Assembly (NCBI RefSeq): GCF_000169455.1 | Contig: NZ_AAYC01000011.1 | Coordinates: forward strand, 1 to 64,000 | Reading direction: 5' to 3' | Source: Roseobacter sp. SK209-2-6 | Lineage (GTDB): Bacteria; Pseudomonadota; Alphaproteobacteria; Rhodobacterales; Rhodobacteraceae | DNA length: 64,000 nt | Position numbers and translations under genes: made by a program | Notes under the pieces: generated by a model | Seen by the model: only the letters and a program-made list of their open reading frames with translations | Databases searched by the model: none | Told to the model about the DNA's origin: nothing | Shown here: positions 1-64,000 of the stretch, piece after piece | Layout: every line of letters starts with the position of its first letter | How positions within the stretch are numbered: the first letter of the stretch is position 1

Positions 1-114
1 CTGGATGATCGGAGAAAAGTCTGCAGCCTTTAGGCTGGCGCCACCGACAAGAGCGCCATCAACGTTGGAGGTTGCAAAGATCTCTGTGGCATTGCCGGGT
101 TTAACCGAGCCCCC
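1..114 (-). pseudogene. tpiA: Triose-phosphate isomerase C-terminal remnant
   Basis: Read on the minus strand, 38 consecutive codons give the classic TPI C-terminal signature: GGSVKPGNA, then [16 protein letters not shown]. This covers the phosphate-binding loops of the enzyme. Only 26 bases separate this segment from the formate dehydrogenase stop codon, and no start codon is available, so the first roughly 200 residues of a TPI are absent. A G7 run at its upstream edge also breaks the frame. The true 3' end lies beyond the window edge. The family match is clear. That it is a dead remnant left by recombination is inferred. Confidence 0.8.
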
Positions 115-140
115 CCAAAAACCTCCTGAACCTGACCGCC

Positions 141-2915
141 TTATTCGGCTGCGATCTGGCCTTCGATCTTTTCGACCTTCACCGCTGAGAACTTGAACTC
201 GGGGATTTTGCCGTAGGGGTCCAACGCCGGGTTGGTCAGGATGTTGGCGGCAGCCTCCACATAGGCAAACGGCACAAAGACCATATCCTCGGCAATCGCC
301 CGGTCAGCACGCGCCATGATCTCGATCGAGCCGCGGCGGGTCGACAGCCGGATCATCTCGCCCGGCTCGATACCCATCAGCTTCAAGGTGCGCGGGTTGA
401 GCGAGCAGTTCGCTTCCGGCTCGACCGCATCCAGAACCTTGGACCGGCGCGTCATCGACCCGGTGTGCCAATGCTCCAACTGGCGCCCGGTGGTCATGAT
501 CATTGGATAATCTGAATCCGGAGCCTCATCCGGTGCGATTACCGAAGCAGGCGTGAAGCGCGCCCGGCCCTCGGGGCGGGGGAAGCCGTCACCAAACACA
601 ATCGCTTGACCGGGATCGGTCTCATGCAGCGACGGATAGGTAATGGTCTCAGTTTCCAGACGCTCCCAAGTGATGTTGTTCAGCGACTTCATGTTCAGCT
701 TCATCTCGGCAAAGACTTCGCTGACATCATCGTACCTCCACGGCAACCCGATACGCTGTGCCAGCTCAACGGTGACTTTCCAGTCTTCGCGTGCCTCACC
801 CGGAGGCGCCACGGCAGGACGCACCCGCTGCACCTGACGGTTGGTATTGGAGACGGTGCCGTTCTTCTCATAGAGCGCCGAGGCTGGAAGGATGATGTCG
901 GCATAGTTCGCCGTTTCGGTCAGGAAGATGTCCTGAACGATCATCAGTTCCAGCTTGGCAAAAGCGTCGCGCGCATGATCGGCATCCGGGTCGGACATCG
1001 CCGGGTTTTCACCCTGGATGTACATGCCCTTGATGTTGCCGGCATAGGCCTGATCCACGATCTCTGTCACGGTGAGGCCCTTCTCGTTCGAGAAGTCGCC
1101 GCCGCCCCAGACATCGGTGAAGCTCTTGCGGACATCATCCGAGGTCACGGTCTGATAGTCCGGCAGGAACATCGGGATGAGGCCCGCATCAGAGGCACCC
1201 TGCACGTTGTTCTGGCCGCGCAACGGGTGAAGACCCGCACCCGGCTTGCCCACGTTGCCAGTCATCAGAGCGAGCGAAATCAGGCAGCGAGAATTATCAG
1301 TGCCGTGGATGTGCTGAGACACCCCCATGCCCCAGAAGATCAAGCCCGCTTTGCCATTTGCAAAAGTGCGCGCAACCCGGCGCAACTGCTCTGGTGAGAT
1401 GCCGCAGATCTCTGACATCTTCTCTGGTGTGAACTGGGCCAGATGCTCTTTCTCCGCTTCCCAGTTCTCGGTGTACTTGTCGATGTAGGCCTGGTCGTAC
1501 AGGCCTTCTTCGACAATCACGCTCATGATTGCGTTCAGCATCGACACGTCGGCGCCAGGGCGGAACTGCACCATTTCGGTTGCAAAGCGGCGCAAGCCCA
1601 CGCCGCGCGGATCCATTACAATGAGCTTGCCGCCGCGCTTGGTGAACTGCTTGAAGTAGGTCGCCGCCACCGGGTGGTTCTCGATCGGGTTGGAGCCGAT
1701 CACGATGGCCACATCGGCGTTTTCGATCTCGTTGAAGGTCGCGGTCACAGCGCCGGAACCCACGTTTTCGATCAGCGCCGCAACCGAAGATGCGTGGCAC
1801 AGGCGGGTGCAGTGGTCGACGTTGTTATGCTTGAAGCCCTGGCGGATGAACTTCTGGAAAAGGTAAGCCTCTTCGTTGGTGCATTTCGCCGAGCCAAAGC
1901 CCGCAACCGATTTGGGATCCGCATCGCGCAGGCGCATCAGCTCTTTGCCCGCCAGATCCATCGCCTCTTCCCAGGTCGCTTCACGGAAATGGGTCGAGAG
2001 ATTGCCCGGATCGACGTTCAGGCCCTTGGCGGGTGCGTCGTCGCGGCGGATCAGCGGTTTGGTCAGGCGGTGCGGGTGGTGGATATAGTCGAAACCAAAG
2101 CGGCCTTTGACACAGAGGCGGCCTTCGTTGGCCGGGCCGTTGATACCCTCGACATGTTTGACCACGCCATCCTTGACCTTGAGCGAGACCTTACAGCCGA
2201 CGCCGCAGAAGGGGCAGACGCTTTCGGTTTCGGAATCATAGTCCTTGCTGTCGCCAACCTGTTTCTCATCCATGATGGATGCAGGCATCAGCGCCCCGGT
2301 CGGGCAGGCCTGGACGCATTCGCCGCAGGCCACACAAGAGGATTGCCCCATGGGGTCGGAAATATCAAAAACCGGATAGGCATCATGGCCGCGGCCTGCC
2401 ATGCCGATCACGTCATTGACCTGAACTTCGCGGCAGGCGCGAACACAGAGGTTGCAGGAGATGCAGGCGTCCAGGTTCACCTTCATGGCGACATGGCTGT
2501 CGTCCAAGAGCGGGATACGGCCTTCTTCCAGCTTGGGGAAGCGTGACTCCGAAACCCCGTTGAGCTCTGCCATATCCCACAAGTGCGAGGACTTATCGCG
2601 CGCCTCTTCCTGTTTGGGCTGGTCAGCAACCAGGAGCTCCATCACCATCTTACGGGCGCTGGTTGCGCGCGTATTGTTGGTGGTGACGACCATGCCTTCG
2701 CTCGGTTCACGGATACAGGAGGCTGCCAGGGTGCGCTCGCCTTCGATCTCAACCATGCAGGCGCGGCAGTTGCCGTCGGGGCGGTAGCCCGGCTGCGGCT
2801 TGTGGCAGAGATGCGGGATTTTCAGCCCACGGCCATTGGCGACTTCCCAGATGGTCAGGCCTGCCTCTGCGGTGACCTCTTTCCCGTCGAGGGTAAATGT
2901 AACGAGATTGCTCAT
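141..2915 (-). CDS. fdsA: NAD-dependent formate dehydrogenase, alpha (molybdenum) subunit
   Basis: This 924-residue catalytic subunit oxidises formate to CO2 at a bis-MGD molybdenum centre in a soluble cytoplasmic complex. Visible in order: an N-terminal [2Fe-2S] ferredoxin domain (Cys37, 50, 53, 67), two ferredoxin-type [4Fe-4S] motifs ([11 protein letters not shown] at 151-161, [11 protein letters not shown] at 194-204), and a further cluster (CPFCGVGC at 234-241, with Cys268). The molybdopterin oxidoreductase domain follows, with RLCH at 371-374, where Cys373 is the expected Mo ligand, so the enzyme is not selenocysteine-dependent. A C-terminal molydopterin-dinucleotide-binding domain completes it. 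The start has a GGAGG site. It follows the fused fdsGB gene with a gap of about 135 bases. No fdhD or fdsD follows. Confidence 0.95.
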
Positions 2916-3051
2916 GGCTCAGACCTCCGTTTTCAGCATCGAGGGCAGCGACCGGCCCGAGGGGTGGGTGCATAGCGCCCGCCCCATGGGGGCGGGTCGG
3001 GCGCTGCCCGGCGTTGCCGCCGGGCGGTTCATTTCACTAACGCTCTGCATT

Positions 3052-4740
3052 TCACACCTCATCCGGGAAGTGTTTCATGGTCAGGCGGATCGGGTTCGGC
3101 GCTGCCTGGCCGAGGCCGCAGATCGAGGCATCGACCATCGCGGTGCTCAGCTCTTCCAAGAGGCCCTGATCCCACTTCTTCTCGCTCATCAGCTTCACAG
3201 CTTTCTCGCAGCCCACCCGGCAGGGGGTGCACTGGCCGCAGCTTTCGTCTTCGAAGAAGCGCAGCATGTTTAGCGCCGCATCACGGGCCGAGTCCTGATC
3301 GGATAGGACCACCACGGCAGCGGAACCGATAAAGGTGCCATGCGGTTGCAGCGTATCAAAGTCGAGCGGCACGTCATTCATCGACGCAGGCAGCAGACCC
3401 GAGGAGGGGCCGCCCGGCTGATAGGCCTTGAAGGCATGGCCATCGAGCATACCGCCGCAGGCCTCGATGATGTCGGTGATGGTGGACCCGGCGGGCAGCA
3501 AATGCACGCCCGGATTCTTCACCCGGCCCGAGACCGAATAGCTGCGCAGCCCCTTGCGGCCATTCTTCTCAACCGAGTTCAGGCACTCGGGGCCTTCGCG
3601 GTTGATCTTGCAGACCCAATAGAGAGTCTCGACGTTGTGGACCAAGGTCGGACGACCAAAGACACCCACCTGCGCCACAAAGGGCGGACGGTGGCGCGGC
3701 TCACCGCGCTTGCCTTCGATCGATTCGATCATCGCGCTTTCTTCGCCGCAGATATAAGCGCCAGCGCCACGGCGCAGATCGATATAGCCTTCCTCGACGA
3801 TGCCTGCCGCTTCCAGTGCCTTAATTTCGGTTGCGAGGATCTTCAGCACCGCCGGGTATTCGTCGCGCATATAGATAAAGGCCTTCTCGGCCTCGACCGC
3901 CCAGGCCGCCATCAGCATGCCTTCAAGGAAGACATGCGGGGTGCGCTCCAGGTAGTAGCGGTCCTTGAAAGTACCGGGCTCGCCTTCGTCGCCATTGACG
4001 GCCAGGTAACGCGCGCCTTCGTTGGCGCGCACAAAGCCCCATTTGGTGCCGGATGGGAAGCCCGCGCCGCCGAGACCGCGCAGACCAGCCTCTTTGACCT
4101 TCGCCTGAACCGCTTCCCAGTCGCCATTTGCGCGCAGGTCTTTCAGCGTCGCATAGCCGCCTTCACCTTCATAAGCGGCGAAAGTTTCATATTCTGGCAC
4201 ATGCGCGTGGGTGTCATCCGCCGCAATCGCCGCTTCGACCTTTTCGACTGTGGCGTGGTCGATATGGTTGTGGCCGATTTCCAGCACCGGCGCGGTGTCG
4301 CAGCGGCCCATGCAGGGCGCGCGCAGGACACGCACTTGTGAGGCGTCCAGACCGTCTTCCAGCGCTTTTTGCAGCTGTTCGGCGCCTGCCAGTTCACAGG
4401 AAAGAGAATCGCAGACCCGGATGGTCAGTGCGGGCGGAGCGGTCTCGCCCTCACGCACCACATCGAAATGGGCATAAAAGCTCGCAACCTCATAGATTTC
4501 TGCCTGACCGGTGCGCAGCTCTTCAGCCAGCGCACGGATATGCGCGGCACTCAGATGCCCGTAAGCATCCTGAATCAGATGCAAAAACTCGATCAGCAGA
4601 TCCCGGTTGCGGGGCCGATCGCCCAGAAGTTCCAGAACCTCGCTATGCGCCTGGTCGTCCAGCTGGCGGCCCTTGGGGGTTTTGCGCCCCTTGCCCTTGC
4701 CGGATTTCCACACGCCCTTGCTATTGTCCAGTGGTGCCAC
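3052..4740 (-). CDS. fdsB: Formate dehydrogenase diaphorase subunit, fused FdsG-FdsB (NuoE-NuoF type)
   Basis: The protein passes electrons from FdsA to NAD+. The N-terminal part is NuoE/FdsG-like with a [2Fe-2S] set (Cys110, 115, 143, 147 from the chosen start). The remainder is NuoF/FdsB-like: a glycine-rich NADH site (GLRGLGGAGFPSG), an FMN segment (GDEGEPGTFKDRY), GAGAYICGEESA, and the [4Fe-4S] motif ESCGQCTPCRVGC with a distal Cys in SICGLG. I chose the GTG at 4740 because GGAGG (4746-4750) sits five bases upstream. An in-frame GTG at 4779 would add 13 residues but lacks such a site. FdsG and FdsB are separate genes in several characterised operons, so the fusion is a visible variant. 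Confidence 0.93.
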   Translation of the reverse strand: MAPLDNSKGVWKSGKGKGRKTPKGRQLDDQAHSEVLELLGDRPRNRDLLIEFLHLIQDAYGHLSAAHIRALAEELRTGQAEIYEVASFYAHFDVVREGETAPPALTIRVCDSLSCELAGAEQLQKALEDGLDASQVRVLRAPCMGRCDTAPVLEIGHNHIDHATVEKVEAAIAADDTHAHVPEYETFAAYEGEGGYATLKDLRANGDWEAVQAKVKEAGLRGLGGAGFPSGTKWGFVRANEGARYLAVNGDEGEPGTFKDRYYLERTPHVFLEGMLMAAWAVEAEKAFIYMRDEYPAVLKILATEIKALEAAGIVEEGYIDLRRGAGAYICGEESAMIESIEGKRGEPRHRPPFVAQVGVFGRPTLVHNVETLYWVCKINREGPECLNSVEKNGRKGLRSYSVSGRVKNPGVHLLPAGSTITDIIEACGGMLDGHAFKAYQPGGPSSGLLPASMNDVPLDFDTLQPHGTFIGSAAVVVLSDQDSARDAALNMLRFFEDESCGQCTPCRVGCEKAVKLMSEKKWDQGLLEELSTAMVDASICGLGQAAPNPIRLTMKHFPDEV

Positions 4741-4820
4741 AATGACCTCCAAAAATTCGCACGTGCTTTTGACAGGCACATGTCATCAGGAAATCATATC
4801 GTCAAATCACTTGTACGGAA

Positions 4821-4847
4821 TGCGCAATAACGAAAACTTATTGCGCA
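4821..4847 (-). promoter_or_regulatory. Perfect inverted repeat between LysR gene and formate dehydrogenase operon
   Basis: TGCGCAATAA (4821-4830) and TTATTGCGCA (4838-4847) form a perfect 10-base inverted repeat with a 7-base spacer. It spans the last codons and stop of the LysR gene and lies about 80 bases upstream of the fused fds start. The AT-rich inner arms flank a short spacer, as in LysR-type operator half-sites. A hairpin role at the end of the regulator mRNA is also possible. Confidence 0.5.
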
Positions 4848-5737
4848 AAGGCGGCAACCACGCGTTTGAGCGAGCTCACAGTTGTAAGTTCCGGGTTGCG
4901 CTGCAGAGTCGCTAGACAGATCGGGCGTTCATGAAGATTGGCCTCCTCCTCACCTACCAAAGGCAGCGCCGTGGTGCCTTCGATAACGCCTAAGGCATCT
5001 GCCAGAGCCTGTGGCAGAATCGTCGCCACCGCGCCCTCGCGCGCCATGATCATCGCGGACATAAAGCCACTGGATTCGGACATCACCTCAGGCTTCAGCT
5101 CCAATTCTGCAAAAATCCGATCCAGGATCCGCCGGTTCTGCATTCCCGGCTCGAGCAGACTCAACGGCAGTTCAGCGGCCTCTTGCCAACTAATATGATC
5201 TTTGAAACGCGCGACCATGGGTTCGGGGGCCAATAGGACATAACGCTCCTGATAGAGGTCGGTGATGGAGACCAAACCAGGTGGGACACTGTCGGAATAG
5301 GTGACACCCGCATCAATGGTCCCATCCAGGATCCTCTGCTGGATAGCCATCGAAGTGGTGACATCGATATGCACCAGCATTCGTGGATGAATCTCATGCA
5401 GTCGGTTCACCACCTGAGCAGCAAAGGCCGTGGCGGTCGGGACCACCCCCAGCATCAGGGTGCCGGTCACCTCACCTCGCGACGCTGCAATCTCCTGATC
5501 CAGCGCCTTGGCATCATCCAGAATGCTGCGCGCGCGCCGCACAATCATCTCACCCTCGCCGGTCAATCCCTGAAAACGGTTGCCGCGCCGCACAATCGAG
5601 ATGCCCAGCTTTTCCTCAAGGTTGCGGATACGCATTGAAAATGCGGGCTGCGACATGCCGCAATCCTTAGCGGCTTTGGCAAAATGCTGGTGCCGCGCCA
5701 AAGCGGTGAGCAGCTGTAAATCTCTGAGTTCGATCAT
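4838..5737 (-). CDS. LysR-family regulator, probable activator of the formate dehydrogenase operon
   Basis: This 299-residue protein has an N-terminal winged helix-turn-helix (residues 1-60, DLQLLTALARHQHFAKAAK and SQPAFSMRIRNLEEKLG) and a periplasmic-binding-protein-like effector domain from about residue 90. It lies directly upstream of fdsGB in the same direction, with 97 bases between them, a layout also seen for FdsR-type regulators. The ligand is unknown, with formate an inference from context. A perfect inverted repeat overlaps its stop codon. Family assignment is secure. The target is inferred. Confidence 0.88.
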   Translation of the reverse strand: MIELRDLQLLTALARHQHFAKAAKDCGMSQPAFSMRIRNLEEKLGISIVRRGNRFQGLTGEGEMIVRRARSILDDAKALDQEIAASRGEVTGTLMLGVVPTATAFAAQVVNRLHEIHPRMLVHIDVTTSMAIQQRILDGTIDAGVTYSDSVPPGLVSITDLYQERYVLLAPEPMVARFKDHISWQEAAELPLSLLEPGMQNRRILDRIFAELELKPEVMSESSGFMSAMIMAREGAVATILPQALADALGVIEGTTALPLVGEEEANLHERPICLATLQRNPELTTVSSLKRVVAAFAQ

Positions 5738-5938
5738 CCGGCGACCTTAATGTCAGGCACAAAACGAATGCAATTCGGAATCCCCCTGACCACCTCGGAT
5801 CCCAGCCGCAGGACTACTCAAAAACATGCACTGACCAGACAGGGATTTTAGTTTCCCAATGCTCATGGTACCTACACCCAGCGGCTTCGCAGCGTCCAAC
5901 AGGTCGCCAATGCGAGATATGAGGTAAGAGGACACATC

Positions 5939-6388
5939 ATGACCGACACCGTTAAATTTATGCGAGTTGAAGGCAATGACCTCCCCCTTCCAGGCTATGC
6001 CACGGCCGGCGCTGCAGGCATGGACCTACGTGCCTTTCTGCCCGATGGGTCGCTGACTTTGGAGCCAGGCGAGGTCGTCATGATCTCTACAGGGCTAAGT
6101 GTCGAACTGCCCGAGAGTACCGAAATGCAGATCCGCCCCCGCTCCAGCATGGCCCTGAAACAGCAGATCATCATCCCCAATAGTCCCGCAACAATTGATG
6201 AGGACTACCGTGGCATTATCTACGTGGGCCTTTATCTGCTCGGGGGGGATCCGGTTGTACTGAACCATGGCGATCGTTTTGCCCAAGCAGTGATTGCACC
6301 GGTTCTTAAGCCTGAGGTGATCGAAGTGCGTGAACTTACAGCGACTGAACGCGGCTCTGGCGGCTTTGGCTCGACTGGCAAGGGTTGA
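5939..6388 (+). CDS. dut: dUTP diphosphatase (dUTPase)
   Basis: A trimeric-type dUTPase of 149 residues, which hydrolyses dUTP to dUMP and pyrophosphate and keeps uracil out of DNA. The five family motifs are visible: AGAAGMDLRA (1), RPRSSMAL (2), NSPATIDEDYRG (3, with the catalytic Asp region and Tyr), GDRFAQAVIAPV (4) and RGSGGFGSTG (5), the last forming the phosphate-closing arm. Motif 3 has Ala where Gly is usual (PATID rather than PGTID). An AGAGGA ribosome site precedes the ATG. Since such bacteria normally carry dut on the chromosome, this is likely an extra copy. Its tie to the next gene is unclear. Confidence 0.93.
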   Translation: MTDTVKFMRVEGNDLPLPGYATAGAAGMDLRAFLPDGSLTLEPGEVVMISTGLSVELPESTEMQIRPRSSMALKQQIIIPNSPATIDEDYRGIIYVGLYLLGGDPVVLNHGDRFAQAVIAPVLKPEVIEVRELTATERGSGGFGSTGKG

Positions 6389-6601
6389 AAATTTCAACAC
6401 CCGCTGGCTAAGCCAACACCAGGGAGACTTAAGCTCCGCTGGGTCCTGGACCGTACAATACCATTTGCCACATGCCAGTGGTCCAACCCCAACTCTATTG
6501 GACCTGATGACTTTGGATCAATTTTATGCAGCTCTTGCTTTGTGGAAGCCCATATGGCTAATACTCGCTAGGATTTAGTCAAATTTTCAAAAAAAGATAC
6601 C

Positions 6602-8710
6602 ATGCCTCAAGCCTCGACCTTCGTTACTTCTCCACTGGCTCTCACAGGAACTACAGTTGATACTTTTTACCCGTCACTGACAGGGCTTGCAGGTGGTCGC
6701 ACCGCAGTTGTTTGGACCGAAGAAAGCAATGAAGCGATATGGCTCTCTCTGCTGGACGCGTCCGGTCAGCCTGAAGGAGATCCAGTTCGGGTTACGACAC
6801 CAGGGCAAGATGCGAACCGCCCTGCAGTTGTTGAGCTGGAAAATGGCAACATTTTTGTCACCTACACAGATTTGAGTACCTCCTCCAGAGTGCCCATCAG
6901 CGGCCGGGTCTTTTCTCCAGATGGCACTCCCCTCGGAGAGAGCCAAGTGGTATTCCATAGTGCCGCCAACAGCTCTGTAGCGCCGAGCTCCAGCGCGCTC
7001 TCAGCAGGAGGAGCGGCAACTGTTTTTACTAACCTCGGGCTGGATGGCAGCCTCTATGGGGTCTACTTTCAACTCACCGACGCAAATGGCACACCAGTAG
7101 GCGGGGTTCAGCGCGTCAATCAGACAACATCGAGTTTCCAGTCCTTCGGTGAAGTGACGTCACTACAGGATGGTGGTTTTGTTGTGACATGGCAATCTCG
7201 AAACGTGGACGGCAGTAGCTATGCTGTAATGATGCGGGGGTACAATGCGGACGGTACTGCGCGCAGCAATGAAATACGCGTCAATCAGTATACCCTTTTT
7301 TCACAAAGAGACCCTGAAATCACAGAGCTTTCAGATGGACGCTATATCATTTCCTGGACCAGCTATTTTCAGGACAGCTCTGGAAATGGCGTTTATGCGC
7401 GTATCTATAACGCTGACGGAACAGCTGCCACCAATGAATTCAGGGTAAACTCTACTACACGCCAAGATCAGCAATCTAGTTCTGTCGCATCACTGCCAGA
7501 CGGGGGTTTCATTGTCGCTTGGGTACATCAAGTTTCCAGCAGAGAATATGAAGTTCGGTACCAAGAATTCGATGCGCAGGGGAATAGGGTTGGTGAAGAA
7601 GCCATCCTAAGTGACGGCCCTCTAGATGTCAGTGCGGGGATTGTCCTTTCAGCAGGTGAAGATGGAACCGTACGTGCGATCTGGCTGAATGGAGATCAGG
7701 GTGATCGCGGCTTCACTCTGTTTACCGCAGCTTTAAACCAAGGAACCGAGGGCACTGAACAGTCCGAAGCACTTTCCGGGTCAGCGAATGCAGATTACCT
7801 CTTCGGTCTCGGCGGGGCAGATACCATAGCCGGTGAAGCAGGTGACGACAGACTCGACGGTGGTGCGGGCGCGGACCTCCTGAACGGCGGCTCGGGTAAT
7901 GATAGTCTCTTTGGCGGCTCTGGTCGCGATAGCTTGCGCGGCGATATCGGCAATGACAGCCTGACTGGCGGCACCGGCGATGACACGCTTTATGGTGGCG
8001 ATGGCGATGACCGTCTCTTTGGCAATACCTCGCTGGATACGCTCTATGGCGGCGCCGGCAACGATTATATCAGCGCCGGTGACGGGGTGGATTTTGTCAA
8101 TGGCGATGCGGGCAATGACACCATCCACGGCCGTTCCGGCTGGGATCTGCTGAACGGCAATGACGGCAATGACAGCATTTATGGCAGCCAAGGCGATGAT
8201 ACGCTCAATGGGGGTGGTGACGACGATTGGCTCTCCGGCGGATCTGCCTGGGATGTGCTTTTTGGCAATGACGGCAATGACACGCTTTATGGCAACTTCG
8301 GCTCGGATGTGCAGTCAGGTGGGGCGGGGAATGACCAACTCTTTGGCGGCACCGGCGATGACAGCCTGCGCGGCGGCGATGGCAATGATACGCTGCAGGG
8401 CAATCAGGGGGTCGACCGCCTGGACGGCGGCGCGGGGGATGACCTCCTGCGTGGCGGCACCCTGCGCGACACCTTTGTCTTCAACACCGGCTATGACAAT
8501 GATGAGATCAATGATTTCGAGGAGCATCGCGACTTCCTGCTGCTCTCAACCAGCCTGACCGGAGGCGAGACCTCTGCCGCCAATATCCTCTCCACCTATG
8601 GCTCGGTGGTGAATGGTCAGGTGGTCTTTGACTTTGGCAATGGCGATGTCCTGACCCTCTCCAACCTCAGCACGCTGAGTGGCCTTGAGGACAATATCAA
8701 TACTTTCTGA
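6602..8710 (+). CDS. RTX calcium-binding exoprotein
   Basis: The 702-residue protein has two parts. Residues 1 to about 385 contain repeated beta-rich blocks built around the phrase LPDGGFIVAW and variants (LQDGGFVVTW, LSDGRYIISW), each followed by Asn-Ala-Asp-Gly and an EFRVN-like strand, suggesting a propeller or beta-sandwich array. Residues about 395-620 are nonapeptide RTX repeats (GGxGxDxLxGG) that bind calcium. The C-terminus (DTFVFNTGYDNDEINDFE) resembles the secretion-signal region of type I substrates. There is no N-terminal signal peptide, as expected for type I secretion. No ABC exporter is adjacent, so export must rely on genes elsewhere. The function (adhesin, enzyme or surface layer) is not evident. 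Confidence 0.88.
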   Translation: MPQASTFVTSPLALTGTTVDTFYPSLTGLAGGRTAVVWTEESNEAIWLSLLDASGQPEGDPVRVTTPGQDANRPAVVELENGNIFVTYTDLSTSSRVPISGRVFSPDGTPLGESQVVFHSAANSSVAPSSSALSAGGAATVFTNLGLDGSLYGVYFQLTDANGTPVGGVQRVNQTTSSFQSFGEVTSLQDGGFVVTWQSRNVDGSSYAVMMRGYNADGTARSNEIRVNQYTLFSQRDPEITELSDGRYIISWTSYFQDSSGNGVYARIYNADGTAATNEFRVNSTTRQDQQSSSVASLPDGGFIVAWVHQVSSREYEVRYQEFDAQGNRVGEEAILSDGPLDVSAGIVLSAGEDGTVRAIWLNGDQGDRGFTLFTAALNQGTEGTEQSEALSGSANADYLFGLGGADTIAGEAGDDRLDGGAGADLLNGGSGNDSLFGGSGRDSLRGDIGNDSLTGGTGDDTLYGGDGDDRLFGNTSLDTLYGGAGNDYISAGDGVDFVNGDAGNDTIHGRSGWDLLNGNDGNDSIYGSQGDDTLNGGGDDDWLSGGSAWDVLFGNDGNDTLYGNFGSDVQSGGAGNDQLFGGTGDDSLRGGDGNDTLQGNQGVDRLDGGAGDDLLRGGTLRDTFVFNTGYDNDEINDFEEHRDFLLLSTSLTGGETSAANILSTYGSVVNGQVVFDFGNGDVLTLSNLSTLSGLEDNINTF

Positions 8711-8739
8711 CGCGGACTGAAGCGTTCCCCAGAAACATC

Positions 8740-8775
8740 AAGGCCCGCAGTGAGAGCTGCGGGCCTTCTTTGTCT
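8740..8775 (+). terminator. Rho-independent terminator after the RTX gene
   Basis: AAGGCCCGCAG (8740-8750) pairs perfectly with CTGCGGGCCTT (8757-8767) over an 11-base stem with a 6-base loop. A T-rich stretch follows immediately. It sits 30 bases after the RTX stop codon. Confidence 0.85.
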
Positions 8776-8897
8776 TCAGTTTGTTTTCCCGCCCAAAAAA
8801 GCGGGAACCATTACCCCAACTTGCCAGGCAAGATTACGCGGCATTCCGGTGCATTTTTCGCACCATCATGCAACAAACAGGCATGATGAGAATCAAT

Positions 8898-9782
8898 ATG
8901 GAACAGCTGCGGGCCTTCCTTCATGTGGTCCGCCTCGACGGGGTACGCAAAGCAGCGGTGGCGCTGAACCTGACTCAACCTGCTGTCACTGCCCGGATCA
9001 AGAACCTGGAGGAGAGCCTCGCCTGCGAGCTCTTTGACCGCACCTCGCGCGGCATGAGGCTGACCAAACGCGGCGAGCTGCTACTGGCCCATGCGGAGAA
9101 ATTCGAACAGCTGATGCAGCTGGTGGAAAAGGATGTGGTCGACCCTGAAGGCATCGAGGGACGGCTGCGCCTTGGCGTCTCGGAGACCATCGCGCAGTGC
9201 TGGTTGCCGGATCTGGTTGCCGCTCTGCACAGCCGCTTCCCCCTGCTGGAGATCGAATTCAACGTCGATATCTCTCTAAACCTGCGCGCAGGCCTTCTGG
9301 ATGGCGAAATTGATCTGGCGATCCTCTTGGGGCCGGTTTCGGAATATTCGGTAAATAACATTGATTTACCCCGGTTTCCGCTGAGCTGGTATGCCGCTGC
9401 CACCGCTCTGGAAGAGGCAGATCCCGCAGATTATCTGAAGCGCCCAGTCCTTACCTATGCGCGCAATACCCGCCCTTTCCGCGAGCTGAAAGAGAGGCTG
9501 TTTGAGCAGGTCGGTCCCGAGGTTTCAATCTTTCCCTCCTCGTCGCTGTCGGCCTGTTTCCGGCTGGTCGAGGCGGATCTGGGCGTGGCCGCCCTGCCCC
9601 GAGTTCTGGGCAAAGACATCGCCGCCGCCGGAAAAATCCAGGAGTTCGACCCAGGCTGGGTGCCAAGCCCGCTGCAATTCACTGCTTCCTACCTGAGCGA
9701 GCCCAAAAGCCATGTGGCTCAAACCGCCGCTGAGCTGGCCCGGGAGGTGGCACTGCGCTACTCCTCTGATAAAAATATCTGA
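8898..9782 (+). CDS. LysR-family regulator of the 5-oxoproline locus
   Basis: A LysR-type regulator of about 294 residues. It has an N-terminal helix-turn-helix (MEQLRAFLHVV, NLTQPAVTARIKNLEE) and a substrate-binding-like effector domain from about residue 90. I chose the ATG at 8898, which begins exactly at the family's conserved MEQLR. In-frame ATGs at 8883 and 8886 would add 4-5 residues. It stands just upstream of, and co-directional with, the D-glutamate cyclase, TRAP transporter and PxpBCA genes. This context makes it their probable regulator, with a glutamate-derived lactam as a plausible inducer (inference). Confidence 0.87.
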   Translation: MEQLRAFLHVVRLDGVRKAAVALNLTQPAVTARIKNLEESLACELFDRTSRGMRLTKRGELLLAHAEKFEQLMQLVEKDVVDPEGIEGRLRLGVSETIAQCWLPDLVAALHSRFPLLEIEFNVDISLNLRAGLLDGEIDLAILLGPVSEYSVNNIDLPRFPLSWYAAATALEEADPADYLKRPVLTYARNTRPFRELKERLFEQVGPEVSIFPSSSLSACFRLVEADLGVAALPRVLGKDIAAAGKIQEFDPGWVPSPLQFTASYLSEPKSHVAQTAAELAREVALRYSSDKNI

Positions 9783-9858
9783 TCAATCAGACCAAAAACA
9801 ATCGATTTGATTTTATGTGACGTTCCCGTGACCCTAAGCGCCAAGCGGAGGGAACCCG

Positions 9859-10671
9859 GTGAACAACGACTATCAGACACTCAAAAACAATTCGATCGAT
9901 GTACAGCGCGATGCGATCCGCTCGGGCGCCTACCAGGGCCATACCGCCGGGCTGGGCCAGGGCCTGTTGCAAGCCAATCTGGCGATCATGCCGCAGGAGT
10001 ATGCGCTGGACTTCATGCGGTTTTGCCAGCGCAACCCCAAGCCCTGCCCGCTGACCGGGGTTTCGGACACCGGCAATCCGATGATGCACACGCTGGGCGC
10101 CGATATCGACATCCGCAGCGATGTGCCCGCTTTTAATGTCTACCGCGATGGTGTGCTGGCGGAGGAGGTCGCCGACATATCAGCGCTCTGGCAGGATGAT
10201 TTTGTCGCCTTCGCGCTTGGCTGCTCCTTCACTTTTGAGCACGCGCTGCAGCGCGCCGGGCTGAACCTTTGGCATATCGAGCAGAACGCCACGGTGCCGA
10301 TGTTCCGCAGCAGCATCGCAACCACCCCGGCCGGGGTCTTCTCCGGCCCCACGGTGGTCAGCATGCGGGCGGTGCCCGAGGCGCGGGTCGCGGAAGTCGC
10401 TGAGATTTCCCGCCGCTACCCGCTGGCCCATGGCGCGCCGCTGCACTGGGGCGACCCGGCAGAGATCGGCATTGAGGACATCGCCCGCCCCGACTGGGGC
10501 GACCCGGCGCCGGTGGGCGCAGGCGAAGTGCCGGTGTTCTGGGCCTGCGGAGTAACGCCCCAGGCTGCGCTGGAAACCGCCAGGTTGCCAATCTGCATCA
10601 CCCATAAACCCGGCTACATGCTGATCACCGATGTCAGCGAAAGCGCCGAAATACCCGACTACCGGACTTGA
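9859..10671 (+). CDS. D-glutamate cyclase family protein (YcsI/DUF1445, putative hydro-lyase)
   Basis: A 270-residue member of the YcsI/DUF1445 family (Pfam PF07286), which includes the mammalian mitochondrial D-glutamate cyclase that makes 5-oxo-D-proline. Family landmarks include PLTGVSDTGNP, the FALGCSFTFEHAL segment and C-terminal ACGVTPQAAL and ITHKPGYMLITD. It starts at a GTG preceded by GGAGGG. It lies first in a run leading to a TRAP transporter and 5-oxoprolinase, which supports a role in the glutamate/5-oxoproline interconversion. Bacterial members are often annotated only as putative hydro-lyases, so the reaction is inferred. Confidence 0.85.
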   Translation: MNNDYQTLKNNSIDVQRDAIRSGAYQGHTAGLGQGLLQANLAIMPQEYALDFMRFCQRNPKPCPLTGVSDTGNPMMHTLGADIDIRSDVPAFNVYRDGVLAEEVADISALWQDDFVAFALGCSFTFEHALQRAGLNLWHIEQNATVPMFRSSIATTPAGVFSGPTVVSMRAVPEARVAEVAEISRRYPLAHGAPLHWGDPAEIGIEDIARPDWGDPAPVGAGEVPVFWACGVTPQAALETARLPICITHKPGYMLITDVSESAEIPDYRT

Positions 10672-10692
10672 GAACTTTCTAGGGAGAAGAAC

Positions 10693-11742
10693 ATGAAACA
10701 GACTGCAAAACTGGCCGCCGCTCTGGCAGCCTCGCTATCGCTGACAGCCAGCGCGGCCCTGGCCGACAACCCAGTTGTGCTCAAGGCCGTGGGCACCTGG
10801 TCCAGCCTGACCAACTATCAGAAACACGAAGGCCCCTTCTTCAACGAGCGCCTGGCAGAGGCCTCCGGCGGCAGCATCGTGGGTGAGATCCAAAGCCAGT
10901 CGGGCCTCGGCCTCAAGGGCTTTGAGATCATGCGCCTGGTGAAGAACGGCGTCTTTGACTTTGCCTTTGGCCTGCCGGGCTATGTGGCGGCGGAAAACGC
11001 CATCTTCGAGGGCGCCGATCTGTCCTCTGTCACCCAGGATATCACCACGCAGCGCCAAGTGGCCGAGGCCTATTACCCCACCATGGAGAAGGCCTTTGCC
11101 GAAATCTACAACGCTAAACTGCTGATGCTCTACCCCTTCCCGAGCCAGACACTATGGTGCAATGCCGAAGTGAACGGCATCGAGGATCTGAAGGGCAAGA
11201 AGATCCGGGTCTATGCCACCACTCTGGGTGACTTTGTCGAAGGGGCGGGCGGCACCTCGGTGACCGTGCCCTTCTCGGAAGTGATCCCGGCGCTGGAAAA
11301 AGGCGTGGTGGACTGCGGCATCACCGGCACCATGTCGGCCTATACCGCCAATTGGCAGCAGGTCGCGACCCATGCCTATACGCTGCGCGTTGGCTGGGGC
11401 CTCGCCTTTGGCGCCATGAATATGGACAAGTGGAATTCCATGTCCGCCGCCCAGCAGGAACTGATGCAAGGTGAAATCGCTGCCCTGAACGAACGCATGT
11501 GGGCCGAGACCGCCACCGAGGATGACGTGGCCATCGCCTGCATCACCGGCGGCGACTGCGCCATTGGCGAAAAAGGCGGCATGAAGCTGGTGCAGCCAAC
11601 GGATGCTGATCTCGCGATCCGCGATCAGATCGCCACCGATGTTGTTCTGGCCCGCTGGGCCGAACGCTGCGGTGCCGATTGCGCCGAGAATTGGAACAAC
11701 ACCGTCGGTAAGGTCCTGGGCCTCAGCGCCAAGGCCAACTGA
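10693..11742 (+). CDS. dctP: TRAP transporter substrate-binding protein (DctP family)
   Basis: A 349-residue periplasmic binding protein with a clear Sec signal peptide (Lys at 3 and 6, hydrophobic core, cleavage after ASAALA near residue 24). The mature part fits the DctP family, with GLGLKGFEIMRLVKNGVFDFAFG early, GKKIRVYATTLGDFVEGAGG centrally and EVIPALEKGVVDCGITG for the ligand pocket. It has a good ribosome site (AGGGAGAA). It precedes dctQ and dctM with a hairpin between. Some Bordetella DctP proteins bind pyroglutamate, and flanking pxp genes make 5-oxoproline the likely ligand here (inference). Confidence 0.92.
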   Translation: MKQTAKLAAALAASLSLTASAALADNPVVLKAVGTWSSLTNYQKHEGPFFNERLAEASGGSIVGEIQSQSGLGLKGFEIMRLVKNGVFDFAFGLPGYVAAENAIFEGADLSSVTQDITTQRQVAEAYYPTMEKAFAEIYNAKLLMLYPFPSQTLWCNAEVNGIEDLKGKKIRVYATTLGDFVEGAGGTSVTVPFSEVIPALEKGVVDCGITGTMSAYTANWQQVATHAYTLRVGWGLAFGAMNMDKWNSMSAAQQELMQGEIAALNERMWAETATEDDVAIACITGGDCAIGEKGGMKLVQPTDADLAIRDQIATDVVLARWAERCGADCAENWNNTVGKVLGLSAKAN

Positions 11743-11757
11743 TCTCTCCCTGAACTT

Positions 11758-11790
11758 GGGCGGTCTCACTGGATCGGGCCGCCCTTTTTT
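11758..11790 (+). terminator. Intercistronic stem-loop with T-run after dctP
   Basis: GGGCGG (11758-11763) pairs with CCGCCC (11779-11784), extendable by two pairs, followed by six T residues. Placed between the binding-protein gene and the membrane subunits, it probably acts as a partial terminator or mRNA stabiliser that raises binding protein above permease levels. Confidence 0.7.
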
Positions 11791-11844
11791 GCATCCTCAT
11801 GCTGCCCATTTTTGCTGCAACCCTTGCCGCCGAGAGGCCCCGCC

Positions 11845-12408
11845 ATGCTTGAAACCCTGCTGAAACACTCCCGCAAGCTGAGCCTCTGGCTCACCTGGGC
11901 GGGCGGCACATTGATCGTGTTCTCGGCCTTTCTGGTCACCTTAGAAGTGCTCTTGCGCAAGATCTTCAATGTCTCGCTGGGGGGCGCGGATGAAATCTCT
12001 GGCTATGCCTTTGGCGTCGCCACGGCTTTTGCCTTCAGCTTTGCCCTGTTTGAACGCGCCCATATCCGGGTCGATGCCCTGATGAACGTGCTGCCCCGCG
12101 CCCTGCATCCGCTGATCAATATGTTCGGGCTGCTGCTGCTCGTGGGCTTTGCCGCCATCGTCACGCTGATGGTCTGGGGCATGGTGGCGGATTCCCTGCA
12201 GCACGGCTCGCGCTCGATCACGCCCCTGCGGGTGCCGCTGGCTCTGCCGCAGATCCCCTGGCTCATTGGCTGGATCCTCTTTGTCGCCTCGGGCCTCTTG
12301 GTGGGGTTGGTGGCAGTGAAGCGCTGGATCGAAGGCAACCAGGCCGGCGTGCAGGACCTAATCGGTGTGAAAACCATTGACGAACAAATCGAAGACGAGA
12401 GCGCCTGA
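11845..12408 (+). CDS. dctQ: TRAP transporter small permease (DctQ family)
   Basis: A membrane protein of 187 residues with four predicted transmembrane helices: about residues 15-38, 52-72, 89-110 and 132-153. This is the usual DctQ layout. The conserved DEISGYAFG segment follows helix 1. I chose the ATG at 11845 because GAGAGG lies just upstream. The reading frame is open 11 codons further back without a better site. It ends 3 bases before dctM, so the two are translated together. It pairs with DctM to form the membrane complex used by DctP. Confidence 0.9.
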   Translation: MLETLLKHSRKLSLWLTWAGGTLIVFSAFLVTLEVLLRKIFNVSLGGADEISGYAFGVATAFAFSFALFERAHIRVDALMNVLPRALHPLINMFGLLLLVGFAAIVTLMVWGMVADSLQHGSRSITPLRVPLALPQIPWLIGWILFVASGLLVGLVAVKRWIEGNQAGVQDLIGVKTIDEQIEDESA

Positions 12409-12411
12409 CCC

Positions 12412-13695
12412 ATGCTGCTGAAGACCCTTCTTATCCTGCTGGCGCTGATCGGCCTGGCGGTTCCCATCGCCGCCTCGCTGGGCTGGCTTGGCCTGATCTT
12501 GCAGTGGAGCGAAAGCCCGATGCCGCTGCACCGCGCCATCTCTGATATGGCCTGGCAGACCAGCACCGATTTCCTGCTGGTGGCAATTCCGATGTTTGTA
12601 ATGCTGGGGGAAATCCTCTTGCGCGCGGGCATCACCGAGAAAATGTATGACGGTATCGTCAAATGGCTGGGCTGGCTTCCTGGCGGCCTGATGCACTCCA
12701 ATATCGGCTCCTCGGCGCTCTTTGCCGCCACTTCCGGTTCTTCGGTGGCCACAGCCGCTACCATCGGCACCGTTGCCATCCCGCAGATCAAGAAGCGCGG
12801 CTATAATGAGCCTCTGTTCTTGGGCACCATTGCGGCCGGCGGCACACTCGGCATTCTGATCCCGCCCTCGATCAACCTCATTCTCTATGGGCTCTTGACC
12901 AATACCTCGGTGCCCGAGCTCTATCTGGCGGGCTTCCTGCCCGGCTTCCTGCTGGCCGCGCTCTTTATTCTGACTGTTGTGGTCATGTGCCTGCTGCGGC
13001 CTAGCTGGGGCGGCGAACGGCTGAGCTATACCTGGGCCGAGCGTTTTCAGGCCCTGCCCGCGCTGGTGCCGCCCCTGGGCATCTTCCTGGTGGTTGTCGG
13101 CTCGATCTATGCAGGTCTTGCCACTCCTACCGAGGCCGCCTCCCTGGGTGTGGTTGCGGCCATGGGGCTGGCGGTGTTCAACGGCAAATTCTCCATCGCA
13201 ATGATGCGCGAAGCCATCGAGGGCACAATGCGCACCACCGCCATGATCATGCTGATTATCATCGCCGCGGTCTTCCTGAACTTTGTCCTCTCGATCATCG
13301 GCCTCACCCAGGCGCTGACCGATTTTGTCACCGGCCTTGGCTGGCCACCGGTGCAGACCATGCTGATGATCGTGCTGATCATGATCCTCATCGGCTGCTT
13401 CATGGAGACGCTTTCAATGCTGCTAACCATGGCGCCGCTGGTTACACCGATCGTGGTAGCGCTCGGCTTTGATCCGGTCTGGTTCGGCATCCTTTTGATG
13501 GTGCTCCTGGAGACCGCGTTGATCACGCCACCCATCGGCATCAACCTTTATGTGGTGCAGGGGCTGCGCAAGACTGGGCCGATGATGGATGTGATGAAGG
13601 GCGCGCTGCCCTTCGTGCTGACCATGTTTGTCATGCTGGGGCTGCTCCTGGCCTTCCCGGGCCTCGCGCTCTGGCTGCCTGCGCTGTTCTACTAA
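12412..13695 (+). CDS. dctM: TRAP transporter large permease (DctM family)
   Basis: This 427-residue polytopic protein has about twelve hydrophobic segments and is the ion-coupled transport subunit of the TRAP system. Typical DctM stretches are visible: PMFVMLGEILLRAGI near residue 60, SNIGSSALFAATSGSSVATA, then GGTLGILIPPSINLILYG, and near the C-terminus LLETALITPPIGINLYVVQG. It follows dctQ by three bases. The next gene pxpB starts 29 bases downstream, so transport and 5-oxoproline hydrolysis are likely on one transcript. Confidence 0.93.
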   Translation: MLLKTLLILLALIGLAVPIAASLGWLGLILQWSESPMPLHRAISDMAWQTSTDFLLVAIPMFVMLGEILLRAGITEKMYDGIVKWLGWLPGGLMHSNIGSSALFAATSGSSVATAATIGTVAIPQIKKRGYNEPLFLGTIAAGGTLGILIPPSINLILYGLLTNTSVPELYLAGFLPGFLLAALFILTVVVMCLLRPSWGGERLSYTWAERFQALPALVPPLGIFLVVVGSIYAGLATPTEAASLGVVAAMGLAVFNGKFSIAMMREAIEGTMRTTAMIMLIIIAAVFLNFVLSIIGLTQALTDFVTGLGWPPVQTMLMIVLIMILIGCFMETLSMLLTMAPLVTPIVVALGFDPVWFGILLMVLLETALITPPIGINLYVVQGLRKTGPMMDVMKGALPFVLTMFVMLGLLLAFPGLALWLPALFY

Positions 13696-13724
13696 CACTC
13701 CAACGATCAGGAAGGATCGGTACT

Positions 13725-14462
13725 ATGGCCCTCTCCCCGGACTGGCCCCGGATATCTGCGCTTGGCTTTGACGGGTTTCTCGTCAGTTTTGGCGAGCATC
13801 TGACTGAAGCCGCCAACCGCGCCGCCCTTGCCTTCCGCGACGCGCTGGAGCGTGAAAGCTGGCCCTCCGCCCGTGAAAGCTCTGCCTCGCTGGTCTCGGC
13901 CTATCTGCGTTTTGACCCCTTGCGACAGGGGCATGCAGAAATCCGCGCGCTGCTACAGGATCTGCTGGCGCGGCAGGACTGGTATCAGGCGCCTTTGCCG
14001 CGCGGCCGCAGACTATGGCATGTGCCCGCCGTCTTTGGCGACACCGCCGCGCCGCAGCTGGGTGAGGCCGCTGCGGCCGCCGGGTTCACGCCGCAAGAGG
14101 CCATCGCCTCGCTGACAGAGCGCCCGGTGCGGATTCAGACCATCGGCTTTGCCCCTGGCCAGCCCTATCTGGGGGAGCTTGCACCGGAATGGGACATCCC
14201 GCGCCAGACAGAACTGACACGGCAAATCCCGGCTGGCGCCCTGGCGGTCGCCATCCGCCAGCTGGTTCTGTTTCCGATGCCAACCCCCACCGGCTGGCGG
14301 CATGTGGCGCAGACTGCCTTCCAACTGTTCCGACCCTTGGGCCAGGATCCCTTCCTCCTGCGCCCCGGCGATGAGATCCGCTTTGAACCCTTGGAGGAAC
14401 AGGCCCTGCCCCGCCTGCAGCAGGATCCTGACGGCGGCGCCCGGTTCGAGGTGATCCGCTGA
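13725..14462 (+). CDS. pxpB: 5-oxoprolinase subunit B (PxpB, KipI/AHS1 family)
   Basis: A 245-residue protein of the allophanate hydrolase subunit 1 family (KipI/PxpB). In E. coli and B. subtilis, PxpA, PxpB and PxpC together form the ATP-dependent 5-oxoprolinase that opens 5-oxo-L-proline to L-glutamate. Family landmarks: the ALSPDWPRISALGFDGFLVSF N-terminus, VHYG-like RRLWHVPAVFG, and the conserved GFAPGQPYLGEL and PTPTGWRH segments. It overlaps the next gene in TGATG, a sign of translational coupling. PxpB and PxpC form the ATP-using subcomplex. Confidence 0.9.
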   Translation: MALSPDWPRISALGFDGFLVSFGEHLTEAANRAALAFRDALERESWPSARESSASLVSAYLRFDPLRQGHAEIRALLQDLLARQDWYQAPLPRGRRLWHVPAVFGDTAAPQLGEAAAAAGFTPQEAIASLTERPVRIQTIGFAPGQPYLGELAPEWDIPRQTELTRQIPAGALAVAIRQLVLFPMPTPTGWRHVAQTAFQLFRPLGQDPFLLRPGDEIRFEPLEEQALPRLQQDPDGGARFEVIR

Positions 14463-15487
14463 TGGCTGAACTCATAGTCAATAGTGCCACGCCTGGCGTC
14501 TCCCTGCAGGACGCAGGACGCGCTGGGTTCCTGGCCCAAGGGGTCTCGCGCGGCGGGGCCGCCGATACGCTGGCCCTGGCGGAGGGCGCGGCGCTGCTGG
14601 GACAGGATCCTTGTTGCGCGGCGCTGGAGATGGCCGGTGCCGGCGGCCTATTCGAAGCCAGCGAGGACCTGCGCATTGCCCTGACCGGCGCGCCGATGCA
14701 GGCCAGTATCGAAGGCACGCCGCTGGTCTGGAATGCCAGCCACCTGCTGCCACGCGGCACCCGGTTGAAGATCGGCGGCTGCACCCGGGGCAGCTACGGC
14801 TATCTGCATATCGGCGGCGGCATTGAAACAGAACAGCAACTTGGCTCGCGCAGCAGCCATGCCGGGGCTGGTTTGGGTCAAATCCTGCAACCTGGTACCC
14901 GGCTTCCAGCGGGTCCCGATCAGGGCACAAAAACCACTGGCCTTCGGCTGCAGCCGGAGGAACGCTTTGACGGCGGCACCCTCAATATTCTGCGCGGGCC
15001 GCAAACCTGCCTGTTCAGCCCGGAGCAGATCGCGGGTTTTGAAAGCGCCCTGTTCCGGCGCGATAGGCGCGGCAACCGCATGGGCGCGGGGCTTACTTCG
15101 GATCAGGTGGATCTTGGCTCCGCCAAGGGCCTCAAGGTCCTCTCGGAAGTGATCGTGCCCGGAGATGTACAGATCACCGGCGATGGCACACCCTTTGTTT
15201 TGCTAAGCGATTGCCAGACCATGGGCGGCTATCCCCGCATCGGCACGGTGCTGCCCAGCGACCTGCCAAAGGTGGCCCAGGCCCGCCCCGGCGCCGCTTT
15301 CCGGTTTCACTTTGTCACCCTGGAGGAGGCGGCAGAGATCGAGGCCCGCGCGGCCGCCCGCCGGGCAGAGCTGCCAAAGGCCCTGCGCCCGCTGATCCGC
15401 GATCCGGGCACGATCTCTGATCTGCTGGCCTATCAGCTTATCAGCGGCATGACCGCCGGCGATGATCTAGAAAGGAACAGGTCATGA
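14462..15487 (+). CDS. pxpC: 5-oxoprolinase subunit C (PxpC, KipA/AHS2 biotin-dependent carboxyltransferase fold)
   Basis: A 341-residue member of the allophanate hydrolase subunit 2 family (KipA/PxpC). Visible landmarks are TPGVSLQDAGRAGFLAQGVSRGG at the start (in the first 40 residues), GYLHIGGGIE, LRGPQTCLFS, DRRGNRMGAGL and GTPFVLLSDCQTMGGYPRIG. The last is a strong family signature. It overlaps pxpB (TGATG) upstream and pxpA (ATGA) downstream, so the three subunits are coupled. It works with PxpB to phosphorylate 5-oxoproline before PxpA hydrolyses the ring (known in the family). Confidence 0.92.
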   Translation: MAELIVNSATPGVSLQDAGRAGFLAQGVSRGGAADTLALAEGAALLGQDPCCAALEMAGAGGLFEASEDLRIALTGAPMQASIEGTPLVWNASHLLPRGTRLKIGGCTRGSYGYLHIGGGIETEQQLGSRSSHAGAGLGQILQPGTRLPAGPDQGTKTTGLRLQPEERFDGGTLNILRGPQTCLFSPEQIAGFESALFRRDRRGNRMGAGLTSDQVDLGSAKGLKVLSEVIVPGDVQITGDGTPFVLLSDCQTMGGYPRIGTVLPSDLPKVAQARPGAAFRFHFVTLEEAAEIEARAAARRAELPKALRPLIRDPGTISDLLAYQLISGMTAGDDLERNRS

Positions 15488-16257
15488 TCACCACTATCGA
15501 CCTCAATGCCGATATGGGCGAAGGCTTTGGCGCCTGGCAGATGGGCGATGACGCGGGCCTCCTGGATCTGGTTTCCTCTGCCAATATCGCCTGCGGGTTT
15601 CATGCCGGCGACCCGGATGTCATGGCGGCCACAATGCGGGAAGCTGTGTCGCGGGGCGTGGGCCTCGGCGCCCACCCCGGTTTTGCCGATCTGCAGGGAT
15701 TCGGGCGCCGTGAGATGCATCTGCCAGCAGCAAGCCTCGCCAATCTTGTCGCCTATCAGACCGGCGCGGCCCAGGCCTTGGCGCGGACCTCCGGCGGCAG
15801 GCTGCGGCATCTGAAGCTGCACGGCGCCCTGGCCAATATGGCGGCGCGGGACCGGGCGATGGCGCAGACCTGCTATACAGCAGCGCTCGACACGGCACCG
15901 GATCTGATCATCATGGCCATGGCTGGCACCGCACAGGAAGACGCGGTGCGCGAACTCGGCTGCCCCGCAGCACTGGAAATTTTTGCCGACCGGGCCTATC
16001 TGCCCGATGGCAGCCTGCTGCCGCGCAGTGAGCCCGGCGCTGTGCTGCATGATGCGGAAGAGATTGCCGCGCGGGTTCTGCAAATGCTGCGAGAAGAGGC
16101 CATTGTTGCCGTGGATGGCAGACGCCTGTCCTGTCGCCTAGATACAATTTGCTTACACGGGGATACCTCTAGCGCCCTGGCGGCTGCCAAAGCCATCAAG
16201 CAAACCCTCAGCCATGCCGGGATTCAAATTGCCCGCTTTGAAGGCGCTACTGCCTAA
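15484..16257 (+). CDS. pxpA: 5-oxoprolinase subunit A (PxpA, LamB/YcsF family)
   Basis: A 257-residue LamB/YcsF-family subunit. The N-terminal signature DLNADMGEGFG and the SANIACGFHAGDP motif hold the metal- and substrate-binding acidic and His residues of this TIM-barrel-like family. Also seen are HPGFADLQGFGRR and HLKLHGALANM, and near the C-terminus DTICLHGDT. It overlaps pxpC by four bases (ATGA). Completing PxpABC, it makes a strong case that the locus degrades 5-oxo-L-proline to L-glutamate. Confidence 0.94.
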   Translation: MITTIDLNADMGEGFGAWQMGDDAGLLDLVSSANIACGFHAGDPDVMAATMREAVSRGVGLGAHPGFADLQGFGRREMHLPAASLANLVAYQTGAAQALARTSGGRLRHLKLHGALANMAARDRAMAQTCYTAALDTAPDLIIMAMAGTAQEDAVRELGCPAALEIFADRAYLPDGSLLPRSEPGAVLHDAEEIAARVLQMLREEAIVAVDGRRLSCRLDTICLHGDTSSALAAAKAIKQTLSHAGIQIARFEGATA

Positions 16258-16265
16258 AGAACATG

Positions 16266-16280
16266 CGTCTAGTTTAGACG
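16266..16280. promoter_or_regulatory. Small palindrome after pxpA
   Basis: CGTCTA GTT TAGACG is a perfect 6-base inverted repeat with a 3-base centre, 8 bases after the pxpA stop. A second hairpin, CCGCCCT (16353-16359) with AGGGCGG (16367-16373), lies nearer the following gene. Either could be a weak terminator or an operator. Neither has a T-run. Confidence 0.3.
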
Positions 16281-16409
16281 GCTGGTCTCCACAATTGCCT
16301 CACTTCTAAACACACAGTTACTACGCGGTTTGATATTGCTATTCGCCACAAACCGCCCTCTGTTTTAGGGCGGGTAAGCCTGACGGCTTCAGCCGACATG
16401 AGGGCACAG

Positions 16410-16895
16410 ATGACGACAACAATTCGACCAGCGAACAAGGATGACGTAGCAGCAATTACCGGGATCTTGAATGAAGCGATCCGGAAGACACTGGTGACAT
16501 TCACAACCACTGAGAAGATTGAGAGTGAAATCGCGGCAAGCATCAATGCGGATGACACCCACTATCTGGTGGCCGAGCAGGCAGGCTGCGTTGTCGGCTA
16601 CGCCTCGTATGGTCCGTTCCGTCAGGGGCCCGGTTACAAGCACACCAAAGAGCATACGATTCACCTAGCCCCCACAGCCAGAGGATCTGGCCTAGGGCGC
16701 GCTTTGATCGAGCAGCTCGCAGAGGAAGCCAGGGCTGAAAATGTTCATGTCCTTGTGGCAGGCATCAGCAGCGCCAATCCGGAGGCAGTCAGTTTTCATG
16801 CTGCCCTCGGCTTTATTAACATAGGACGCATGCCCGAAACGGGTCGCAAATGGGGCCAATGGCTTGACCTGATCCTGATGCAAAAGACGCTGTAA
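16410..16895 (+). CDS. GNAT-family N-acetyltransferase (phosphinothricin acetyltransferase-like)
   Basis: An acetyltransferase of about 161 residues with the GNAT fold. The core acetyl-CoA motif is visible as ARGSGLGRALIEQL (R-x-x-G-x-G/A), preceded by the beta-4 strand EHTIHLAPTARG. C-terminal ALGFINIGRMPETGRKWGQWLDLILM matches the Pat/Bar subgroup, members of which acetylate phosphinothricin or methionine sulfoximine-like amino acids. I chose the ATG at 16410, preceded by AGGG at good spacing. The upstream in-frame ATG (16398) adds four residues. The convergent MocR gene next door often accompanies such acetyltransferases. The natural substrate is unknown. Confidence 0.85.
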   Translation: MTTTIRPANKDDVAAITGILNEAIRKTLVTFTTTEKIESEIAASINADDTHYLVAEQAGCVVGYASYGPFRQGPGYKHTKEHTIHLAPTARGSGLGRALIEQLAEEARAENVHVLVAGISSANPEAVSFHAALGFINIGRMPETGRKWGQWLDLILMQKTL

Positions 16896-16936
16896 GAGAC
16901 CTTCGAAACCACAGTCCCCTCTCACGCGGGAACGCT

Positions 16937-18370
16937 CTAACTCCTTGCGCTATTCGTCACCTGGTCCCTGTTCTCTTCCAAACAAGACTTCAGCACCGCA
17001 AGAGCTGGCTCCATTTCTTCCTCGCTAAAGGCACAAAACCCCAGGATTAGGCCATTGCAGCCAGGGGCTTCTTCGGCGTGTTCTGACAGAGCTTGAAGAC
17101 GGAGGCCCCTGTCTGTGGCAAGCCTGGTCAGGCTGCGATCATCAAAGGCTTCCTTAAGGTGGAAAACCAGTTGCATTCCGGCCTGCGTATCACGGACCAC
17201 ACCAAAATCGGCAAAATCCTCAGCCAGCCGCGACAGAAGATATTTTCGCCGCTCCCCATAGATCCGACGCACCCGTCGAAGGTGGCGATAAAACTCACCG
17301 GAGGTGATAAATTCCGCCAGAGGCTGCTGCGGCATAATGCTCGCCTTTAACCCGCTAGCTCGCATCGATCCCTGGAACCCCTCCAAGAGTTCTTGCGGCA
17401 CGATGGCATAGCCAAGGCGCAGCGCGTTTGAAAAAATCTTGGATAAGCTGCCTATGTAAATCGTTCGGTTCAAACGATCAAAACCCGCAAGCGCCGGGAT
17501 GGGTCGGCCGGCATAGCGGAACTCACTGTCATAGTCGTCTTCGAGGATCCAGGCGTTCTCTTGCAGAGCCCAGCGGAGAAACTCTTGACGGCGCTCCGGT
17601 GACATGGCTCCGCCAAGTGGGAACTGATGCGATGGCGTCAATGCGACGAGTTTTGGCGGCTTGTCTTTCACCGGTAGGGTCGCGCCCTGCTCATCCACCC
17701 GGAGATAGATCGGCTTCAGCCCTTGCGCCCTTACAAAACGGAGCAAAGGCAAATAGCCTGGATCTTCTACGCCGATGCCTTCTCCGGGTTTGGCCAAAAA
17801 CCGCAGGCAAATTTCCAACGCATCCGTTGCCCCCGCAGTGACGATGATTTGGTTCGGGTCAGCTTCGATCCCGCGCCATTCAGACACATGAGCTGCAATC
17901 GCCTGTCGCAGCTCAAAGTTCCCAAATACCCGCCCCCCTTCCAGAAGCTGCTGAGGGTTGCGACGACAGATGCGAGCGATTGTCTTGGCCCATTGCCGAT
18001 AGGGGAATAACCGCATGTCCGGCTGCCCCGCCTCAAAACAGGCCACCTGGCGTGACTTCTCCTCCGGGGCGACCGATTGCAGGGTCATCGCTTCCGAAGG
18101 GAGTTCAACCTCCCCCACCGGGCAAAGGCGATAACCAGAGCCCGGCTGGCTCTGCAAATAGCCCTCTGCAACCAGCTGCTCATAGGCGGTGACAACCGTG
18201 GACCGAGAAACTCCCAACTCGGTTGCGAAGACCCGCGTTGGGGGCAGCAGGCTTCCTGCCGCCAAATCTCCCTTGACCGCACGCATACGAATTCCATCGC
18301 AAATCTGTTCAAAAACCGGGATCCGCGAACCGCGATCGATGGTGAAGGCCAGCCAGGGCATTTGTTTCAT
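16937..18370 (-). CDS. MocR/PdxR-type regulator (GntR helix-turn-helix fused to aminotransferase fold)
   Basis: A 477-residue chimeric regulator. Residues about 10-80 form a GntR winged helix (IRMRAVKGDLAAGSLLPPTR, VSRSTVVTAYEQL). Residues about 110-460 form a fold-type I aminotransferase domain, with PLP-binding Lys311 in the GSLSKIF motif, the Asp-containing LEDDYDSEFRY segment and TAGATDALE for the cofactor phosphate. Such proteins sense PLP or PLP adducts of amino acids and usually control adjacent genes. It is convergent with the acetyltransferase and divergent from the dipeptide-type ABC transporter. The target is not shown by sequence. Confidence 0.93.
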   Translation of the reverse strand: MKQMPWLAFTIDRGSRIPVFEQICDGIRMRAVKGDLAAGSLLPPTRVFATELGVSRSTVVTAYEQLVAEGYLQSQPGSGYRLCPVGEVELPSEAMTLQSVAPEEKSRQVACFEAGQPDMRLFPYRQWAKTIARICRRNPQQLLEGGRVFGNFELRQAIAAHVSEWRGIEADPNQIIVTAGATDALEICLRFLAKPGEGIGVEDPGYLPLLRFVRAQGLKPIYLRVDEQGATLPVKDKPPKLVALTPSHQFPLGGAMSPERRQEFLRWALQENAWILEDDYDSEFRYAGRPIPALAGFDRLNRTIYIGSLSKIFSNALRLGYAIVPQELLEGFQGSMRASGLKASIMPQQPLAEFITSGEFYRHLRRVRRIYGERRKYLLSRLAEDFADFGVVRDTQAGMQLVFHLKEAFDDRSLTRLATDRGLRLQALSEHAEEAPGCNGLILGFCAFSEEEMEPALAVLKSCLEENRDQVTNSARS

Positions 18371-18997
18371 TTTGGCCTGCTCAAAGTTTCAGTTTTGGAG
18401 CTTCAGAACAAACCAAAACGAGGGTGGGAACAACCCCCCTACCCGGCCTTGACCTGGGAGTACTAAAAAATCTTGGTGAGACAAATCCCATCAGGGCGTC
18501 GGCAGCAAAACAATCGGCAGCTTGCCCTGCTGTTGTAGGGCGCCAAACCAAGCAATGTTTAGAAAACGCAACGAGCAGCCCAATCTTTGTCTGCGCAGCC
18601 CTGGAATGGCTTCGTCGTCAATTAGATTCTCGCGAAACACTTGGAAAACGGAGCCGCAGCAAACGGTCGCTAAGCCCCTTGAGCAATCTCGATCAGAGCG
18701 GTTTTTGCAATCGTAAATGTTGGTGTGAATCGTCGCTCAGCTTCGCAGGGCGCTTTCGAAAAAACACTAGAGCTCTTTAGCTGATGAAAAAAGTCAGGAA
18801 GTGTTTTGGGCGGGATCAGATCCATGCGCACGGCGGATCCGAACGCTTGGTTCGAGAAAGTTCCATTATTTAACAGGATCTTATTGTTCGTTTTCCGCTC
18901 TATGTGGATGTGACATAACCCTATGCAAAACCAGCATTTGCAGCTCTCCCTTTAGTAGACCTAGGCTTTGGGCAATAGAAAAACAGGGAGTAAGACT
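18371..18997. other. Intergenic region between the MocR gene and the ABC transporter operon
   Basis: About 630 bases with no convincing gene. Short open frames exist on the plus strand but have no ribosome site or recognisable protein signal. The stretch must hold the divergent promoters for the MocR gene and for the binding-protein gene, but I could not pick boxes with confidence. Confidence 0.5.
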
Positions 18998-20557
18998 ATG
19001 CAGAAATTGATGTCGCGCGTCGCTGCGGCTGCCATGGCGGCAGCCCTGTCGACCGGCGCATTTGCGGAGACCTCCATCAAGGTGGCCTATGACGCGGATC
19101 CGGTCTCGCTGGATCCCTATGAGCAGCTGTCCGGCGGCACGCTGCAGCTGAGCCACATGGTCTTTGACCCGCTGGTGCGCTGGACCCAGGACCTGCAGTT
19201 CGAAGGCCGTCTGGCGGACAGCTGGGAGCAGGTCGACGCCACCACCATGCGTTTCCACCTGCGCAAGGGGATCAAGTTCCACTCGGGCAATGCCTTCACT
19301 GCAAAAGACGTTGACTGGACCTTTGACCGGATCAAGGAGAGCGCCGACTTCAAGGGCATCTTTGCCCCCTTCACCGATGTTGTCGTGGTGGATGACCACA
19401 CCATCGACCTGAAGACGGCCGAGCCCTTCCCGCTGGTTCTGCACACGGCGACCTATCTCTTTGCCATGGACAGCGCCTATTACTCCGGCACCACCGCTGA
19501 GGGCGCAGACAAATCCGAAATCGTCAAGCATGGCGACAGCTTTGCCTCGCGCAACATGTCCGGCACCGGCCCCTTTATCGTCACCGAGCGCGAGCAGGGC
19601 GTGAAAGTGGTCTTCGACCGCTATGACGGTTACTGGGACACCGCCTCGGCGGGCAATGTGGATGAGATCATCCTGACGCCGATCAAAGAAGACCCGACCC
19701 GTGTTGCGGCCCTGCTGTCCGGTGACGTGGATTTCATCGCGCCGGTGCCGCCCACCGACCTGAAGCGTGTTGAAGGTGCGGACGGCGTCAATCTGATCAC
19801 CATGCCAGGCACACGCATCATCACTTTCCAGATGAACCAGAACCGGGTTGAGGCCTTCAAGGACCCCAAGGTGCGCCTGGCGATCGACTATGCGATCAAC
19901 AACCAGGGCATCGTCGACCGCATCATGCGCGGCTTCGGTACCGTGGCAGGCCAGGCTTCCCCTGCGGGTTACCTGGGCTACAGCGGCGATTACGCACCGC
20001 GCTTTGATCTGGCCCGCGCCAAGGAGCTGATGTCTGAAGCAGGCTATGCCGATGGCTTCTCCGTCACCATGATGGCGCCGAACAACCGCTATGTGAACGA
20101 CGACAAGATCGCCCAAGCGGTGGCCTCTATGCTGAGCCAGATCAATATCACTGTGGATCTGCAGACCATGCCCAAGGCGCAGTACTGGCCGACCTTCGAC
20201 GAGCGCGCAGCAGATATGATGATGATCGGCTGGCACGCGGATACCGAAGACAGCGCCAACTTCCACCAGTTCCTGACAGCCTGCCCGAATGCCGACAACG
20301 GCAACGGCCAGTATAACTCCGGCAGCTTCTGCAATGAGGCCGCGGACAAGCTGATGGATGCGGCCAATACCGAGACCGATGTGGCCAAGCGCACCGAGGC
20401 GCTGCAGAAACTGGAAGGGATCCTCTATGATGAGGCGGCCTTTATCCCGCTGCATTGGCAGAACCTCGCTTGGGGCGCCAAGGACGGCATGAATGCGGGC
20501 GAGATCGTCAACGCGCTGAACTTCCCCTACTTTGGTGACCTGGTGGTCAGCGAGTAA
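18998..20557 (+). CDS. ABC transporter substrate-binding protein, family 5 (dipeptide/oligopeptide type)
   Basis: A 519-residue periplasmic binding protein. I chose the ATG at 18998, which follows CAGGGAG and gives a clean signal peptide (MQKLMSRVAAAAMAAALS, cut after AFA). The track upstream is not needed. The family-5 signature is present: DPVSLDPYEQLSGG, FDPLVRWTQDLQFEGRLADSW, and FHLRKGIKFHSGNAFTAKDV near residue 90, with the GTGPFIV motif central. Cognate permeases and ATPases follow. Family-5 proteins bind peptides, nickel, opines or other compounds, so the ligand is not settled. Confidence 0.93.
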   Translation: MQKLMSRVAAAAMAAALSTGAFAETSIKVAYDADPVSLDPYEQLSGGTLQLSHMVFDPLVRWTQDLQFEGRLADSWEQVDATTMRFHLRKGIKFHSGNAFTAKDVDWTFDRIKESADFKGIFAPFTDVVVVDDHTIDLKTAEPFPLVLHTATYLFAMDSAYYSGTTAEGADKSEIVKHGDSFASRNMSGTGPFIVTEREQGVKVVFDRYDGYWDTASAGNVDEIILTPIKEDPTRVAALLSGDVDFIAPVPPTDLKRVEGADGVNLITMPGTRIITFQMNQNRVEAFKDPKVRLAIDYAINNQGIVDRIMRGFGTVAGQASPAGYLGYSGDYAPRFDLARAKELMSEAGYADGFSVTMMAPNNRYVNDDKIAQAVASMLSQINITVDLQTMPKAQYWPTFDERAADMMMIGWHADTEDSANFHQFLTACPNADNGNGQYNSGSFCNEAADKLMDAANTETDVAKRTEALQKLEGILYDEAAFIPLHWQNLAWGAKDGMNAGEIVNALNFPYFGDLVVSE

Positions 20558-20604
20558 TCAAATCGCTTCCCGCCTTGGGAATTCCCCTTCCCAGGCGGTC
20601 AACT

Positions 20605-20633
20605 GGCGGGCGCAAAAGCTCTTTGCGCCCGCC
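20605..20633 (+). terminator. Strong intercistronic stem-loop after the binding-protein gene
   Basis: GGCGGGCGCAAA (20605-20616) pairs perfectly with TTTGCGCCCGCC (20622-20633) around a 5-base loop. A second, imperfect hairpin (CCGCCTTGGGAA with TTCCCAGGCGG) lies just upstream. No long T-run follows, so mRNA stabilisation or partial termination is likelier than a full stop. Confidence 0.65.
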
Positions 20634-20690
20634 TATTTCCCCTCTATGGCTTAACGGCCAGCAAGCTTTAATTTCCAGGGTGACCCATAG

Positions 20691-21671
20691 ATGTTTGCCT
20701 ATCTCGTGAAGCGAGCCATTCAGGCGGTAGCCGTGATGTTTGCGATTTCGCTGATCGCCTTTGCCATCCAGGGCAATCTCGGCGATCCGCTGCGCGAACT
20801 GGTTGGCCAGTCCGTCTCTGAAGAGGTGCGGCAGCAGCTGCGCGACGAGCTGGGGCTGAACGACCCGTTCCTCACCCAGTACCTGCGTTTTGTCGGCAAT
20901 GCGCTGCAGGGCGATCTGGGCACCTCTTACTTTTTCAAAGAACCCGCGCTTGAGGTCATTCTGAAGAAATTGCCCGCCACGCTGGAGCTGGTGCTGGGCG
21001 CCACGGTGATCATCATCGGATTTTCGGTGCCCCTGGGGGTATATACCGCAATCCGTCCCGATGCGGTGCTGTCGCGGGTGATCATGGCGCTGTCGATCCT
21101 TGGCATTTCCGTGCCGGTCTTCCTGACCGCGATCATGATGATCTTTGTCTTCTCGGTGGAATGGGGCTGGCTGCCCTCCTTCGGACGCGGCGATGTGGTC
21201 CATGTCTGGGGCTACTGGGAGACCAATTTCCTGTCGCTGGACGGCTGGGAGCATATCCTGCTGCCCTCTGTCGCCCTGGCCTCAATCATGCTGCCGCTCT
21301 TTGTGCGCCTGATCCGGGCTGAGATGATGGAGGTGCTGCAGAGCGAATATGTCCGCTACGCCAAGGCCAAGGGCATCGCGCCCTGGCGGATCTACTTTAT
21401 CCATGCGCTGAAAAACACGCTGCTGCCGGTCATTACCGTGGGCGGGGTGCAGATCGGCACCATGGTGGCCTATACCATCCTGACCGAGACGGTCTTTCAG
21501 TGGCCGGGCATGGGTTTCATGTTCCTGGAGGCGGTGAACCGCGTCGACACCCCCCTGATTGTGGCCTATCTCATCGTGGTTGGCTTTATCTTTGTGGTGA
21601 CCAATACCATCGTCGATCTGATCTACGGGCTGGTCAATCCCACCGTGAACATTGCGCGTATGGGGGCCTGA
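20691..21671 (+). CDS. ABC transporter permease (DppB family)
   Basis: A 326-residue inner-membrane permease with six hydrophobic segments and the DppB/OppB N-terminal shape (MFAYLVKRAIQAVAVMFAI). The EAA-loop that contacts the ATPase is seen as EYVRYAKAKGIAPWRI (E-A-A-like with conserved Gly). TETVFQWPGMGFMFLEAV near the C-terminus is characteristic of DppB. The gene ends 4 bases before the DppC start. Forms a heterodimer with DppC. Confidence 0.93.
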   Translation: MFAYLVKRAIQAVAVMFAISLIAFAIQGNLGDPLRELVGQSVSEEVRQQLRDELGLNDPFLTQYLRFVGNALQGDLGTSYFFKEPALEVILKKLPATLELVLGATVIIIGFSVPLGVYTAIRPDAVLSRVIMALSILGISVPVFLTAIMMIFVFSVEWGWLPSFGRGDVVHVWGYWETNFLSLDGWEHILLPSVALASIMLPLFVRLIRAEMMEVLQSEYVRYAKAKGIAPWRIYFIHALKNTLLPVITVGGVQIGTMVAYTILTETVFQWPGMGFMFLEAVNRVDTPLIVAYLIVVGFIFVVTNTIVDLIYGLVNPTVNIARMGA

Positions 21672-21675
21672 TCTG

Positions 21676-22620
21676 ATGAGCAGCTATATCGAAACCCCGA
21701 ACCAAAGCCGCCTGAACCGGATCTGGCAATCCCATATGGCCTACTCCTTCCGCCGCAACCCGGTGGCGGTGGTCTCTATGGCGGTCTTTCTGTTCATTGC
21801 GGTGACCTCTTTCCTGGCGCCTTTGATCGCACCTTACAATCCTTATGATCCGGCGCAGATCGACATCATGAATTCGGAATACCCGCCAGCCTGGGCCGAG
21901 GGTGCGCTGCCGGAGTTCCTTTTGGGAACCGATGATCAGGGCCGCGACCTTCTGTCGACCATCCTCTATGGCACCCGGCTGTCGATCATCATCGGGCTTT
22001 GTGCAGTCGGGCTGCAGGCCTTCCTCGGCATCTCGATCGGCCTGTTGGCGGGCTATATCGGCGGTCGACTCGACAGCCTCTTGATGCGGCTGGCGGATAT
22101 CCAGCTGTCGTTTTCGACCCTGATGGTGGCGATCATCTTCCTCGCCGTGACCCAGGCCTTGTTCGGCTCCGAGACCTTCAACCGCTATGCGATTTTCTTT
22201 CTGGTGGCGGTGATCGGGGTCGCCGAATGGCCGCAATATGCCCGCACCGTGCGCGCCACTGTGCTGGCAGAGAAGAAAAAAGAATATGTCGACAGCGCCC
22301 GGGTGCTGGGTTTTGGCCCCATGCGCATCATGGTGCGGCACATCCTGCCCAACTCGCTGTCGCCGATCTTTGTCATCTCGACCGTGCAGGTGGCCAATGC
22401 GATCATCTCAGAGGCCTCACTCTCCTTCCTGGGGCTCGGCATGCCGCCCAGCCAGCCCTCGCTCGGCTCGCTGATCTCCTCTGGCTTTGACTATATCTTC
22501 TCGGGCAGCTGGTGGATCACCGTCATCCCCGGCATTGTCCTGGTGGTGCTGGTTCTTGTCATCAACCTTTTGGGCGACTGGATGCGCGACGTCCTGAACC
22601 CGAAACTCTACAAGGGCTGA
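21676..22620 (+). CDS. ABC transporter permease (DppC family)
   Basis: A 314-residue permease. The start ATG at 21676 lies just after the DppB stop. The N-terminus carries the OppC_N-type region (SHMAYSFRRNPVAVVSMAVF), then FLLGTDDQGRDLLSTILYGTRLS, a hallmark of DppC, and the EAA-loop KKEYVDSARVLGFGPMRIM. ISEASLSFLGLGMPPSQPSLGS is another DppC signature. Pairs with the upstream permease. Confidence 0.93.
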   Translation: MSSYIETPNQSRLNRIWQSHMAYSFRRNPVAVVSMAVFLFIAVTSFLAPLIAPYNPYDPAQIDIMNSEYPPAWAEGALPEFLLGTDDQGRDLLSTILYGTRLSIIIGLCAVGLQAFLGISIGLLAGYIGGRLDSLLMRLADIQLSFSTLMVAIIFLAVTQALFGSETFNRYAIFFLVAVIGVAEWPQYARTVRATVLAEKKKEYVDSARVLGFGPMRIMVRHILPNSLSPIFVISTVQVANAIISEASLSFLGLGMPPSQPSLGSLISSGFDYIFSGSWWITVIPGIVLVVLVLVINLLGDWMRDVLNPKLYKG

Positions 22621-22625
22621 CTGCG

Positions 22626-23623
22626 ATGAGCCTCCTCTCTGTCCGTGACCTGACCGTGAAGTTCGCCATGCGCGAGCAGACCGTGACCGCGCTCAACGGG
22701 ATCTCCTTTGACCTGGCCAAAGGCGAGCGCCTGGGAATCGTCGGCGAGAGCGGTGCCGGCAAATCGATCACCGGCTTTGCCCTGATGAACCTGCTGAGCC
22801 GCCCGGGCTATATCGACAGCGGCGAGATCCTCTTTGAGGGCGACGACGTGGTGCAGATGAAGCCCAGGGCGCTGCAGGATATGCGCGGCAACCGCATGGC
22901 GATGATCTTTCAGGATCCGATGGTGACCCTGAACCCGGTCTTGACCATTGGCGAGCAAATGGTCGAGACACTGCGAGCGCACCGTCAGCTGTCGCGGGAA
23001 GAGGCGCGCCAAATCGCCATCCTGAAGCTGCGCGAGGTCTATATCCCCAGCCCCGAAGAGCGGCTGGAACAATACCCGCACGAACTTTCAGGCGGTATGC
23101 GCCAGCGCATCATCATCGCCATCGCCCTGCTGCTGGATCCGCAACTGATCATCGCGGATGAGCCGACCACGGCGCTGGATGTCACCATCCAGGCGGATAT
23201 CATGGAACTGATGCTGGAGCTGTGCCAGTCCAATCAGGTGAGCCTCATCCTGATCACCCATGACCTGGGCGTGGTCAGCCAGATGACCGAGCGCACCATG
23301 GTGATGTATGCCGGCCGCATCATCGAGACCGGCAGCACCCGCGCCATCATCAACGATCCGCAGCACCCTTATACCCAGGGGCTGATCAATGCGCTGCCGC
23401 AGCAGACCAAACCCGGTCAGCGGCTGAAGCAGATTCAGGGCACCATGCCTGCCTTGGGCCGCATCCCTGCAGGCTGCCCGTTCAATCCGCGCTGCGAATA
23501 TGCCACTGCCACCTGCCGCAGCCAGATCCCGCCGATGAGCCAGTTCGCCCAGGTGCAGGTGGCCTGCCATGAGGTGCAGCGGCTGCAATTCGAGGCTGAG
23601 GCCAACCGCAAGGAGGAACTGGC

Positions 23624-23627
<4 letters not shown>
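22626..23627 (+). CDS. ABC transporter ATP-binding protein (DppD family)
   Basis: A 333-residue ATPase. Walker A is GESGAGKS near residue 40, the ABC signature LSGGMRQR, Walker B LIIADEPTTALD, and the switch His in LITHDLGVV. The C-terminal oligopeptide-transporter extension has Cys-containing GCPFNPRCEYATATC. The ATG at 22626 lies 5 bases after the permease stop. It overlaps the partner ATPase by 4 bases. Confidence 0.94.
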
Positions 23628-24658
<1,031 letters not shown>

Positions 24659-24716
24659 TCTTTCCTTGAATGGCAGGCCCTTTTACAAAGGGATCAACTT
24701 GACGGGTTAAAAACAC

Positions 24717-25625
24717 GTGGAATTCAACTGGCTGAAAGATTTTATCGCTCTGGCGTCGTCGCGGAATTTCTCCCGCGCCGCGGAGGAGCGTTTTGTCAGC
24801 CAGCCAGCCTTTTCGCGCCGGATCCGGGCGCTGGAGAATGCCGTCGGGGTGCAGCTGATCAACCGCGAGACTCTGCCGCTTTCGCTGACCACCGCCGGAG
24901 AGATCTTTCTGGAGCAGTCCCATGTGATGCTGCGCACCCTGGATGAGACCATCGAGCGTTGCCAGGCGTTGGATGCAGAGGATGAGAATATCGTCCGACT
25001 TGCTGCCTCGCAGTCGATCTATACAACCTATTACAAGGCAGAGATCCTACCGCTGGTTGAGGCCTATGGGCTATCGCTGGATCTGAATTCGGTGTCCTGG
25101 CCCGCTGAAAAGTTCTCTATCATGCTGCAGCAGGGCCAGAGCGATGTGATCATCTCCTATTGGCATCCTTCTATGGGGTTTCTGTCGCCGCTCAGCGTGT
25201 CGCCCTATACTTCTTTGACCCTCGCCCGCGATATCATGGTGCCGGTGGCAAAGGCCAATCCGGATGGCTCGCCGCAGTTCCGGCTGGGCGAAAATGACAA
25301 GGCAAGGGTGCCGCTTTTGGCCTATGGCAGTGTTTCGGTGTTTCGACCTGTTGTGGAATCGATCCTGTCTGGCCGGATTGGCAGCGCCAATATCCTGCAG
25401 GTCAGCCAGAATGCGCTCTCCAGTACTGTAAAGGCAATGATCCTGGAGGGCTTTGGGCTGGGTTGGTTGCCGCAACGCATGTGCGAAGAAGAGCTGGAGA
25501 GCGGTGAGCTGGTGTTGGCTGGGGGCAAGCAATATTACAGCGAAATTGAGATCCGCGCCTACCGGGACCATAACAACAAAAAGCCCCGGCTAGAGAAGTT
25601 CTGGCAGGAGCTGGACGGCAATTAG
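24717..25625 (+). CDS. LysR-family regulator downstream of the dipeptide-type transporter
   Basis: A 302-residue LysR protein starting at GTG. The helix-turn-helix is in residues 1-60 (NWLKDFIALASSRNFSRAAEE, SQPAFSRRIRALENAVG). The effector-binding domain follows. It begins 58 bases after dppF in the same direction. It might regulate the transporter or an unlinked target. A weak ribosome site makes the exact start uncertain. Confidence 0.85.
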   Translation: MEFNWLKDFIALASSRNFSRAAEERFVSQPAFSRRIRALENAVGVQLINRETLPLSLTTAGEIFLEQSHVMLRTLDETIERCQALDAEDENIVRLAASQSIYTTYYKAEILPLVEAYGLSLDLNSVSWPAEKFSIMLQQGQSDVIISYWHPSMGFLSPLSVSPYTSLTLARDIMVPVAKANPDGSPQFRLGENDKARVPLLAYGSVSVFRPVVESILSGRIGSANILQVSQNALSSTVKAMILEGFGLGWLPQRMCEEELESGELVLAGGKQYYSEIEIRAYRDHNNKKPRLEKFWQELDGN

Positions 25626-25742
25626 CCCGTTTTGCTGCCTCGCATATCAAACCTTCTATCCCATAAGACGGTTTCTCAATTGGCTTCTGCCCAAGCAGGA
25701 TTTGGACCCTGCTTGGGAAAGTCGCGGCTCAACCTACCTTTT

Positions 25743-26957
25743 TTAGGCTGCGGCTTGCGCGCGTCGCCAGATCGGGAAAGGGTCTGGAAAATCCGGAAGC
25801 GTATCAGGGCCGATGGCTACGCTTGTGGGCACCAGGCAGCGATCCATCTTCTGTTTTAGACTGGGCCAATCAATGCCAGCACCGATAAAGACGATCTCCT
25901 GCCGTCTGTCGCCCCAAGGATCCTGCCAATGGGCCTGCATATAAGAACGCGCCGCGTCATGTGTCGGGCGTTGCGCCTCTGGCACTGCGGCCCACCAGGT
26001 CCCCAGGGGTTGAATGCCCGACAAAGCACCCGCCAAGGAAAACTCCGCAACCCAATCCGGCCGGGTTGCAATCCAGAAATGCCCCTTGGCGCGGATCACC
26101 CCCGGCAGATCCCCGTTGAGGACTTCAAGAATGCGTTCGGGTACAAAGGGGCGGCGCGCGCGGTAGACATAGGAGGCAATACCGTATTCTTCGGTCTCGG
26201 GTACATGATCGGCAAAACCATAAAGCTCCTTGGCCCACATTGGGTGCTCATGCGCCTTGTCAAAGTCAAACAACCCGGTATTCAGGATCTTCTCTGCCGG
26301 AACTTTTGAGTGGTTCGCTTCAATAATTTCAGCATCAGCGTTGAGGCTGCGGATGATCTGACGTGCTGCCTCCAACTTCTGAGGGCCCGCATCAGCAACT
26401 TTGTTGAGGATGACCACATCTGCGAACTCGATCTGGTCCGTCAGCAAATGAACCAGCGTTCGATCATCCTCTTCCCCCATGGTCTCACCACGATCTTGTA
26501 AAAAGTCATGGGAGGAAAAATCGTTCAACAGGTTCACCGCATCTACCACCGTCACCATAGTATCCAGGCGCGCCACATCGGACAGGCTGTTGCCAAGCTC
26601 GTCCCGGAAATCAAATGTTGTCGCCACGGGCAGGGGTTCAGAAATTCCGGTGGATTCGATCAGCAGATAGTCAAAGCGCCCCTCTCCGGCCAAGAGGCGT
26701 ACCTCCTCCAGCAGATCATCGCGCAGAGTACAGCAGATGCAGCCGTTAGACATTTCCACCAGTGTTTCATCTGTGCGGCTCAGCTCTGTATCCGCCCGCA
26801 CCAGATCCGCATCTATATTCACCTCGGACATGTCATTGACGATGACCGCCACGCGTTTCCCTTCGCGGTTGTTGAGAATATTGTTGAGAAGGGTGGTTTT
26901 ACCGGCGCCCAGGAAGCCAGACAGTACTGTTACTGGCAGGCGCGTATCTTTGTTCAT
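25743..26957 (-). CDS. CobW/ZigA-family GTP-dependent metallochaperone
   Basis: A 404-residue COG0523 G3E GTPase. Walker A is [10 protein letters not shown] (14-23), the metal-binding CxCC motif is NGCICC at residues 71-76, a Walker B-like IESTGISEP follows, and the guanine motif is NKVAD. A long C-terminal CobW_C domain is present, with WAEFS-like motifs. It is probably a zinc chaperone, since a Zur-like palindrome lies 27 bases upstream of the start. Members such as ZigA and ZNG1/Yeic-type deliver zinc under starvation. Cobalamin synthesis (CobW proper) is less likely, as no cob genes are near. Confidence 0.87.
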
Positions 26958-27365
26958 TTTGAAATCCTGTTTTGATGTTTAGTATGTTATAACGTAACAT
27001 TTACCAAAGGCAATACAGGAGCAAAACCCCAAGAGGCTTCGAAGCATGGCAAGCCGATTGGTCAAAGCACTAGAGACTATTCGGAGGCCGCTCCAGATCA
27101 ATTGGCTTCATTTGAGCTCTTCCTTTGCCAGGTCTGCCTTTACAGAAGTGAGCTCCGCCGCCCATTTTTTTGGCCAAGCGCCTATCGGTTTGAGCAGGTC
27201 TCCAACCATCCCCTCAATCTCTGTCTTTCACCCGCTCAACGCGCTACGCCGGGCAATTCAGAACCTCAGTTGCGAAATACTAGAAACTGTAGTTCGATCA
27301 GCCCCAACGGTCTGACCTGCCCCAAAAGCGACGGTCCCCGGCAAAGACGAACAAAGGACAGCGAG
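26958..27365. other. Intergenic region between the CobW gene and the LysR gene
   Basis: About 400 bases. It holds the Zur-like box at 26984-27000 for the minus-strand gene. The rest contains no credible gene, only short open frames without ribosome sites. It must also carry the promoter of the plus-strand LysR gene. Confidence 0.6.
26984..27000 (-). promoter_or_regulatory. Zur-like operator upstream of the CobW/ZigA gene
   Basis: ATGTTATAACGTAACAT is a near-perfect palindrome with outer arms ATGTTA and TAACAT. It closely resembles the zinc uptake regulator box of proteobacteria (GTTATA-x-TATAAC type). It sits 27 bases upstream of the metallochaperone start, in the promoter zone. This points to repression in zinc-replete cells. 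Confidence 0.7.
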
Positions 27366-28334
27366 ATGCAGCGCACAGATCTGAGCCTGAAATGGCTCGA
27401 AGTTTTCCAGCTCGCGGCCTCCTTGGGGTCAGCCCAAGCGGTGGCACGGGAAACCGGCCTGTCCATCAGCACGGTTTCTCACCATCTGCACCGGCTGGAA
27501 GATCAGCTTGGGGTCAGCCTTCTGGATCACAAGAAACGTCCGATGGTTTTGACCCCTGCCGGCAGTATCTTCCTCAAATATATCGAAGAGGCACTGGGTT
27601 TGATCCGCAAAGCCCAGGCAGAGGCCAGTTCTGGAAACCTCCATGAGGCGCGGCAATTGCGTCTGGGATTGATTGAAGATTTCGACAGTGAGATCGGGCC
27701 AGAACTGGCTGTCTATCTGGCCTCTCATATGCCCAAATGCAGCTTTACCCATCACACCCGCGCCAGCCATGATATCCTGGAGCTTCTGCGCAAGCGCCGG
27801 ATCGATATTGGCCTCGCCAACCGCCCCGGTGAAACTGTGCATGACCTGCAGGAAACGCCTTTCCTGCGGGATCCCTTTGTGCTGGCTCTGCCAGTGAATA
27901 CCCCCTTCGAGCCTGAGGACTTTCTTGCAGGCCAAACCAATTTGCCCTTCCTGCGTTACAGCACAGCCGAGATCATCAGCGGCCAGATCGAAACCCAGCT
28001 GCGGCGCCTGAAAATCGCGCTGCCGCAGCGGTTCGAAATCGAAAGCAACCAAACCCTGATGGCGATGGTGGCCTCCGGCAACGGTTGGGCCGTTACCACT
28101 CCGCTCTGTTACATGCGCGCCAAGAGGTTCCACCGGCAGGTCAAACTGCACCCATTTCCGGAAAAGAGCTTTGCCCGCCACCTTTCCATGTTCGCGACGC
28201 CGGAGTGCGCCAAGACCTCGCAGCAGATCGTACATAAGACCTTGCAGAATCTGGTCCTGAAACGCGCGCTCAAACCCGCGCTGGAAATGATGCCCTGGCT
28301 GCACGGGATGTTCGAACTCGATCCCTGCGACTGA
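27366..28334 (+). CDS. LysR-family regulator next to the dimethylglycine dehydrogenase-like gene
   Basis: A LysR-type regulator of about 322 residues. The start chosen is the ATG at 27366, where MQRTDLSLKWLEVFQLAAS opens the helix-turn-helix. The frame is open further upstream but that part carries no family similarity. The HTH includes GLSISTVSHHLHRLEDQLG. The effector domain follows to residue about 290. It is co-directional with the FAD/GcvT-domain enzyme 140 bases downstream, its likely target. Confidence 0.86.
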   Translation: MQRTDLSLKWLEVFQLAASLGSAQAVARETGLSISTVSHHLHRLEDQLGVSLLDHKKRPMVLTPAGSIFLKYIEEALGLIRKAQAEASSGNLHEARQLRLGLIEDFDSEIGPELAVYLASHMPKCSFTHHTRASHDILELLRKRRIDIGLANRPGETVHDLQETPFLRDPFVLALPVNTPFEPEDFLAGQTNLPFLRYSTAEIISGQIETQLRRLKIALPQRFEIESNQTLMAMVASGNGWAVTTPLCYMRAKRFHRQVKLHPFPEKSFARHLSMFATPECAKTSQQIVHKTLQNLVLKRALKPALEMMPWLHGMFELDPCD

Positions 28335-28475
28335 CTTCTCGCCTGGGCTTGTTTGAATCGGATCCGCAAATACTCGAAATGCACATCCTAATTTTTCGAA
28401 AGATTTTCGAAAGATTTGACCCCAGCCACCGCTTCCTGCCCTTGATGCGACATATCCAGGCGGGAGCGACTATTC

Positions 28476-30911
28476 ATGAAAACCAGAACCAGGGCTGTTG
28501 TTATCGGTGGCGGAATCGCGGGTTGCTCCGCGCTTTATCATCTGACCCAGGAGGGCTGGGCCGATGTGGTTCTGGTTGAGCGCGATGAACTGACCAGCGG
28601 CACCACCTGGCATTCGGCGGCACAGGTGACCAACTTTGGCATGAACCAGACCATGGTGGGTCTCAAAAGCCATTCGATCAAGCTCTACCAGGAGCTGGCC
28701 AATGACCCGGATTACCCGATCAATTACCACCACGGCGACGGTGGCATCCGGCTGGCCAATACCGAGGCGCAGATGCAGGGCTACCGGCATTTTGCTTCGA
28801 TGGCGCGGGGCATGGATGTGCATTTCGAGGTCATCGATGCCGAAGAATGTGCCCGCCGTCATCCGCTGGTCTCAACCGAGAACCTCCTGGGCGGGCTTTG
28901 GGATCCCTTTGATGGCGACATCGACCCCGCACAACTGTGCCAGGCATTAGCGCGCCGCGCCCGCAAAGCAGGTGCCGAGGTCTACCGCAACACCCCCGTC
29001 ACCGGGCTCACCCAGCACCCCGACGACACCTGGACGGTGCATACCGCCAAGGGCGATATCGATTGCGACGTGGTGGTCAATGCCTGCGGCTACCGGGTGA
29101 ATGAGGTGGCCGCGATGATGGGCGTGCATCACCCCGTGGCTTCGATGGAGCACCAGTATTTCCTGACCGAGGAGATCCCCGCCATCAAGGAGGCCGGCCA
29201 CCGGATGCCGCTCCTGCGCTGCCCCATCTCGGACTACTACTGTCGTCAGGAGAAAAACGGCCTCCTGGTTGGGTTCTATGAGCAGGATTGCAAGACCTGG
29301 GGCATGGACGGGATCGACCCGAATTTTGTCAATGCGCTCTGCCCCGATGATCTGGATAGGGTCACGGATGTGCTGGAGGGCGCCTTTGCCCGCATGCCCG
29401 CGCTGATGGAGACCGGGATCCATACCGTGGTAAACGGCCCGATCACCTATACCATCGACGGCGCGCCGCTGGTGGGGCCAATTCCGGGCAAGCGCAATGC
29501 CTATTGCATCATCGGGCTGCGGGCGGGCCTGGGCGAAGGCGGCGGCCATGGTTGGCTCCTGGCGCAGCAGATCGTCCATGGCGAGGCCTGCTATGACACC
29601 TGGTGCATCGACCCCCGCCGCTTCGGCCCGCATACAAATGTGGAACTCACCGCCCTGAAGGCCATCGAGGATTATCAGAACGAGTTCCGCTTCCACTTCC
29701 CGCATGAGCACCGTCCGGCAGGCCGCAATGCCCGCACCACGCCGCTCACGCCCATTCTGGCGTCCGAGGGTGCGGAATTCGCCGTGGTCAACGGCTGGGA
29801 GCGCATGGACTACTTGAAGCCAAGCCCGGAGTTCCACCCCAGCCTCAGCTTCGGATTTGACGAGGCCTTTGATCTGGTCGCCGCCGAAGTGAAAAATGTG
29901 CAGGAAAACGTTGGCCTGGCAGAGGTCAATGGCTTCAACCGCATCGAGATCACCGGCACGGACCGCCACAGCTTCCTCGGCCGGATGTTCTGCACCAAAG
30001 TGACGCAAAAGCCCGGGCGCGTCGGCCTTGGCTATCTCTTGAACCATCATGGCATGGTCAAGGGTGAAGCGACCCTGGCCAATCTGCCCGCCTCGGACCG
30101 CGGGCCAGAGCGTATCTGGTACGGCTCCGCCGCCGCCAGCGAGCTGCATGACATGGACTGGCTCTGCCAGCATATCCAGCCGGGCGAGGATGTTCAGATC
30201 CGTTCCCTGACCAATGACCAGACCATTCTGGTCCTGGCCGGCCCCCGGGCGCGCGATGTGCTCTCCCGCGCAGCCCGGGGTGACTGGTCGCGCCAGGCCT
30301 TCCCCTGGCTTTCGGCCCGCGAATGCTTTATCGGCATCGCCCCGGCAACGGTGCTGGGCGTCAGCTTCTCCGGTGAGCTGGCCTATGAGATCCATGTGCC
30401 AAACGCCTCGCTCTATGCCGCCTATCAGGCCCTGTGCGAGGCCGGGAAGGAGCATGGCTTGCAGCTTTTCGGAGCCCGCGCGGTAGATTCGATGCGGATG
30501 GAGAAGGGCTTCCTGCACTGGAAGGCGGATCTGCTGACAGAATTCGACCCCTATGAGACCGGGCTGGAGCGTTTTGTGCATCCGGACAAGGGTGATTTCA
30601 TCGGTAAGCCCGCGCTGATGGAGCACCTGCAGCGCGGCCCGCGCAAAAAGCTGGTGACGCTGAAGATCGCCAGCACAAGCATGCCCGCCCATGGCGGCGC
30701 CTCGCTGATGCTGGGGGAAGAGGTCATTGGCACCGTAACCTCAGGCGACTGGGGCCATCGCACCGGGCTCAACCTCGCCTATGCCTTTGTTGATCCGGCG
30801 CAGGCGGAAATTGGCAATACCCTGCAGTTGGACGCCTGCGGCGAGAGGGTCCCGGCAGAGGTGATTGTCCCCTGCCCCTATGATCCAGACTACACCCGCA
30901 TGCGCAGCTAG
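28476..30911 (+). CDS. FAD-dependent dimethylglycine/sarcosine dehydrogenase-like protein with GcvT domain
   Basis: An 811-residue two-part enzyme. The N-terminal DAO-fold FAD domain has GGGIAGCSALYHL (residues about 11-23) and the SGTTWHSAAQ segment, where the His matches the site of covalent FAD attachment in dimethylglycine dehydrogenase. A C-terminal GcvT-type folate domain (from about residue 430) carries GVSFSGELAYEIH and GARAVDSMRMEKGFLHW. Such enzymes demethylate N-methylglycines and pass formaldehyde to tetrahydrofolate. The exact substrate (dimethylglycine, sarcosine or another methylated compound) cannot be read from sequence. It would supply methylene-THF for the serine-cycle operon 8 kb away. 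Confidence 0.88.
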   Translation: MKTRTRAVVIGGGIAGCSALYHLTQEGWADVVLVERDELTSGTTWHSAAQVTNFGMNQTMVGLKSHSIKLYQELANDPDYPINYHHGDGGIRLANTEAQMQGYRHFASMARGMDVHFEVIDAEECARRHPLVSTENLLGGLWDPFDGDIDPAQLCQALARRARKAGAEVYRNTPVTGLTQHPDDTWTVHTAKGDIDCDVVVNACGYRVNEVAAMMGVHHPVASMEHQYFLTEEIPAIKEAGHRMPLLRCPISDYYCRQEKNGLLVGFYEQDCKTWGMDGIDPNFVNALCPDDLDRVTDVLEGAFARMPALMETGIHTVVNGPITYTIDGAPLVGPIPGKRNAYCIIGLRAGLGEGGGHGWLLAQQIVHGEACYDTWCIDPRRFGPHTNVELTALKAIEDYQNEFRFHFPHEHRPAGRNARTTPLTPILASEGAEFAVVNGWERMDYLKPSPEFHPSLSFGFDEAFDLVAAEVKNVQENVGLAEVNGFNRIEITGTDRHSFLGRMFCTKVTQKPGRVGLGYLLNHHGMVKGEATLANLPASDRGPERIWYGSAAASELHDMDWLCQHIQPGEDVQIRSLTNDQTILVLAGPRARDVLSRAARGDWSRQAFPWLSARECFIGIAPATVLGVSFSGELAYEIHVPNASLYAAYQALCEAGKEHGLQLFGARAVDSMRMEKGFLHWKADLLTEFDPYETGLERFVHPDKGDFIGKPALMEHLQRGPRKKLVTLKIASTSMPAHGGASLMLGEEVIGTVTSGDWGHRTGLNLAYAFVDPAQAEIGNTLQLDACGERVPAEVIVPCPYDPDYTRMRS

Positions 30912-30926
30912 CCTGCCCAAACACAT

Positions 30927-30964
30927 TCGAGGGTTCAGGGCGGGGACGCGCTCTGAACCCTCGA
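30927..30964. terminator. Bidirectional stem-loop between convergent genes
   Basis: TCGAGGGTTCAG (30927-30938) pairs perfectly with CTGAACCCTCGA (30953-30964), a 12-base stem. It lies between the converging dehydrogenase and degP genes. No T-run is obvious on either side, but the position fits a shared terminator. Confidence 0.65.
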
Positions 30965-31037
30965 CAGAAAGCCTGAGGAAGATCTTGGGGCTGGGCAGGA
31001 CGCTGCTCTTTTTTGCCCTGCCGCAGCCCTTCCTTGT

Positions 31038-32171
31038 TCAGGCCTCCTGATCAGCCCGGTTGCCCAGGGTGACATCGATCTCCAGGGTTTTGCCCCGGCG
31101 CAGGATTTCCATTTTGGTTTCTTCCTCGGGGTTGTTCATCGCCACGGCCTTAGTCAGGTCGCGCAGCTCACCCACCTCGGCGCCGCCAAAGGAGACAACC
31201 ACGTCGCCCGGTTTCAGTCCCGCGGCTTCCGCCGGGCTGTCAGCGACCACGCTTTCAATCACCACGCCCTTGCCTGCCTCCAGGCCCAGGACATTGGCAG
31301 CATCCTCTGAGAGCGGCTTGATCTGTACGCCCAGCCAGCCCCGGTCGATGCGGCCGTCATCCTGCAGGTCGGCGACGATATCGCGCACCAGATCGGAAGG
31401 CACCGCAAAGCCAATGCCGACCGAACCGCCATCCGGAGAGAAGATAGCGGTGTTGACGCCCACCACATCGCCCTCGCCATTGAACAAGGGCCCGCCGGAG
31501 TTGCCCCGGTTGATCGCGGCATCGGTCTGAATGAAGTCATCAAAGGGCCCGGCATTGATATTGCGCGAGGTGGCCGAGACGATACCCGAGGTCACAGTGC
31601 CCGAGAGGCCAAAGGGGCTGCCCATGGCAATGACCTCTTCGCCGACGCGCAGATCCCCGGAAGAGCCGAACTCCACCACCGGCAGGTCTTTCCCTGCCTC
31701 AATCTGCAGCAGCGCGATATCGGTCAGCGGATCGGCCCCGATCACCTCTGCCGCATGTTTGCTGCCGTCAGATAGCGTCACCTCGACGGTATCGGCGCCC
31801 TTGACCACATGGTGGTTGGTGACGATCAGCCCCTCCTCGGAAATCACAAAGCCGGAGCCCGCGCCTTTGGTCGGCCGCATCTGGCCTTGACCTGGCATCT
31901 GATGGCCAAAGCGGCGGCGGAATTCTTCAAAGAAATCCTCACCCGGCGACATCTGTTTGTGCGGCTTAGCACCTGCTTCGGCTTTAGTGGTGCGCTTGCC
32001 GGTGACTTCGACATAGACAACTGCAGGCGAGACGCTTTCGACCAGATCGGCGTAGCCGCCGCTGCCTGGCACAGCCAGGGCCGGAGCGGGCGCAAGGGAC
32101 AGCAAGACGGTTGCGGCAACGGCGGTGCTCAGCCCGAAGACTGCAGAACGGGAGGGAGTGCGAGTGATCAT
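31038..32171 (-). CDS. degP: DegP/HtrA-family periplasmic serine protease
   Basis: A protease of about 377 residues with a signal peptide (hydrophobic AVFGLSTAVAATVLL, cut near ALA). The trypsin-like catalytic triad is visible: His in GLIVTNHHVVKG, Asp in DPLTDIALLQ, Ser in RGNSGGPLF. A single PDZ domain follows (GWLGVQIKPLSEDAANVLGLE, with GDVVVSFGG), so it is shorter than E. coli DegP with two PDZs and closer to DegS or DegQ-like forms. The ATG at 32171 has an AGGA site. It is divergent from a two-component system, a common way envelope stress genes are arranged. Confidence 0.92.
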   Translation of the reverse strand: MITRTPSRSAVFGLSTAVAATVLLSLAPAPALAVPGSGGYADLVESVSPAVVYVEVTGKRTTKAEAGAKPHKQMSPGEDFFEEFRRRFGHQMPGQGQMRPTKGAGSGFVISEEGLIVTNHHVVKGADTVEVTLSDGSKHAAEVIGADPLTDIALLQIEAGKDLPVVEFGSSGDLRVGEEVIAMGSPFGLSGTVTSGIVSATSRNINAGPFDDFIQTDAAINRGNSGGPLFNGEGDVVGVNTAIFSPDGGSVGIGFAVPSDLVRDIVADLQDDGRIDRGWLGVQIKPLSEDAANVLGLEAGKGVVIESVVADSPAEAAGLKPGDVVVSFGGAEVGELRDLTKAVAMNNPEEETKMEILRRGKTLEIDVTLGNRADQEA

Positions 32172-32323
32172 ATCAGGTTTCCTTGCGATGAAGTGATGCA
32201 AGAGAGATCGGCCGCAAGGATTTCAGCCGCCTGTCATCTCCTATACAGATCTGTAATGTGTTTTCCCGGCGCGGAAGACCTATATTGACCAGATTGGGAA
32301 CTGGCAGCAGCAAAGAGGCCTGC

Positions 32324-32998
32324 GTGAAGATACTGGTGGTCGAAGACGACAAGACGACGGGGCCCTATGTGGCTGCGGGCCTGCGCGAAGAGGGCCATAC
32401 GGTGGATCTCTTGGCCAATGGCCGCGAAGGCCTGGTGCAGGCTGCGGCTGCGGACTACGACGTCCTGGTGCTGGACCGCATGCTGCCGGATCTGGACGGA
32501 CTCTCGCTGATCAAGACCCTGCGCGGCGCGGGCAATCGCACCCCCGCGATCATGCTGACGGCGGTGAGCGGGGTGAACGACCGGATCGAGGGGCTGGAAG
32601 CCGGCGCCGATGACTATTTGGTGAAGCCCTTTGCCTTTGGGGAGCTATCCGCCCGCGTCGCCGCCCTGGCCCGTCGTCCGGGGCTTCAGCAACAGGAAAC
32701 CCGGCTCTGTGTCGGGGATCTGGAAATGGATCTGGTCCAGCATAAGGTCACCCGCGCGGGCCAGGAGATCCCCCTCCTGCCGCGGGAATTCACCCTCTTG
32801 GAGCATCTGTTGCGGCGTAAGGGCCGGGTGCAAACCCGCACCATGCTGCTGGAGGCGGTCTGGGACATCACCTTTGATCCCCAGACCAATGTGGTGGAGA
32901 CCCATATCTCGCGGCTGCGGGCCAAGGTGGACCGGCCCTTTGACAATGAGCTGATCGAAACCGTGCGCGGCGCGGGGTATCGCATTGCTGTCGCTTGA
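32324..32998 (+). CDS. OmpR-family response regulator
   Basis: A 224-residue response regulator starting at GTG (32324), where VKILVVEDDKT opens the receiver. The acidic pair is EDD, the phosphoacceptor lies in LVLDRMLPDLDG, and the conserved Lys in YLVKPFAFGE. A winged-helix DNA-binding domain follows (FTLLEHLLRRKGRVQTRTML, VVETHISRLRAKVD, with RGAGYRI). It overlaps the next kinase gene by 14 bases. Divergent degP suggests an envelope-stress or PhoP-like role. Confidence 0.92.
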   Translation: MKILVVEDDKTTGPYVAAGLREEGHTVDLLANGREGLVQAAAADYDVLVLDRMLPDLDGLSLIKTLRGAGNRTPAIMLTAVSGVNDRIEGLEAGADDYLVKPFAFGELSARVAALARRPGLQQQETRLCVGDLEMDLVQHKVTRAGQEIPLLPREFTLLEHLLRRKGRVQTRTMLLEAVWDITFDPQTNVVETHISRLRAKVDRPFDNELIETVRGAGYRIAVA

Positions 32999-34358
32999 TC
33001 GAAACGACAGGTTGCGCGGCCTTCTGCGATCTTCCCCTGTGCGGCAGTCCCTGTGGCTGTCGCTCCTGTTCCTGTTGACCAGTGCACTGAGCCTAGGCAT
33101 CACCTATTACGTCGCAAAATCCGCGCAACAAAGCGCCATTGAAGAGAGCCTCATCCAGGATATGGCGGGGTTTCAGGCCACGCCCTCTGCTTCGGCACTT
33201 GCGGTTCTGGTGCGCGCGCAGACCTCTGAAAGCGACCCAAAGAAGCGTTTGCTCAGCTATCGGCTGCCAAACGGTCGCGTGATTGCAGGCAATTCTGCAG
33301 TAACGCAGCAAGAGGCAGGGTTCAGACTGGTTGTGCTCGGTCCTGAGCCAACACCGGTCCAGGGGCCCTTTCTGCTGCTCAGCCGTCATATCCATGGCGG
33401 GCTGATGACCGTGGCAGAAAGCGCGGATCCTCTGGAAAAACTCCAAGAGACCTTTCTGCGGGTTTTTCTGTTCAGCCTGCTACCCGCCATTGCCATCGCG
33501 GTTTTGGGCGGGGTTCTGCTGGCCCGACGCTCCGCACGGCGTTTGACCGAACTGGAACAGGTCCTAGCGCGCCTCACCACAGGGGACCTAACCGCCAGAG
33601 CCTCTACCCCAGTGGGCGCCACGGATGATCTGAACCGGATCAGCACCAGCGTAAACCGAATGGCAGAGGCGCAGGAAAACTCGATGATGGCGCTAAAACA
33701 GGTCTCTGCCGATATCGCGCATGACCTCAAAAGCCCTATCCAACGGGTCTCGGTCCATGCTGAGAGGCTCCAGGCGATACCTGGCCTACCCGCAGAGGCC
33801 AAAGAAATCGCTGCTAAGACCCTGGCGGAAACCAAGGGCATCGACCAGACCTTCCAATCGCTTTTGCAGATTGCTCAGATTGAAGGCGGCTCTCCCGCGG
33901 CACGGTTCCAGACGGTGGATCTAGCTGACACGGCACGGACGATAGCCGAGATCTATGAACCCGCCGCCGAGGAAGAAGGCCGTAGGCTGCAATTGGACTT
34001 GCCGGAAGGACCGGTATTCGTGCGCGGTGACAAGACCCTCATTGGGCAATTGCTGGCCAATCTGCTGGAAAATGCGCTGCGACATACACCACGAGGCAGT
34101 GACATTCACCTCTCGCTCCTTGGGGGCAGGCAACCGCAATTGATCCTGCGCGATCACGGGTCCGGGATCCCGCAGAAGGAACAGGTCAATGTCTTGCGCA
34201 GGCTCTACCGTTTGGAGCGGAGTCGTAGCACCCCAGGTAGCGGTTTGGGCCTCAGCTTGGTCCAAGCAATCGCTGATCTGCACCGGGCGGACCTCACACT
34301 CAGGACCGTTGAACCCGGTCTGGAGGTCCAGGTCAGCTTTCCAAAGGCGGATGTCTGA
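32985..34358 (+). CDS. Sensor histidine kinase partnering the OmpR-type regulator
   Basis: A 457-residue membrane kinase, starting at TTG in the track, inside the regulator's end. Two transmembrane helices (about residues 25-45 and 157-180) flank a periplasmic loop. HAMP follows, then the dimerisation/phosphoacceptor region with His in SADIAHDLKSPIQ, and an ATPase domain (NLLENALRHTPRG, RDHGSGIP, GSGLGLSLV). A later GTG is a possible alternative start. It pairs with the preceding regulator. Confidence 0.92.
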   Translation: MLSLDRNDRLRGLLRSSPVRQSLWLSLLFLLTSALSLGITYYVAKSAQQSAIEESLIQDMAGFQATPSASALAVLVRAQTSESDPKKRLLSYRLPNGRVIAGNSAVTQQEAGFRLVVLGPEPTPVQGPFLLLSRHIHGGLMTVAESADPLEKLQETFLRVFLFSLLPAIAIAVLGGVLLARRSARRLTELEQVLARLTTGDLTARASTPVGATDDLNRISTSVNRMAEAQENSMMALKQVSADIAHDLKSPIQRVSVHAERLQAIPGLPAEAKEIAAKTLAETKGIDQTFQSLLQIAQIEGGSPAARFQTVDLADTARTIAEIYEPAAEEEGRRLQLDLPEGPVFVRGDKTLIGQLLANLLENALRHTPRGSDIHLSLLGGRQPQLILRDHGSGIPQKEQVNVLRRLYRLERSRSTPGSGLGLSLVQAIADLHRADLTLRTVEPGLEVQVSFPKADV

Positions 34359-34360
34359 AT

Positions 34361-36679
34361 TTACCCGTCCAGCGCGTTGCGCAGGGCCCGCGCCAGATGC
34401 GCCTTCTCCATTGGCTTTTGCAGAAATTGGAAATTGCTAAGGGGCTTTTGCGTACCTTCAAGATGTGCCTGCGGGAAACCTGACATCAGTACCACGCGGA
34501 TTTCCGGATGTTTGTTTTCAAGGAAATGCGCCAGATCGACACCACTGTCCCCGCCCGGGAGCACCACATCTGCAAGCACAAGTGCCGGCCTTGGGTTTCG
34601 CCCAATGCTGCGCAAGGCGCCAGAGACCGTGGTTGAAGCAGAGACCTCATAGTTCAGCGTTTCCAAAATGCCGCGCAGCGTGCCCTGTACAGCATTATCA
34701 TCTTCGAGCAGATGCACATGCTCGCCGCTGCCCCTCAGGATCTCCACCGTTCTTGGTAAACTGCGTAAACGCGGTTTCTCTTGCGAGCGTGGCAGGAAAA
34801 GAGAAACCCGGGTTCCTTTTCCCGGACAGCTTTCAATACGCGTGTCGCCACCAGATTGGCGGGAAAACCCAAATACCATCGAAAGTCCCAATCCGCTGCC
34901 CTCACCAACACCTTTGGTGGTGAAATAAGGTTCAACGGCGCGCTGAAGGTTCTCCGCGCTCATTCCGGATCCGGTGTCCTTTAGCGCAATTTCCACATAG
35001 TCTCCAGGCGCTAAGATACCAGTTTCAGCACCACTGCTGGCCGCGTTCGTCCAGATGCGATTGCGACAAGAAATTTCTATGCTGCCACCATCTGGCATCG
35101 CATCACGGGCATTCATTGCCAAATTGAACAGCGCACTTTCGAACTGAGAGGAATCCGCAAAAACCGGCCACAAGCCTGAATCCTGCGTGCAGTGCACCTT
35201 GATCCCGTCTCCCAAAATGCGATCCAGTGCCTCTGCGAGATCCGGAACCAGTTCAGAAAGGTTGACCGCTTCGGGCTGCAGGGGTTGTTTGCGAGAAAAC
35301 GCCAGCAGCTGCCGGGTAAGTTCGCCCCCCTTCTGTGCGGCTTCCTTGATAGCATCCGCCAATTCATGATCTGGATCTTCCGCCACTTTCAACAGTTCCG
35401 CATTGCCCTGAATGACCGTCAGAAGATTGTTGAAATCATGGGCAATGCCACCTGTTAACTGTCCGATGGCTTCCAGCCGTTGCGCTTCGAACAGAGTTGC
35501 CTCCAGTTCTTTGCGGTCCGTCACATCGGTCAAAAGACCTACAGATCGCACCGATCTGCCCTGGTTGTTGACCAGACATTTGCCATGGGCCGCGAACCAA
35601 CGATAGCTGCCGTCAACAGCCCGAAAGCGGTGCTCATGGTTGAACGGCACATCCGGTTCCTTCAGATGTCGCTCCAACTCTTCTTGATATGGGCCAAAGT
35701 CTTCTGGATGCAAAAACGCGGAAATGCCATTCGCGACAAGAACGTCGCGGAAATCCGCAGCTTCATACCCCAGCGAAGAGACAAAACCCGGCGACAGAAA
35801 GAGATGGTCAGATTCAATGTCCCAATCCCAGATCGCGGCACTTTGCGTCGCGAGGGCATAGCGCTCTTCGCTTTCCCGCAATCGCTTTGTCCGCTCTTCC
35901 ACCTTGGCTTCCAGCTGGGAATTCAGCTCCTCCATCCTGAGGCGCAGGGCATTTTGCTCTGTCACATCTTCTTCACTCAGGATGGTGACAAAACCTCCGG
36001 TCACCGGGTCGCGGCCGCGACGTGCCCGAATGCGATGAACGCGATTGCCCTGCTGCGTGCGGACCAATTGTTCGGTATCCAGGGTCTTGCCAGTCTTTGC
36101 GATCTGTAAAAGCGCCCTTGCCACCTCTGGATCTTTCAGGCGCGCTTCCAGATCATTTGAACTCAGCATAGCTGAGGATTTGCCATAACAAGACAGCGCA
36201 GCGGGGTTTTGCACCAGGAGTTTGCCCTCGTAGGAATAGGTGCTGACCATCAAGGCAGAAACACGGGCGGCCTCCAGAATACGAATCGCTTCCTCATCCG
36301 CAAACTGATCGACGAATTGTTTCACTTCGATCAAAACGGCACTTACGCCCTCTTCGATCAGGACTGGCAAAAATGACAGAAGCACCGTTTTGGGAACACC
36401 TTGGGGATATAGCGTCCAGGTGTCCTGCAACCTGTGATCACCCGATGAATGCCTCACAATTTGCCGTAGCCGCTGGCGTACCGTATCGCTATCGCTGGAG
36501 AAATCTCGCTCCAAGAGATCCTGGAGATCCCTGCCCTCCCAGAATTGAATGGCTGCTGGATTAGCCCACCAAATCCCGTGCCGCTCCACATCAAAGATCC
36601 ACAGAGGTGTGGCCAAATGATTGAAATGCTCCAGGCTAGCGTGGCCAGGGAAACAGCTATACCCGTTGGAACTGTCCAT
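34361..36679 (-). CDS. Hybrid PAS-domain histidine kinase with C-terminal receiver
   Basis: A kinase of about 772 residues. I chose the ATG at 36679 (MDSSNGYSCF). Upstream in-frame codons add 21 residues with no domain. The layout is PAS-like, a second PAS, a coiled coil (RMEELNSQLEAKVEERTKRL), a PAC-containing PAS (YRWFAAHGK), the HisKA domain with His in GGIAHDFNNLL, an ATPase domain (DTGSGMSAENLQ, GSGLGLSMV), and a receiver with the phosphoacceptor Asp in LVLADVVLPGG. No transmembrane segment is obvious, so a cytoplasmic sensor is likely. It ends 3 bases from the end of the preceding kinase, convergent. Divergent from the double-GAF gene. Confidence 0.9.
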   Translation of the reverse strand: MDSSNGYSCFPGHASLEHFNHLATPLWIFDVERHGIWWANPAAIQFWEGRDLQDLLERDFSSDSDTVRQRLRQIVRHSSGDHRLQDTWTLYPQGVPKTVLLSFLPVLIEEGVSAVLIEVKQFVDQFADEEAIRILEAARVSALMVSTYSYEGKLLVQNPAALSCYGKSSAMLSSNDLEARLKDPEVARALLQIAKTGKTLDTEQLVRTQQGNRVHRIRARRGRDPVTGGFVTILSEEDVTEQNALRLRMEELNSQLEAKVEERTKRLRESEERYALATQSAAIWDWDIESDHLFLSPGFVSSLGYEAADFRDVLVANGISAFLHPEDFGPYQEELERHLKEPDVPFNHEHRFRAVDGSYRWFAAHGKCLVNNQGRSVRSVGLLTDVTDRKELEATLFEAQRLEAIGQLTGGIAHDFNNLLTVIQGNAELLKVAEDPDHELADAIKEAAQKGGELTRQLLAFSRKQPLQPEAVNLSELVPDLAEALDRILGDGIKVHCTQDSGLWPVFADSSQFESALFNLAMNARDAMPDGGSIEISCRNRIWTNAASSGAETGILAPGDYVEIALKDTGSGMSAENLQRAVEPYFTTKGVGEGSGLGLSMVFGFSRQSGGDTRIESCPGKGTRVSLFLPRSQEKPRLRSLPRTVEILRGSGEHVHLLEDDNAVQGTLRGILETLNYEVSASTTVSGALRSIGRNPRPALVLADVVLPGGDSGVDLAHFLENKHPEIRVVLMSGFPQAHLEGTQKPLSNFQFLQKPMEKAHLARALRNALDG

Positions 36680-37115
36680 AAAGCGGTTTAATCCTCGTAG
36701 CTTTCCTTCCCCAATTCTACCTATTGCTCGGCAACACCCCAAGCAAATTCAAACTTGTAGAGAAAGACTGTGATACGCCCATGACGTGTTTCACCCCCTG
36801 CTTCACCTACCCCCCGCCGCGCTTTTGTCTCCTGAACCAAGTAACCCGCGGGCAAGGTTTTACACGCGGTAAAGGCGCATAAGTAAGTTGATACTAAGCA
36901 AAAGAGTGTATCCAATAGCAACAAGGCTCAATCTGGTTTCGAAATCATCTTCCGACCACCCTATCTATCACTTGATTGTAACCAATCCCCCCTGCAGCAT
37001 GGGATCTAGGGCAGCGTTTTTACGGTGAGGTAACTTTGTTAACCGCTCTGTGGCAAAATAAGTGAGCTGCAATAGACAGTAGACCGATCGCAAATGTTCC
37101 GAGGATCGCAGCAAA
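36680..37115. other. Divergent intergenic region between hybrid kinase and GAF-protein genes
   Basis: About 435 bases with no credible coding region. A 67-codon frame on the minus strand lacks any recognisable protein features. It presumably holds both divergent promoters. Confidence 0.5.
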
Positions 37116-38327
37116 ATGCAGATGAATGAACAGTACGAACACGGCCAAGGCGCATCAGATGAACTGATGGTGCTCTCCTGTTCGACTGGCCTCGAATTTC
37201 TGCAACGCTTTGTCGAAATCCTGGCAGATTGTTTCGAAGCAGATCTGGTGACAATTGGCGAGCTCAAGGTGATGGAGCGAGAATGCATCAGAGTCTTGGC
37301 CAGCAGTTTTGACAGCAAATCCCTGGGCGAGATGGAATATGAGGCCGGTGGCACACCCTGTCAGGATGTGGTCAAATCTGCAAGGCAACAGACCTTTCTG
37401 CGGGGTATCCAAAAGGACTACCCACTGGATGAAATGTTCGTCCAGGAGAATATTCAGAGCTATATCGGCTTCCCCCTGACCAATAAGGAAGGTGCCGCAA
37501 TTGGCCTGATCCAGGCTGCATGGCGACGCGAAATCGACCAGGAGGAGGCCGATCATCTGACGGAAACGGTAGGTTTGTTCCTTCTCCGTCTCAGCGCCGA
37601 GCTGGAAACACTGCACGCCATGCGCATTCTCAGCGCGCTTGCTTTGGGACACAACCAGCAAGGAAGCAATGACCCAATTGCCCTCTTGTGTGAACAGATG
37701 CAGGCCGCACTCAAAGTGCGCTGGGTCATCGTATCCGAGACCTATGATAAAGATCCCAGCTGCTACCGCCTGCTGTCCAAATGCCAGGACGGGATCATTG
37801 AACAGGGCGCCATGGGAGAATTGCGCCCCTATGAGGGCTCTCCCTGTAACTTGTTGAAAAACAGCGATCAGGTTTTTATCCCCGATGGTTTGCCAGAACG
37901 CTTCCCGGACCACCCTGGCATCAGATCGCAAAAGCTGGTGTCCTACCTCGGGCAAAACATCCGCGCCGAGGATGGTACACTGCTTGGGCATTTTGCCATT
38001 CTTCATGATGGCGCGCTGCAGCCCCGCACCAGTGAAGCGGATCTCTTCAAACTCTTTGCCGCCCGCGTGGCCTCAGAGCTTCGTCAGATGCGCAAGAAGA
38101 GTGCGCAGTCCCATGGCTTTGACCAGCGTGGCCTGACCCAAGCCGACAAATTGGCTGAGCGACTGGCGCATATGGATGCCAGGATCTCGGAACTGAACGC
38201 GGAACAGGATTTCGACGGCGTGACCCGCAACGCCTTGGAACATCTTTCAAATGACATCACCGCCTCTGAAACCCTGCTAAAAGGGATCAAAAACAGTGTG
38301 CGCCCAAAGGGCTCAAAACACTACTGA
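37116..38327 (+). CDS. Double-GAF-domain protein without visible output domain
   Basis: A 403-residue protein. Two GAF-like domains are visible: residues about 15-170 (FLQRFVEILADCFEADLVTIGEL, then GGTPCQDVVKS and IGFPLTNKEGAAIGLIQ) and about 180-335 (LCEQMQAALKVRWVIVSE, GSPCNLLK, and GTLLGHFAILHD). The C-terminus is charged and helical, with no histidine kinase, GGDEF or DNA-binding domain. It probably senses a small ligand or redox state and passes the signal by protein contact. Divergent from the hybrid kinase, so a partner role is plausible. Function unknown. Confidence 0.65.
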   Translation: MQMNEQYEHGQGASDELMVLSCSTGLEFLQRFVEILADCFEADLVTIGELKVMERECIRVLASSFDSKSLGEMEYEAGGTPCQDVVKSARQQTFLRGIQKDYPLDEMFVQENIQSYIGFPLTNKEGAAIGLIQAAWRREIDQEEADHLTETVGLFLLRLSAELETLHAMRILSALALGHNQQGSNDPIALLCEQMQAALKVRWVIVSETYDKDPSCYRLLSKCQDGIIEQGAMGELRPYEGSPCNLLKNSDQVFIPDGLPERFPDHPGIRSQKLVSYLGQNIRAEDGTLLGHFAILHDGALQPRTSEADLFKLFAARVASELRQMRKKSAQSHGFDQRGLTQADKLAERLAHMDARISELNAEQDFDGVTRNALEHLSNDITASETLLKGIKNSVRPKGSKHY

Positions 38328-38361
38328 AGCTGGCGGGCCTACTAAACAGTGGTGCACGCAG

Positions 38362-38389
38362 AAAAACGGGCCGAGAGTTTCCCGGCCCG
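38362..38389 (-). terminator. Rho-independent terminator of the serine-cycle operon
   Basis: On the minus strand CGGGCCG (from 38389) pairs with CGGCCCG (to 38367) across a 9-base loop, followed by TTTTT (38366-38362). It lies about 40 bases after the mcl stop, a standard operon terminator. Confidence 0.85.
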
Positions 38390-38431
38390 ATGTAATTTAT
38401 CCAATGCGGTTTCGCCGATACGGCGGGCGAT

Positions 38432-39409
38432 TTAGGCGCCGGAAATCTGGCGGGCTTTTTCCACCAGCACTTCGGCCTGACGGATCGAAGCATAGTCGAT
38501 CAACCGGCCATCCAGCGAAACCGCGCCCTTGCCTGCGGCTTCCGCTTCCGCCATGGCGGCCAGAATGCGGTGGGCCTTGGTCACCTCTTCGTCCGAGGGA
38601 CTCATGACTTCATTGGCCAGGGCGATCTGGCTGGGGTGGATGGCCCATTTGCCTTCGCAGCCCAGAACCGCCGCGCGTTTGGCCGCTGCCTTGTAGCCCT
38701 CGGGGTCCTGGAAATCACCGAATGGCCCGTCGATGGGACGCAGACCATTGGCACGGGCGGCCACAACCATGCGCGCCAGCGCATAGTGCCACATGTCGCC
38801 CCAATGGGTCTCACGGCTGCCATCCGCAGCGGCGTCGGTCAGGACCGAGTAGTCCTTGTTCACGCCGCCAATGATGGTGGTGCGGGCACGGGTCGAAGCG
38901 GCATAGTCGGCCACACCGAAGTGCAGGCTTTCGTTGCGCTTGGAGGCACCAGCAATTTCAGAGACATTCTGCATCCCCAGCGCGGTTTCGATGATGTGCT
39001 CGAAACCAATGCGCTTTTTCAGGCCCTTGGCGTCTTCGATCTGGGTCACCATCATGTCGACGGCATAGACGTCAGCAGCGGTGCCAACTTTAGGGATCAT
39101 GATCAGATCCAGGCGCTCGCCGGCCTGTTCCACCACATCCACCACATCGCGGTACATGTAATGGGTATCCAGCCCGTTGATGCGCACTGACATGGTCTTG
39201 TTGCCCCAGTCGATGTCATTCAGCGCCTGAATGATGTTCTTGCGCGCCTGTTCCTTCTCGTCAGGCGCCACCGCGTCTTCCAGATCCAGGAAGATCACAT
39301 CCACGTCGGATTGCGCGGCCTTTTCAAACATGCCGGGCTGGCTGCCGGGCACGGCGAGTTCACTGCGGTTAAGACGCGCAGGCGCCTGTTCGATGGGAAA
39401 GAAACTCAT
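38432..39409 (-). CDS. mcl: Malyl-CoA lyase (L-malyl-CoA/beta-methylmalyl-CoA lyase family)
   Basis: A 325-residue HpcH/HpaI-CitE-family lyase that cleaves malyl-CoA to acetyl-CoA and glyoxylate, closing the serine cycle. Landmarks: RSELAVPGSQPGMFEKAAQSD and VIFLDLEDAVAPDEK at the N-terminus (metal-binding Glu/Asp), SVRINGLDTHYMYRDV, MIPKVGTAADVYAVD, ETALGMQNVSEIA and the C-terminal GCEGKWAIHPSQIA. The AAAGGAG site supports the ATG at 39409. It lies last in the operon, 21 bases after glyA. Related to the Mcl1 enzymes of Rhodobacter. Confidence 0.93.
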   Translation of the reverse strand: MSFFPIEQAPARLNRSELAVPGSQPGMFEKAAQSDVDVIFLDLEDAVAPDEKEQARKNIIQALNDIDWGNKTMSVRINGLDTHYMYRDVVDVVEQAGERLDLIMIPKVGTAADVYAVDMMVTQIEDAKGLKKRIGFEHIIETALGMQNVSEIAGASKRNESLHFGVADYAASTRARTTIIGGVNKDYSVLTDAAADGSRETHWGDMWHYALARMVVAARANGLRPIDGPFGDFQDPEGYKAAAKRAAVLGCEGKWAIHPSQIALANEVMSPSDEEVTKAHRILAAMAEAEAAGKGAVSLDGRLIDYASIRQAEVLVEKARQISGA

Positions 39410-39430
39410 GTCTCAGACTCCTTTTGAGGG

Positions 39431-40741
39431 TTACAGGTTCGGGTAGAGGGGGAATTCGGCGCAGAGTTTGGCGACTTTGGCGCGCACAGCTGCTTCGACT
39501 TCGCCGTTGCCCTCTTCGCCATTGGCCGCGAGGCCGTCGACCACTTCCACGATCAGATCGGCGATCTGGCGGAACTCTGCCTCACCAAAGCCGCGGGTGG
39601 TGCCCGCCGGGGTGCCGAGGCGGATGCCCGAGGTCACGGTGGGCTTTTCCGGATCAAACGGGATGCCGTTCTTGTTGGTGGTGATATGGGCGCGGCCCAG
39701 AGCCTTGTCGGTGATATTGCCGGTCACGCCCTTGGGGCGCAGGTCCACCAGCATCACATGGGTATCGGTGCCGCCGGTGACGATGTCCAGACCGCCCTTG
39801 ATCAGCTGGTCCGCCAGCGCTGCTGCATTGGCGCGCACCTGCTTCTGGTAGTCTTTGAACTCGGGCTTCAGCGCCTCGCCAAAGGCTGCTGCCTTGCCTG
39901 CAATCACATGCATCAGCGGGCCGCCCTGGATGCCGGGGAAGATCGCCGAGTTCACCTTCTTGGCAATCGCCTCGTCATTGGTGACGATCATGCCGCCGCG
40001 GGGGCCGCGCAGGGTCTTATGCGTGGTGGTGGTGGCCACATGGGCATGCGGGAAGGGGCTGGGGTGCTCGCCAGCCGCGATGAGACCGGCGATATGGGCC
40101 ATATCAACCATGAAATAGGCGCCAACGCTGTCGGCAATCTCGCGGAACTTGGCAAAATCGATCTGGCGCGGGATGGCGGAGCCGCCCGCGATGATCAGCT
40201 TGGGCTGGTGCTCTGTGGCCAGGGCCTGGATCTGATCGTAGTCAATGAGGTTGTCATCCTCGCGCACGCCGTAATGCACCGCGTTGAACCACTTACCCGA
40301 CTGGTTTGGGCGCGCGCCATGGGTCAGGTGGCCGCCGGAGGCGAGGTCCATGCCGAGGATGGTATCGCCGGGCTGGATCAGCGCTTGGAACACACCCTGG
40401 TTGGCCTGAGAGCCGGAGTTCGGCTGCACATTGGCAAACTCACAACCAAAGAGTTCCTTGGCGCGGTCAATGGCCAGGTTCTCTGCCACGTCGACATACT
40501 GGCAGCCGCCATAGTAGCGGCGCCCGGGGTAGCCTTCGGCATATTTGTTGGTCAGGACGGAACCCTGCGCCTCCATCACGGCGGCGGAGACGATGTTTTC
40601 CGAGGCAATCAGCTCGATCTCATCACGCTGGCGCCCCAGCTCATTGGTGATCGCACCAAAAAGCTCTGGGTCACGCTCGGAAAGCGGCTGGGTGAAAAAG
40701 TCCTGACGGGCAGGCTTCAGGTCGCGGGGTGTCATGGTCAT
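39431..40741 (-). CDS. glyA: Serine hydroxymethyltransferase
   Basis: A 436-residue PLP enzyme making serine from glycine and methylene-THF, the C1 entry step of the serine cycle. Family landmarks: [49 protein letters not shown], and the PLP Lys in [14 protein letters not shown]. The C-terminus is normal. It is most likely a second, serine-cycle-dedicated glyA, as in Methylobacterium, since the biosynthetic copy is usually chromosomal. An 88-base gap separates it from hprA, with a weak ribosome site before the ATG. Confidence 0.96.
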
Positions 40742-40829
40742 GGCTAATCTCTAGTCAGATTTGGAGTGTCCAGCGCCCATGAAAAGCGGCGCCGGAGATG
40801 GCATTCTGGTCAAGGCAGGAAGCTGCGCC

Positions 40830-41804
40830 TCAGATCACCCGGTCGCGGGGGTCGCGGCCCTCAAAGAAATCTTCGAGGTTGTCGAGCACCCGGAAGCCCA
40901 TGGCCTCGCGCGATTCACGGGTGGCACTGCCCAAGTGGGGCAGCATCACCAGATTATCGCATTGCTTCAGCGTTGGATTGATGCGGGGCTCTCCGTCAAA
41001 GACATCTAGCGCCGCGCCGCCGATCATGTCGAACATCAGCGATTGCGCCAGGGCGAATTCGTCGATCACCTCACCGCGGGCGGTGTTGATCAGGAAGGCA
41101 TCCTGCTTCATCAGATCCAGCCGCCGCGAGTTGATCAGGTGACGGTTCTCGGCGCCGCCTGGGCAATGCAGCGAGACAAAATCGCATTTCGGCAGCAGGT
41201 CTTCGATGCTGTCGACCTGGCGCGCATTGCACTGGGCCAGCACCTCAGGTGCCACCTTGCTGCGGTTCTGCACCAGGATCTCCATGCCAAAGCCGTGATG
41301 TGCCCGGCGTGCCATTTCCTGGCCGATGCGCCCGTAACCAATGATGCCGAGGGTCTTGCCGCTCACCTTGGTGCCCACCAGATGGGTCGGGCGCCAGCCG
41401 GTCCAGCGGCCTTCACGCGCCTCGCGCTCCCCCTCCCCTGCCCTGCGGGCCACCATGAGCAGAAGCGTCATGGCCAGATCGGCAGTGCATTCGGACAGCA
41501 CATCCGGCGTATTGGTGACGGTGAGTCCCAGATTGCGGGCCGAAGCCTCGCAGATATGGCTGTAGCCGACGCCGTAATTGGCCAGGATGCGCGCCTTGGA
41601 AGCGCTGACGTCCAGCGCCTCAGCGCTGATCTTATCGGTGACAGTTGGCAGCACCGCATCATGGTTTTTGAGGGCCGCGCGGATCTCTGCCGGGGACATA
41701 GGCTGGTCCCCGGTGTTGAGCGAGACATTGTAGCGCTCCTGCAGCTGCGCTTCGACAGCGGCAGGCCAGCGCCGGGTGACAAGGACAGAGGGTTTTGCAG
41801 ACAT
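40830..41804 (-). CDS. hprA: Hydroxypyruvate/glyoxylate reductase (D-isomer-specific 2-hydroxyacid dehydrogenase)
   Basis: A 324-residue NAD(P)-dependent dehydrogenase. The Rossmann motif is GIIGYGRIGQEMARR near residue 155. The catalytic triad region appears as NTARGEVIDE (Arg), DVFDGEP (Glu) and HLGSATRESR (His). In the serine cycle it reduces hydroxypyruvate to D-glycerate. The ATG at 41804 overlaps the mtkB stop as TGATG. A GTG one codon earlier is an alternative. The placement among serine-cycle genes decides the call over a general glyoxylate reductase. Confidence 0.88.
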   Translation of the reverse strand: MSAKPSVLVTRRWPAAVEAQLQERYNVSLNTGDQPMSPAEIRAALKNHDAVLPTVTDKISAEALDVSASKARILANYGVGYSHICEASARNLGLTVTNTPDVLSECTADLAMTLLLMVARRAGEGEREAREGRWTGWRPTHLVGTKVSGKTLGIIGYGRIGQEMARRAHHGFGMEILVQNRSKVAPEVLAQCNARQVDSIEDLLPKCDFVSLHCPGGAENRHLINSRRLDLMKQDAFLINTARGEVIDEFALAQSLMFDMIGGAALDVFDGEPRINPTLKQCDNLVMLPHLGSATRESREAMGFRVLDNLEDFFEGRDPRDRVI

Positions 41805-42694
41805 CACGCAGCCTTCTTCATCACACGGGCGATGGTCTCGCCGATTACAGCCGGGTTCTCTGCCACGATGACACCGGCGGCAGAGAGGATTTCGACCTTT
41901 TCAGAGGCGCTTTCGCCAAAGGCCGAGATGATGGCGCCGGCATGGCCCATGGTGCGGCCCTTGGGCGCGGTCAGACCTGCCACATAGGCAATCACCGGCT
42001 TGGTCACGTGGTTCTTGATGTAATCGGCCGCTTCCGCTTCCTGCGGGCCGCCGATTTCACCAATCATGGCGATGACTTCAGTCTCCGGGTCCTGTTCGAA
42101 CCACTGCAGGATGTCCTTGAAGGAAGAGCCGTTGATCGGGTCGCCGCCGATGCCCACCGAGGTGGAGACACCAATGCCGTATTCCTTCAGCTGCGCCGCC
42201 GCCTCATAGCCCAAGGTGCCGGAGCGGCCGATGATGCCGACATTGCCGGGCAGGTAGATATGGCCGGGCATGATGCCCAGGAGCGCCTTGCCGGGAGAAA
42301 TCGTGCCGGCGCAGTTGGGGCCGGTCAGCACCATGCGCTTGTCGCGCGGATAGCGGTACATGTAGCGCTTGACCCGGATCATGTCCTGGGCCGGGATACC
42401 GTCGGTGATGCAGACGCAGTAGCGAATGCCGGCATCTGCGGCTTCCATGATGCTGTCAGCCGCAAAGGGCGGCGGCACAAAGACGATGCTGGCATCGGCA
42501 TCGGTGGCCTCGACGGCCTCTTTCACGGTGTTGAAGACCGGCACGCCTTCGACCACCTCGCCGCCCTTGCCGGGGACAACGCCGCCGACAACATTGGTGC
42601 CGTATTCGATCATATCCTTGGTGTGGAACCGGGCGATCTTGCCGGTAATGCCCTGCACGATAACGCGGGAGCTGCGGTCCAGGAGAATGCTCAT
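41804..42694 (-). CDS. mtkB: Malate-CoA ligase subunit alpha (malate thiokinase small subunit)
   Basis: A 296-residue subunit of the succinyl-CoA-synthetase family. It has the CoA-binding N-terminus ([21 protein letters not shown]), [14 protein letters not shown], and the phosphohistidine loop near residue 245 ([11 protein letters not shown]). With MtkA it makes malyl-CoA from malate. It resembles SucD, but the linkage to mtkA, mcl, glyA, hprA and sga favours malate thiokinase. It overlaps mtkA by 4 bases. Confidence 0.9.
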
Positions 42695-43890
42695 TTCACT
42701 GCCCTCACTTTGGTCGCTTGGGTGAGATCGTTTTGCCAGGCGCCAACGGCGCGTTCGGCAGCTTCCATAAGGGTGGTGGCGCGGATCACCGGCAAGCCGG
42801 ATTTGGCCAAAATCTTCTGACCCTCTTCCACATTGGTGCCCGCAAGGCGGACCACCACCGGCAGGTCGATCTCCAGCTCGCGCAGCGCCTGAACCACACC
42901 TTCGGCGACCCAGTCGCAGCGGTTGATGCCGGCAAAGATATTGACCAGGATCGCCTGCACATTGTCATCCGACAGTACCAGGCGGAAGGCCTTGGCCACG
43001 CGCTCGGGCGAAGCACCGCCGCCGATGTCGAGGAAGTTGGCAGGCTCGCCGCCGGCTAGCTTGATTGTGTCCATGGTCGCCATGGCAAGGCCGGCGCCAT
43101 TGACGATGCAGCCGATATTGCCGTCGAGACCGACATAGGACAGGCCGCGGTCCGCCGCGCGGCTCTCGCGCGGGTCTTCCTGGCTCTTGTCGCGCAGCTC
43201 TGAGATCTGCGGATGGCGAAACAGAGCATTGTCGTCAAAGCTCATCTTGGCATCCAGCGCCAGCACCCGGTTGTCGCCGGTGATCACCAGCGGGTTGATC
43301 TCCACCATGGTGGCATCAAGCTCGCTGAAGGCGGCGTAGCAGCCCTGCAGGGTGCGTACCATCTGCTGCACCATGCCCGGCTCCAGACCCAGCTTGAAGG
43401 CGATCTCGCGCGCCTGGAATTCCTGCAGGCCCACCGCAGGCTCCACGGTGGAGCGCACGATGCTGTCAGGTTTCTCGGCAGAGATCTCCTCGATCTCCAT
43501 GCCGCCTTCGGAGGAGGCGACGATCATCACCCGCTGGCTGGAGCGGTCCAGCACAAAGCCGAGGTAAATCTCGCGGTCGATAGGCACCGCGCTTTCGACA
43601 TAGACCCGGTAGATGCCCTTGCCTTCAGGGCCGGTCTGATGGGTGACCAGCTTGCGGCCGAACATGTCCTCGCAGGCCTCGTAGATCTCGCCCTCGCTGT
43701 CGCAGAGCTTGACGCCGCCGGCCTTGCCGCGGCCGCCGGCATGCACCTGTGCCTTGACGATCCATTTCTCGCCGCCCAGCTCGCGGGCGCGGTAGGCGGC
43801 CTGTTCGGGGCTATAGGCCAGCGCACCCGAAGGTACCGCCACGCCGAAATTCGACAGAATTTCCTTGGCCTGATACTCGTGGATATCCAT
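42691..43890 (-). CDS. mtkA: Malate-CoA ligase subunit beta (malate thiokinase large subunit)
   Basis: A 399-residue ATP-grasp protein like SucC. Features: [37 protein letters not shown] (nucleotide-binding), [20 protein letters not shown] and the [18 protein letters not shown] segment. A GGAGG site precedes the start. The gene neighbourhood, not the fold, identifies it as malate thiokinase rather than succinyl-CoA synthetase. A chromosomal sucCD would still be expected for the TCA cycle. Confidence 0.91.
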
Positions 43891-43914
43891 GGTGTTCCTC
43901 CCTATGGACGGGTC

Positions 43915-45159
43915 TTATTCAGCAGCCAGGGCTGTGTCGTAGTGATTGTCGAGGCCGGTCAGGACCTCCTCCAGATCCAGTCCGGCGCCGAGGTCGTTCA
44001 TCGCTTTGCCGAAGCGGCTAACGATGTCAGTGATGGCGGCGCGGTTGATCTGGTTCAGGATACCGATGCGGACCTGGACCGGCTCCGACAGGGTCGGCCA
44101 GATGCCAAAGCCCACGGCGCGGCAGTTGCCGACCAGCTCTTTCTCGCGGCCCGCCAGATCGCCGGGCAGGTTCAGAACCACCAGGCTGGTCATGTTCGAG
44201 GTGACCTCGCAGCCCATGGCAGTGACCGCATCGCGCAGCGCCTGCTCGTGGAAGGCATAGTCGCGGGCCTTCTGGGCGCGGCCATGCTGCAGGGTGATGC
44301 GCAGGGCCTCGTGGAAGGCGGCAACCGCATAGCCGGAATGAGTGCGGTGATAAGCGCCGGCAGCGACGTCTTCACCATCCATGATGCCCCAGTGGCGGGC
44401 TTCCAGGATCGGGTTGTGCACATAGGATGCGCAGCCGTTTGCCTTGACGGTTTCGATGTAGCGGTCGGTGAAAGAGACCGGCGCATAGGTCAGCGGCAGG
44501 CAGAGCACGCCTTTCTGCGGGCAGGAGGCCCAGCCCACGACACCCGGGTAGTCATCAATCGAGAAATCTTCGATCCCCAGAGACGACACCGCATCGATGA
44601 GGCCCATGACACCGTGCTTTTCGCAGGCATCAGAGAAGCCTTTGATGTCGTTGATGCGGCCGGAACCGGTTTCCCAATGCGCCATGAAGGCCCATTTAGG
44701 TTTCTTGTCGGCCAGCACGCCCTCAACCATCTCGCCGGTGACAGAGGTGCCATGGGGCACATCCACCACGGTGACCGAAGCCGCCTGCGGGTTCAGCGCA
44801 TCGGCGGCCAGCTCTTCGCGGGTGGCGGCTTTCATGCAGATGGTCAGCGCATCAACGCCAGAGAAGGTGCCGTTCTGGAAGGCCACAACGCTGTCGCCGG
44901 GCAGGATCGCGTTGAACATGCAATCCAATGCGGAGAAACCGGTGCCCCCGACCCCGTAGGTATAGGTGTTCTTGGTGCCCCAGAGGTCACGCAGCATGAA
45001 TTTGCACTCGACCATGCCGCGCAGCACATCAGGCTGCATGTGATCCGCAACGCCGGCGCCGGAGAAGGCCTGCAAAACGCGCAGGTCGGTATTGCCGGGG
45101 CCAGGGCCCGCGGCAAGCGTCTCGGGGATCTCGAGGCTGGGGAAGATTTCTACAGTCAT
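43915..45159 (-). CDS. sgaA: Serine-glyoxylate aminotransferase
   Basis: A class-V PLP aminotransferase of about 414 residues that converts serine and glyoxylate to hydroxypyruvate and glycine. The GPGPGNTDLRVLQA N-terminus is typical for alanine-glyoxylate/serine-glyoxylate transaminases, with YGVGGTGFSALDCM and the PLP Lys in SCPQKGVLCLP. I chose the ATG at 45159 (MTVEIFPSL), preceded by AAGGGT. The 28 codons upstream look non-coding. It is the first gene of the serine-cycle operon, 24 bases before mtkA. Confidence 0.94.
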   Translation of the reverse strand: MTVEIFPSLEIPETLAAGPGPGNTDLRVLQAFSGAGVADHMQPDVLRGMVECKFMLRDLWGTKNTYTYGVGGTGFSALDCMFNAILPGDSVVAFQNGTFSGVDALTICMKAATREELAADALNPQAASVTVVDVPHGTSVTGEMVEGVLADKKPKWAFMAHWETGSGRINDIKGFSDACEKHGVMGLIDAVSSLGIEDFSIDDYPGVVGWASCPQKGVLCLPLTYAPVSFTDRYIETVKANGCASYVHNPILEARHWGIMDGEDVAAGAYHRTHSGYAVAAFHEALRITLQHGRAQKARDYAFHEQALRDAVTAMGCEVTSNMTSLVVLNLPGDLAGREKELVGNCRAVGFGIWPTLSEPVQVRIGILNQINRAAITDIVSRFGKAMNDLGAGLDLEEVLTGLDNHYDTALAAE

Positions 45160-45273
45160 GTGCTGACCCTTTGGCTGAACGGGGCCCGATGCCCCGGTGA
45201 ATTCTTGATGACAGGCAGATTTCCCGAGCTTGCCGCCGCGCACAACGTAAGTTACTACTGCTTTTGGACATCT

Positions 45274-45348
45274 AATTGGGTGGGGGTTTACCTACCCAAT
45301 TTGGTAAGAATGCAGTCGTATACCAAAAATGATCCCACCCAAATGGGT
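45274..45348. promoter_or_regulatory. Repeated TTGGGT/ACCCAA operator-like motifs in the divergent serine-cycle promoter
   Basis: Three related sites lie between sgaA and the LuxR-type gene: AATTGGGT (45274-45281), the palindrome TACCCAATTTGGTA (45293-45306) and the palindrome ACCCAAATGGGT (45337-45348). The last two share ACCCAA with mirror halves. The cluster is a credible operator for the adjacent regulator or another protein. Confidence 0.5.
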
Positions 45349-45378
45349 AGTTTTTGACGATTCAAGGTTTGAAAACAA

Positions 45379-46026
45379 ATGGTTAATCCAGGAAGCCGCC
45401 CGATCGACATCATGCTGGCTGACAGCAATCCGCTGGTTTTGTCTGCAATGTCAGAGATCTTCGAGAGGGATCCGCGATTCTCTCTTGTCGCCACTTCGGC
45501 CACTGCGGAGGGGTTTCTGGGCATCGTGATGCGGGTGCCAGTTCAGGTCGGGATCATCGATTGGAACCTCCCCGTCCTGGGGGCGGCCAAGCTGATCGAA
45601 GTGCTACGCGAGCATGAAAACGCCCCGCGCCTGGTGGTCTACGGCGATGCCGATGGCGACGCGCCGCGGCTGGCGATGCAGGCCGGAGCGGCCGGTTTTG
45701 CCCCGCGCTCCGGCGAGGCCGAGGGGCTGTTGGAGACCTGCCTCGACGTGGCCGCGGGGAAGATGGTCTTTCCTTTTATCGATGTGCGCAAGATGCAGCA
45801 GGACCCGATCCACAGCCTGTCGCGCAAGGAGCGCGCCATTCTGGAATCCCTGGCAAAGGGCATGTCCAACCGCGAGCTTTCCAAGGCGCTGCAGATCTCG
45901 ACCAATACGGTGAAGTTCCACCTGTCGAACATCTACGAAAAGCTCTCCGTGAAGAACCGCGCCCAGGCGATTGCCTATTACTATTCGGCGCAGGTCTCCG
46001 GCAATCTGCCCCAAGGCAAGGGCTGA
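45379..46026 (+). CDS. LuxR-type response regulator with atypical receiver, divergent from serine-cycle operon
   Basis: A 215-residue NarL/FixJ-type regulator. The N-terminal receiver has Asp15 and phosphoacceptor-position Asp61 (IIDWNLPVLG), but only one acidic residue at the first loop and Arg110 where Lys is expected (FAPRSG). The C-terminal helix-turn-helix (LSRKERAILESLAKGMSNREL, then STNTVKFHLSNIYEKLSVKNR) is classical. No kinase is adjacent. It is divergent from sgaA, with ACCCAA-type palindromes between, so it is the probable serine-cycle regulator. A known serine-cycle regulator of Methylobacterium (QscR) is a LysR, so this would be a different solution. Confidence 0.87.
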   Translation: MVNPGSRPIDIMLADSNPLVLSAMSEIFERDPRFSLVATSATAEGFLGIVMRVPVQVGIIDWNLPVLGAAKLIEVLREHENAPRLVVYGDADGDAPRLAMQAGAAGFAPRSGEAEGLLETCLDVAAGKMVFPFIDVRKMQQDPIHSLSRKERAILESLAKGMSNRELSKALQISTNTVKFHLSNIYEKLSVKNRAQAIAYYYSAQVSGNLPQGKG

Positions 46027-46044
46027 GCCCCCTGTCCAGCAGTG

Positions 46045-46536
46045 TTAGAGAAAGGGATCATAGGCCCATTGCAGCAGCGCCTGGCGCTGACGAGGGCGGC
46101 AGAAGAGGTCACCCGGATGGCAATTGGCGCGGATCTGGCCTGCATGGCGGGCAAAGCCGCGCCAGCGTTTGATCTGGATCTGGTCCACCTCCGGCAGTCG
46201 GCGGCCCAGATAATACCGGCAATACCATTGGAACCAGCCGCGCGGGTCTGGCCCGTGGATCCAGCCCTTGTCGCGCCAATGGCTCAGCGGCTGGCGGCTC
46301 TTGATGCCAAAGTAATTCACCTCCGGATCCGCCACCGCTGACAGCTTGGCTTTTTCAAACCAGTTCTCCGGGAATTCCTCCCGGCAGTCATTCATATATT
46401 TGCCTTCGAAAACCCCAAGCGCCAGCATCTCGGCCGGGCTGTGGAACGGCTGGAAATCAGGATCAAAGGATGCCCCCTCTGGAGCGTCAAGCGCGTAGCG
46501 GTATTCGCTTTGCATCCTGTCATTCACTGTAATCAT
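46045..46536 (-). CDS. Conserved hypothetical protein
   Basis: A protein of about 163 residues rich in Trp, Tyr and Arg, with no signal peptide or membrane segment. The start ATG at 46536 follows GGGGAG at good spacing. Segments such as FHSPAEMLALGVFEGKYMND and EFPENWFEKAKL, plus WFQWYCRYYLGRR, look conserved, and I believe similar hypotheticals occur in many proteobacteria, but I assign no function. It is convergent with the LuxR-type gene (18-base gap) and lies downstream of the rep gene on the same strand. Confidence 0.7.
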   Translation of the reverse strand: MITVNDRMQSEYRYALDAPEGASFDPDFQPFHSPAEMLALGVFEGKYMNDCREEFPENWFEKAKLSAVADPEVNYFGIKSRQPLSHWRDKGWIHGPDPRGWFQWYCRYYLGRRLPEVDQIQIKRWRGFARHAGQIRANCHPGDLFCRPRQRQALLQWAYDPFL

Positions 46537-46560
46537 GCACATCTCCCCTACCCCGGTGAT

Positions 46561-47829
46561 CTAGTTCTCAAAGGCCTCGGGTTCCAGCTCTTGCCAGAAA
46601 GCAATAATGGCGCTGGCATTCAAGGCAGAGCGCCAGCCATGGGCGCGGAAATTCTCGCGCTCCAGATCATCTTCAAGGCCGGACATAAAGAGCTGCCGGT
46701 CGGCATCGCGCTGGGTGGGGTTTCGCCGCGAAACCAAGGTCTCGACAACTTCCAGCTGTCGCGCCCGCCCGGCCCGCTCCGCCTGGCGCGCGGCAAAGGC
46801 CTCATCCTCGCGGCGCTGCTCTTCCACCCGCAGACGCGCGGCTTCCAGTGCCTCCGGGCTGGGTTCCGGAACGGGCTTTGGCGCGGCTTGCGTCGGACGG
46901 TAGTCCTCCCGCAATGCTGCAGAGAGATAACCAACCGAGCTTTTCACCGCCCCCTGCCCCGCCATATAGTCGAGTTTCTCCTGAACATAGGCCTCGCCAT
47001 GTTCGGCAATCCACTGCCGCGCCAGCCGGTCAGAGACCCCCTGCCCCGTCAGCGCCTTGTAGACTGGAAGGTTGCGCAGCCCTTCGCTGTCATCAATCTG
47101 GAACATTGCCATCTGCGGGTTGGATTTGATCTTAAACCGGATGTCAGTGACCGAGCGGCCTTTCTTCTGGAACTCCGGTGTGATCTCGATATCGGCGCAT
47201 TTGTTCACCTCAGCCACGGCGGGTTTGATGATCTTGGCGTTGAGATGCTTGAAACTCTCGTAGTAGCTGGAGCCATCCACCCCCATCAGCTTGCGGAACA
47301 CTTCCAGGCTCCACCAGCCGGTCGAGCCGGTGCGCACAAACCGGTAGCAGTTCTCATAAAGCGCCAGCCCGTGGCCGGAACTGAAATTACGCTGGATATG
47401 GACATTGATCAGCGCATAGATCTTCGGATCGTGCAGCTTTTGCGCCAGGACCGGAGAATAGCCGTATTCGCAGACCCCGCCCTTGAGCTTGGCAAAGGAC
47501 AGCAGCGAAGAAACCCCCCATTCCTGTCGCCCCTGCTCATCCAGCATGTCCCATTCGGCAGTGGTCTCGGCCAGGGCGCGCAGACTGCTGCGGAGGGTGT
47601 CAAAATCATTGGAGTTATAGCCAACGATGGCCGCCAGGGTGCGGGCATCGATGGTGTGGCTCTGGGCCGAGGTCAGCGCGTCATAGGCATTGAGCAGGAG
47701 CACATTCGACAGCTTGCGCTGCAACAGGCTCAGCTTGCCGCTGATATGGATCGCCGCCACATTCTTCTTTACCGTCTCCCGGCGCAGCGCACCTGACAGC
47801 CGGTCCATATCAATCTGGGAATCGCTCAT
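46561..47829 (-). CDS. Plasmid replication initiator (Rep_3 superfamily, RepB-like)
   Basis: A 422-residue initiator. The N-terminal part resembles tandem winged helices of the Rep_3 (PF01051) type: LSLLQRKLSNVLLLNAYDAL at 33-52, then IVGYNSNDFDTLRSSLRAL, EWGVSSLLSFAKLKGG and ALYENCYRFV. FRKLMGVDG and the FKHLNAKIIKPAVAEVN block complete the second winged helix. The C-terminal third is a charged coiled coil. Iterons with a GGTACC core lie directly upstream. A parS-like palindrome lies within its 3' part. It is transcribed away from parAB. I do not commit to one of the named Roseobacter replicon classes. Confidence 0.9.
   Translation of the reverse strand: MSDSQIDMDRLSGALRRETVKKNVAAIHISGKLSLLQRKLSNVLLLNAYDALTSAQSHTIDARTLAAIVGYNSNDFDTLRSSLRALAETTAEWDMLDEQGRQEWGVSSLLSFAKLKGGVCEYGYSPVLAQKLHDPKIYALINVHIQRNFSSGHGLALYENCYRFVRTGSTGWWSLEVFRKLMGVDGSSYYESFKHLNAKIIKPAVAEVNKCADIEITPEFQKKGRSVTDIRFKIKSNPQMAMFQIDDSEGLRNLPVYKALTGQGVSDRLARQWIAEHGEAYVQEKLDYMAGQGAVKSSVGYLSAALREDYRPTQAAPKPVPEPSPEALEAARLRVEEQRREDEAFAARQAERAGRARQLEVVETLVSRRNPTQRDADRQLFMSGLEDDLERENFRAHGWRSALNASAIIAFWQELEPEAFEN
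46720..46734. promoter_or_regulatory. parS-like site 1
   Basis: GTTTCGCCGCGAAAC, an odd-length palindrome (arms GTTTCGC and GCGAAAC), lying inside the 3' part of the rep gene. It resembles the chromosomal parS core (TGTTTCACGTGAAACA) in its GTTTC/GAAAC arms. Confidence 0.75.
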
Positions 47830-47862
47830 ACATGGGCCTGCATTTTTCTTTGATACTGCCCG

Positions 47863-48186
47863 AAAGGTACCCAGCTTTCAATCACCAAGGGTTCCTGGAG
47901 GATTGTCACTAAAGGTACCCGGATACAGGATCGGCGATTCTCACGCGCGTTGCGATACCCACCTCAACGCGCCTATGAGCACCGCTGAAGCACGGTTGTC
48001 AATGGCGACCAAAAGACTCCCAAGGCCGGTCGGTAGAGCCTAGACCGGCTGTATAGAGCCTAGCGAGGAGGTTTCAACAATCCCGAGAATCGGCACCTTT
48101 CCCCCTGCTCCTTGGCCCCCTTTATCCTGCACATGGGTACCTTTGAACCCGTAAACAGGTGCCCTTAATACTGAAAACAGGTACCC
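47863..48186. repeat. Iterons with AAAGGTACCC-type core
   Basis: Copies on the plus strand: AAAGGTACCC at 47863 and 47911, ACAGGTGCCC at 48155 and ACAGGTACCC at 48177. On the minus strand: GGGTACCTTT at 48135 and GGCACCTTT at 48092. Spacings between same-strand neighbours near the AT-rich tract are 22 and about 44 bases, multiples of two helical turns, as expected for binding by an initiator. Confidence 0.75.
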
Positions 48187-48302
48187 GACATAGATCAAGC
48201 ATTTGTATTTACAACAGATTTCCTGAGTAAAGATTCTAAAATCTTAAAAGAAATAAACCTTGTTGCTGTCGAATTCTCTTTGATTTCAATCGCAAAAAGC
48301 AG

Positions 48303-48317
48303 GTTTCGCCGCGAAAC
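48303..48317. promoter_or_regulatory. parS-like site 2
   Basis: GTTTCGCCGCGAAAC, identical to the copies at 46720, 49898 and 52499. This one is intergenic, about 110 bases upstream of parA, where it could also serve as an operator. Confidence 0.78.
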
Positions 48318-48425
48318 CTACTGGAAAACGCTATTCTCCCCTCTGTGCCAATCTAAATGCTGGATTGATCCACAGATGTTCGCTAGTTTCCCTGACATAC
48401 GCTGGAAAGGCGAACATGCCGATGG

Positions 48426-49844
48426 ATGAACAGAGGCACCCAAAGCGAGGCATATCCCGTGAGCAAATCCCCACCTTCTTCATTGCCCCCTTATCTTAAC
48501 CTCGATCCAGAGGTCGCGGCGAAGAAACTTCCTGATCCTATCGGAACGGCGCGCTTTGCCAAAGCGGCGGCCTTCTGTAGCAAAGGGCGCGAAGATCTGG
48601 CGCGTCGCGGCTATGCGCCAGATGGGCAGAAGCGTCTGCGCAAGTTCTCCACTTGGGAAATCACCAAATATCTGATCCCTGTTGCTCCCGCCCATTTACG
48701 CCGGGTGCTCAAGGCAAACCCTGACCTGCCACAGGGCGAAGGTGATGGTGGGTCAAAGTGGTTTACCCTCGAAGAGGTCCTTACCCTGCGACAGCATTTT
48801 GCCAGCGAAGGGGTGAGCACCAAAGAATACCTGCCCTATCGGCCAGAGGGTCAACCGGCCAAGGTTGTAGCTGTCGCGAATTTCAAAGGTGGTGTTGGCA
48901 AGACCTCAACGGCTGCTCATCTGGCCATGTCTGCCGCGCTCGATGGTTACAAGGTGCTAGTGATCGACCTCGACAGCCAGGGTTCCATGACTTCGATCAT
49001 GGGTGGCAAGGTTGCGGATGAATGGCAGACAGTCTTTCCCTTGGTGGCTAAAGACTACGCCAAAGCGGTAACAGAAGAGAACCTGGTGCGCGCAGCAGCG
49101 GGTCAGCCGGAAATCCCCCTAGATGAAACCCTACAGGAGGCCTTGAAGACAACGCCCGAGGATGTGATCCAGAAAACCCACTGGCCCAATATTGACCTCA
49201 TCGGGGCCCAGCTGAATCTATATTGGGCCGAGTTTCAAATCCCGGTTTGGCGCATGGGGCTGCGCAGCTGGCCGCTGTGGGACGGGCTGACCAATTTCCT
49301 TGAGGATGAAAAGATCCTCGATCAGTACGACATCGTCTTTCTCGATACGCCGCCGGCGCTGGGGTATCTGACGATCAATGCTTTGGCGGCTTCGGATATC
49401 CTGTTGGTGCCACTTGGAGCCTCATATCTGGAGTTCGACAGCACCGGGCGGTTTTTTGACATGCTCTACACCACTTTCGCTTCGATCGAGGACGGTGAGA
49501 ACGCCGCACAGCGCGCGGCGGGTTTGCCGGAGATTAAGTTCGAATGGGATGTAGTGCGGGCCATTGTCACCCGGTTCGACGCCAGCCAGCAGACCGATAT
49601 GGCCAATGTGATCCAGGCCTATTTCGGCGATTTCATGAATGCCTACCGGCAGGATTACACCGCGCTGGTGGGGCAGGCCGGGGAGCAGGTCAATGGGATC
49701 TACGAGGCCGACTACCGTGACTTTAACCGCGATACCTATGTTCGGGGTCGTGAAGCCTTTGATCGGACCTATGCGGAGTTCAAGGAAGTGCTGATCGGCT
49801 GCTGGTGGCGCGATGCACAGATGGGAGAGATGCAAGATGGCTAA
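48426..49844 (+). CDS. parA: Plasmid partition ATPase ParA (with N-terminal DNA-binding region)
   Basis: A 472-residue ATPase. The first 140 residues hold a helical, probably MerR-like DNA-binding region (KFSTWEITKYLIPVAPAHLRR). A deviant Walker A (NFKGGVGKTSTAAHL) lies near residue 155. Walker A' is VIDLDSQGS, and Walker B DIVFLDTPPALG. It is the large, plasmid-type ParA (P1/RepA-like) with autoregulatory potential. The start could instead be GTG at 48459. It overlaps parB by 8 bases. Confidence 0.94.
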   Translation: MNRGTQSEAYPVSKSPPSSLPPYLNLDPEVAAKKLPDPIGTARFAKAAAFCSKGREDLARRGYAPDGQKRLRKFSTWEITKYLIPVAPAHLRRVLKANPDLPQGEGDGGSKWFTLEEVLTLRQHFASEGVSTKEYLPYRPEGQPAKVVAVANFKGGVGKTSTAAHLAMSAALDGYKVLVIDLDSQGSMTSIMGGKVADEWQTVFPLVAKDYAKAVTEENLVRAAAGQPEIPLDETLQEALKTTPEDVIQKTHWPNIDLIGAQLNLYWAEFQIPVWRMGLRSWPLWDGLTNFLEDEKILDQYDIVFLDTPPALGYLTINALAASDILLVPLGASYLEFDSTGRFFDMLYTTFASIEDGENAAQRAAGLPEIKFEWDVVRAIVTRFDASQQTDMANVIQAYFGDFMNAYRQDYTALVGQAGEQVNGIYEADYRDFNRDTYVRGREAFDRTYAEFKEVLIGCWWRDAQMGEMQDG

Positions 49845-50904
49845 ACGCAGAAGATTGATCGCCCCGGATGCAAGCGAGTTGCAGGAGCTGGAGGAAGGTT
49901 TCGCCGCGAAACCCTCGGCCAATCCCTTTGAAACCAAATCTGCGGTTCCGCCTATCGCGCAGGTCGCGGCGGAGGCGGCGAGCCTCAATAGCATGACCAA
50001 TGTCACCGACCGGGTCGCACTGGCCCAGGATCAGGGGGATGCGGCGCGTTGGCGCGAGGCCGAAGGGGCAGGGCTGGTTGCGCAGCAAATCGTATTGGCC
50101 GAGATCGACCCGGATTTCATCCGCCGTGACCGCATCAAAGAAGATCCCGAGGCGATGGAGGAACTGATCTCCTCTATTCGGGAGCATGGTCTGCGGTCCC
50201 CAATCGAAGTGACCCGAACTGAAGATGGCTATGGCCTGATCTCTGGCTATCGGCGCCTGCAGGCCTATCGTGCGCTGCAAAATGGCGGCGAGGGGTCAGA
50301 TCGAATTCCGGCGTTTGTCCGATCTGGCAACACGGGGCAGTCGGCCTATGTTTCCATGGTCGAAGAAAATGAGGTGCGCGCCAATCTCAGCCACTATGAG
50401 CGTGGACGCATTGCTGTTCTGGCGGCAGGGCAGGGGGTCTTCCCTTCGGTTGAAGAGGCGGTGAACGTTCTTTTTGCTGCGGCCTCTAAGGCGAAGCGGT
50501 CCAAGGTTCGCAGCTTTGCCGTGGTTCATGAGGCGCTGGGGGATCTGTTGCAATTTCCAACCGGATTGAGCGAAAAAGCGGGTTTAGCGCTGGCCACCGC
50601 GCTGCGTGATGGTGGCCAGGCCCGGTTGCGAAATGCCCTGGGGCAGGGGACAGCAGTGGATGCCAAGAGCGAATGGCAACTGCTCGACAAGGCTCTTAAG
50701 CAAACGGGAGCCGTACCAAAAGATCGCTCTCGTGGGGGGAGACCACAAGAGGTGACCCGGCTGCCTGCCCGCCCGCTTCCCAAAGGTGGCGCGCTGAGTG
50801 CAGAGGTCGCAGCGGATTCCACACGAATCGAGCTGAAGGGCCGTGTTCTGAACCCGGAAACTGTGGAACGCATTCTGCAAATGATAGCGCGTCAGATCGG
50901 TTAA
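49837..50904 (+). CDS. parB: Plasmid partition protein ParB
   Basis: A 355-residue centromere-binding protein. I chose the ATG at 49837 (MAKRRRLIAPDASEL), preceded by GGGAGAG. The ParB/sulfiredoxin-like CTPase domain includes IDPDFIRRDRIKEDPEAMEEL, SIREHGLRSPIEV and the GYRRLQAYRAL box. MVEENEVRANLSHYERGR follows, then a helix-turn-helix-like region and a C-terminal dimerisation tail. It overlaps parA by 8 bases. One parS-like site (49898) lies in its own codons 21-26. Confidence 0.93.
   Translation: MAKRRRLIAPDASELQELEEGFAAKPSANPFETKSAVPPIAQVAAEAASLNSMTNVTDRVALAQDQGDAARWREAEGAGLVAQQIVLAEIDPDFIRRDRIKEDPEAMEELISSIREHGLRSPIEVTRTEDGYGLISGYRRLQAYRALQNGGEGSDRIPAFVRSGNTGQSAYVSMVEENEVRANLSHYERGRIAVLAAGQGVFPSVEEAVNVLFAAASKAKRSKVRSFAVVHEALGDLLQFPTGLSEKAGLALATALRDGGQARLRNALGQGTAVDAKSEWQLLDKALKQTGAVPKDRSRGGRPQEVTRLPARPLPKGGALSAEVAADSTRIELKGRVLNPETVERILQMIARQIG
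49898..49912. promoter_or_regulatory. parS-like site 3
   Basis: GTTTCGCCGCGAAAC inside the beginning of parB (Gly-Phe-Ala-Ala-Lys-Pro codons). The same orientation of the central base as the other three copies. Confidence 0.75.
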
Positions 50905-51036
50905 ACCTCCTCACTCGGGGAATAAGTTGCGGCCAAGGCTCATTTTGCACCTTGGTTATGCGCGGGCTTTCACGCTAGCATGTGCCGGTTCTCGCCGATC
51001 CTGCCAATCGGCGGGATTGCTAGGCAGGATGCAGAT

Positions 51037-52629
51037 ATGGCCGGTAAACTTCAGATCCAGCCCTGGGGCATGTTTCAGCTGAAAAGTGCTGAAGGTGTCT
51101 GCACGCCCAAAGGTATGAAGGAAAGCGGCCTTGTTGCTCTGCTGGCCTTTTCGCCGCAGATGCATCGCTCCCGTGAGTGGTTGCAAGACCGGCTGTGGTC
51201 CGACAGGACAACATCGCAAGCGCAGGGAAGTCTGCGTCGGGCCTTGTCCAACCTTCGGAAAAGCCTGGGGCCTGCGGCGGATGTTGTTGGGTCGGATCGG
51301 AACTCGATTTGGCTGGAAACCGCACAGGTGGAGGTTCAGCAAACACCTCCGCAGCCAGAGGCGGAGTTCTGCGGTTCCCTGACGATCAAAGACCCAGAGT
51401 TCGAAGATTGGCGCAGGGACCAGCAGCTCCAGCAGGACCCACCAGAGGAAGAGCTGTTTCGCATCCAGCCTTCGGCTCCGGTTCAAAGCGCGCCGCGCCT
51501 GCGGGTTCTAATCCAATCCCTGGGCGAACCTGACGACCGAATAGAGGCATTCGCGATGGAGCATCTTTCAATGCTCCTGACAAAGCGGCTGTTGACTTTG
51601 GGTGAGATTGAGATTGTCACTGAAGGAAGCGGGCAGGCCGAAGAGACCAGCGCGTTCAGCACTACAATCGAATTGCGTTCCCACGCCCTGGGCGGATGGC
51701 TGAGTATTCACCTCCGACTATTGAGCGGGGAGCACAGGAGCTGCTTTTGGGCTGACCATCTGAGCCTTGAGCTGGATATGGCGGCGCTGATGACACGGAA
51801 TGAACTGGCGCCTTTTGTAGCGCGGGCTGCAGGTGCTATTGCGCATAGGCTGCCACAACGGCAACAGAGTGATTTGCCCCGCTGTCTGCGGGTGCAACGG
51901 GCATCAGAGTTGCTTTTCACCGGCAACCGCAGCCGTATTGATCATGGCGACCTTCTGCTGGAAAAGCTGCAGGGGGAGGAAAATGATGGCATGGTTTCGG
52001 CATGGCGCTCCTTTGCAAAACTGACCCAAGCACTTGAATTTGGTGACTTTTCACCAGAAGTGACTCAGCAAGCGCTGAGCTTGGCGGATGACAGTCTGAT
52101 TGATAGCCGGTCAAATTCTGTTGTCATTGCTTTGGCGTCGATCGTTAATATGAAGCTCGGGTCCGATTTTGACTATGGCTTCTACCTGGCCAAGGAAGCG
52201 CATGGCTATTGCGGCGATGACCCCTATGCGTTGAATGCTCTGTGTCAGGCGCATTTCTTCCGCTCGGAATATGATCAGGCCTACCAGCTGTCCAAAACCG
52301 CGCGCTCTGTCGCGGCTGGGCTGCCAAACAAGTATTACTGGGATATTCAGGCCTGTCTCGCAGCCCTAGGGGTCGGCCAGTTAGAGGAAGCTCGGGATTT
52401 TGCTTGGCAAAGTCATTTGCGCTGGCCCAGTTGTCGACCGCCTCTGCGCTATCTCGTGGCACTCAGCCTTTTGCAGGGGGATTGGGACGCGGCACAAAGT
52501 TTCGCCGCGAAACTCCGTCGCCTGGAACCAGGTTTTGATTTCTCGCAATTGCTGACGGAAGACTACCCGGTGGAAACCCTGCGGCGAACCGGGATGATTT
52601 CCGAGTTGAGTGGTCTTCTGAGTAGCTAG
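51037..52629 (+). CDS. SARP-like transcriptional regulator with C-terminal TPR-type repeats
   Basis: A protein of about 530 residues. I chose the ATG at 51037 (MAGKLQIQPWGMFQL). The frame is open from an ATG at 50980 as well. The N-terminal 95 residues look like a winged-helix SARP/OmpR-type domain (SGLVALLAFSPQMHRSREWLQD, AQGSLRRALSNLRKSLG), as in bacterial transcriptional activators. A middle region is of unknown fold. Residues about 330-520 are helical repeats (ALNALCQAHFFRSEYDQAYQ, ACLAALGVGQLEEARDFAW) that look like TPRs. It is likely the activator of the divergent or downstream genes here. A parS-like palindrome lies near its 3' end. Confidence 0.75.
   Translation: MAGKLQIQPWGMFQLKSAEGVCTPKGMKESGLVALLAFSPQMHRSREWLQDRLWSDRTTSQAQGSLRRALSNLRKSLGPAADVVGSDRNSIWLETAQVEVQQTPPQPEAEFCGSLTIKDPEFEDWRRDQQLQQDPPEEELFRIQPSAPVQSAPRLRVLIQSLGEPDDRIEAFAMEHLSMLLTKRLLTLGEIEIVTEGSGQAEETSAFSTTIELRSHALGGWLSIHLRLLSGEHRSCFWADHLSLELDMAALMTRNELAPFVARAAGAIAHRLPQRQQSDLPRCLRVQRASELLFTGNRSRIDHGDLLLEKLQGEENDGMVSAWRSFAKLTQALEFGDFSPEVTQQALSLADDSLIDSRSNSVVIALASIVNMKLGSDFDYGFYLAKEAHGYCGDDPYALNALCQAHFFRSEYDQAYQLSKTARSVAAGLPNKYYWDIQACLAALGVGQLEEARDFAWQSHLRWPSCRPPLRYLVALSLLQGDWDAAQSFAAKLRRLEPGFDFSQLLTEDYPVETLRRTGMISELSGLLSS
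52499..52513. promoter_or_regulatory. parS-like site 4
   Basis: GTTTCGCCGCGAAAC inside the 3' part of the SARP-like gene (Phe-Ala-Ala-Lys codons), about 2.6 kb from the copy in parB. Confidence 0.72.
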
Positions 52630-52667
52630 CAAGTAGCACCCCCGAGCAGCCAGGATGTGAGAGATTT

Positions 52668-52712
52668 GAGAGCGAGCGGGATGCTGGAAGAGCGCACACC
52701 CCGCTCGCTCTC
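52668..52712. terminator. Bidirectional terminator-like stem-loop
   Basis: GAGAGCGAGCGGG (52668-52680) and CCCGCTCGCTCTC (52700-52712) pair perfectly over 13 bases with a 19-base loop. It lies between the convergent regulator and peptidase genes and abuts the peptidase stop codon. Confidence 0.75.
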
Positions 52713-54431
52713 TTAAGTGCTGGGAGCGGCCGCGAGGGCCTGTTTCTGCTCTATCCCAGCTTTTCGCGCAGCCAATGCCGTAGCAAAGGAGCTACCCGAA
52801 ACACGAAACCTTTGGGCACTGCCATTGCCCAGCAGGCGTAAACCCGGTGCCGCCCATCCCTGATCAACCAGTTCTCCCTGCAGATCTTCCCCGTCTGGTA
52901 GGGGGAGGCCGCTATACCAGGAGTCGCGGCAAGATCCGCCCGGATGGGGCTGATGCAGCGCTTTGACACTGACGACCCTAAGATGTTTGCTTGCGCAGAG
53001 TGTCGAAGCCGTTCCCGACTGTCGAATTGCGCTAAGATCCTGATCTTTCAGGGGTATTTCACCCCCGGATAAGCGCTCCCGATGGTGGGGGTCGACAAAT
53101 TCGGATGGGCGCACCGGGTCTTCACCAAGGAGGTGGAGGTTGCTGTCATCGCGCAGAATCCACAGAGAGGCTTCTCCCACGCCACCACTGATTGCCCTCA
53201 GGGTGATTTGCCAATCGCCCGCAGGAACGCGGGGCGCGGTTAGGTCTTTGCTGGCAGGGGCGCTACAGCTCAGCCGGAGTCTGTGGTGATTTTGGGAGGT
53301 GCTGCGCAAAAGCGCTCCGCCAATTACCCGGTCGCCAAAAAGTATTTTGCTATAGCTGCCTGGCGTCAGCTTCAGTTGCGCAACAGATCCATCAGGGGCC
53401 TGCAACTCTAGAGTCGGGGCGTCTTCGGCGGCATAGCAGATATCCAGAGAGTTGCTGCTGTGATCGCCATGGTGCAGCCGCCAGGTGATTGCCTGCTCCG
53501 ATCCGGTTTGGAGTGCGGGAAAACGCGCATGCTGGCGATCCTGACGGTGATTTCCTGAAGGGAGAAATAGCTTCACTTCAAAGCCCGGTTTGTGCCGTTC
53601 CAGGGCCTGATGCAGAAAGTCCAGACCAGGGTGACTGCGGTCATGTGGTCCGCCCAGGAATGCAAAGGGCAGCACGATATTCAGATGCGAAATCCCACTG
53701 CCTTCAAATCCTTGGATGCAGGTCTTAATAGCTTGCAGCAGCACCGCCTGCAGGCTGGCACCGGAGCGGTCAAAAACGGCTATGGCAGGCAGCTCCACCG
53801 CAAAGAGCGGTGGCGGGGCTGGCGCCGCACCCTCTGCTTCGATCAGAAGGCCTGCCATCGCAGTACCATGAGAGAACTGACCGGGTTTAAAGCCATCCTC
53901 ATAGAGGCTGCCCTCAAAGCGCTGGCCAAGGGCCTCGATTACGCGGGCCTCCCCGCCGGGGCCATCTGCCAGCGCATAAAAGGGGGCGAACTCCTCTTGG
54001 CTGAGGGACTGGCTCTCACCAGCCAAACCGAGAAAAGCGATTTCCTTGATCCGGTTGCCGCCATCGGGCAGCCGAAAGGCGGGGTTCCAAAACGCGATGC
54101 CGGTATCAATGAGAGCGGTCACAGGGCCATTGGCTACCTCAGGACCGAAACTGCTGAGGGTCATCTGTGAAAGCTCGCCATGGGGCAAAAGAAACCCTTC
54201 ACGACCGGATTCCGTGTGGGACAACATACGCGCAGGATCAGCCAGATCCTCTGCAGGGATCTTTACCGGTTCAGGCGGCTTCGAATTGCCCGGCTTCGGC
54301 TCAGGTGCCAGCAGAAACAGAGGGGGCAGATTTTGCTGTCCGGTAAGATAGGGCAAAGCTGCGGGCAGGTAATTCTCCGGGAGGGGGCTAAAATCCTGCC
54401 CCCCGGTTTGAGGTTGAAACTTGAGTGTCAT
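52713..54431 (-). CDS. Subtilisin-like (S8) serine peptidase without signal peptide
   Basis: A 572-residue subtilase. The catalytic triad is visible in order: Asp in VTALIDTGIAF (near residue 107), His in FSHGTAMAGLL, and Ser in SGSSFATALAA near the C-terminus. The oxyanion Asn is probably in FLPSGNHR. A long insert of about 200 residues, beta-rich and glycosidase-like in flavour (TWRLHHGDHSSNSLDICY, GDWQITLRAISGGVGEASLW), sits between the His and Ser regions. No signal peptide or transmembrane segment is seen, so it may be cytoplasmic or exported atypically. It follows the PAP2-like gene by 11 bases. Confidence 0.85.
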   Translation of the reverse strand: MTLKFQPQTGGQDFSPLPENYLPAALPYLTGQQNLPPLFLLAPEPKPGNSKPPEPVKIPAEDLADPARMLSHTESGREGFLLPHGELSQMTLSSFGPEVANGPVTALIDTGIAFWNPAFRLPDGGNRIKEIAFLGLAGESQSLSQEEFAPFYALADGPGGEARVIEALGQRFEGSLYEDGFKPGQFSHGTAMAGLLIEAEGAAPAPPPLFAVELPAIAVFDRSGASLQAVLLQAIKTCIQGFEGSGISHLNIVLPFAFLGGPHDRSHPGLDFLHQALERHKPGFEVKLFLPSGNHRQDRQHARFPALQTGSEQAITWRLHHGDHSSNSLDICYAAEDAPTLELQAPDGSVAQLKLTPGSYSKILFGDRVIGGALLRSTSQNHHRLRLSCSAPASKDLTAPRVPAGDWQITLRAISGGVGEASLWILRDDSNLHLLGEDPVRPSEFVDPHHRERLSGGEIPLKDQDLSAIRQSGTASTLCASKHLRVVSVKALHQPHPGGSCRDSWYSGLPLPDGEDLQGELVDQGWAAPGLRLLGNGSAQRFRVSGSSFATALAARKAGIEQKQALAAAPST

Positions 54432-54442
54432 GGCTCACCTCT

Positions 54443-55603
54443 TTACCCCAGACCGCATTCTTTCAGGACCTTACCTGCCAACCATGCCAGGGCCTGCTGT
54501 GGCAGGCCTTCACCAGTGTTGGGTTTCAGGTTGCCGGGGTGGGGGAAGCGCAACAGATCGCCCGTGAGATCTTCGATTTCCGAGTTCGGACAAAGGGTTA
54601 CCTGCACTGTCCCGTCAGATTGCGGACCCGCAGTGACCGCATCCGCATCCAGGCTGTGGTGCAGCTCGGCAAAGATGGGCTCAATCGTGCTACCGGTTCC
54701 GCCGGCCTTATCAAAGGTCCGCGACAAAAGCGTGCTGGCCAGCGCCAGCCCCAGTGTTGCACCTGCCAGGCCATCGGCAGGGTAATGCACCCCTGCAATG
54801 GCGCGGTTATCGGTTATGCGAGCGGCGATGGATTTCAGCTCGGTACTTGCTCCGTCAAAAAGAAGCGTTTCCAATACCACCGCAAGTGAGAAACTCTCTG
54901 TTGCATGACCGGAGGGGTAGGCACTATGCGCCGGTGTCTGGATGACCGGGTTGATCTCAGGTGCCAGATCCGCCGGGCGCACCAGTTGAAAATGACGCTT
55001 CACTTCGGATGTGACCTTAAAGACCGCTTTCAGAACTGCTTGCAGGTAAAGCAGCGTATAGGGATGTGTGGTCGGACCCAGATTTGTGGGCAGAGTCATG
55101 AAGCTCAGAATGTCGGTCTGTTGAAGCACAATCTCGCTCAGCCGTTCATCCCGGTGCCACTTGCGATTATGGACCTTGGCCAGCTGGCCATTCCAGAACT
55201 GCGCTACGGCCGGGTCGCTGACATCGCGGTGCAACTCGATGCTGGCGATTTCGCTGCCCGAGGCACTGACCAGCACTTTTGTGTTTTTGGCAGCAACCGT
55301 AATGTCTGCGGTGAGTGCGCTCTGGATCAGGGACATGCGGTGGCGGCTGTTCAGCCGTTCAAAATCCAGCACATGATCCGGCGTGGCTGCAATCCATTCC
55401 AGATCGTCGCTGGTTTTGGCCTGCCAGGCAGCGTTTAGGGATTTTGCAGTCGCATCCAGCGCTGCACTCAGCAACATCGAATTGGGCTGTCCCGAATGTG
55501 CCATTTCCATCGAACTATTTGAGGAATTGGAACTGTTGGAGGAGTTTGAGCTATTCGAAGAATTGGAGCTATTGGACGAGTTCGAGCTGTTTGCATGGGC
55601 CAT
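54443..55603 (-). CDS. PAP2/vanadium haloperoxidase-fold protein with (Asn-Ser-Ser)9 N-terminus
   Basis: A 387-residue protein starting at the ATG at 55603, which follows GGGAGG. Residues 1-35 are a run of nine NSS triplets between MAHA and MEMAH. The rest has the PAP2/vanadium-chloroperoxidase motif order: KRHFQLVRP (Lys-x6-Arg-Pro), then PSGHATES (acid base His), and NRAIAGVHYPADG (Arg-x5-His-x3-Asp). The length and absence of membrane helices fit the soluble vanadium-haloperoxidase-like group better than lipid phosphatases. Substrate unknown. It leads the subtilase gene and is divergent from an unknown membrane protein gene. Confidence 0.82.
   Translation of the reverse strand: MAHANSSNSSNSSNSSNSSNSSNSSNSSNSSMEMAHSGQPNSMLLSAALDATAKSLNAAWQAKTSDDLEWIAATPDHVLDFERLNSRHRMSLIQSALTADITVAAKNTKVLVSASGSEIASIELHRDVSDPAVAQFWNGQLAKVHNRKWHRDERLSEIVLQQTDILSFMTLPTNLGPTTHPYTLLYLQAVLKAVFKVTSEVKRHFQLVRPADLAPEINPVIQTPAHSAYPSGHATESFSLAVVLETLLFDGASTELKSIAARITDNRAIAGVHYPADGLAGATLGLALASTLLSRTFDKAGGTGSTIEPIFAELHHSLDADAVTAGPQSDGTVQVTLCPNSEIEDLTGDLLRFPHPGNLKPNTGEGLPQQALAWLAGKVLKECGLG
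55511..55591 (-). repeat. Nine tandem 9-base units coding Asn-Ser-Ser
   Basis: Eighty-one bases code nine NSS repeats. The units use different Ser codons (AGC, TCG, TCC, TCA, TCT, AGT), so the repeat is kept at the protein level rather than as fresh slippage. Gain or loss of units would remain in frame. Confidence 0.85.
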
Positions 55604-55903
55604 TCGGCATCCTCCCTTGGTTATGCTGAGTCTACAGATTCCAGTTTTTCGATGAAGGGTTTTGAAATCACGCAAAAATCACGCGACTGGCGCATCCTGT
55701 TTCCGAAAAGCCCCTGTTGTGCGCAATGGCAACGCATTCGAGTGCATTAAGGGGACGCAAATGAGGTGAGCCGGGGGTCCTGATGGCTGTCCCTATCCAG
55801 AAGGCAAACTACCAGCGCTACAGAGCGCTTTTTTCGGTCTGCTGCGGCAAATCCGCAGCGGGTAGAAACTGCCCATCTAGCGGATCGCAAGGAGGGTAGG
55901 TGT
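55604..55903. other. Divergent promoter region with tandem hairpins
   Basis: About 300 bases between divergent genes. On the plus strand AGCGCT (55814-55819) pairs with AGCGCT (55824-55829) followed by a T-run (55828-55834), a terminator-like structure. GCTGCGG (55841-55847) pairs with CCGCAGC (55853-55859) just after. A 38-codon open frame (55783-55899) overlaps both. These look like a regulated leader for the next gene, but no known leader class was recognised. Confidence 0.5.
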
Positions 55904-57289
55904 ATGAGTATTTCTTACTTCGACCCAGAAATTGCGAAACTTCTTTCGGCAATGCGATATGGCCCCGGTGGGAGCATGTTGCGCAGTGGCTATCTGGAAG
56001 AATGCCTAAGCTTTTTGAAGCAAACGCGTGGGAACGCGCAGCGACGGGCCTGGCTCAGGGCGGAACTGGCCGAGGCCAAGCGCAGTGAGGTCTCAACGGC
56101 GCGGCGATTGGCAGAGGTTCTGGGGAGAAGGATCCGAAAACGGGACCGTGAATACTGCAAGCAGCTTGTCGAGACGCGTCGCATTTTCTTTCTTGAACCC
56201 GCAGAGCCAAAGAAGGGGCAGAACCCAAGTTCTTTACGGATGTCACATCTGCGCTACGCGAGACTTTGTAGCCAGGATTTGAGAGCCGCAATCTCAACGG
56301 TTTTGTACTCCATCCGGAATTCAGGCAGGAACGAAAGTTCGCGCAAACCCAGAGAACGGCTAAAAGAAGAGATACTGGCACTTGTACCTCCGGCAAAATC
56401 TCTCCTGAGGCGCATGCAACTGGCGCGAGCTGAACTCACCAAAGCGCGAGAGGGCATTCAACAGCTGCAAAACGCGCTTCAGGCCTGTCAGCAAGCGCGC
56501 GTGTCCGTCGCAGAGGCTGAAACCTGTCACCGGCTTCAGACCAACCTCGAGGCTATGACGCTCATTCTGGACCGTTATGAACATAGTTTGGGGCCGGAAC
56601 TGGATGAGTTTTGTCACGAAGGAAATCTATCTGATTTCGCCCAAGATCTGGTAAAGGGCCAACAGACCCAGGACCTGAAACCAAAAGCCTGGAAGGTCAT
56701 TGGAGCCGGTCTCTGCGGCATGGGGGCGACAGCTATGCTATTGGCTGGCCCAGACAAGTTGTCACAATATGGCCAGCTGGCGGGATGGGGGGCGGTCTCT
56801 GTCTTTGCAGCTCTGTTCTTTGCGGTGCTCTGCAAAATGCGGTTTTTTCATAATGGGCAAACACAGCTGCGCCAGCGCAGATTGGCCGCGCTGACCGCGC
56901 TTTTTGAACTACCGGCGTTAGAAGGGGCTACTTCAGACGTTGGGCGCCAGATTTTGCACCTGAAAGCACTGCGATGGAGGCATTTAAGAGAGTTGCCCAG
57001 TTTAATGAGCCTGCAAAGAGAACCAATGAGTTTTGATTTTCCAAGGTTTGATTTGTACCAGGTTTCATCTCCGTCGGGTGCCTTTGCAGGTTCGGGCGCA
57101 ATGTCGGGCGCGATGCCTGTACTGTGCGCCACGGGGGAGCGGGCGAGGGGCAAAAGCAATGCGGCCCTCCAAATCCCGCCACCCCAAGCCCCCCATCGAT
57201 TTGCAGCCGTCAGTTCCTTTGCGGAAAACGCGCTGTGCCCAGAGAAGACGCTAAAGGAGCCGCCAATTGAAATGAAAGAGAGTTCATAA
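55904..57289 (+). CDS. Unknown coiled-coil membrane protein
   Basis: I do not recognise this 461-residue protein. It has a strong GGAGGG site before the ATG. Residues about 40-250 are charged and helical, with heptad-like stretches (RRAWLRAELAEAKRSEVSTARR, LTKAREGIQQLQNALQACQQ). Two hydrophobic segments follow, about 265-285 (IGAGLCGMGATAMLLAG) and 295-315 (AGWGAVSVFAALFFAVL), forming a hairpin. The C-terminal 130 residues are soluble and Pro/Ala/Ser-rich at the end. It is divergent from the PAP2-like and subtilase genes and upstream of a second unknown gene. Confidence 0.65.
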   Translation: MSISYFDPEIAKLLSAMRYGPGGSMLRSGYLEECLSFLKQTRGNAQRRAWLRAELAEAKRSEVSTARRLAEVLGRRIRKRDREYCKQLVETRRIFFLEPAEPKKGQNPSSLRMSHLRYARLCSQDLRAAISTVLYSIRNSGRNESSRKPRERLKEEILALVPPAKSLLRRMQLARAELTKAREGIQQLQNALQACQQARVSVAEAETCHRLQTNLEAMTLILDRYEHSLGPELDEFCHEGNLSDFAQDLVKGQQTQDLKPKAWKVIGAGLCGMGATAMLLAGPDKLSQYGQLAGWGAVSVFAALFFAVLCKMRFFHNGQTQLRQRRLAALTALFELPALEGATSDVGRQILHLKALRWRHLRELPSLMSLQREPMSFDFPRFDLYQVSSPSGAFAGSGAMSGAMPVLCATGERARGKSNAALQIPPPQAPHRFAAVSSFAENALCPEKTLKEPPIEMKESS

Positions 57290-57308
57290 CATATGTTGCA
57301 AGCTATAG

Positions 57309-57333
57309 GGCGAGCCCCGGTTCCAGGCTCGCC
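57309..57333 (+). terminator. Small stem-loop between the two unknown genes
   Basis: GGCGAGCC (57309-57316) pairs with GGCTCGCC (57326-57333), with a 9-base loop and no T-run. It may tune translation or stability of the downstream message. Confidence 0.4.
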
Positions 57334-57349
57334 AAAGGAATTCTGCTGA

Positions 57350-58072
57350 ATGTCGGTACTTGTTCAATCCGGTAGGTTGCAAAACCTACCCGTGGCGACG
57401 CGGGCAGAATTGGATGCTGCGCTGGCGCTGATTCAGGTTGGCATAGCGGAAACGCTGCGCGCTTCGAGTATTGAGATTGGCCATCATTCGAGGCGGATGC
57501 GCCGTGCGCTTGCACCGCGGGACAGTGTGCGCTCCCAATTGGTTCAAGATCTTCAGGCCGCCCGCGCAGCCAGCGGGGGAAGCCTGCATCTGGCAACCGC
57601 CCGCGCCTTGGAAAGCGGCTCTGACTTGTTGATGGCCCTAGCGGTGCAACCCGGAAACCCGACGCTTGTGGCGGTTCCCACGGGTGCGGATTTCTGTATT
57701 GATACCGGGCAATTGGTGGTACAGGGCATCACCGCAGGTAGTGGTGAAAAACAGATAGAGGCGGCCTGGATCCTATTCGAAGGGCGCGCCGCAGTTTTTG
57801 AAACGGTACATCGCAACGGGGCACCAGTCTTCTCGCAGCGACGCTTTGCTTTGGCGCGCTGTCTGGGGGATACGCTTTTGGAATTCGGTGGCTCCACACG
57901 CGACGAAACCAGGCTTAAAGCGTGGCTCCAAGACCTCGAGAGAGCGGCGATGGCAATAAGCCTTGATGGTGCCGGCATGCCGGGAGACCCCGAACAGATG
58001 CGCAGATGGATCCTGACTCATCTGCGCACCACGGCGCAATTCCTGGAACGGTTGATACAGGAGCCTGCCTAG
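57350..58072 (+). CDS. Unknown soluble protein
   Basis: I do not recognise this 240-residue protein. It has no signal peptide or membrane segment. It is mostly helical at the start (QNLPVATRAELDAALALIQVGI) and end (LKAWLQDLERAAMAISLDGA, LRTTAQFLERLIQE) with a central beta-containing region (LVAVPTGADFCIDTGQLVV). It follows the coiled-coil membrane gene by 60 bases in the same direction, so it is likely part of the same operon. It converges with the transglycosylase gene. Confidence 0.6.
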   Translation: MSVLVQSGRLQNLPVATRAELDAALALIQVGIAETLRASSIEIGHHSRRMRRALAPRDSVRSQLVQDLQAARAASGGSLHLATARALESGSDLLMALAVQPGNPTLVAVPTGADFCIDTGQLVVQGITAGSGEKQIEAAWILFEGRAAVFETVHRNGAPVFSQRRFALARCLGDTLLEFGGSTRDETRLKAWLQDLERAAMAISLDGAGMPGDPEQMRRWILTHLRTTAQFLERLIQEPA

Positions 58073-58081
58073 GCGCAGCTC

Positions 58082-59398
58082 TCAGCGTTGCAGCCGTTTG
58101 ACAAGACGTGCATCGGGAAAGCAGCTGGCCTCCTGGCCATTTGCTTGCTGCCAGCGCCCGATGCTGCGGCGGGTTTTGAACCCGACCAACCCATCCGCGC
58201 CGCCGACATCATGGCCCAACCGCTCTAAGGTTTCCTGCATCTTTGCCACGTCAGAGCGCAACAACCTGTCCACGGGGGTCCAACCCTGGGTGAAATCACC
58301 GGATCCAAAATCAATGCGATCCCCTGCGTGACCCACATAGAGCGCATAGAGATCGCTTTTGTTGTAGTCCTTCAGGACATAGAAATTTGGAGTGACCAGG
58401 AAGGCAGGGCCATTGCGCCCTGCAGGCATCATCAGGAACCCTTCACCGGCGCGTTCATGGGCAGGGAAGGGCCTGTTAGAGACCCGTTTGATGCCCATCG
58501 CTTCCCAGTCTGAGATAGGGCGCCCCTGATCCGGACCCTCCAGGGTGCAGGAGACGGTCGCAGGTAGTTTCACCTCAAAGCCCCAGTCGCGGCTTTTCTG
58601 CCAGCCATGTTGGGCCAGGAAATGCGCGATCGACATCAGGGTATCTGCTTCGGATTTCCAGATGTCTGCACGCCCGTCGCCATTACCATCGCGAGCAAAT
58701 TTCAGGAAGTTTCCGGGCATGAACTGGGGCTGGCCCAGGGCGCCGGCCCAGCTGCTTTTCATGGCGCCAGGCGAGACATGTCCCGCATCGGCAATCTGCA
58801 GCGCTGCCAGCAGCTCTTCGGTGAAATACTCGGCCCGCCGTCCCATAAAGCCTTTGGTCCCCAGGACCTGAAAGGCGTTATGGGGGATTTTGGCGCGTCC
58901 AAAGGCGCTTTCACGGCCCCAGATTGCCAGCAATATGCGACCGGGAACCCCGGTCGCTTGCTCTGCCCGTCTCAGAGCGGTGCGATGCTGTTGCGCCATG
59001 CGCTTACCTTGGGCTGTGGTGCCATCCAGGCTGCCGCGAGAGAAGTACTTTGCCGGGGCGCTGAACTCTGCCTGGCGCTGTCGTTTGGGAACACTGGGTT
59101 TGCTGCCCGGCGGGGAAAGATCCGGTAGCTCCCAATTCAGCGTAACGCCCTTAAATGCGGCGCGAAAGGTCTGCTGCGATACGCCCGCCGCCTGGGCTTG
59201 TGGCCAGATCACCTGCTTTAGCCAGGTTTGGAATTGGCGTTCAATCTTGGCCCGGTTTGCAGCACTGGCTGGCGCCACTGAAAAGGTCGCAACCAAAAAG
59301 ACCAAGAGCCAGGCTGGCCGGTAGAACAAGCGGCAAAGAAACAAGGAGGACCCTCCGAAGCAGTCGCAGTCACCGCCCACACTAGCGCCCTGTTTCAT
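58082..59398 (-). CDS. Lytic murein transglycosylase (MltB-like, with peptidoglycan-binding domain)
   Basis: A periplasmic enzyme of about 438 residues cleaving glycan strands to anhydro-muropeptides. I chose the ATG at 59398. An N-terminal signal (LLVFLVATFSVAPASA) follows. The SLT_2/MltB domain contains the catalytic Glu in IWGRESAFG, GYRRAEYFTEELL-type segment GRRAEYFTEELLAAL, and SSWAGALGQPQFMPGNFL. A C-terminal peptidoglycan-binding domain (VAKMQETLERLGHDVGGADG) completes it. Convergent with the unknown 240-residue gene. Alternative starts upstream cannot be excluded. Confidence 0.9.
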   Translation of the reverse strand: MKQGASVGGDCDCFGGSSLFLCRLFYRPAWLLVFLVATFSVAPASAANRAKIERQFQTWLKQVIWPQAQAAGVSQQTFRAAFKGVTLNWELPDLSPPGSKPSVPKRQRQAEFSAPAKYFSRGSLDGTTAQGKRMAQQHRTALRRAEQATGVPGRILLAIWGRESAFGRAKIPHNAFQVLGTKGFMGRRAEYFTEELLAALQIADAGHVSPGAMKSSWAGALGQPQFMPGNFLKFARDGNGDGRADIWKSEADTLMSIAHFLAQHGWQKSRDWGFEVKLPATVSCTLEGPDQGRPISDWEAMGIKRVSNRPFPAHERAGEGFLMMPAGRNGPAFLVTPNFYVLKDYNKSDLYALYVGHAGDRIDFGSGDFTQGWTPVDRLLRSDVAKMQETLERLGHDVGGADGLVGFKTRRSIGRWQQANGQEASCFPDARLVKRLQR

Positions 59399-59466
59399 TA
59401 CGGGGCTAGGGTGAAATCTCCACGGCAACAGTCATTTATCGCGAAAAGAGCTAGGCAGATCCTATT

Positions 59467-60456
59467 CTAATCGAAGAACCGGACCTGAAAACAGGCGCCT
59501 TTGGGGCTGGGCAGATAAGATATTTCCCCACCATGGGCCAAAAGCATGCTGCGCAGGATCGTAAGACCCATACCGGTGCCGCCCTGCGCGCGTTTGGTGG
59601 TGAAAAAAGGGTCAAAAATACTGGGTTCATTGCCCTTTGAAATGCCAGTTCCGTCATCTTGCACCAAGAGGTCGATCAACCCTTCACCAGGCTTGACTGT
59701 TAGCGTGACCTGCTTGGCGCCATGCTCGCTTGCATTGCTCAGTAGCTGGGTCAAAAGCAGTTTCACACCTTCCTCAGAGAGCGGGAGCGCATGGTCTGGA
59801 GCAATGCAGGTGACATTGAGAAAAGGAAACTGCGCTGTGGCCCAGGGCAGCAACTCCGCGATCCGGCACTGACCTAGATGACGGGTTTCACGTGCCTTTG
59901 TTACCGCGCGCAACGCAGCGAGCTGGGTCTCGATTTGGCGTGTCGCGCCAAGGACCTGATCGACCAATTGTTGGTCTGCCTCAGTGAGGCCCGGGCCATC
60001 CTGCAGCAGTTCGGTTGCAGCCCGGATGGCGGACACCGGTGTTTTGATTTCGTGACTGGCATGATCGGTGAAAGTACGCACCGAAAGCTCGCGATTGTGC
60101 AGCGCGGTGGCCATACCGATGGTGTTTTCGGCCAGTTTGCGCAGCTCTCGGGTGCCCACATGATCCGGGGCCTCCGGCAGGGCCTGATCCCGGTGGTGGT
60201 CAACGACCTTTGCGGCATAGTGCTCCAAGGCTTGGATCGGTTGCAGCAACAGGCGCACCAGCAGCCAGCCCAAGACCCCGGTGGCCAGTAAGATACCGAT
60301 CCCCAACAGGGCAGCTGCGTTGCGAAAGCCGATTTCGGGGCCGAGGTAGCGCAGCGCCACCAGCCCCAGAAAGGACAGAAGCAGTGTGCCCGCCAGCCCG
60401 CCGCCCAGAACCAGCGCCAGTGAGGGGCGCCATTTGCGCGCAAGATGGGGCCTCAT
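59467..60456 (-). CDS. Sensor histidine kinase
   Basis: A 329-residue membrane kinase with two transmembrane helices (about 13-35 and 44-68), a short or absent periplasmic loop, and the phosphoacceptor His in TDHASHEIKTPVSA near residue 140. The ATPase domain shows LLSNASEHG, DDGTGIS and GTGMGLTIL. The near absence of a periplasmic domain suggests it senses within the membrane or through DUF4173. It overlaps the regulator by 4 bases. Confidence 0.9.
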   Translation of the reverse strand: MRPHLARKWRPSLALVLGGGLAGTLLLSFLGLVALRYLGPEIGFRNAAALLGIGILLATGVLGWLLVRLLLQPIQALEHYAAKVVDHHRDQALPEAPDHVGTRELRKLAENTIGMATALHNRELSVRTFTDHASHEIKTPVSAIRAATELLQDGPGLTEADQQLVDQVLGATRQIETQLAALRAVTKARETRHLGQCRIAELLPWATAQFPFLNVTCIAPDHALPLSEEGVKLLLTQLLSNASEHGAKQVTLTVKPGEGLIDLLVQDDGTGISKGNEPSIFDPFFTTKRAQGGTGMGLTILRSMLLAHGGEISYLPSPKGACFQVRFFD

Positions 60457-61136
60457 GCGCCAGTCTGCCCGCTGTCTCGCAAACGGATACCTGCGCCATG
60501 GACGGTTTCTATTAGCTCTGGATTGCCCGCTTCGCTGAACTTGCCGCGCAGATTGCGCAGATGGCTGTCGAGGGTGCGGTCAGAGACCTGGCTGCCCGCG
60601 CCCCAAATATGGTGGATCAGCTCCGGCTTGCTGCAGAGCCGTCCTGGCGCTTTGGTCAGCAGCTGCAGGATGCTTTGCTCGCGCGCGGTGAGGGCAATTT
60701 CCTGACCGTTGAGCCAGCAGCGATGCGCCTGTGGATCCAGCGTCAGGGCACCATGGTTGACCGGAACCGTTCCATTGGCGCGGCTGCGCTTGGCGATGGC
60801 TTTGATCCGCGCCACCAGTTCGCGCGGGCTGAAGGGTTTGGTGACGTAGTCATCCGCGCCCAACTCGAGGCCAAGGATGCAATCCACCTCATCATCGCGC
60901 GCGGTGAGGAAAAGGATAGGCACCTCAGAGCGCTGGCGGATGCGGCGACAAACCTCAAAGCCGTCGAGCTCCGGCAGACCGATGTCCAGCACGATGAGAT
61001 CGGGCGCTTCACGCGCGGCATGCAGCAGCGCTTCCTGACCGTCAGCGGCCGTGATCACCTGCCAGTCCGCGCGCTCCAATGCGATACGCACCAATTCGCG
61101 CAGGCGGGGATCGTCATCTACCAGCAGGATCTTCAT
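60453..61136 (-). CDS. OmpR-family response regulator
   Basis: A regulator of about 227 residues starting at the ATG at 61136 (MKILLVDDDPRL). The receiver has DDD, phosphoacceptor in IVLDIGLPELDG, and the Lys in YVTKPFSPRE. The C-terminal winged helix carries LTAREQSILQLLTKAPGRL and RTLDSHLRNLRGKFS. It overlaps the DUF4173 gene's 3' end by 23 bases and the kinase start by 4, so the three are coupled. Confidence 0.92.
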   Translation of the reverse strand: MKILLVDDDPRLRELVRIALERADWQVITAADGQEALLHAAREAPDLIVLDIGLPELDGFEVCRRIRQRSEVPILFLTARDDEVDCILGLELGADDYVTKPFSPRELVARIKAIAKRSRANGTVPVNHGALTLDPQAHRCWLNGQEIALTAREQSILQLLTKAPGRLCSKPELIHHIWGAGSQVSDRTLDSHLRNLRGKFSEAGNPELIETVHGAGIRLRDSGQTGA

Positions 61137-62730
61137 GGCCCGGCGCCTTTGTTGTGGTTTGTGGCGCAGCATAGGCCCGGAGGCGCCAGGACCGGAAGCC
61201 CCATTCGCGCCAGTTTTGCTTTGCCAGCAGGTCGTTCATGTCTGGCCAACAATTGGCATAGCCGCTTGGAGGGTGGTTTTCTGGCCGCTCCTCCTGTGCT
61301 AGTTGGACTGACTTGGCAGCCATCGGGCCTAGGGTGCAGATATAATACCAGTCGATCTGGTTGGGGTTTTCACGGGTGAGGTTCTGATAGGCGATGAGCC
61401 CTGCAAAATTCACAAAACAGGCCGCATAGAGCGTTGCTGTGCCTAGGGCTGCGCAGCGCAGCAAAAGCCAGAGGTTGGAGCGTGCCCTCAGGATCTGCCA
61501 AGCGGTCAGCAAGAGGCCAGCGATCACCAGCGCCATCCAGATCATGCTGTGAACCCGCAGATAGGTGAGGCCGAAGCTTTCGACATAGAGGTCCAGCCGC
61601 ATATAGGCAGTGACGCCCAATAGCGCATTCTGCGCCAGCCAGATCAGAACCAGAGGCTTCAGGGCCTTGTGGCTCTTCAGAAAGGGCCGAGCGGCCAGGG
61701 CAAACGCACCCGCCAGCATGGCTGTGACCAGTAGGGGATAGGCGCCACGATGGGCATATTCCGCCAGGGTTATCCCCTCGGGCAGGGTTGCACCGCCGAT
61801 TAGGATCGAGAGGTCCATGCCGGTTTGAAGCGCCATGATCAGATTGAAAACCACCAGAGCGCGCAACACTGAGCCAGGGTTTAGGCCCAGCCAGCTTTTG
61901 CGCCCGGCGGCTGGTTTGGCCGTTCCATCAACCGCTTCAGGAGTGTCTTCTGCCTTCTGTGGTGTTGCTTTCGCTGGGTGAGGTCCGGTCAGAACGGGGC
62001 TGATGACCAGAGCGAGACCAATCCAAAACAGGAAGCGCCGTATCAGGGTGGCGAGATCGAAGTCCAACTCCATCAGTCCCGCGAGTTGCTGTTCCAGCAC
62101 CGGATTGGCCTCAACCAGCAGGCTGAGCAGCAAAAATGTACCGCCTAGGGGAAAACCCCAGTTGCGCAACGCCTGCAGCAGCAAAGCTCGTTGGGGACCT
62201 GAGCTATCACCTCGGCTGCGCAGCAGGGCAAGGAAATTCCTGATACCGCCAAGTGGGAGGGACTTGGCCAGTTTGCCGGTGGCTGAAAGCAGATCCAGCA
62301 GCGGCGTGTCGGGTTCCTGCCGCAACCAGCTGACCGCCATGAGAGTGCCGAGGCCCAGAAACAGTGTTGAAAGCGCCTGATAATGCTCGATCACTGGCAG
62401 GGCAGAGGCGAGCAGCAGCAAGGCGGGGCGGGTCGCATTGCGTGCCGATTGCGGTGGGCTACAGAGCAACACTGCCGCGAAGACCACAAAGGCAAACAGC
62501 GCCAGCGACAACCCCGGTTGATACTGCCAAAAAAGGAAGTCCCCCAAAGCGGTCAGCGCCAGCAGGATCAGCGCCATCCGATACTCAGATTCCGGCAGCA
62601 AACTGCCGGAAGAGCGGGGGACGCCCCTCCGAGGCTGCTCCTCCGTTTGCGCATTGTCTTCTACAGTCAGCCACCAGCTGTCCTGTGCGATCGATCTGGG
62701 TACGCCACGAAGGGTCAATTGGCCTGTCAT
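61114..62730 (-). CDS. DUF4173-like polytopic membrane protein
   Basis: A 538-residue membrane protein with about ten hydrophobic segments and a cytoplasmic-looking charged insert (PHPAKATPQKAEDTPEA, residues about 260-285). AEYAHRGAYPLLVTAMLAGAFAL and DLYVESFGLTYLRVHSMIWM match what I know of the DUF4173/DUF4153 family. The start ATG at 62730 has GGAG upstream. It is first in an operon with a two-component system, suggesting envelope sensing. Function not established. Confidence 0.82.
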   Translation of the reverse strand: MTGQLTLRGVPRSIAQDSWWLTVEDNAQTEEQPRRGVPRSSGSLLPESEYRMALILLALTALGDFLFWQYQPGLSLALFAFVVFAAVLLCSPPQSARNATRPALLLLASALPVIEHYQALSTLFLGLGTLMAVSWLRQEPDTPLLDLLSATGKLAKSLPLGGIRNFLALLRSRGDSSGPQRALLLQALRNWGFPLGGTFLLLSLLVEANPVLEQQLAGLMELDFDLATLIRRFLFWIGLALVISPVLTGPHPAKATPQKAEDTPEAVDGTAKPAAGRKSWLGLNPGSVLRALVVFNLIMALQTGMDLSILIGGATLPEGITLAEYAHRGAYPLLVTAMLAGAFALAARPFLKSHKALKPLVLIWLAQNALLGVTAYMRLDLYVESFGLTYLRVHSMIWMALVIAGLLLTAWQILRARSNLWLLLRCAALGTATLYAACFVNFAGLIAYQNLTRENPNQIDWYYICTLGPMAAKSVQLAQEERPENHPPSGYANCWPDMNDLLAKQNWREWGFRSWRLRAYAAPQTTTKAPGHEDPAGR

Positions 62731-62967
62731 CACTGTCTCCGCTTGTTTTGGTCATTGTTCTGTTCTGTTCTGGATGGCAGGGCGGTTGCGCAGTTCCCCC
62801 GCAAAAAACGTGCAGAAGATGTGCAGAAACTTGCTCAGGCGTGGCTGCGTTTGGCGGAAACTGGCAATTCCTCGCAAAGAGCCGTTTGCGAAGGCTGCCT
62901 ACGCGTTGCAAGCGGGTCGGGATCGTCTAGACTTGGGGTAAGGACCTTAAAACAGGCGGGCAGATAG

Positions 62968-64000
62968 ATGATCCTTACAAGACGCAGCTTTGCATTTGGG
63001 TTGGGGGCCTTTGGCCTTGCGGCCTGCAGCGATAGTTCCGTGACTACGCCGGGGCAACCCGTGGTGAAACCGGGGCTACCGGCGGATCTGCGGCCAGTGC
63101 CAAACGCGGGCTATGATGCCTGGGTTGCCTCCTTTCAGGGCCGCGCGCAGGCGGCGGGCATCAGTGATGCAACCTTCCGTGCAGCTTTCCGGGGCGCGGG
63201 CTATCTGCCGGGGGTGATCAAGCGCGACCGCAACCAGACCGAATTCAAGCGCACGCTGGAAGATTATCTGTCGATCGCGGTTTCGGACGAGCGGCTCACC
63301 AAGGGCCGTGCGGCCTATCAGCGCCACGGGGGCACCCTGCGGCGGCTTGAGGCGGAATACGGCGTTGCTGCAGAGATCATCACCGCGATCTGGGGGCTGG
63401 AGAGCTTTTACGGCGAGCGGCGCGGCGATGTGCCGGTGATCTCTGCCACCTCGACCCTGGCCTATGACGGCCGGCGGGGCAGTTTCTTTGAGAAACAGCT
63501 GATTGCGGCGCTGAAGATCCTGCAGAACGGCGATATCAGCCCGGCGCGGATGACCGGCAGCTGGGCGGGTGCCATGGGGCACACCCAGTTCATTCCGACC
63601 TCTTATCAGGCTTATGCGGTGGATTTTACCGGCGACGGACGCCGTGATATCTGGTCCGAGGATCCCAGTGATGCGCTTGCTTCGACTGCCGCCTATCTGG
63701 CGCGCAATGGATGGACCCGGGGGCTGCGCTGGGGCGGTGAGGCCGGGGCAGGGGCGCCATCCGGCACCGTGATCCAGCCGCAGGAGGGCGGGCCGAAGTT
63801 TGCGGTGACCAGCAATTTCCGAGCCATCAAGCGTTATAACAACTCGGATGCCTATGCCATCGGTGTCGGACATTTGGCGGACCGCATCGCCGGTGCGGGC
63901 CCCCTGCGCGGCAAATTCCCGCCGGATGCCAATGGCTTGACCAAAGATGACCGCATCGCCCTGCAGCGGCGTCTGACCGCCAAGGGCTTTGACACCGGCG
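62968..64000 (+). CDS. Lytic murein transglycosylase, partial (MltB family, Tat-type lipoprotein signal)
   Basis: At least 344 residues, running off the window edge. The N-terminus pairs a twin-arginine motif (TRRSFAFG) with a lipobox (LAAC, Cys20), suggesting a Tat-exported lipoprotein. The MltB/SLT_2 domain is clear: IWGLESFYGERRG (catalytic Glu), GRRGSFFEKQLIAALKIL, SWAGAMGHTQFIPTSYQ and AYAIGVGHLADRI. The last residues (DRIALQRRLTAKGFDTG) look like the beginning of a peptidoglycan-binding domain. Divergent from the DUF4173-two-component operon and related to the transglycosylase at 58082. Confidence 0.92.
   Translation, partial: MILTRRSFAFGLGAFGLAACSDSSVTTPGQPVVKPGLPADLRPVPNAGYDAWVASFQGRAQAAGISDATFRAAFRGAGYLPGVIKRDRNQTEFKRTLEDYLSIAVSDERLTKGRAAYQRHGGTLRRLEAEYGVAAEIITAIWGLESFYGERRGDVPVISATSTLAYDGRRGSFFEKQLIAALKILQNGDISPARMTGSWAGAMGHTQFIPTSYQAYAVDFTGDGRRDIWSEDPSDALASTAAYLARNGWTRGLRWGGEAGAGAPSGTVIQPQEGGPKFAVTSNFRAIKRYNNSDAYAIGVGHLADRIAGAGPLRGKFPPDANGLTKDDRIALQRRLTAKGFDTG

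Follow-up and report, generated by a model that had tools for sequence, protein, structure and literature searches.

The window analysed here is a 64,000-nt stretch (positions 1 to 64,000) of contig NZ_AAYC01000011.1 of Roseobacter sp. SK209-2-6; the contig measures 172.5 kb in total, and the module described below adjoins repA/repB-like partition genes. All five open reading frames that the initial annotation had combined into one candidate system were found where it had placed them, from the regulator start at 51037 to the last stop at 58072, in the order regulator (+), protease (−), PAP2 enzyme (−), coiled-coil membrane protein (+) and unknown protein (+). The features are as follows:

48426..50904 (+): repA/repB-like partition genes beside the module, context only
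51037..52629 (+): TPR regulator of 530 aa with SARP-like winged-helix N-terminus and TPR-like C-terminal region; homologue at 118/124 loci
52497..52514 (no strand): parS-like palindrome AAGTTTCGCCGCGAAACT within the regulator gene, belonging with the repA/repB-like partition genes and not with the module
52668..52712 (no strand): 16-bp inverted repeat where the 3' ends of the regulator and protease genes face each other, putatively terminator-like
52713..54431 (−): S8 subtilase with Csp-like fold and beta-rich insert, without apparent signal peptide; catalytic D109, H188, N294, S548
54443..55603 (−): soluble PAP2/vanadium-haloperoxidase-fold enzyme; Pfam PF01569 match, intact motif residues
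55511..55591 (−): N-terminal peptide array (NSS)x9 encoded by nine 9-bp units, the synonymous codons of which are scrambled; disordered by prediction
55904..57289 (+): coiled-coil membrane protein (P0004), an orphan outside the module
57350..58072 (+): unknown soluble protein (P0005), a near-orphan outside the module

The PAP2 gene starts at ATG 55603, preceded by a Shine-Dalgarno-like GGGAGG, and is separated by 11 bp from the protease gene, which follows it on the same strand; therefore, the two are probably co-transcribed. The regulator gene converges on this pair across the 16-bp inverted repeat. The parS copy previously noticed within the regulator gene was recovered as an 18-nt palindrome at 52497-52514. 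It belongs to a family with four copies in the window (at 46718, 48301, 49896 and 52497), and this palindrome, GGTTTCGCCGCGAAACC, whose copies surround the repA/repB-like genes, is likely the plasmid centromere. Comparison with Rfam gave no match.

To delimit the module, family HMMs for regulator, PAP2 and S8 were run over 124 fetched loci. All three genes occurred together at 118/124 loci, which rules out a chance neighbourhood, and an S8 gene was present at 121/121 PAP2 loci. The loci had been retrieved in two independent directions with five genomes common to both sets: PAP2 was found at 33 of the 36 loci retrieved via the protease, and the protease at all 80 loci retrieved via PAP2, which had been fetched from a scan of GTDB species. 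This PAP2-profile scan yielded at least 593 pattern hits, at least 585 of them confirmed, and the protease search among family-level genomes was positive in 35 of 298. Furthermore, tblastn against plasmids identified adjacent PAP2 and S8 genes with a SARP, TPR or wHTH regulator in Paracoccus, Phaeobacter, Pontibrevibacter and Bosea. The distribution is patchy and often plasmid-borne; relatives of the window genome in the collections searched are mostly Rhodobacterales. Co-occurrence, which had been suggested as a check of the proposed five-gene system, was thus found for three genes and failed for the other two. Neither P0004 nor P0005 had a homologue at any fetched locus or a match in 72,556 plasmids, and 60 related genomes gave one weak partial match only; a five-gene system is therefore ruled out. 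The genes of this near-orphan pair (55904-58072) are 60 bp apart. Regulator, PAP2 enzyme and intracellular peptidase apparently constitute a widespread, hitherto undescribed bacterial system.

The PAP2 protein matches PF01569 (E=1.2e-10) and retains the motif residues K202, R209, H226, S231-G232-H233, R267, H273 and D277, in agreement with its earlier description as a PAP2-like enzyme of the haloperoxidase fold. Among 96 aligned loci, the catalytic K/R/H/H/R/H/D are invariant or nearly so, but conservation at N266, R267 and H273 is partly by construction because these residues are included in the motif with which some PAP2 loci were retrieved. Profile and fold searches placed a class A acid phosphatase (PDB 7f17) first (E=7e-22) and vanadium-dependent bromoperoxidases next (1e-11), and these enzymes have the active-site motifs in common with the module PAP2. 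Seven residues ahead of the PSGH histidine lies a further histidine that aligns with bromoperoxidase 1qi9 PTHPSYPSGHAT. The enzyme has all vanadate-binding residues and this bromoperoxidase-type histidine; most of these residues, however, also occur in acid phosphatases, which obtain the better scores. Phosphatase and haloperoxidase chemistry are indistinguishable here. In contrast to 7f17 and 1qi9, the module PAP2 carries an N-terminal peptide array and has conserved peptidase and regulator partners. In the structural model (pTM 0.79), the array is disordered, with pLDDT <50 for residues 1-37.

The protease had no Pfam match; however, its assignment as a subtilase was corroborated by the catalytic D109/H188/N294/S548 (Asp-His-Ser triad plus oxyanion Asn), identical in 96/96 aligned homologues, and by an AF2 model (pTM 0.91) with a subtilase fold. 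The best structural matches of this model were Csp subtilases (E=2.6e-18, TMq 0.54). The Csp germination subtilases CspA, CspB and CspC (PDB 4i0w, 9pr9, 6mw4) likewise possess an intact catalytic quartet and a beta-rich insert, but share only 15% identity with the window protease, are spore proteins of Clostridia and have no association with PAP2 or with TPR regulators. An N-terminal hydrophobic segment or signal sequence was found in none of 129 PAP2 proteins and none of 127 proteases, consistent with the cytoplasmic appearance of the subtilase noted before.

The description of the regulator as SARP-like held in part. Its N-terminus resembles the winged helix PF00486 common to SARP regulators, although weakly and below the cut-off (E=0.019), whereas a Phaeobacter relative matches strongly (E=4.6e-14), and plasmid relatives are annotated as SARP or wHTH. 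The BTAD domain of SARP regulators, by contrast, found no match in the window protein, and its TPR signal, taken alone, is weak. BTAD and TPR are both present in the regulator of a relative that accompanies a C1 peptidase (locus L171), while the regulators tested beside A4/G1 peptidases (see below) carry TPRs and, instead of a BTAD, a nucleotide-cyclase domain at the N-terminus.

In the alignment of PAP2 homologues, each protein starts with a short tandem repeat, the unit of which differs. The NSS repeat mentioned in the initial annotation is real, but the tail it forms, (NSS)x9, is an N-terminal one, and neither the hypervariability of the array nor the exchange of the protease had been recognized. 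Close to their N-terminus, 116/121 PAP2 proteins carry a short tandem array without any imperfect unit, with 72 distinct units (93 arrays have units of 3 residues, 18 of 4 and a few of 2, 5 or 6) and copy numbers from 3 to 20 (median about 9). Units such as NSS, GHE, ENW, GRS, AVE and TPH are chemically very diverse, mostly composed of Gly/Ser/Asn/Gln and never containing Cys. Of the five exceptions, L034, L044, L062 and L138 mostly look broken or mis-called, and L067 is degenerate. Across non-redundant loci, the unit is reproduced without error in 1,047 of 1,057 interior copies and at 3,356 of 3,366 residues (99.7%). Phaeobacter strains have the unit NSF in common, in 4 to 7 copies, and only the copy number varies. 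Other open reading frames at these loci contained no tandem repeats of this kind, save one unrelated AAPAKK protein in L150. As no further (NSS)n was found elsewhere in the window genome, a second copy of the same repeat is ruled out as partner of the array. Three arrays are mixed and possibly represent unit changes in progress: NAH followed by TAQ (L031), ENH with ENW (L084) and TAM broken by SGS (L235).

The codons of the arrays tell a different story from the residues. Codon identity between adjacent units was 0.289, vs 0.419 expected from the codon use of the same loci, and reached 0.34-0.42 at lags 2-12. Adjacent units were less alike in their codons than distant ones at 95 loci and more alike at 19 (p=2e-13). 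DNA slippage or a microsatellite origin of the current arrays is thereby ruled out, the longer lags being near expectation. In homologue pairs with the same unit, 137 of 368 array codons differed synonymously and no amino acid was changed, a result conditional on the choice of pairs and runs for a shared unit; the rest of PAP2 was changed at 914 of 4,699 positions in these pairs. A neutral low-complexity linker is disfavoured by this lack of amino acid change, with the same proviso. The near-exact residues together with scrambled codons argue for protein-level selection on the exact peptide, and we infer that the peptide is under purifying selection and that slippage-prone identical neighbours have been lost. 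The scrambled codons resemble those a gene designer would choose to stabilise a repeat.

The unit is shared by 12/12 pairs with a PAP2-domain identity of at least 90%, by 63% at 70-90%, 11% at 50-70%, 3% at 40-50% and 0.5% at 30-40%. Whole arrays switch together: for instance, three Hydrogenophaga records that are 84-86% identical carry GGTS, GGIS and GGVS. In the sequences compared, the identity of the array peptide is one that turns over between species and is exact within each protein. This makes the array an unusual evolutionary object, an exact amino acid repeat whose unit changes almost freely from species to species, reminiscent of an identity tag or a lock.

Unit distance tracks protease distance when PAP2 distance is controlled for (partial Mantel r=0.28, p=0.002), and weakly so among 3-mer units only (r=0.10, p=0.008), although Mantel tests are lenient and inflate significance. 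With the protease controlled for, unit distance correlated neither with PAP2 distance nor with regulator TPR distance (r=-0.01 for the regulator), and none of the protease segments tested singly against the unit was decisively prominent. Tail charge correlated with neither protease nor regulator charge, so that no electrostatic fit of the tail to either protein was found; it is offset by the charge of the PAP2 domain (phylogenetic contrasts, r=-0.36), hinting that the tail may touch its own enzyme, but simple charge balance also fits. Own-unit peptides were not enriched within protease or regulator, so that a copy of the unit inside either one was rejected as well.

The peptidase itself is exchangeable. 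Five congeners combine the regulator and a PAP2 with a DGAV array with a papain-like C1 peptidase instead of S8. Near one of these C1-type versions, L171 contains at 2419-4792 (+) a Cys-rich small protein and two open reading frames that by eye resemble DUF692 and DUF2063, a bufferin-like set. More distant alphaproteobacteria have an eqolisin-type A4/G1 peptidase as third gene (L207, L209, L210 and L211 by Pfam, L233 by alignment), together with NTG, NAG or NTS arrays, and L208 combines a DAR array with a different S8 protein upstream. The lineages with a non-S8 peptidase are few. Wherever the genes around a PAP2 with an array were inspected, the peptidase was swapped but never absent. Constant across lineages are the array, the PAP2 enzyme, the TPR protein and some peptidase. 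That the peptidase class is exchanged while array, PAP2 and TPR regulator persist points to proteolysis as an apparently essential element.

We tentatively propose that the peptidase reads or trims the tail of its own PAP2 protein and thereby switches the enzyme. The partner peptidase would recognise and cut the array as its substrate; any unit could work once the peptidase has adapted to it, and the units would be identical within one protein because each has to fit the same binding site. Trimming or binding of the tail would change the state of PAP2 (activity, assembly or lifetime), and expression of the PAP2-peptidase pair would be under the regulator's control. If every unit is read at a single binding site of a single partner, and this partner co-evolves with the unit, one would expect just such a tail, exact within a protein and arbitrary between species. 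Among possible readers, the peptidase comes first: it accompanies the array in every case, it is not tied to one catalytic class, and its distance correlates with unit distance beyond PAP2 distance. However, units as diverse as GRS, AVE, ENW and TPH demand a very adaptable peptidase, which counts against this model. On this tentative view, the module would be an intracellular switch in which a hypervariable, internally uniform array is read by a dedicated peptidase of interchangeable class, a natural and evolvable barcode-protease pairing that controls a PAP2/haloperoxidase enzyme.

Alternatively, low complexity itself may matter: AAA+ unfoldases could slip on an exact-repeat tail, or house-keeping proteases could fail to attack it, with PAP2 spared or part-processed and the dedicated peptidase acting elsewhere. 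Such tails have been proposed to favour slippage on AAA+ proteases, and polyG shortens ClpX retention (PMC9531181). This would account for the arbitrary unit and suits the predicted disorder of the tail, but glycine-alanine repeats failed to promote release (PMC9531181), low complexity does not need a periodicity that is 99.7% exact, and the constant peptidase partner is left unaccounted for; we regard this explanation as unlikely. A TPR regulator, a protease and a multi-copy hypervariable peptide also recall RRNPPA quorum-sensing systems, in which tandemly duplicated propeptides are matured by extracellular proteases (PMC11343458). By analogy, the peptidase would free array peptides that are bound by the TPR domain of the regulator, the units varying like pheromone types. 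The module differs in that 3-4-residue units in up to 20 copies sit on a soluble enzyme, the array carrier being apparently catalytically intact. The exported propeptide of RRNPPA systems has no counterpart either, since no PAP2 protein has an N-terminal hydrophobic segment and export signals are not apparent (PAP2 0/129, protease 0/127). Regulator TPR distance, moreover, does not follow the unit once protease distance is controlled for (r=-0.01), and signalling of this kind is quite unlikely.

The rapid turnover of the unit between species (from 12/12 at >=90% identity down to 0.5% at 30-40%) and the patchy, often plasmid-borne distribution could also speak for a polymorphic self/non-self tag or a toxin-restraint pair, with a harmful PAP2 and a cognate peptidase that controls only the enzyme with its own tag. 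With neither a delivery module nor a toxin annotation, and with a unit that is constant within Phaeobacter strains while copy number alone varies, we give this idea little credence. Finally, a conserved enzyme body with a VHPO-like active site, a hypervariable repeated peptide and a peptidase might be read as a multi-core RiPP-like precursor that is joined to the enzyme modifying it and set free by the peptidase. This is highly improbable, as the cores would lack spacers, the units consist mostly of Gly/Ser/Asn/Gln and never include Cys, and annotated plasmid neighbourhoods showed no recurring transporter or biosynthetic gene.

The claim that the combination matches no known system was borne out: the anti-phage defence models of PADLOC gave no meaningful match for the three module genes or for the relatives tried from L039 and L061, NCBIfam gave weak sub-threshold matches only, and no description of the gene combination was found in open-licence PMC literature. 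The defence-like or peptide-modifying role suggested in the initial annotation is a candidate function. Each family by itself is known, but apparently neither the module nor its hypervariable exact arrays have been described. Hundreds of genomes apparently carry it, as judged from at least 585 PAP2 relatives in one species-level scan and the presence of the protease at 80/80 inspected loci. How tags and proteases co-evolve, how selection acts on repetitive sequence and how proteolysis works as a switch inside cells thereby become testable questions, e.g., in laboratory strains of Phaeobacter, and if the peptidases truly read the tails, the module would provide a large natural set of matched peptide-protease pairs.

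Two individual copies of the module are decayed: in L044 (G216), the protease is split over two frames and PAP2 lacks an array, and in L034, on a Parasedimentitalea marina plasmid, PAP2 is split into two open reading frames. Two genomes, G297 and G251, contain two module PAP2 genes each, and the two arrays of G297 differ (NAE vs GGF; L212, L213). In L127, a record named Enemella evansiae (an actinobacterium), the copy is alphaproteobacterial-like, with an NSQ array and 69% identity to the Mameliella copy, suggesting transfer or contamination. On a Paracoccus zhejiangensis plasmid (L032), a caspase-family gene and a T6SS TssH gene are located near the module.
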